From IMG/VR virus record IMGVR_UViG_3300044608_001065, positions 1-21,614 of that record: a stretch of 21,614 nucleotides of DNA. One strand, 5' to 3'. Positions 1-21,614 of this stretch are shown here, piece after piece (within the stretch, counting starts at the first letter, position 1; each line of letters begins with the position of its first letter). Origin of the DNA: a virus. Position numbers and translations under genes: made by a program. The notes under the pieces are model-generated. The model saw only the letters and a list, made by a program, of their open reading frames with translations, was not told where the DNA came from and ran no database searches.

Positions 1-1
1 C

Positions 2-1771
2 GCAACTTTAAGTTCCAGCAAAAGAACAACTTACGAAGGACGAGAAGGTTCAGCCATTGTCCTGACCGAGACCGAAGAATCTTGGTCGATCAAAACCGAT
101 GCCAACGGCAACTCCCTTTTCCCTGTCAAAACCAGAAACTTCTATGACCCCTCAAGGGGGAATGTCAAAGAAACCCGCCAACTCATCGTAGCCACAGGGA
201 GAGAGACCGCCACCCTAACGAGACAGTCTACAAGTCGGCTTAATACACGACCCACAATTGTAGACATAGACATTGTCCAAACCACCTACGAGCCATACAA
301 CCAGTTTCTTTCATTCAAGATTGTTCAAATTTACAGAGTTGCTGGCCCACAATTGGTCGGGCAATCCACCAACAACGAGGGGCAGTTGGTCCAAGTCACC
401 ACCCAGCGTAAGGCATTTTTCGGATATCGCCCACCCAACCCCACGGCTACCAAGACCGTCGAAGTCAACCGCGAAGACGCCGCATCCATAGTCGAACGTA
501 TTGTCGATGCCCCAAAAGTATTTGATTCAAAAACTGTTTCGGCCTCCAAGCCCGATGTCATTCCAGAACAATTCCGCGCCAGTAGCCCAACTCAAACCAC
601 CCAAGAGACCGTAGCCCAAAGCGTCACCACCATGCCCGCCTTGGGGGCCAATGATCTTGAGAAAAGCGAACAGCGAGTCACCGAACACACCGTCCGTAAA
701 TCCACTACCTCGCGGGACAATGGAACCTTGCCAGAACTTAGGGGCCAAGAATATGAACCAAGTGTAAACATTGTTGTTCCCTATACGGAAAGTGTTGTTG
801 CTGCTGGAACATCGCTTGGAGATGCCGCCACCACCATTGATCCGCTTTCTTCTGATTTTGATTTGGTGAGAACATTTGATCTTGAGGAAATTGAGAAAGA
901 ACTTAATTCAGTATCGCTTGAGTTTCCGACAAGAACATCACTTTCGTTGCCCCCAGTGCTTAGAAAAGCGGAAGTTGTTTGGTCTAAATCATCTGAAAAT
1001 GGAAGTTACACTTCAACAGGAGTCTTTCCATCACCATTTGTTGGAAGTAGCTCTGTTTCCGAAAGCGCAAGCGCGTCTGGAAGTTCCAGCGTAAAGCCAG
1101 AATTTATCATCGATCTTGAGGAGGTGTATGCCAACAACATCCCCACTACTTCCTATATTTTCTTTTTAAAATATCCAGTAACACTAGAAAACATTCTCGC
1201 AAAGGTTGGAGCTATTACGAACAAAATTGTTACTCAGTGGCCCGTTTTCCAGCCCAGATCGACCATTCTTGTTGCCAGCGGAGAATCAAAAACCCTTCGC
1301 GCTTCCGCTTCGGGAAGTTATTCTCTTTCTGGAATCAGGCTTTCAGAAGCAGCAGAACAAGCTGGAGTTCAAAAATTTCAAATTTTAAAAACACAGGGTT
1401 CTGGAACTGGTGGGAGAGTGGACACAAGCATAGCCGTAGCACAAATTCCCCCGTGCCTAGACGGAGGAACCCAAATAAAAACAAATACCAGCACCAGCAA
1501 GGCGACGGGTTCGGTTTCGATTAGTTTTAATTGGAGTGGAGAAGGGGGACCAATAGCGCCAAATGTGGGGACGACTAACATCATTTCCAATGGAGATGTT
1601 TCAAGCTCTTCAATATCCCGAACCTCGCCATCGGATATTCCCCGCACGGGCTTGTATCTTATCGACTCCAAGGTTGACCTTTATCAATATGGGTTTGCCA
1701 GAATTTATGCGGAAGTACTAGATGCATCCGTGTTTGTGCGAAACTTAGACCAAGAAATACCAATTTCATAA
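2..1771 (+). CDS. Putative virion structural protein, Ser/Thr-rich, 5' end outside window
   Basis: The reading frame is open from base 2 to the TAA at 1769-1771, giving 589 residues with no start in the window. A TTG at 353 could be mistaken for a start, but the frame carries on cleanly upstream of it, so the gene is truncated by the left edge. No signal peptide or membrane segment is visible. The middle is rich in Ser, Thr and Ala, with two similar runs (ASASGSSS near 1067-1090 and ASASGSYS near 1306-1325). The C-terminal third is beta-like and ends in a compact module with the words GLYLIDSKVDLYQYGFARIY. I do not recognise the family. Composition and the company of two more unusual structural-looking genes suggest a virion appendage or decoration protein. 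The function is inference. Confidence 0.7.
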   Translation, partial: ATLSSSKRTTYEGREGSAIVLTETEESWSIKTDANGNSLFPVKTRNFYDPSRGNVKETRQLIVATGRETATLTRQSTSRLNTRPTIVDIDIVQTTYEPYNQFLSFKIVQIYRVAGPQLVGQSTNNEGQLVQVTTQRKAFFGYRPPNPTATKTVEVNREDAASIVERIVDAPKVFDSKTVSASKPDVIPEQFRASSPTQTTQETVAQSVTTMPALGANDLEKSEQRVTEHTVRKSTTSRDNGTLPELRGQEYEPSVNIVVPYTESVVAAGTSLGDAATTIDPLSSDFDLVRTFDLEEIEKELNSVSLEFPTRTSLSLPPVLRKAEVVWSKSSENGSYTSTGVFPSPFVGSSSVSESASASGSSSVKPEFIIDLEEVYANNIPTTSYIFFLKYPVTLENILAKVGAITNKIVTQWPVFQPRSTILVASGESKTLRASASGSYSLSGIRLSEAAEQAGVQKFQILKTQGSGTGGRVDTSIAVAQIPPCLDGGTQIKTNTSTSKATGSVSISFNWSGEGGPIAPNVGTTNIISNGDVSSSSISRTSPSDIPRTGLYLIDSKVDLYQYGFARIYAEVLDASVFVRNLDQEIPIS

Positions 1772-1799
1772 TCATAACCACTGCCCACAACCCCGATCC

Positions 1800-2576
1800 A
1801 TGGCTGATGGTCCTTCACAATACAAAAACTCCAGCGAGCAAGAAAGAATAGCTCGTCAACTTGCGCGAGATCTTGATCGTCCGACCGCAAAAAAAGAACT
1901 GTCAGAACGCAGGCTTACGCGAGACAGGCTTTCACGATCTAGTAGAGGGGCGCTTGACGATCCCGAAACCAAGGACTGGGTTCGTTCTATCATCAATCAA
2001 AAGTCAGCGCAGGCTGGGGCCAACAACTTCTCCCAAGACAGGACAACAGTAAGGGTTTCCCAAACTTCAAAAGAAAGCCCCTATGTACCAGAAGATGGGT
2101 CGCAATCTTCCGTATCCGCTCAAGCCAGTGGTGGATATGATGAAGACGCAATGGGGGGGGGACTTCCAGAAGGCGAAAGTGGTGGTGGTGATGGATGCGT
2201 TGGTCTGGCCCTTTACACCAGAACCGTTAACGAAATAATCCAAGTGTGGATTAGTGCTGGCACAGTTAACGGAGTATTGCCTTCGGGATTTAATGCACAA
2301 GATGAGAAATCTGTTGCGTCCAGTGGATCTGGACAAGTGTGGGCAGAAATAGATATTAACGAAAACACTGGAGCAATAACTTCAGTCCAAGTCAATTCTG
2401 GTTCAAGCATCCCATCAGACACTGATACCAAATTTTACTATTTATTGGGAGTTTATTCATACTCTGAAAGTGGTCCGACTGTAACCAATTACGGATGCGG
2501 GTCGCTGGAAGTTGTTGTTTGCAGAAATTGGTTTTCTATAAACCCACCATTTTGGAATGTCAGATTTTTTAGATAA
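1800..2576 (+). CDS. Hypothetical two-part protein, likely virion-associated
   Basis: 258 residues from ATG 1800. There is no clear Shine-Dalgarno upstream, and the gene lies 28 bases after the preceding stop. Residues 1-65 are highly charged and helix-like (many Arg, Lys, Glu, Asp). A Gly/Ser-rich joint follows at about residues 100-130 and then a beta-like C-terminal domain. The end of that domain reads YGCGSLEVVVCRNWFSINPP, with Cys residues that could pair. The joint contains an uninterrupted run of nine G bases (2153-2161) coding three glycines. The C-terminal domain looks like modules I associate with uncharacterised structural proteins of environmental phages, but I cannot name a family. 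The gene is followed after only 3 bases by the next start, so the two are almost certainly co-transcribed. Confidence 0.65.
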   Translation: MADGPSQYKNSSEQERIARQLARDLDRPTAKKELSERRLTRDRLSRSSRGALDDPETKDWVRSIINQKSAQAGANNFSQDRTTVRVSQTSKESPYVPEDGSQSSVSAQASGGYDEDAMGGGLPEGESGGGDGCVGLALYTRTVNEIIQVWISAGTVNGVLPSGFNAQDEKSVASSGSGQVWAEIDINENTGAITSVQVNSGSSIPSDTDTKFYYLLGVYSYSESGPTVTNYGCGSLEVVVCRNWFSINPPFWNVRFFR

Positions 2577-2579
2577 GAA

Positions 2580-3866
2580 ATGGAATACAATTGTGAAACA
2601 ATTGGTTGTGATTGTTCCCCACCAAGTCGCGGATTAATTTGCGGATTTCTTGCTACTTATTCCACAAAGAATTGCTCAAATATATGTGGAAATCATATGA
2701 GCGGGGCGCTTCCTAATACTGGAAACAACCCCACAGATGATGCTTGCGCCTACTACTTAAGATCTACAACTCAAGAGGGCGGAATTTATACTGGAAGAAC
2801 CGTTGTTGATGTGTTTCCAACAGAAGCCAACTCTTGTGGCAATAATTGTTTTGAAGCAGAAAGAATCGATTGTAGTGGTGGATGGTCTTTCTCAAGCACG
2901 AAAACATCTGAATACACCTATCCTTGCGGATCTGCTATTGAGGAGATAGGAATACCCAACGGGCAGGTTAATTTTAATTGGAATGACGCAACAAAAGAAT
3001 GCGAATTAACAGACGCAGGAGACCAAACATTGGTTCAGTGTAGCGGATCTATAAGTGGAGTATTATCTGGTGAATATACCTATAGCGGATCTGCTAGTAA
3101 TATTGACGACATGTGTATAATGACAGTTACGATTACTTCATTAAGGGGGCTAGGAACATCAACGGTATACTACGGCATCCAACAAATTGGATTTGGTATT
3201 TCAGATTTTGGGGGATCTTGCGCAGGACAAGATAGCGTTCATACAGAAAACGAAACAAGAATCCCAGAGGAAATGGCTGATAGTATATCTGTTTGGGATG
3301 AACAAAATGATGGGTGCAGTGGTTGGTGTGGAGAAGAGTTGGAGGAACTTTCAGAAATACAAGACGAAGGAGAATTGTTGGTTTCGCTTGCTAGAAATAT
3401 TAGTTTGCAGGCTGGATCTTCTGTTTATGGGAATGTTAAAGTTAAAAATTCCTCTCGCTTTAAGTTTGTTCATTATCCAACCGTTACCTGTTATCTGAAG
3501 GTGTGGTTTAGAAAAACAGAAGAGACAACACTTCCTGCACTCCCAGAGTTTGGAGTTAATCAAACATTTTATGATTGCGGTCCTTTTTTTGGCGGGAACA
3601 CAACAACAACCACAACAGACATTATTTACGAATGGCGTGGAACACAAAAAACACAAAACCTCTGTGTCGATCCCAAAAAAGAAATTTTTCCAGATCAGGT
3701 AATATACGATACACAGCAAGAAATTGAGCTAGAGGCAGAAAACGGAACATCAAAGAGTCTTGATTTAAGCATATTGAAGTATAGTTTTGTTGAGGGATAT
3801 GAGCCAAACGACCCAGATGAATTCGGAGATCAAGGAGACAAGCCCAGCGGATTCCCAAGTCCGTAA
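2580..3866 (+). CDS. Cysteine-rich hypothetical protein (20 Cys)
   Basis: 428 residues from ATG 2580, 3 bases after the previous stop; the leader is A-rich without a clear Shine-Dalgarno. It holds 20 cysteines spread along the chain, several as close pairs (CDC near the start, CSNIC, CGNNC, CSGWC), with many Asn, Ser, Thr and Gly. There is no signal peptide, no transmembrane segment and no catalytic motif that I recognise. Residues around 255-275 are strongly acidic, and the C-terminus is acidic and Pro/Gly-rich. The cysteine spacing is irregular, so a simple zinc-finger array is unlikely; disulphides in the finished particle or several metal knots are both possible. The last 68 bases overlap the start of the next gene. 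Base composition is low in GC compared with the - strand genes. Function unknown; a structural role is inferred from context. Confidence 0.65.
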   Translation: MEYNCETIGCDCSPPSRGLICGFLATYSTKNCSNICGNHMSGALPNTGNNPTDDACAYYLRSTTQEGGIYTGRTVVDVFPTEANSCGNNCFEAERIDCSGGWSFSSTKTSEYTYPCGSAIEEIGIPNGQVNFNWNDATKECELTDAGDQTLVQCSGSISGVLSGEYTYSGSASNIDDMCIMTVTITSLRGLGTSTVYYGIQQIGFGISDFGGSCAGQDSVHTENETRIPEEMADSISVWDEQNDGCSGWCGEELEELSEIQDEGELLVSLARNISLQAGSSVYGNVKVKNSSRFKFVHYPTVTCYLKVWFRKTEETTLPALPEFGVNQTFYDCGPFFGGNTTTTTTDIIYEWRGTQKTQNLCVDPKKEIFPDQVIYDTQQEIELEAENGTSKSLDLSILKYSFVEGYEPNDPDEFGDQGDKPSGFPSP

Positions 3867-4266
3867 ACCAAATCGATTAATCAACAAAATTATTGAAACA
3901 AGAAAGCAAAGATGTGGAACTTGCTCTTGTTCTATTGATTTTTCTGATCTTTGTGCAAGTTGCCCCCATAAAAAATGGGGTCCAATGGGATGTGTTCCCC
4001 TAAAAACCGACATCATAGAACAAACGGCCAGTTTTCCAAAACCCTCCCAAATTGCCCTTAATTTTTCCAAAGCTCTAAAAGACGAATTTAGAGCCAGAAT
4101 TATTAAAAGCGAAAAAATAACACAAGAAACAGCGGAACAAAGATATTCAATATGCGAAGGATGTGAATTTTTTCACGCCGCCACAAAGCGTTGTCAAAAG
4201 TGCGGATGTTATTTGAAGTGGAAAACCGCTTGGCGAAGCCAAAAATGCCCTATTGGCAAATGGTAG
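3799..4266 (+). CDS. Double zinc-cluster (zinc-ribbon-like) protein
   Basis: 155 residues if started at ATG 3799, which has GAGGG just upstream (3792-3796, a short 2-base spacer). ATG 3817 is a second candidate. The gene begins inside the preceding one in another frame, overlapping it by 68 bases. Two cysteine clusters stand out. The first is at C39, C42, C44, C52, C55 and C65; the second at C119, C122, C132, C135, C137 and C150, ending in CPIGKW. The second has the pattern CxxCx9CxxCGC...C of small metal-binding phage proteins. The middle (about 85-115) is helical and charged. It probably binds two or more zinc ions and could touch nucleic acid or another protein; neither can be decided here. 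The end converges with the - strand HTH gene, overlapping by 17 bases. Confidence 0.75.
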   Translation: MSQTTQMNSEIKETSPADSQVRKPNRLINKIIETRKQRCGTCSCSIDFSDLCASCPHKKWGPMGCVPLKTDIIEQTASFPKPSQIALNFSKALKDEFRARIIKSEKITQETAEQRYSICEGCEFFHAATKRCQKCGCYLKWKTAWRSQKCPIGKW

Positions 4267-4552
4267 CTTTCGGCCTGATAAAGTTTATTTCCCTGCTTTT
4301 CCCACCAAGAAAAACCTTGCGTTTGATTCTTTCTAACTTTCCACTATTGGCCATGGCGTTGATGTGTGGGCGGGACAGGCCGATCTCTTGAGAAGTCTGC
4401 TCAATGGTTTTCCATCCTTCGGAGTTCATTTCCTCAATGGTGGTGAGGGCGCACGAAGCCTGAAATGATCTCCAAACATCGTCCCACTCGTTGACTACAA
4501 TTTTAGGAGCGGGCTTTTTTGTTCTACTAGTTTTGCTATGTGTTGTTTCCAT
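4250..4552 (-). CDS. Small helix-turn-helix protein, putative DNA-binding
   Basis: 100 residues from ATG 4552. Residues 1-20 are basic and probably disordered (TSRTKKPAPK). Residues about 46-72 read as a helix-turn-helix: WKTIEQTSQEIGLSRPHINA, with the typical Glu-Ile-Gly-Leu-Ser turn, followed by a basic wing (RIKRKVFLGGKSREI). This resembles winged-helix or MerR-like DNA readers in phages, so a regulatory or packaging role is plausible but unproven. The gene starts inside the 3' end of the metallophosphoesterase gene (58-base overlap) and its stop lies inside the convergent zinc-cluster gene. It is thus the last gene of the long - strand operon. A weak AAGG about 10 bases upstream may be the ribosome site. 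Confidence 0.7.
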   Translation of the reverse strand: METTHSKTSRTKKPAPKIVVNEWDDVWRSFQASCALTTIEEMNSEGWKTIEQTSQEIGLSRPHINAMANSGKLERIKRKVFLGGKSREINFIRPKATICQ

Positions 4553-5289
4553 GAGAATGTGCCCTTGTCTACGGTGAAGGTGAGGAAGCCAAAGTCTACT
4601 TTACCCACACAGCGGCGGGCTCCGAACTTGCTTCCCGCTCCCTGCAAGGCTGGGGTGGTCATGGCAATCCAGTCCCCTCCTCCACAGAAGTTGTGGTAAT
4701 GCACATGACTTCTTAGGATCACGTTGGCCTTGTGCTGCTCTCCTTCTTCGGTAAGCAAAACATTCCAAAGGCGGTCTTTGGCAACTCCTGTATGGCGTGT
4801 ATGGGGGAGGCTCCCGCTTCCTGCTGGGTGGTGTTTAAGATCGAAGACAATTCCTTCGACTTCAATCCAGAGATGGTCGGAGATGGTGGCTCCCACCCGT
4901 TCTGCGATAACATTCTCCCAATCCTCTCCATCTGAGGAACTCACATGATAGGGGGTACCTCTTGAAATTGCTATCTTGCAGTTCTTTGTTTTCGGGATTT
5001 GACGGATGATCTTTACGGCCATATCCGCCTGATCCTCCATGTCGGGGGCCAGAAGCTCCGTAGACCCACTTTTCTTGCCCTTGCCATCCACCAGATCCCC
5101 GTTGACGAAAACAATGTCGTAGGGGCCGTTACGGGCGATTTCGCGGGCATACCAAGCCCAGTGGGCTTTGTTGATCTGGGCCCAGAGAGGAATCTCTCCG
5201 TTTTCGTCTTTTTCGGGCAACCAGCCCGTGGGGGTTAATCCGACCCTGTGACCGCAGTGGAAGTCCGAGAGGACTGCTATTTTTTTCAT
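4495..5289 (-). CDS. Calcineurin-like metallophosphoesterase
   Basis: 264 residues from ATG 5289, with no Shine-Dalgarno. The metal-binding motifs of the calcineurin-like phosphoesterase superfamily are present in order: D9-x-H11 (LSDFH), G64-D65 in VNGDLVDG, a modified third motif (SRGTPYH, residues 109-115, in place of GNHD/E), H153-H154 and H195-x-H197 (SHVH, with Ser where the family usually has Gly). These enzymes hydrolyse phosphoester bonds using two metal ions. The substrate here (nucleic acid, nucleotide or protein phosphate) cannot be told. The protein should be soluble; no signal peptide is seen. It sits among small accessory genes downstream of the lysis genes, with the HTH gene overlapping its end. 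Family assignment is firm; the role in the phage is inference. Confidence 0.9.
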   Translation of the reverse strand: MKKIAVLSDFHCGHRVGLTPTGWLPEKDENGEIPLWAQINKAHWAWYAREIARNGPYDIVFVNGDLVDGKGKKSGSTELLAPDMEDQADMAVKIIRQIPKTKNCKIAISRGTPYHVSSSDGEDWENVIAERVGATISDHLWIEVEGIVFDLKHHPAGSGSLPHTRHTGVAKDRLWNVLLTEEGEQHKANVILRSHVHYHNFCGGGDWIAMTTPALQGAGSKFGARRCVGKVDFGFLTFTVDKGTFSWKQHIAKLVEQKSPLLKL

Positions 5290-5293
5290 AAGA

Positions 5294-5515
5294 TTAGCTA
5301 AAATTCACATTTCGCTCGTTGACCATCTCCCACAAAAGCTGTCGAATTTCTTCAACAGTAGGGCCATGCCAATCGGGACGAGAACCATACTTGAGATGAT
5401 TGCGAAACTCATCGCTAAGATCGGTAATGATGCTATGAAGATCGTTTGCTTTACAAGCCATATCAAACTCGACTTGTTCTTCGGGTAGTGTGAATGATAG
5501 TGTGGCATTGGCCAT
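5294..5515 (-). CDS. Small conserved-looking phage protein
   Basis: 73 residues from ATG 5515. The start is beta-like (ATLSFTLPEEQVEFDMACKA), then helical with the words NHLKYG and a C-terminal helix (VEEIRQLLWEMVNERN). The opening pattern of a short strand, LPEEQ and then an FDMAC helix is one I associate with small accessory proteins in phage lysis and replication regions, but I know no function for them. There is no cysteine pair, membrane segment or signal. The stop is 4 bases before the metallophosphoesterase start, so the two are translated from one message. No Shine-Dalgarno is evident. Confidence 0.65.
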   Translation of the reverse strand: MANATLSFTLPEEQVEFDMACKANDLHSIITDLSDEFRNHLKYGSRPDWHGPTVEEIRQLLWEMVNERNVNFS

Positions 5516-5554
5516 TGGGGGTGGTTTTGGTTGTGTTTATGGTTTCGGGATTGC

Positions 5555-5818
5555 TTACAGGTCTTTGAGGACTTTTTTCAGGTCGCCGTCATCCAAGTCG
5601 TCGTCATCGTCTTCGTCCTCTTCTTGCCCATAGAGGATGTCATGGATGTTCGATACAATACCTTCAATAGCATAATCATTGCCAAATTTGAGAAAGGCGT
5701 TCTTGGTTTCGGTGCCATCTTGAAATGTAGCCACCACAAAGCCAGAGTCAAAGTATTCGACAAGCTCCGAACAAAGTTTGTCCAGCACCTCTTGTAGCCG
5801 TTTGTCATGGACGGCCAT
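5555..5818 (-). CDS. Small acidic protein
   Basis: 87 residues from ATG 5818, one base after the stop of the zinc-ribbon gene. The first 60 residues look folded: a helix (LQEVLDKLCSELVEYF), strands (GFVVATFQDG) and an amphipathic helix. The end is an extreme acidic tract of Glu and Asp followed by DLKKVLKDL. Acidic tails of this kind occur in proteins that mimic nucleic acid or bind basic partners; that idea is inference only. An overlapping frame on the same strand (5578-5850) gives a Met/Thr-rich sequence that looks unnatural, so this frame is preferred. Family not recognised. Confidence 0.65.
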   Translation of the reverse strand: MAVHDKRLQEVLDKLCSELVEYFDSGFVVATFQDGTETKNAFLKFGNDYAIEGIVSNIHDILYGQEEDEDDDDDLDDGDLKKVLKDL

Positions 5819-5819
5819 A

Positions 5820-5966
5820 TCAATCTTGGGTTTCTCCGCAGGTTTTGCATCTGAGGATATGGACTACCCCATGATCAATCCGTTCAATCTTTTCCGATCC
5901 ACAGTAGAAACAGGTCTTGGATTGCGGCTTGCGGTAAACCTTTTTCTTCTTTTTTTCTTCGCTCAT
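5820..5966 (-). CDS. 48-residue zinc-ribbon protein
   Basis: A short gene read directly from the sequence: ATG 5966 to TGA 5822-5820, 48 residues. It opens MSEEKKKKKVYRKPQ, a strongly basic tail, then carries C19-x-x-C22 (CFYCG) and C40-x-x-C43 (CKTCG), the four-cysteine layout of a zinc ribbon. It overlaps the endolysin stop by 4 bases (ATGA at 5963-5966) and ends 1 base before the next start, so it fits exactly into the operon. This tight coupling and the cysteine pattern make it convincing despite its length. Likely role: a small nucleic-acid or protein adaptor; the partner is unknown. The Lys run is coded by A-rich DNA (T-rich on the + strand, 5941-5960). Confidence 0.8.
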   Translation of the reverse strand: MSEEKKKKKVYRKPQSKTCFYCGSEKIERIDHGVVHILRCKTCGETQD

Positions 5967-6652
5967 TTTTTGACTGTTGATGGGTTGATTCGCACAAAAT
6001 TGCGGACTAGCGAGGCAGACCGTGTTTTAAGCCACACCCCGTCCCCAGACTTACTGTCCCGCGTTCCCTTGCCATTGGTGTTTCCTTCGACACATTGAAA
6101 CCGCCCGCCAGACAGCACCTTAGTTACCACCCCGATATGGGAGAAGTCAAACACGGCGAAGTCTCCGACTTGAGGCTTGGCTTTCTTGGATAGCACCTTG
6201 GTTGTGGCTGGCCTTTCTTTAGCCCAAGAGATATAGCCAAACGCCGCTGCTGTCTTCGGCCTCCACTTATCAGGAGTCATTACTTTGAGTCCAAGCCATT
6301 CGACACTCTCTTTGTCTTTCAACCACTCGCGGACCACCCATGAGGTCAGGGCGGCACACCATGGCCAAGATGCTGGTTTCAGGGAGGTTGCAGCTTGATA
6401 CTTCCGCACTTGTGGGCCGTTGTTATTGCCTCCGACTTCCTTAACCCCTACTTGGGATAGGGCAATCTTGGCTAGATTCTCAAGAGCCTTTGGAGTCTTC
6501 GGAAGTTTGGGCTCGGGATTCTTCTTCTTTTCGACGGGTAACTCGGGCTTTGAGTTCTCCTTGGATTCGGATGGCAAGCTCGGCAAGGACGGCGCTTGGC
6601 CACCTTCTGATTCTATCCCAAGTAGTTTCTGGATTAACTTCCAAATGATCAT
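5963..6652 (-). CDS. Endolysin, CHAP/NlpC-P60-like cysteine peptidase or amidase
   Basis: 229 residues from ATG 6652. The N-terminus (MIIWKLIQKLLGI) is hydrophobic/amphipathic and is followed by a Pro/Lys/Glu-rich linker to about residue 57. It could be a weak membrane or export anchor, though it is short for one. The catalytic domain covers about 58-225: C99 in SWPWCAALTSWV is the likely nucleophile, H172 in FSHIGVV the base, and E189/N191 in CVEGNTNG the third position. This order matches CHAP-type enzymes that cut peptidoglycan peptides or the amide bond. The preceding NNNGPQVRKYQ is typical of phage lysins of this kind. The gene follows holin-like genes, as expected of a lysis cassette. 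The exact bond cut cannot be read from the sequence. Confidence 0.88.
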   Translation of the reverse strand: MIIWKLIQKLLGIESEGGQAPSLPSLPSESKENSKPELPVEKKKNPEPKLPKTPKALENLAKIALSQVGVKEVGGNNNGPQVRKYQAATSLKPASWPWCAALTSWVVREWLKDKESVEWLGLKVMTPDKWRPKTAAAFGYISWAKERPATTKVLSKKAKPQVGDFAVFDFSHIGVVTKVLSGGRFQCVEGNTNGKGTRDSKSGDGVWLKTRSASLVRNFVRINPSTVKK

Positions 6653-6678
6653 GGTGATTACTGCTCACCCCATCAATC

Positions 6679-6882
6679 TTACCAACGGCACACTCGTTTG
6701 CCAATATCCCAGTTCCTAGAAATCCGTTCCACCTCGGACTCCAACGGATACGCCTGTCTTTCCATCATGGCCCCGCTTGGTGATTTTTGCGGTGAATCGG
6801 AGGGAACTGAGTAAACGGACAAGGAAATGTCTGCGATCTTCTTGGGGCGGGGTTTTAACGAATATTGCTTTAAGGGTTTCAT
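6679..6882 (-). CDS. Small hypothetical protein in lysis region
   Basis: 67 residues from ATG 6882. AGAAGG stands 6 bases upstream of the ATG, a good Shine-Dalgarno, and this decides between two overlapping same-strand frames. The rival (GTG 6898 to 6716) would overlap the previous stop but has no such site. The protein is basic at the start (KPLKQYSLKPRPKK), then strand-like (ADISLSVYSVPS), and ends WDIGKRVCRW. There is no membrane segment, so it is not an obvious holin or spanin. The gene lies 12 bases after the holin-like gene and 26 before endolysin. I do not recognise it. Confidence 0.55.
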   Translation of the reverse strand: MKPLKQYSLKPRPKKIADISLSVYSVPSDSPQKSPSGAMMERQAYPLESEVERISRNWDIGKRVCRW

Positions 6883-6894
6883 GGTTGACCTTCT

Positions 6895-7251
6895 TCACTT
6901 GCGCTTACGGGGCTTGCGGGTAGTTGCGGACTTTTTGATATCAATGGCCCTGCGAACCTCGGTATAGGTCACGGGACCAGCCACCCCATCCACATCTGTG
7001 TTGACCAAGGCTTGGATCTTCTTGACCCCCTTGACGTTGATTTCGTTGGTAACGTAGTTAACAATGGCAAGAATCAAGGCAACAACAAAGCCTGTAAGAC
7101 TCACCTGATCCACCGATTCGGCCAACTTGGGATCAACCATGGCCAGCTTGCTAACCAAGGCGGCAATCCCCATGGCAATGAACGGGGTGATGACCCCTCC
7201 CATCTTGGAAACCAGAAAGGCCAGAAGCTTGTCTTTGGTTGTCGCGATCAT
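6895..7251 (-). CDS. Holin-like membrane protein with peptidoglycan-binding-like tail
   Basis: 118 residues from ATG 7251, 2 bases after the preceding stop. Two hydrophobic segments (about residues 17-36 and 52-69) suggest a small two-span inner-membrane protein. Then comes VKKIQALVNTDVDGVAGPVT, which follows the core of PG_binding_1 domains (a helix with LQ-like spacing, then DGxxGPxT), but only about half a domain in length. The C-terminus is very basic (RKPRKRK). Size, topology, charge and position before the endolysin all fit a holin or lysis regulator. The fused peptidoglycan-binding-like stretch is unusual for a classical holin and could locate the protein at the wall. The membrane call is strong; the holin role is inferred. 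Confidence 0.7.
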   Translation of the reverse strand: MIATTKDKLLAFLVSKMGGVITPFIAMGIAALVSKLAMVDPKLAESVDQVSLTGFVVALILAIVNYVTNEINVKGVKKIQALVNTDVDGVAGPVTYTEVRRAIDIKKSATTRKPRKRK

Positions 7252-7253
7252 TG

Positions 7254-7538
7254 TCAGGAATCAAGTTTAACCCGCTGAACCGCCGACTCCACAGTAAAAC
7301 GAATCAGGGATTCGGAAGCATCAATGCCATTACGGAGGGCGGCAGAGGTCAGCTTTTTAACGGCGGCTTCGCGTTTTTGCGCCCCAGTTTTACTGGTATC
7401 GGCCAACTCGCGGACGATGTCCAAGGCAAGGGGCAAGAGAGACGCCGCTGCATCCACAAAAAGCTCGCGCAGAAGGGGACCGTAGAAGGCCCAGATTTTG
7501 GAAGGAACACCAAGAAGGGTGGCGAAGAATGATTTCAT
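7254..7538 (-). CDS. Putative holin or holin-associated protein
   Basis: 94 residues from ATG 7538. Residues about 10-45 are largely hydrophobic (FFATLLGVPSKIW...FVDAAASLLPLALDIV) and could lie in or on the membrane. The C-terminal half, KREAAVKKLTSAALRNGIDA followed by ESLIRFTVESAV, is like the helical tail of the LLH-type phage holins (Gly-Ile-Asp followed by a conserved Glu-Ser-Ala-Val helix). The match is by eye and weak at the N-terminus, where a clean transmembrane helix is lacking. It sits between two other membrane-type lysis genes, which supports a lysis function. Spacing to the next gene is 2 bases. Confidence 0.55.
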   Translation of the reverse strand: MKSFFATLLGVPSKIWAFYGPLLRELFVDAAASLLPLALDIVRELADTSKTGAQKREAAVKKLTSAALRNGIDASESLIRFTVESAVQRVKLDS

Positions 7539-7553
7539 AGAAGTAAGGCTAGA

Positions 7554-7838
7554 CTAGTATCCCTTGGATTTCAAGTAATCTTCGATTCTTTTTGTCCTCT
7601 CGTCAATGCGGGCCAAAGTTTCGCTTCGGGTTTGGTTTTCTTTTTGGATAAGTTCAATCCGCGCATCTTGCTTGGCGTCATTGTTTTGGATGGATCTCAT
7701 CTGCTCTGGAAGGACAATCCACCCATTGAGGGCCGAAAAAAGCGTAACCATCAAAGCGATTCCAGCGATCAACTCGCTCATGGTTAGCTTGATTCCGCGT
7801 TCCACCCCCCTGCGTCTTTCTATGGGCTCCAAGCTCAT
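7554..7838 (-). CDS. Single-span membrane protein with coiled coil (spanin/holin accessory-like)
   Basis: 94 residues from ATG 7838, chosen over the in-frame ATG at 7844. ATG 7838 overlaps the preceding stop as ATGA (7835-7838) and lies 8 bases from a strong GGAGG (just above 7845), whereas 7844 is only about 2 bases from it. An Arg-rich cytoplasmic start (IERRRGVERGIK) leads to one membrane helix at about residues 23-44 (MSELIAGIALMVTLFSALNG), then a charged heptad-rich helix (QMRSIQNNDAKQDARIELIQ onward) to the end. The layout (N-in, one span, long coiled coil) resembles inner-membrane spanin subunits and XhlA-like lysis helpers. No lipoprotein partner gene was found nearby. Confidence 0.65.
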   Translation of the reverse strand: MSLEPIERRRGVERGIKLTMSELIAGIALMVTLFSALNGWIVLPEQMRSIQNNDAKQDARIELIQKENQTRSETLARIDERTKRIEDYLKSKGY

Positions 7839-8104
7839 AGCCATACCCTCCGCTGGTGGTTGGGGGTTACTGAATAATTTGGTGCGGGATTTGGACGCTC
7901 GTCGGTTATTCGCAAGTTGAGGTGCCAGCCGTCCAGTGGGGTGATAATGGGGTTTTCGGGGTCGGTGGCGTCCACATCGAAAAATGCGCCAATCGGATCA
8001 AGCGCATGACCTTGCCCACTCGTCTTCCAGCCTTCATCATAATAGTCGGCCAGCACGGTCTGGGCCGTCTCTTCGTCGGGAAATTTATAGAGGTAATCGG
8101 TCAT
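7835..8104 (-). CDS. Small hypothetical protein downstream of tail fibre C
   Basis: 89 residues from ATG 8104, whose first bases overlap the stop of the fibre gene (ATGA, 8101-8104). A weak AGGA lies 9 bases upstream. The sequence opens MTDYLYKFPDEETAQTVLAD, with a beta-alpha look, then Gly/Asp/Pro-rich strands (DGWHLNLRITDERP) and a basic end. It resembles small proteins often found right after a phage fibre gene, which in some phages help fibre assembly or attach to the tip. That link is positional only. No catalytic motif or membrane segment is present. Confidence 0.65.
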   Translation of the reverse strand: MTDYLYKFPDEETAQTVLADYYDEGWKTSGQGHALDPIGAFFDVDATDPENPIITPLDGWHLNLRITDERPNPAPNYSVTPNHQRRVWL

Positions 8105-10593
8105 GTCGTGATGTCCTGTAAAAGCGTGTTGGTGAGGCGCTTGGGCCAGTAGGCGATCTTGCGGATGTGGCCTGCCATGCTTCCACGGTCTGCGGTGAAT
8201 CGGCTTCCAACGCGCATGTGCGTCAGCGTGCCGAGCGTTAGTGACGTGTCAGCGGTTCCCAGAGATCCGTTAATCGCCGCTTGGGCGTCGTTTGCTGCGT
8301 AAGCTCCAGCGACCCTCATGTTCGCTCCAACAACAGACGATCCTCCGTTAACGTCCCATTGAAGGCTGGTAGTCACACCAACCCAAGCAACAGAATCGGC
8401 TGTGCCGTTTGTTCCGTTGCCAACGCCTATCCCAACGTAATTGGCACCACTGTCGTTGTCGAAGCTGACGGCCGTGCGTGGGAATGTGTTGTCCAAAGTC
8501 CTTGTCCTTGGGACAAACTCCGCAAACAACGTCCCCTCGCTTTGATTATAAAACGGCGAGATCGGCGTGACGATAGCACTATCCACTGCGCGGGTGGCCG
8601 TGCCACCTGTGGTTGGAATGTAGCTGGTTGCAAATGCGCCAAGCTCTGCCTGTGCGCCCCAAAAATACATGCCCTTGGTTGTGTCTCCTGCATATGAATT
8701 TGATGCTCCGTCTAAAAACACTAATATATAAGCATCATCAGCAGTTGCAGCTATGGTAAAAGCACATCTATACCAACCATTGGAAATTGGCTCAATAGAA
8801 GCTGATATTCCTCCGAATGGGACGGATGCCGTGACGGCAGATAAATCGAAGTCCCCATAAATTGCCCCAACTTGGATTCCAAATCTTGATCGTCCGTTAG
8901 CTTTGGCAAATACGGACATGGTTACAGTTCCCGTTGAAGGAACTACCGCCCCCCTTGATACAGCATGAAAGCCATCATCAACCGTTTCAAACACAGCGTC
9001 AGCAGTCGCTGTGCCATCTGGGGCCACAGTGTCATTGGCTGTGACGGTTGCGTTCAATTTATTCCAATACGCATTATTAAGCTCCGCACTACGCTCAAGC
9101 AGATTGGTCCGCGACTCTTCGATGAGGAGGCCCTTGGAGTTGTCATTGGGCTGGCTGATAGTGACTCCAGCAGGATTAATTCCTTGATTTTCCCACGCTG
9201 CAACAAGCCAAGGAAAAGCAGCTTCATTCTCAAATCCATCAACAATAAAATGATCTCCAGTATTTAAATCTTCCAATCTCCATATTCCGCTTGCCACGCC
9301 TTGACCAGCACCAATTTCCGCTACGCCAGCCTTGAGATAGTATGGATAGCCCGTTACTTCTCCCGAATATGTGTATTCTCCGTTATACTGTGTGTCGGAA
9401 AGCCCCGAAACAGTAATAGTTAATGGCCCGTGGTCGAAGCGGGGTTGGTCATACTTTGCCACGCCAGTGGTTGGGATATACTCCGATGCGGAATTGTTTC
9501 TCTCTAGTTGGGGGGCGGCGATGCGGAGGGTGATGTCGATGGCTCCCACGCCGTGGGCCACTTGGATGAGTGGAGATATCCGTGTTGTGGCGGCGTTGGT
9601 AACTGTTCTCGTCAATGAAAACCGAGCGCGAGTAGCGGTCAGGGATGACGTTATGTCACTTTCAGAAAACACTTGCGGCGAAAGGCTCGCTGATGCGGTG
9701 GTTTCCTCGATATACAATTTCACGGTCGCGTTGGCCGTAGAACCAGCTTGGCGATTAAGGTATGATGACAGCGTCCAAGTTTGTCCGCTTGTTGCAACTG
9801 TATCGAAAAATCCATTCGGGTGGATATTGACGAAGCCTGCTCCGCTCGCGGTTCCGCTGACCTTTAGATCAAGAAAAGCGAAACCGCCCTCACTGCCCGC
9901 CGTTACCTCGGCAGATATTCCTGCGTCCGATGGGCTGCCGCCCGCCCAAAATGTCGGCAGCACCCCGCCACTTCCAATAACCCCAGCCGTCGAACCAGCG
10001 GCTTGACTGTTACGCAACACATTGTGCGGGGCAAAACGTAGAATGCCATTGGAATCAAAGTAGGTGGCGTTGGTGTCACGGGTAAAGTTGATGGTCGGCC
10101 CGACTCCGTGGTTGAGGGTTTTTAGTCCCGCAAAGTCGCGAATGAAAGTCGGTAAATCTCGTTTGGTTGTAACACTGATAGCCGCTACTTGGTAGCGCCA
10201 CGGCCAGTCGATATAGGTGGCGAGGTTGGCGGGAACACCCGCATCTCCGCGATAGGCGGCGGCAATATGGCCTACCGCTTGCTTTTCTCCCCAGTCAATG
10301 GTTCCATTGCTCGACCCCGAAACCGCATCATAAATATCTTTCCAAACATAGTTCTTAGGCAAAGAAATATAGTCAGACTCACTACGGGGTGCCCCGACAG
10401 CCACGGCAATCTTCGCCCACAAATACTGCTCTGGAAGTGTGTAGTAGTTGGCCAGCGCCTGCGAATTGGAATAACTCGCATTGGTATAGTCGCTGGTCTG
10501 GAAAAGTTCGTTAACCAGCCACTGGGACAACATCAACCTTCGGGGCTGATCCGCCGCCGAAGCAAACACCGCATCTAAAGTAGGGAGAGCCAT
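8101..10593 (-). CDS. Tail fibre/spike C, modular receptor-binding protein
   Basis: 830 residues from ATG 10593, with GGAG 10 bases upstream. Residues 1-165 form an N-terminal, probably particle-anchoring, region with aromatic-rich helices (ANYYTLPEQYLWAK). Two copies of a beta-sandwich, carbohydrate-binding-like module follow, each closed by a YIPTTG signature (residues 370-377 and 656-663). Between them, residues 389-485 carry an extra beta domain (TITVSGLSDTQYNGEYTYSG...). The C-terminal part (about 685-815) reads like a laminin-G/concanavalin lectin fold, beginning GTLFAEFVPRT and ending in HIRKIAYWPKRL. Such proteins bind surface sugars. No hydrolase motif is visible, so it is called a binder rather than a depolymerase. 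The second module region is AT-richer than the rest, suggesting mosaic origin. Confidence 0.82.
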   Translation of the reverse strand: MALPTLDAVFASAADQPRRLMLSQWLVNELFQTSDYTNASYSNSQALANYYTLPEQYLWAKIAVAVGAPRSESDYISLPKNYVWKDIYDAVSGSSNGTIDWGEKQAVGHIAAAYRGDAGVPANLATYIDWPWRYQVAAISVTTKRDLPTFIRDFAGLKTLNHGVGPTINFTRDTNATYFDSNGILRFAPHNVLRNSQAAGSTAGVIGSGGVLPTFWAGGSPSDAGISAEVTAGSEGGFAFLDLKVSGTASGAGFVNIHPNGFFDTVATSGQTWTLSSYLNRQAGSTANATVKLYIEETTASASLSPQVFSESDITSSLTATRARFSLTRTVTNAATTRISPLIQVAHGVGAIDITLRIAAPQLERNNSASEYIPTTGVAKYDQPRFDHGPLTITVSGLSDTQYNGEYTYSGEVTGYPYYLKAGVAEIGAGQGVASGIWRLEDLNTGDHFIVDGFENEAAFPWLVAAWENQGINPAGVTISQPNDNSKGLLIEESRTNLLERSAELNNAYWNKLNATVTANDTVAPDGTATADAVFETVDDGFHAVSRGAVVPSTGTVTMSVFAKANGRSRFGIQVGAIYGDFDLSAVTASVPFGGISASIEPISNGWYRCAFTIAATADDAYILVFLDGASNSYAGDTTKGMYFWGAQAELGAFATSYIPTTGGTATRAVDSAIVTPISPFYNQSEGTLFAEFVPRTRTLDNTFPRTAVSFDNDSGANYVGIGVGNGTNGTADSVAWVGVTTSLQWDVNGGSSVVGANMRVAGAYAANDAQAAINGSLGTADTSLTLGTLTHMRVGSRFTADRGSMAGHIRKIAYWPKRLTNTLLQDITT

Positions 10594-10612
10594 AGCCTAT
10601 GGTCTCCGTCCT

Positions 10613-10861
10613 TTAGGCCATGCCCATGATTCGCTCGCCCATGCCAGCCATCGGGGAAGCACCAGCTTCCATCTCGTCAGTGGCCTCTTCTTCCATCTCG
10701 TCTTCGTCTTCGGCTTCCGCCGCAATCTCAACGCCAGCCAACATGGTAGGAATCAGTTCATCACCGTCAACACGGAAGGTAACGAGTTCCTCAAAGGTAT
10801 CGCCGTCAGCGACATCCTCTGGCAATGTGTAATTCTCGGGCAGCTTAATTTTGGTATTCAT
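10613..10861 (-). CDS. Small acidic Met-rich protein after the capsid gene
   Basis: 82 residues from ATG 10861. AGGAG lies 12 bases upstream (10874-10878), a long spacer. Residues 1-45 look folded with short strands (FEELVTFRVDGDELIPTML). The rest is a Glu/Asp/Met-rich tail (EDEDEMEEEATDEMEAG) ending MAGMGERIMGMA. It lies between the major capsid gene and fibre C. Small acidic proteins in this place are often head decoration, head-tail joining or minor scaffold helpers, but none can be recognised here. The gene is preceded by a 9-bp inverted repeat. Confidence 0.65.
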   Translation of the reverse strand: MNTKIKLPENYTLPEDVADGDTFEELVTFRVDGDELIPTMLAGVEIAAEAEDEDEMEEEATDEMEAGASPMAGMGERIMGMA

Positions 10862-10884
10862 AATAGTTATTCTCTCCTCATAGA

Positions 10885-10914
10885 GCTTGCCTTAGATTTT
10901 ACTCCAAGGCAAGC
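10885..10914 (-). terminator. 9-bp inverted repeat after capsid gene (possible terminator or mRNA-stabilising hairpin)
   Basis: GCTTGCCTT at 10885-10893 pairs perfectly with AAGGCAAGC at 10906-10914 around a 12-base loop, starting 23 bases past the capsid stop. No T-run follows on the transcript strand, so it is not a classical intrinsic terminator. It may protect the 3' end of capsid mRNA or partly attenuate transcription into the acidic-protein gene. The hairpin is seen directly; its role is inference. Confidence 0.55.
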
Positions 10915-10937
10915 CTTGATGAATAGAGACTAACTAA

Positions 10938-12200
10938 TTAGGGAACCAGATAGCCATACCCGCTCCCAGAGGCGCAAGGCACGAGGTCACCAGCCAAGCT
11001 GCAACGCAGGTGGATGATGTAGTAGCCCCACTCAGGGAAGATCTGCTTCACCGCGCAAGCCATCTTGGCCCGCCAGTAACCGCTGTTCTTGTCAGGGTTG
11101 CAGTTCTTGTCGTACTCGTTGATCCAGCGGAAGTCTCCGCGATAGTTCTGAGCATCATAGACAAGTTTGCCAACCTTGAGGTTCGGGTTCGGGACGAGCC
11201 ACTCCATCGCCTTGGGATGGAAGATAACCGTGGAGGTATACTTCGCATTCTTGTAGGCGGGGTTGACGATAGCTTTGGTGCCCTTGAAGGCCGAATCCGT
11301 GATATACGGAGCAACCTCAACCAGCGTTCCGCCAGCGCCATCATTGAAGCGTTTCGGGAACGGACGGCTGTGGAACACATAACCAGCGTAGCTCTTCTTG
11401 GGAAGAAGCATCTGACCATTGGGTCCAAGCAGATCGTTGACGCGATCACTCCAACGGATATCCATGCGGATCTCGTCGTTGAGCTTAACCAACTGCTCAA
11501 TGGTGGCGCGGTCAGACATGACATTGAAAACGGGAGAACCGTCATCGGTAACAGCATCGCCGTCATCGCCAGCGTTGTCCGCATAGAGCGTGTCGTAGAT
11601 CTGACGCAGGACGCCAGTCGTAAGAACACTCGTCGGGGCCGTAAGGTCACTGATCGTGGCCAGATCGTTGGTGATGGAACCAGTGGAACCAAGACCAGTC
11701 TGTTTGTCAAAACCAGCCTCAACACTCATCACGTTGACGTTGGAAATATAATCGTTGTCGTAACGCTTGATCCACTCGACGTTGACGTTGTCGGCCAAGA
11801 TCTTGATGTAGTTGTTGACATCGTCAATCGGGAAGGCCGAAGTGCGAACGTCTTCCAAGCAGATCCAATCCGACTCAACAGCCTGATGGCGGAGCGAAAA
11901 GTTTTTCTGATCGAAAGCGTAACCAACCTTTTTAACGGGAGCCAAACAGGCATTGTCCGAAGAGGTCGGGGTTCCGCTGATGCCAACTTCTTCCCAGCCG
12001 CTGCCAGAGGCAATCGTGCGGCGGGCAATAATGTTGGTGATCGTTTTGCCCATGTTGTCGGGGAATGCCGACTGAGTAACAAGACGAAGATAAGGATCTT
12101 TATAAAGACCCAAGCGATGGGTGCCAAGGGCAATGCGTCCAGTTTCCCTGACGAAATTGTCATTGATAGCCTCGCAAGTAGTAGCAGCTTGTGCTGACAT
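10938..12200 (-). CDS. Major capsid protein
   Basis: 420 residues from ATG 12200. It is the natural third member of the portal-scaffold-capsid run and has the expected length for a HK97-fold or P22-like head protein. The text is typical of a capsid protein: an early helix-rich arm (EAINDNFVRETGRI), a long stretch with SDRATIEQLVKLNDEIRMDI and a late domain with KAMEWLVPNPNLKVG. It has no export signal, membrane segment or enzyme motif. The leader is A-rich (AAATAGAAAGAAACTAAAACT before ATG) with no strong Shine-Dalgarno. A putative dedicated promoter and folded leader lie just upstream. The order scaffold then capsid, plus size and composition, support the call; the fold was not tested by search. 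Confidence 0.82.
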   Translation of the reverse strand: MSAQAATTCEAINDNFVRETGRIALGTHRLGLYKDPYLRLVTQSAFPDNMGKTITNIIARRTIASGSGWEEVGISGTPTSSDNACLAPVKKVGYAFDQKNFSLRHQAVESDWICLEDVRTSAFPIDDVNNYIKILADNVNVEWIKRYDNDYISNVNVMSVEAGFDKQTGLGSTGSITNDLATISDLTAPTSVLTTGVLRQIYDTLYADNAGDDGDAVTDDGSPVFNVMSDRATIEQLVKLNDEIRMDIRWSDRVNDLLGPNGQMLLPKKSYAGYVFHSRPFPKRFNDGAGGTLVEVAPYITDSAFKGTKAIVNPAYKNAKYTSTVIFHPKAMEWLVPNPNLKVGKLVYDAQNYRGDFRWINEYDKNCNPDKNSGYWRAKMACAVKQIFPEWGYYIIHLRCSLAGDLVPCASGSGYGYLVP

Positions 12201-12368
12201 AGTTTTAGTTTCTTTCTATTTGGTTTAAGGGTTAGTTTTGATTTCAGGGCATAGAATGCCCGTCTATCGGTTAAGTTCTGGGCCGCGACCAGAGATTTAC
12301 GGCTACAAATTTTGAAGGCGCTAACTCGCCAGCGAGTGTCCGCGACCAACTCGGACTTCAGTCTTGGG
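12201..12368 (-). promoter_or_regulatory. Structured 5' leader of capsid mRNA
   Basis: The non-coding stretch between scaffold and capsid is packed with hairpins on the transcript strand. They are 12338-12342/12352-12356 (GTCCG/CGGAC) and 12324-12328/12333-12337 (ACTCG/CGAGT, 4-base loop), with the adjoining pairing 12313-12316/12357-12360 (TGAA/TTCA) enclosing both as a three-way junction. Further along are 12277-12281/12289-12293 (TCTGG/CCAGA) and 12247-12252/12256-12261 (GGGCAT/ATGCCC). The 9-mer CCGCGACCA occurs twice (12283-12291 and 12340-12348), each time in a loop and stem edge. The last 46 bases before the ATG are unpaired and A-rich. No gene was found in this stretch. It could be a stabilising 5' leader or a translational regulator. 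Confidence 0.6.
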
Positions 12369-12373
12369 TGCAA

Positions 12374-12400
12374 ATTATTACATTTGCATTAAATTGTCAA
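12374..12400 (-). promoter_or_regulatory. Sigma70-type promoter for the capsid gene
   Basis: On the - strand, a perfect TTGACA (-35, 12400 to 12395) is followed after 15 bases by AATAAT (-10, 12379 to 12374), five of six matches to TATAAT. The 15-base spacer is shorter than the ideal 17. The site starts 11 bases after the scaffold stop and points at the capsid gene; the start of transcription would be near 12367. It would allow capsid protein to be made in excess of scaffold and portal. Nothing comparable was seen ahead of scaffold or portal. Confidence 0.55.
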
Positions 12401-12410
12401 TAGCAGAATT

Positions 12411-13727
12411 TTAGCGGAATATAGATTTGCCGAAATTCATTAGGCTATCGGCGTCCGCGTCATCATCATCGCTGACATCGGTCTCGGTGGCCTTGCCAAG
12501 ACTCGGAGTGGCTCCGACCAATCCTTCCAACTGAGTTTTAAGCTCTTTGATTTCGGCGTCCTTAGTCTCGCTTACTTTCTGCAACTGGGCACTATAATGG
12601 TTGATGGCGCTCTCAAGGAACGGGACTACGGATGCACGGGCCAAGATGGCGCTTCGGTCTTCGACGCTCAAGCGGTCCAGATTGGTTTCGGCGGCGTTCT
12701 TCTTGGCGCTGCGGATATGGCCATTCCACTCATCCTGTCCCTCGACTTCTTGGAGGAAGTTGTAGCGGTCTTCCAGATTAGTCCAAGTTTTGGCCGTGAA
12801 GGCTTTCTGGAGTCGCAAGTCGTTCTCAATGAATTCCTGTTCGGACTGGGCCTTGCGGGCGTTTTCGGCTTCGGCCAAGGTTTCGGCCTCCTTTTGGAAC
12901 CGATCATGGTATTGGGCCAACTCATGGTATTTGTCGGCCATTTTGACAATGGACAACTGCTCCATGCGCTTGAAGTCGCTGGTCAGGTCTTCTAGAGAGT
13001 CGATTCTCTTTCGGGCATCGGGCTCGGTGAGGGCCTGCCAGAGTTTACTGAAGTCGGCGTCATTGGCCTCCGCGATGGCCTTTAAGTCGCCCTGAAGGCC
13101 CGCCAGAGGCTTTTTGATGGATTCGACGTATTCTGGACTTCTTTCAAAGTTGGCGGTCTTTAGCTCGCGATTAAGCTCGGCAATGCGGGTTTTGTAATTT
13201 TCAAGTTCCTCTTGGAGGGATTTGACGGTCTCCCCCTCGTATTTGCCAACCTTCTCTTTGGTGGCGTCCAGTTCGGCCTTGAGGCGATCCCGCTCTTCGC
13301 GGGCTTTTTTCATTTCGCCTTTAATCTCTTTCCAGCTTGAGATGCCTTTCTCAGAATCATCACCTTCGGGCTTGTCTGCCACTTCTTTGTCTTGGAAGTG
13401 GGGGTTGAGCGGAAGATCTTCATCGGAATCTTCGGATTTTGTTTCGGCCTTCTCTGCTTGCTTCTCTGTAGCCGACTTCTTTGTGATCTCCTCTACCGCC
13501 TTGACCGCTTCTTCCTTGGTGGCCTTGGGCTTGACCTTGGGCTCCGCCTTGACGGGTTTCTCTTCTTTGGGAGCTTCCGCTTTAGGGGCCTCCTCTTTCG
13601 GCGTTTCGGCGGGTTCTGGAGTTGCTTCGACTGCGGGTACTTCATTTACTTCTTGGTTCTTGCCACCAAAGATGGTTCCAGCAAAGTCTGCTTCGCCCGT
13701 GAGGGCTGAGTTGAGGATATCGGCCAT
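12411..13727 (-). CDS. Capsid scaffold protein
   Basis: 438 residues from ATG 13727, without an evident Shine-Dalgarno. The N-terminal quarter is a low-complexity Pro/Glu/Lys/Ala linker (PEPAETPKEEAPKAEAPKEE and on). Residues about 125-330 form long charged heptad helices (EMKKAREERDRLKAELDATK onwards), and the C-terminus is acidic (DVSDDDDADAD) before LMNFGKSIFR. This is the usual make-up of a phage internal scaffold: extended, helical, charged, with a short capsid-binding end. Its position immediately upstream of the capsid gene and downstream of portal supports the call. No protease motif is seen. In the particle it would direct shell assembly and leave before or during DNA packing. Confidence 0.82.
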   Translation of the reverse strand: MADILNSALTGEADFAGTIFGGKNQEVNEVPAVEATPEPAETPKEEAPKAEAPKEEKPVKAEPKVKPKATKEEAVKAVEEITKKSATEKQAEKAETKSEDSDEDLPLNPHFQDKEVADKPEGDDSEKGISSWKEIKGEMKKAREERDRLKAELDATKEKVGKYEGETVKSLQEELENYKTRIAELNRELKTANFERSPEYVESIKKPLAGLQGDLKAIAEANDADFSKLWQALTEPDARKRIDSLEDLTSDFKRMEQLSIVKMADKYHELAQYHDRFQKEAETLAEAENARKAQSEQEFIENDLRLQKAFTAKTWTNLEDRYNFLQEVEGQDEWNGHIRSAKKNAAETNLDRLSVEDRSAILARASVVPFLESAINHYSAQLQKVSETKDAEIKELKTQLEGLVGATPSLGKATETDVSDDDDADADSLMNFGKSIFR

Positions 13728-13768
13728 AGTATGTATCGTTAATAGTTACTTGTTTGTTTGATTTAGGG

Positions 13769-13836
13769 GATCGTGGCAGGATTTTATACCTGCAACTTTG
13801 GCTTTATGGGCTTGCGTCTGATTCCGCCACACGATC
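13769..13836 (-). other. tRNA-Leu-like cloverleaf remnant
   Basis: Read on the - strand, GATCGTG (13836-13830) pairs with CACGATC (13775-13769) as a 7-bp acceptor-like stem. Immediately inside is TGGCGGAATCAGACGCA, close to the D-arm of bacterial tRNA-Leu (TGGCGGAATGGTAGACGCA) but without the GG of the loop. On the 3' side, GCAGG and CCTGC form a 5-bp T-arm-like stem around TATAAAAT in place of TTCGAAT. The middle contains CATAAAG but no pairing anticodon stem, and no CCA end is encoded. Length is 68 nt. It begins one base after the stop of the 99-residue gene. It is too degenerate to call a working tRNA; a relic or a processing signal is more likely. Confidence 0.45.
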
Positions 13837-13837
13837 A

Positions 13838-14137
13838 TTATTCTGTTTCTTTATATTCCAAATCTATATGTGCAAAGGGTTCTGGCAAGTCGAATCTGGG
13901 TTTAGTCTCTAGCTTGCCTTCGGCCAGAATAGAAACGAGGTCAATGACCTCTTGAGAGCCCTCATAAAAACCCGCACTCTTGATAAACACGGGAGACAGA
14001 TCAAAGCCTTGGGCCACAGGGCCTGTTGAGCGTTTCGGCCTAACGCGCCTTGCAATGTGTTTAAGCCCCTTCTGCATATGGGGCAATGCCCACGTTTTAC
14101 TCCATTCACGGGCGTCCTGATCGGTCCATTCGGTCAT
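13838..14137 (-). CDS. Hypothetical protein between portal and scaffold
   Basis: 99 residues from ATG 14137. The first half is basic with Trp-rich helices (EWTDQDAREWSKTWALPHMQ) and a cluster ARRVRPKRS. The second half is more acidic and ends FAHIDLEYKETE. It has no cysteine, membrane segment or catalytic motif. Its place between portal and scaffold suggests a minor head component or assembly factor, but this rests on position only. A short hairpin (14150-14164) lies just upstream and a tRNA-like element just downstream. Confidence 0.6.
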   Translation of the reverse strand: MTEWTDQDAREWSKTWALPHMQKGLKHIARRVRPKRSTGPVAQGFDLSPVFIKSAGFYEGSQEVIDLVSILAEGKLETKPRFDLPEPFAHIDLEYKETE

Positions 14138-14149
14138 TAGATATATACT

Positions 14150-14164
14150 ACCGCTATACGCGGT
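14150..14164 (-). repeat. Short hairpin between portal and next gene
   Basis: ACCGC (14150-14154) and GCGGT (14160-14164) pair perfectly around a 5-base loop, in the 50-base gap between the portal stop and the next ATG at 14137. There is no T-run. It may be a processing or folding element; it could equally be chance. Confidence 0.35.
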
Positions 14165-14187
14165 CTATGGTTTTGTCTAGAAGAAAA

Positions 14188-16464
14188 TTATGCTTCGGTG
14201 GCCATTGGAGGTCGGCCTGCGGGCCTAGCCGTTTTCTCAAGAATAGAACTCCGCGTCTTGAGGTCATTGAGAGCCATCTGCTGACGGATAGTCTCCATCT
14301 TCTGCGCGTGGGTTTCTTGGTTCATCATCCGCTTTTCTTGCATCTCGGCTAGTTTAAGCTGGGCCTTTTGCAATTCCATTTCGGAGCGTGGGTCGATCTG
14401 TCCACCTTGTGGAGCCTGCTGCATAGCCTGCTCCTGCATCTGACTTTGTTCAGCCATAGCACGATTGATGACCTGTTGTTCCAACTCGTCCACATAGGCA
14501 GTGACGTTCTGAAGTTGACGCTTGAGTTCATTGACCTCTTGTTTGCGGAAGCTGTTGTTTGAGAAGAGAACCAGATGCTCTGTTGTATGGTCGGCTGTAG
14601 GACGAAGGATGGCCATTGCCTGTTCGTCGGGCATCTGCTGCTGGCGGTGCATTTCAATAATCTCCGCCATAAGGGGAATGTGGGCTTCGATGTGGACGGC
14701 ATGATTCTGACTGTCATGAACCATCTGTGCCACGCCTTGACGGAGGTTTCCGTTCTCAAGGTTGGCGATGTCGAAGTCAATCGTACGGCGCGGTCCCTTC
14801 TCCGAAACGAAGAGGTTGACCTTCTGCCAGCCAACCCCAGAGATGCCAGCGATGACGGAACGGAGGGTGTTTTCTTTGCCCTTCTCGTCCATCAAGGAAT
14901 AGAGTTCCATGAGTTGCTTGGAGGCCATCTCTGTCATTACGGGGCTTCCATCTCCCATGGCGCGGAAGGCTGTAACTTTCAAGAACTGGCGCATACGCTC
15001 AACACTCACCCCACGGCGCAAGCAACGTTTGCGGAATTCTAGGGCTAGGCGTCCACCCTTATCGTTAGCTGTGAGAAGTGGGCTAACGGCCCTGCGATAC
15101 TGCTCGGTCAAGAGTTTGTTATACGGGGTATAGAAGAGTTCCAGTGCTGCGGCGTTGAGGGTAGATTCTTGGCGGGCTTGCTGCACCACTTCGGTGGCGG
15201 AACGGGCCTGTCCATCAGTGTTTTGGCCGCGAGCGCGATAGCTACCCGTGTTGTTCTGCAACACCTGACTCATCAGGTTGTATACGGGAAGCCCCTGAGT
15301 TGCCACAGCAGGAGGTTGAAGTTGGATCGGGGTCAGCCCACTAGGGATGAACGTATAAGGCCCGACCTCAATATATTGAAAGTCTTGGATGGCTTCGGCG
15401 TCACCCTGCAATTGGATGAGGCCAGAGGTAATGGCGGCTTGGGCGGCTTGGCACAACACGCGGTTTGAAATCTGGATCTGATTGTAGATCTTTTGCTTGA
15501 GTCCGCGAATGGTATGGAATGTGCCCTGTCCTACCCCGTAGGTGAAGATGACGAAGCATTGATTCACATTTCCATATCGGCTGTAGCGTTCGTAGAGGAA
15601 GTCCGAAGAATCCCGACTCCCGATTAGCTGGGTGAACTTGCCGTCGAATTCCTTATTATATCCGTAGACCAACTGAGCCCGATGGTAGGCCGACTCGCCA
15701 GCGTAGAGGTCGTTCTCTTTTATCTCGCGCTCAAAGTCCTCCCAGTGGGCGGTGTAATTTTTCCACTGATCGCGCTTGGTCGAAGCCTTCCAGATGGCCT
15801 GCTTGACCGCATTAAGATTCCAGCCAAGAGCCTTTGCAGCCTTGGGATTACGGATGTAGTTGTAAAGCTCGCTCACGCTCATGGAGCGTTGGACAACGGC
15901 CACTTCGATAGATTCGTCGGACACCTTAGTGTCACGGGCCACCTTGAAGTCTTTTAACCCACAGGGCTCCCAGAAGATGGAGCGTTCGTCGGGCCACATG
16001 GCCACCCCAACTCCGTCTCCGACAAACTCGCGAGAAAGGAGTTGCATGTTGTAAGCATGGTCGGTCCACTCCTTGAGCATCCAGTCAAACTCTTCAGAGA
16101 TAATTTCGGAGTCCTCGTTGGAATCTCCTTCGTAGGAGTCCATGATGACATTGGCAATGCGGGGCACTCCGTTTTGGAGTTCAATATACGGGGCCAAGGC
16201 TGCTTCCATGATGGCATTGGCTTCCCCAAAGTTGGCATTGACTACATGCGTAAGTCCCTTGGATTTAAGCTCTTCGGCATCATAGGGCGCTTCGCCATTG
16301 ACTAGGGCTTGAGCCCGCGCACGGAGATAGGCCGCATCTTCGTCCTGCTCGATATACTTATCTGCAATAGAGATAAGACTGTCGGAGGACTTGATCCGTT
16401 TTTTCGGCGGAGATCCCGCCTCATTTAGATTCTCCAGTTCTGCGTTTCCGTCTTGATTAGCCAT
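14188..16464 (-). CDS. Portal protein
   Basis: 758 residues from ATG 16464, without a clear Shine-Dalgarno. The length fits the large portals of podovirus-type phages. Features include a charged N-terminus, a central domain with repeated aromatic turns (SIFWEPCGLKDFKVARDTKV), a helical stem with LKQKIYNQIQISNRVLCQAA, and the portal-typical pattern in which Gln-rich loops and long helices follow (RSATEVVQQARQESTLNAAA). The last 120 residues form a Gln/Met/Glu-rich coiled coil (about 640-740, VDELEQQVINRAMAEQSQMQ) as in barrel-bearing portals. Twelve copies would form the DNA gate at one vertex and bind terminase, which is not in this window. Scaffold and capsid follow in the same operon. Confidence 0.85.
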   Translation of the reverse strand: MANQDGNAELENLNEAGSPPKKRIKSSDSLISIADKYIEQDEDAAYLRARAQALVNGEAPYDAEELKSKGLTHVVNANFGEANAIMEAALAPYIELQNGVPRIANVIMDSYEGDSNEDSEIISEEFDWMLKEWTDHAYNMQLLSREFVGDGVGVAMWPDERSIFWEPCGLKDFKVARDTKVSDESIEVAVVQRSMSVSELYNYIRNPKAAKALGWNLNAVKQAIWKASTKRDQWKNYTAHWEDFEREIKENDLYAGESAYHRAQLVYGYNKEFDGKFTQLIGSRDSSDFLYERYSRYGNVNQCFVIFTYGVGQGTFHTIRGLKQKIYNQIQISNRVLCQAAQAAITSGLIQLQGDAEAIQDFQYIEVGPYTFIPSGLTPIQLQPPAVATQGLPVYNLMSQVLQNNTGSYRARGQNTDGQARSATEVVQQARQESTLNAAALELFYTPYNKLLTEQYRRAVSPLLTANDKGGRLALEFRKRCLRRGVSVERMRQFLKVTAFRAMGDGSPVMTEMASKQLMELYSLMDEKGKENTLRSVIAGISGVGWQKVNLFVSEKGPRRTIDFDIANLENGNLRQGVAQMVHDSQNHAVHIEAHIPLMAEIIEMHRQQQMPDEQAMAILRPTADHTTEHLVLFSNNSFRKQEVNELKRQLQNVTAYVDELEQQVINRAMAEQSQMQEQAMQQAPQGGQIDPRSEMELQKAQLKLAEMQEKRMMNQETHAQKMETIRQQMALNDLKTRSSILEKTARPAGRPPMATEA

Positions 16465-16499
16465 TTAGGGTAAGAGTTTAAGATTTATTCCGCTTATAG

Positions 16500-16667
16500 T
16501 CAATCAGACTCAACAGAATCTATTTTTTCTGTTAGTTGATTTTCAATGGCTTGTGCCACTGGCAGGATCTGCGCGGCAGCGTTAAGCCCGCCCTGCTTGC
16601 ATGCCAGATCAAGGCATTGCATGACGAGCTTGGCCTGCTCGGTGGTCAATGTGACGGTCTTATTCAT
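16500..16667 (-). CDS. Small hypothetical protein, 55 residues
   Basis: Started at ATG 16667, since AGGAG stands about 7 bases upstream. An upstream ATG at 16733 would add 22 Arg/Pro/Trp-rich residues that look like the shadow of the overlapping gene. The protein reads MNKTVTLTTEQAKLVMQCLD and continues as a compact helical protein (GLNAAAQILPVAQAIENQL). It resembles the short one-strand, three-helix proteins frequently found in phage structural regions, of unknown role. It overlaps the end of the preceding gene by 8 bases and lies 35 bases before portal. Confidence 0.65.
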   Translation of the reverse strand: MNKTVTLTTEQAKLVMQCLDLACKQGGLNAAAQILPVAQAIENQLTEKIDSVESD

Positions 16668-16968
16668 TGGGCTGCTCCTGCTGGCTGGCCAAGTAGGCTT
16701 GGGTCGCGGGAATCGCGGCCAGCACTGCCTCAAACGCGGCGGCGAGTTCGGGAACCGCTGCCATGATCTCGGGGTTGAGCGGGGCGGCCATGCGTTGGAC
16801 GAGGCTACCGCTGGCGAGTTCGCCGCCTGCGGTTGCGGGTAGCAATTCGACGGTGATGGAACCAGAGTCCGCTGTCGGCTGGATGGCAGACAGACTATAA
16901 ACGTGGAGCCTGTCGTAGACTTTGGCGGCTACGGCGGGCGTTTCGATGGGATTAGGGTTGGTTAGCAT
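16660..16968 (-). CDS. Small hypothetical protein downstream of fibre B
   Basis: 102 residues from ATG 16968, 4 bases after the fibre B stop. A TTG at 16992 in the same frame would overlap the fibre gene and is less likely. The first half is strand-rich (AAKVYDRLHVYSLSAIQP, SITVELLPATAG), the second Ala-rich and helical (PEIMAAVPELAAAFEAVLAA), ending QQEQPNE. The length and position next to a fibre gene are consistent with a fibre-tip or assembly protein; no family is recognised. No Shine-Dalgarno is visible, so it may be translated by coupling to the fibre. Confidence 0.6.
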   Translation of the reverse strand: MLTNPNPIETPAVAAKVYDRLHVYSLSAIQPTADSGSITVELLPATAGGELASGSLVQRMAAPLNPEIMAAVPELAAAFEAVLAAIPATQAYLASQQEQPNE

Positions 16969-16972
16969 AAGA

Positions 16973-18496
16973 TTATGTTGCGATGAGGCCAAGGTCGCGC
17001 ATCCGCGAAAGCAGTGCGTTGAGTTGAGTGATGACCGTTGCAGCGTCCGTTGCGTCTGCCACGGCGGTCGGCTGCACTACGGGAGTCTTGTCGAAGAAGC
17101 CGAGCTTCTGCGTGGTCGCCGTGCCGATCTTGGTGCCTGTCGTGGTGTCGGTGACGATGTTGCGCGTGGACGCCGTGAGGTCGCCGTTCAGCGTCAAGCC
17201 AGCGCACTCCAACGGCGCAAACGCCGAATCATCCGCGAGCCTAACTTGCAGCGTGGTCGAGGAGCGTTTGAGGGCAGGGAAGAGGTTGGTTGTGCCGCCG
17301 AACATGACACGGCTGGATTGAACGCGCAAAATTGGATCACCGCCGTTATCCAACGTAACAGACGTTGTTCCGCGAACGGTGACGCCTCCGCTTGTCAGCG
17401 TTGAGTTGCTTGCGGGCACGTCTACGAAAAGGCCATGACTTGCGAGCGCCCCCGTGGTTGATCCGATTCCAACTTGACCGCTGTCTGTGATGTAAATTCT
17501 GCGGTTGCCATTCACACTTAACTCCAGCGCCCTCGCAGATCCCGTGCCGCCTTTCTCCGTGCCGATCTGAAAGGCTGCGCCTGTCTGGCCGCGAATAAAG
17601 AGACGCTCAAAATCTGCGTTTCCTGTGCCGCCGATGGTTGTGTAGATGCGGAAGGTTTGGGGGCTTAAGCCACGGCGTTGGGCAAACGTGTCAGCGGCAT
17701 CTCTGTTTAGGTCGCAGTCTGTAGCACTGGCCGATACGCTGCTGCTGATTCCAAAGCGAGCGGTGCTTTGGATGCCAACGCCATTTGAGTCTAATATAAC
17801 GCGACCACCCGTTGTAACGGCAAAACTATTGGCACTCACATCGCCGTCATCGCGGATACGGACAACACTGGTAGTCCCGCGCAATACCTCAACCATGCTT
17901 ACAAGGTCGGTGCTGGTGGCGACCTTGCGAAACTTAGTGAATCCGCGACCATCCACCTCAAAGACGTTGGTGCTTCCAACCGTGAGCCTTGCGACCAAGC
18001 TGGCTGTTGCGCTGGCGGTGTTGGTGATGGTTGCTGCGAGTCCTGTGAACGTCACCGCGTTATCGTTCCAAGTCTGCGTGGCCGAAATCAGCGGAGCCGA
18101 TGCCGTGACCGTGCCGCCTGTTAGGGTGAGCGCGGAGCCGCTTGTCGGGGCGGCGGTGAGCGTGGTGAAGGTGCCTGCCGCTGGCGTAGTGCTGCCGATG
18201 GCTGGCGGGGATGCCGCGTCGAAGCCCGCACCAAATTCCACTCCCGTGGCTCCAGAGTTGACACGCAATACTTGATTTGCAGTTCCTAAAGCAAGAGTAG
18301 AAATGGCTCCCGAAGTGGTTGTTACAACTGGCAAACCACTTGTGGAACCGAGTGTCCCCGTGTTGGAGATGTTGCCATGAACATGGGATAGGGGGGTCCT
18401 TGCATCACTTAACCGTGGATCATTACCCTCTGCAAAGGTTCCCGCTGTAGTTCCTTTGACTACTGGCTGGGGATAGAATGAAGAAAGAAAGGCCAT
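16973..18496 (-). CDS. Tail fibre B
   Basis: 507 residues from ATG 18496. Near the start it has EGNDPRLSDARTPLSHVHGN, a short tail-fibre module that also occurs in fibre A. Then come long Ser/Thr/Gly/Ala beta-repeat stretches (GTFTTLTAAPTSGSALTLTG) of fibrous trimer type. The last 55 residues (GTKIGTATTQKLGFFDKTPV through QLNALLSRMRDLGLIAT) form a C-terminal unit that recurs in many phage and prophage fibres, with an end helix suited to trimerisation. No enzyme motif is present. The protein probably forms a fibre or spike attached to the tail or head collar. The gene is GC-rich and follows the chaperone-like gene after a 38-base gap. Confidence 0.78.
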   Translation of the reverse strand: MAFLSSFYPQPVVKGTTAGTFAEGNDPRLSDARTPLSHVHGNISNTGTLGSTSGLPVVTTTSGAISTLALGTANQVLRVNSGATGVEFGAGFDAASPPAIGSTTPAAGTFTTLTAAPTSGSALTLTGGTVTASAPLISATQTWNDNAVTFTGLAATITNTASATASLVARLTVGSTNVFEVDGRGFTKFRKVATSTDLVSMVEVLRGTTSVVRIRDDGDVSANSFAVTTGGRVILDSNGVGIQSTARFGISSSVSASATDCDLNRDAADTFAQRRGLSPQTFRIYTTIGGTGNADFERLFIRGQTGAAFQIGTEKGGTGSARALELSVNGNRRIYITDSGQVGIGSTTGALASHGLFVDVPASNSTLTSGGVTVRGTTSVTLDNGGDPILRVQSSRVMFGGTTNLFPALKRSSTTLQVRLADDSAFAPLECAGLTLNGDLTASTRNIVTDTTTGTKIGTATTQKLGFFDKTPVVQPTAVADATDAATVITQLNALLSRMRDLGLIAT

Positions 18497-18534
18497 CTAA
18501 TTATTGTATTATGGTTCGGGATTTGGGGCTACCA

Positions 18535-19026
18535 TTATGTTTCGGGATTCGGGCTGCTCAACCCCGCCACAGCCTCCGCACTCGCCTCCTCAAATGTCGC
18601 CTGCGGCACGCCGAAAGCCTCCGCTGGTGCGGGTGTCGGGGATGCGGCCCATGAAAGCATGACGGTTTCTAGCCACTGCTTCGCGGCGGTCATCTTCGGG
18701 CCGAGGGGCTTGCCTGCTTGGAGCAGGGCCATTTCAAGGCGTTGCAGTGCGGCAATCTGGTAGGGCGAGAAATACTGGGAGACAACTTGCTCTGCGGTGT
18801 AAGTCGCCACAGGCGCAGGCGTTCCCGCGACCCACTGCCGCTCGACGCGATCCTCAAACCAAACCACATTCGGCTCCCATGCTCCTTCGGGCTTCGGGAT
18901 TTTGACCAGCGGCACTACGGATTCGCCCTCTGGCACATCGCGCCAGTTGCCCTGCTCATCGGTGAGAAGACTGACGAGTTGCTGTGACGGCACAAGGCCG
19001 ACTGTGATCATTTGATTAGCTTCCAT
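18535..19026 (-). CDS. Tail fibre assembly/chaperone-like protein
   Basis: 163 residues from ATG 19026, with GGAGG 6 bases upstream, preferred over ATG 19011. It overlaps the fibre A stop by 11 bases. It has a strand-rich start (MITVGLVPSQQLVSLLTDEQ), a middle AYTAEQ-type segment (VATYTAEQVVSQYFSPYQIA) followed by helices (LQRLEMALLQAGKPLGPKMT), and a Pro/Ala/Glu-rich end. Small proteins with a helical core right after a large fibre gene are often fibre-assembly chaperones or fibre-tip adhesins; the overlap with fibre A points the same way. No specific family could be confirmed. Confidence 0.6.
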   Translation of the reverse strand: MEANQMITVGLVPSQQLVSLLTDEQGNWRDVPEGESVVPLVKIPKPEGAWEPNVVWFEDRVERQWVAGTPAPVATYTAEQVVSQYFSPYQIAALQRLEMALLQAGKPLGPKMTAAKQWLETVMLSWAASPTPAPAEAFGVPQATFEEASAEAVAGLSSPNPET

Positions 19027-21613
19027 ATGCGACCTCCACGGCGTCTACGCTGGCGACCCAGCGCCATGTTTCACTTACGACCCCGACGCATTCAATTTTG
19101 ACCGCATCATTGGTGTCGTTGGCCGATAGTGTAATTGATGTTCCTGCGGCGTTGTCTGTTCCGACTGTCGCGGCGGCATAGACTTCGCTGGTCGTGCCTC
19201 CGACATTCTTGATAGCGTATTGGCGGACGTAGTGGGCCACGGCGCTGCCATCTGATTTTACACCCGTAATGTTGATAAGCATTGCCATCACTTTACCAGA
19301 GGCGATGGTTAAGCGGGTATTATTGCTCAATCCCATCAACAACTCTACGGCTGCATTTGTTGTTGTCTTTCCGCGAAGAATTGCTGCTATTCTTTGTGCG
19401 TCACCATCTGAAGCAAAACGCCCGCACGCCACGGCAACCAATGATTCTCTGTCTGCAACCGCCCGCACTCCGAACGCGGTGCTGCTAACTCCAGAAGCGG
19501 TGTTGTCGTAGCCAAACGCCGTTGCATACTGATTGCTGGCAACATTTGAAAATCCGCCAACAACAGAACCAGCGTAACCAGTAACGGAATTTCCGTCGCC
19601 GCCTCCCAGAAATGCGTAAGAACCGCTGGAGTTTATGCTGCAACTATCGCCTCCCCCCAGAAATGCGTCTAATCCAGCATTGGTATTTAGTGTTCCGCAA
19701 ACTATGCCGCTACGAGTTCCAGAGGCCACTTGTGTGGCTGCACTCCTAACTTGCTGCAAGTCCGTGGCATTTGCGCCCCTAGCGTTGCCAGTTGTGGCCG
19801 CTCCCGTAGGACGCGCCCCGACAATAAAAGCCCCGTTTCCCTTTGGGGAAAGCACCAGCGCAGAGTTAGTCTGCCCGCTGTGCTCGTTGGTAATGGCTAC
19901 GTTGTTCTGGGTGGAGGTGGTCGCGTCGAGGATGTTGATGTCGCTTGACTGACTTGTGCTTCCGCCCGTGCCATCGGCGCGGAGGATGGCGTTATCGACG
20001 GAGCCAGTGGTCACGCCGCCTGCCGCCGCCCATGTCTGGTCGCCACGCAGGAATGTGCCGCTGTTGGCCGTGCCTGTGCCGAGCCGCGCCGTTCCGAGAG
20101 TCCCGCTGGAAATGTTGCTGGCGTTGGTGGTGTCGGTGGTGGCCGAGGCGGCGAGGCCGAGAGTCGTGCGCTGTGCTGCGGCGTCTGCGTCATCGAGGAG
20201 AGCCTTGCCTGCTGTCGTGATGTCGCCGCCGAGCTTGGATGTTCCGACCGCACCCGAATCAATCGTCCATGTCGCGCCCGATGCGCTGACGGTGATGTCG
20301 CCTTTGTCGCCATCGGTGACGCCCGATCCCGTTGCCGACAACTCCCCCGCCGAAAGGCTCAAGCCCGATCCGATTTGGATCTCCTCAATGGAGCCTGTGC
20401 TGGCGCTCGTGCGGCCTAAAATTCTTGCGGTGGCTTGCGTTAGGCCCGAAGAGGTGATGGAGCCAGAGGCGGCTGCGCCTGTAACGTCTGCGAGAACATG
20501 GGTGTGATTGCCTGCGGCTACTTGCGTGCTGCCTGTGCCGACTGGGAGGCGTGCTACGTCGAGGGTGCCGCTGGTTACTTTGTCTGCGCCGTGGGCATCA
20601 ACGGGGACGATGGCCCAAAAACTACCGCCAGTTTGCCATCTAAAAGTAAACGAGCGACCTTCGTTATCTTTCGTTCCAAGGTCTGCAAGCGTTGATCCTC
20701 CTGCGCTTGTCTTTACAAGAATGCGACCGTTGGCAATGTTTCCAGAACGAATCAACTGAAACAAATCTGCATCTTGGTTGCCCGTGGTTGGCAGGAGGAC
20801 TTCGGTGTCGGTGCTTAGTGTTGTCGAAATCGTTATGCGGCGGGCGCGACCAGTTGCCAGTGTTGTGGGTGACGCCGAAATTGTTTCTTGAAAGACTGAC
20901 CATTGAGATATGGCCCCAATATCACTGGGAGCGATGGCATCCGTGCCGCCTGTGGAATGAGAGGATTTGTGCGCGAGGGTGCTGCTGGGCGTCCTCGCGT
21001 CACTCAATCGCGCATCATTACCCTCTGCCGCTGTTCCTGCGGTGGTTCCGTAGCTGACAGCGAGAGTTCTATTGGCTGTGAGATCTCCACCACCAGTCAA
21101 TCCTGTGCCAGCACTAATGCTTCGGGATGTTGGAACACCTCCGATATTAGTTAATGCGGTTGCGGGATTTGAGACATCAGATAAGTTATTAACTTCAAGA
21201 AGCGCCCCTTGTGCCGTCAAAAGCCCGCCTACATTAATTGTCCAAGCTGTAAATGGCCCGCCACTCCCGTCTACGGTCTCGACGTTGACTACCAATGATG
21301 TTCCAGAATAGCTGGTAACAATACCATGCATATGACGGGCTGCATCGTATACAATGGTAACGTCCTGTGTCGGGGTATAGCTGAGTCCAGATTGGACGGT
21401 AAATGTTTTGCTTCCCGTGGTTAGGGAATGAGAAGTTGTGGAAGTGGTTAGATAGCGGTCTCCGCGATTTGCCAATGTAAATGCCGTAGTGGCAATCTGG
21501 GTAGTGTCAGTTCCAGCAGCAGCAGTAGTTGCTGTCGGGGTTCCTGTGAGCGCGGGGGAATCAAGATTAGCCTTGAGATTTAGCGCGGTCTGGGTCGCTG
21601 TAGACACGGGTTT
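19016..21613 (-). CDS. Tail fibre A, 5' end outside window
   Basis: At least 863 residues; the frame is open through the right edge. A GTG at 21607 is in frame, but the codons before it (AAA CCC) are also open, so the true start lies beyond the window. The visible start contains a fibre repeat (LDSPALTGTPTATTAAAGTD), then EGNDARLSDARTPSS (shared with fibre B), collar-type repeats (GDKGDITVSASGATWTIDSG), and at about residues 640-722 a run of GGxxNxASGxxSxAxG-like turns (FLGGGDGNSVTGYAGSVVGG). These resemble the left-handed beta-roll of YadA-type heads. The C-terminal 130 residues are a folded beta domain ending WRWVASVDAVEVAYGS. It likely binds the host surface. Local GC falls in the beta-roll region. 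Confidence 0.78.
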   Translation of the reverse strand, partial: KPVSTATQTALNLKANLDSPALTGTPTATTAAAGTDTTQIATTAFTLANRGDRYLTTSTTSHSLTTGSKTFTVQSGLSYTPTQDVTIVYDAARHMHGIVTSYSGTSLVVNVETVDGSGGPFTAWTINVGGLLTAQGALLEVNNLSDVSNPATALTNIGGVPTSRSISAGTGLTGGGDLTANRTLAVSYGTTAGTAAEGNDARLSDARTPSSTLAHKSSHSTGGTDAIAPSDIGAISQWSVFQETISASPTTLATGRARRITISTTLSTDTEVLLPTTGNQDADLFQLIRSGNIANGRILVKTSAGGSTLADLGTKDNEGRSFTFRWQTGGSFWAIVPVDAHGADKVTSGTLDVARLPVGTGSTQVAAGNHTHVLADVTGAAASGSITSSGLTQATARILGRTSASTGSIEEIQIGSGLSLSAGELSATGSGVTDGDKGDITVSASGATWTIDSGAVGTSKLGGDITTAGKALLDDADAAAQRTTLGLAASATTDTTNASNISSGTLGTARLGTGTANSGTFLRGDQTWAAAGGVTTGSVDNAILRADGTGGSTSQSSDINILDATTSTQNNVAITNEHSGQTNSALVLSPKGNGAFIVGARPTGAATTGNARGANATDLQQVRSAATQVASGTRSGIVCGTLNTNAGLDAFLGGGDSCSINSSGSYAFLGGGDGNSVTGYAGSVVGGFSNVASNQYATAFGYDNTASGVSSTAFGVRAVADRESLVAVACGRFASDGDAQRIAAILRGKTTTNAAVELLMGLSNNTRLTIASGKVMAMLINITGVKSDGSAVAHYVRQYAIKNVGGTTSEVYAAATVGTDNAAGTSITLSANDTNDAVKIECVGVVSETWRWVASVDAVEVAYGS

Positions 21614-21614
21614 C

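Follow-up and report, generated by a model that had tools for sequence, protein, structure and literature searches.

The phi29 pRNA is a structured phage RNA that is separate and acts in trans in packaging, and the Mu-gpT-DE RNA motif, like other bioinformatic phage motifs, is a predicted structured RNA beside a phage head gene. Leaders of the stabilizer type, such as the ompA 5′ UTR, are proposed to slow decay by base-pairing near the 5′ end, and ompA uses plain hairpins for this. The leader of T4 gene 32 contains a pseudoknot and, downstream of it, an A/U-rich tract without structure that covers the ribosome site (PMC3014915).

The stretch of DNA analysed here (the window) is a 21.6-kb virus fragment from IMG/VR (record IMGVR_UViG_3300044608_001065). 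It contains a previously uncatalogued, intricately knotted RNA of uncultured phages, located in the leader of a putative major capsid gene. As in the gene 32 leaders of T4, T2 and RB69, pseudoknotted pairing in a phage 5′ leader is followed by an open, unstructured A/U-rich tract that runs to the start codon. Whereas the gene 32 leaders have a single pseudoknot ~ 67 nt upstream and belong to the gene of a single-strand binding protein, the leader described here has three interleaved pairings that start from the predicted initial bases of the mRNA and precede a putative capsid gene. Unlike the phi29 pRNA, this RNA is the leader of a message, and in contrast to the plain hairpins of ompA, its 5′ end would sit buried in a pseudoknot, from which stabilization is proposed. 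It also differs from the Mu-gpT-DE motif in that no Rfam family matched: with Rfam 15, no family reached the gathering cut-off in the whole window and none was found at E values of up to 5 within 12150–12440. This agrees with the initial annotation of this DNA, which had not recognized the fold as a known RNA family.

More than 90 loci of uncultured phages keep this elaborate knotted leader at the predicted start of a putative head-protein message. Promoters and ribosome sites are usually invoked to explain how phages balance many capsid copies against few portals; the leader RNA is a compact element, with natural compensatory variants, for testing how capsid copy number is controlled.

The locus and its predicted promoter

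The ORF list of the window contains a series of minus-strand genes for proteins of 758, 99, 438 (charged) and 420 aa. The last two are separated by the gap of 210 bases (12201–12410, minus strand) that the initial annotation had described. Gene order and size suggest that the series includes portal, scaffold and capsid genes (Table 1), and the "major capsid" identity given earlier likewise follows from gene order and protein size. The 420-aa protein had no match in Pfam, PHROG or PDB that would identify it as an HK97-fold major capsid protein, and the predicted models of this protein and of the putative portal had pLDDT values of 29.6 and 39.0, respectively, too low for a search by fold. Because neither sequence nor fold evidence confirmed the assignment from gene order, we use "capsid" as a putative label throughout. 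The protein has many relatives in IMG/VR (64–93% identity) and none in INPHARED phages or GTDB genomes. Head proteins of the phage group (window and record G011, L292–L295) had no match to PHROG, Pfam or PDB.

The phage group is an undescribed lineage with records of up to 73 kb. Record G011 encodes a 613-aa protein that weakly matches the terminase large subunit (phrog_2), and also DnaG-like and DnaB-like proteins. In the window, a 395-aa open frame (11010–12197, plus strand) lies antisense to nearly the entire putative capsid gene and is probably a codon-bias shadow; G011 has a similar frame of 417 aa antisense to its putative capsid gene.

The gap carries a TTGACA-like −35 element, a spacer of ~ 17 bases and a TAnnnT −10 element (12372–12400), which we take as a promoter, presumably of the sigma-70 type. 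The initial annotation had combined TTGACA with AATAAT. The −35 element holds, but AATAAT would leave a spacer of 15 bases, and the conserved −10 element is TAATTT with a spacer of 17. The promoter is phased to the RNA, being conserved at a fixed distance from it among relatives. Exactly six bases lie between the −10 element and AAGAC in 31 of the 37 upstream regions with the full promoter pattern, and we therefore placed the predicted start on the first A of AAGAC. This is within 1–2 bases of the start near 12367 that had been proposed. The exact pattern TTGACA-N17-TAnnnT has a single match in the window, ahead of the RNA, and most of the long relative records searched contain it once, also before the RNA. 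A generic sigma-70 scan did not flag the site. A search with PF00940 for a phage RNA polymerase gave no match, and a control search was likewise empty.

Inverted repeats with varying arms surround the −10 or the −35 element (12366–12410 and the same region of relatives), with GTGCAAA/TTTGCAC, GGGAAA/TTTCCC, ATAGGAA/TTCCTAT and ATTCTACT/AGTAGAAT as arms. Repeats of at least six pairs were present in 29 of 50 distinct promoter regions compared with 13.7% of shuffles, and possibly represent an operator or a DNA hairpin.

Fold of the leader RNA

Table 1. Features of the putative scaffold–capsid gap and its flanking genes (window coordinates).
Feature	Position	Strand	Remarks
Putative scaffold gene, 438 aa, upstream	12411–13727	minus	ORF list; identified by gene order and composition
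−35 element TTGACA	12395–12400	minus	TTGAC 33–37 bases before the RNA in 50/50 distinct upstream regions
−10 element TAATTT (TAnnnT), spacer 17	12372–12377	minus	TTGACA-N17-TAnnnT in 37/50 upstream regions
Predicted transcription start (+1)	12365	minus	First A of AAGAC, 7th base after −10
PK-A 5′ strand GACU	12360–12363	minus	Paired with P1-loop GGUC in 98.5% of cells
P1 hairpin GUCCG / 9-nt loop AGUUGGUCG / CGGAC	12338–12356	minus	100% of cells paired; two-sided change at 4/5 pairs
PK-A 3′ strand, P1 loop GGUC	12344–12347	minus	
P2 hairpin ACUC / GCUGGC / GAGU	12324–12337	minus	About ten stem versions in relatives; 3/4 pairs changed on both sides
PK-B 5′ strand GGC, in P2 loop	12328–12330	minus	
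PK-B 3′ strand GCC	12317–12319	minus	99.0% of cells paired
PK-C, P3 interleaved with P4	12277–12303	minus	
P3 GCCGU/GCGGC	12299–12303 / 12282–12286	minus	99.7% of cells paired
P4 UCUGG/CCAGA	12289–12293 / 12277–12281	minus	96.7% of cells paired; 5/5 pairs change on both sides
P5 hairpin GAU..GGGCA/UGCCC..AUC	12240–12268	minus	88.8% of cells paired; 4/5 pairs two-sided
A-rich open tract up to ATG	12201–12239	minus	Unpaired probability averages 0.80 in the final 45 nt ahead of ATG
Putative major capsid gene, 420 aa	10938–12200	minus	Gene order and size

Six helices (P1, P2, P3, P4, PK-A and PK-B) were first read by eye from divergent leaders. The comparative fold comprises the hairpins P1 and P2, the interleaved pairings PK-A, PK-B and PK-C, and a final hairpin P5 (Table 1). 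The P1 loop is always 9 nt long and contains UUGGUC (UUGAUC in L125). PK-A, which pairs into this loop, is nearly invariant, with compensation from GAC/GUC to GAU/AUC in a single lineage, L125/L156. P2 has 3–4 pairs among relatives and a loop containing GYURGY; the RGY of this loop pairs with a downstream GCY to form PK-B, in which GGC/GCC is replaced by AGC/GCU in 10 distinct sequences. About eleven versions of P4 occur, including UCUGG/CCAGA, UCUAG/CUAGA, UCUGC/GCAGA, UCCAU/GUGGA, UCCUCA/UGAGGA and UCCGC/GCGGA, and P4 is imperfect in L063. From the end of PK-C to the ATG there are 76 bases.

This fold retains part of what had been proposed. The initial annotation described five hairpins, among which P1, P2 and the 3′ hairpin at 12240–12268 stand, but the three interleaved pseudoknot pairings had been missed. 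It also held two hairpins in a three-way junction by an outer TGAA/TTCA helix. In the relatives only 70% of the cells of this helix are paired, no better than in shuffles, and 52 of 66 sequences are unpaired at one of its pairs. The dedicated promoter and folded leader are well supported; the outer helix of the proposed three-way junction was wrong. Between P5 and the ATG, the A-rich sequence indeed lacks a strong Shine-Dalgarno. The 9-mer CCGCGACCA does occur twice in the window, but it is not kept in relatives and is incidental; we rejected it as a functional duplicate because it is lost when P1 becomes CAGAC and is absent from other leader types.

In the covariance-model alignment, 97.6% of the pairing cells are paired, compared with 37–43% when partners are slid by 1–3 columns. 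Two-sided changes are found at 15 of 26 pairs, a number reached by none of 500 shuffles, so that the compensatory stem changes by which the earlier proposal was to be judged are clearly present among relatives. Alignment used a model that included P1, P2 and P4, so the counts for these helices are biased in favour of the structure; PK-A, PK-B and P3 are paired in 98.5–99.7% of cells although they were outside the model. Support for P5 is looser, as is its alignment compared with the other helices. All counts are of sequences and not of independent events, and because leaders also recombine, we claim no tree-based significance for them.

Many G-U pairs are kept on the sense strand (e.g., columns 81–98 and 30–48). 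On the other strand these are A-C mismatches, which argues for an RNA of the sense (minus) strand and not for a DNA structure. The 90-nt RNA core is 92–98% identical to the window in many relatives, far more than the 4-fold codon sites of the gene (55–68%), indicating strong constraint on the leader. Recombination clearly exchanges leader types, and recent exchange of DNA segments, or constraint on promoter DNA, might be thought to explain the conservation with no function for an RNA. We regard this as extremely improbable given that most helices show compensatory changes on both sides in divergent leader types and that pairing drops to ~ 40% with slid partners. In the anatomy, that is the promoter, the fold and its position, we have high confidence.

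Support for the fold is comparative and not energetic. The single-sequence folding that had been suggested as a check gave energies no better than those of shuffles (z-scores of −0.92 and +0.27, not significant) and was rejected as proof, and the most stable structure predicted for the window leader is a different one, without the conserved fold. Two further candidates were discarded: a switch pairing GGGUUAG/CUAACCC is possible in one leader type only, and a conserved leader peptide is argued against by a 2-base indel inside the RNA core, which breaks any frame.

Distribution and proposed role

In 92 of 93 relative loci, the covariance model identified one copy of the RNA, immediately before the putative capsid gene; in the exception (L124), only 81 bases are present before the gene. 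Whole records contained one copy in 18 of 19 cases and no second copy. The remaining record, L077, went undetected since its leader diverges too far from the model (E 0.079), and the same helices are readable in it by eye. Degenerate motif scans of IMG/VR, the first of which gave at least 80 matches, returned among the matches listed only contigs with the putative capsid gene, with the exception of five loci that the covariance model did not recognize. No convincing copy was found in the GTDB contigs scanned or in a sample of 595 bacterial genomes; the one match, in G431, was rejected as a host copy, being a low-GC terminator-like sequence without UUGGUC.

The compensatory changes and the constant sense-strand position before one gene family mark the RNA as a predicted cis-acting structured 5′ leader. 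A role in trans, as a packaging or assembly RNA or as a small regulatory RNA with the adjacent gene merely co-transcribed, would suit the intricate fold, the single copy per genome and the tight conservation. It is nevertheless improbable, as the RNA adjoins the gene in all relatives at a near-constant spacing (in most, a leader of 206–214 bases separates the ATG from the long ORF before it) and has no copy elsewhere. Nor does a terminator separate the RNA from the gene: we found no intrinsic terminator (GC-rich hairpin with U-run) on the minus strand of 12201–12410, and no U-run follows P5. A metabolite-sensing riboswitch controlling capsid synthesis is, in our view, very improbable. Several interleaved pairings are typical of aptamers, but there is no conserved expression platform (neither a terminator nor a conserved competing helix across the start region), and no convincing copy was found in 595 sampled bacterial genomes.

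The fold has persisted through changes in its sequence, and the leader RNA very probably controls the putative capsid message. Transcription from the sigma-70-type promoter would start at ~ 12365, and the mRNA would begin with the conserved RNA. Bases 3–6 of the message would pair into the P1 loop to form PK-A, P2 would provide a second loop contact, and the third pseudoknot would follow, then P5 and, leading up to the ATG, the open A-rich tract for ribosome entry. At the 5′ end, AAGAC, the GAC would be buried in PK-A and about two bases would be free. The B. subtilis enzyme RppH requires two or more unpaired nucleotides at the 5′ end, with a preference for at least three (PMC3997798), so that an end buried in PK-A would be expected to give decay little access, assuming similar nucleases in the host.

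A buried 5′ end and an insulated start region would slow 5′-dependent decay, and the level of the capsid message would be independent of the upstream portal–scaffold transcript; its own promoter and leader would give an abundant, long-lived message. We see about an even chance that the RNA works in this way, as a cis-acting 5′ leader that slows 5′-dependent decay and keeps the putative capsid message abundant. The message had been described as monocistronic, strong and stable, properties that are likewise predicted. A broader proposal, which we make tentatively and with somewhat less than even confidence, is that the leaders form a new RNA family, a cap-like 5′-terminal triple pseudoknot extending from +1 that protects or gates the head-protein mRNA and sets capsid copy number. 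If true, these phages would possess a dedicated RNA device for this purpose.

Exchange of leaders among relatives

Tight conservation of the leader could equally reflect a binding site for a protein or ligand. The main rival to a stabilizing leader is a protein-bound operator, since the T4 gene 32 operator shares the plan of a pseudoknot and an open tract. The pseudoknots would be bound by a protein of the phage, for which the capsid, the scaffold and a single-strand binding protein are possible candidates, and this protein would, when in excess, spread over the A-rich start region and shut off translation, as in the case of T4 gp32. We consider such autoregulation rather unlikely. Its layout is that of the gene 32 leader, a pseudoknot followed by an unstructured A/U-rich tract (PMC3014915), and the loops are highly conserved in sequence; however, PK-A and PK-B pairing already explain much of the loop conservation, and no candidate RNA-binding protein was identified. 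Leader types have also been exchanged between similar capsid genes, unlike what tight coevolution of leader and protein would give: the putative capsid protein of L001 is 93% identical to that of the window, and its leader core 63%.

A second pattern of exchange was observed in G007, which is 97% identical to the window from the portal gene to 12413 (the scaffold stop codon), only 78% identical across the leader and the capsid gene, and 98% identical again beyond. Taken together, G007 and L001 indicate that leader and gene can be exchanged together or apart, and that the fold is always kept. The content upstream of the promoter varies among relatives: it can be absent altogether or consist of a small gene, a GIY-YIG-like endonuclease, a tRNA-Met or a terminator-like hairpin; the promoter, the RNA and the gene stay together despite this variation. 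The terminator-like hairpin, with a T-run, lies between the scaffold gene and the promoter in the distant relatives L063, L070 and L077.

In G007 (L308, 11634–12386), the ORF of the GIY-YIG-like homing endonuclease (250 aa) is located between the scaffold gene and the capsid promoter. The ORF runs into the promoter at its 3′ end, and its presence coincides with the replaced leader–capsid cassette. The small gene, which is absent from the window, encodes a protein of 72–111 aa starting with MQPWD and lies between the scaffold gene and the promoter in some relatives (L029, 2436–2771; L033, 1218–1553; L031, 2571–2789; L069, 2523–2780). The tRNA-Met (CAU) gene is found directly before the capsid promoter in L076 (2666–2740) and L056 (2707–2774).
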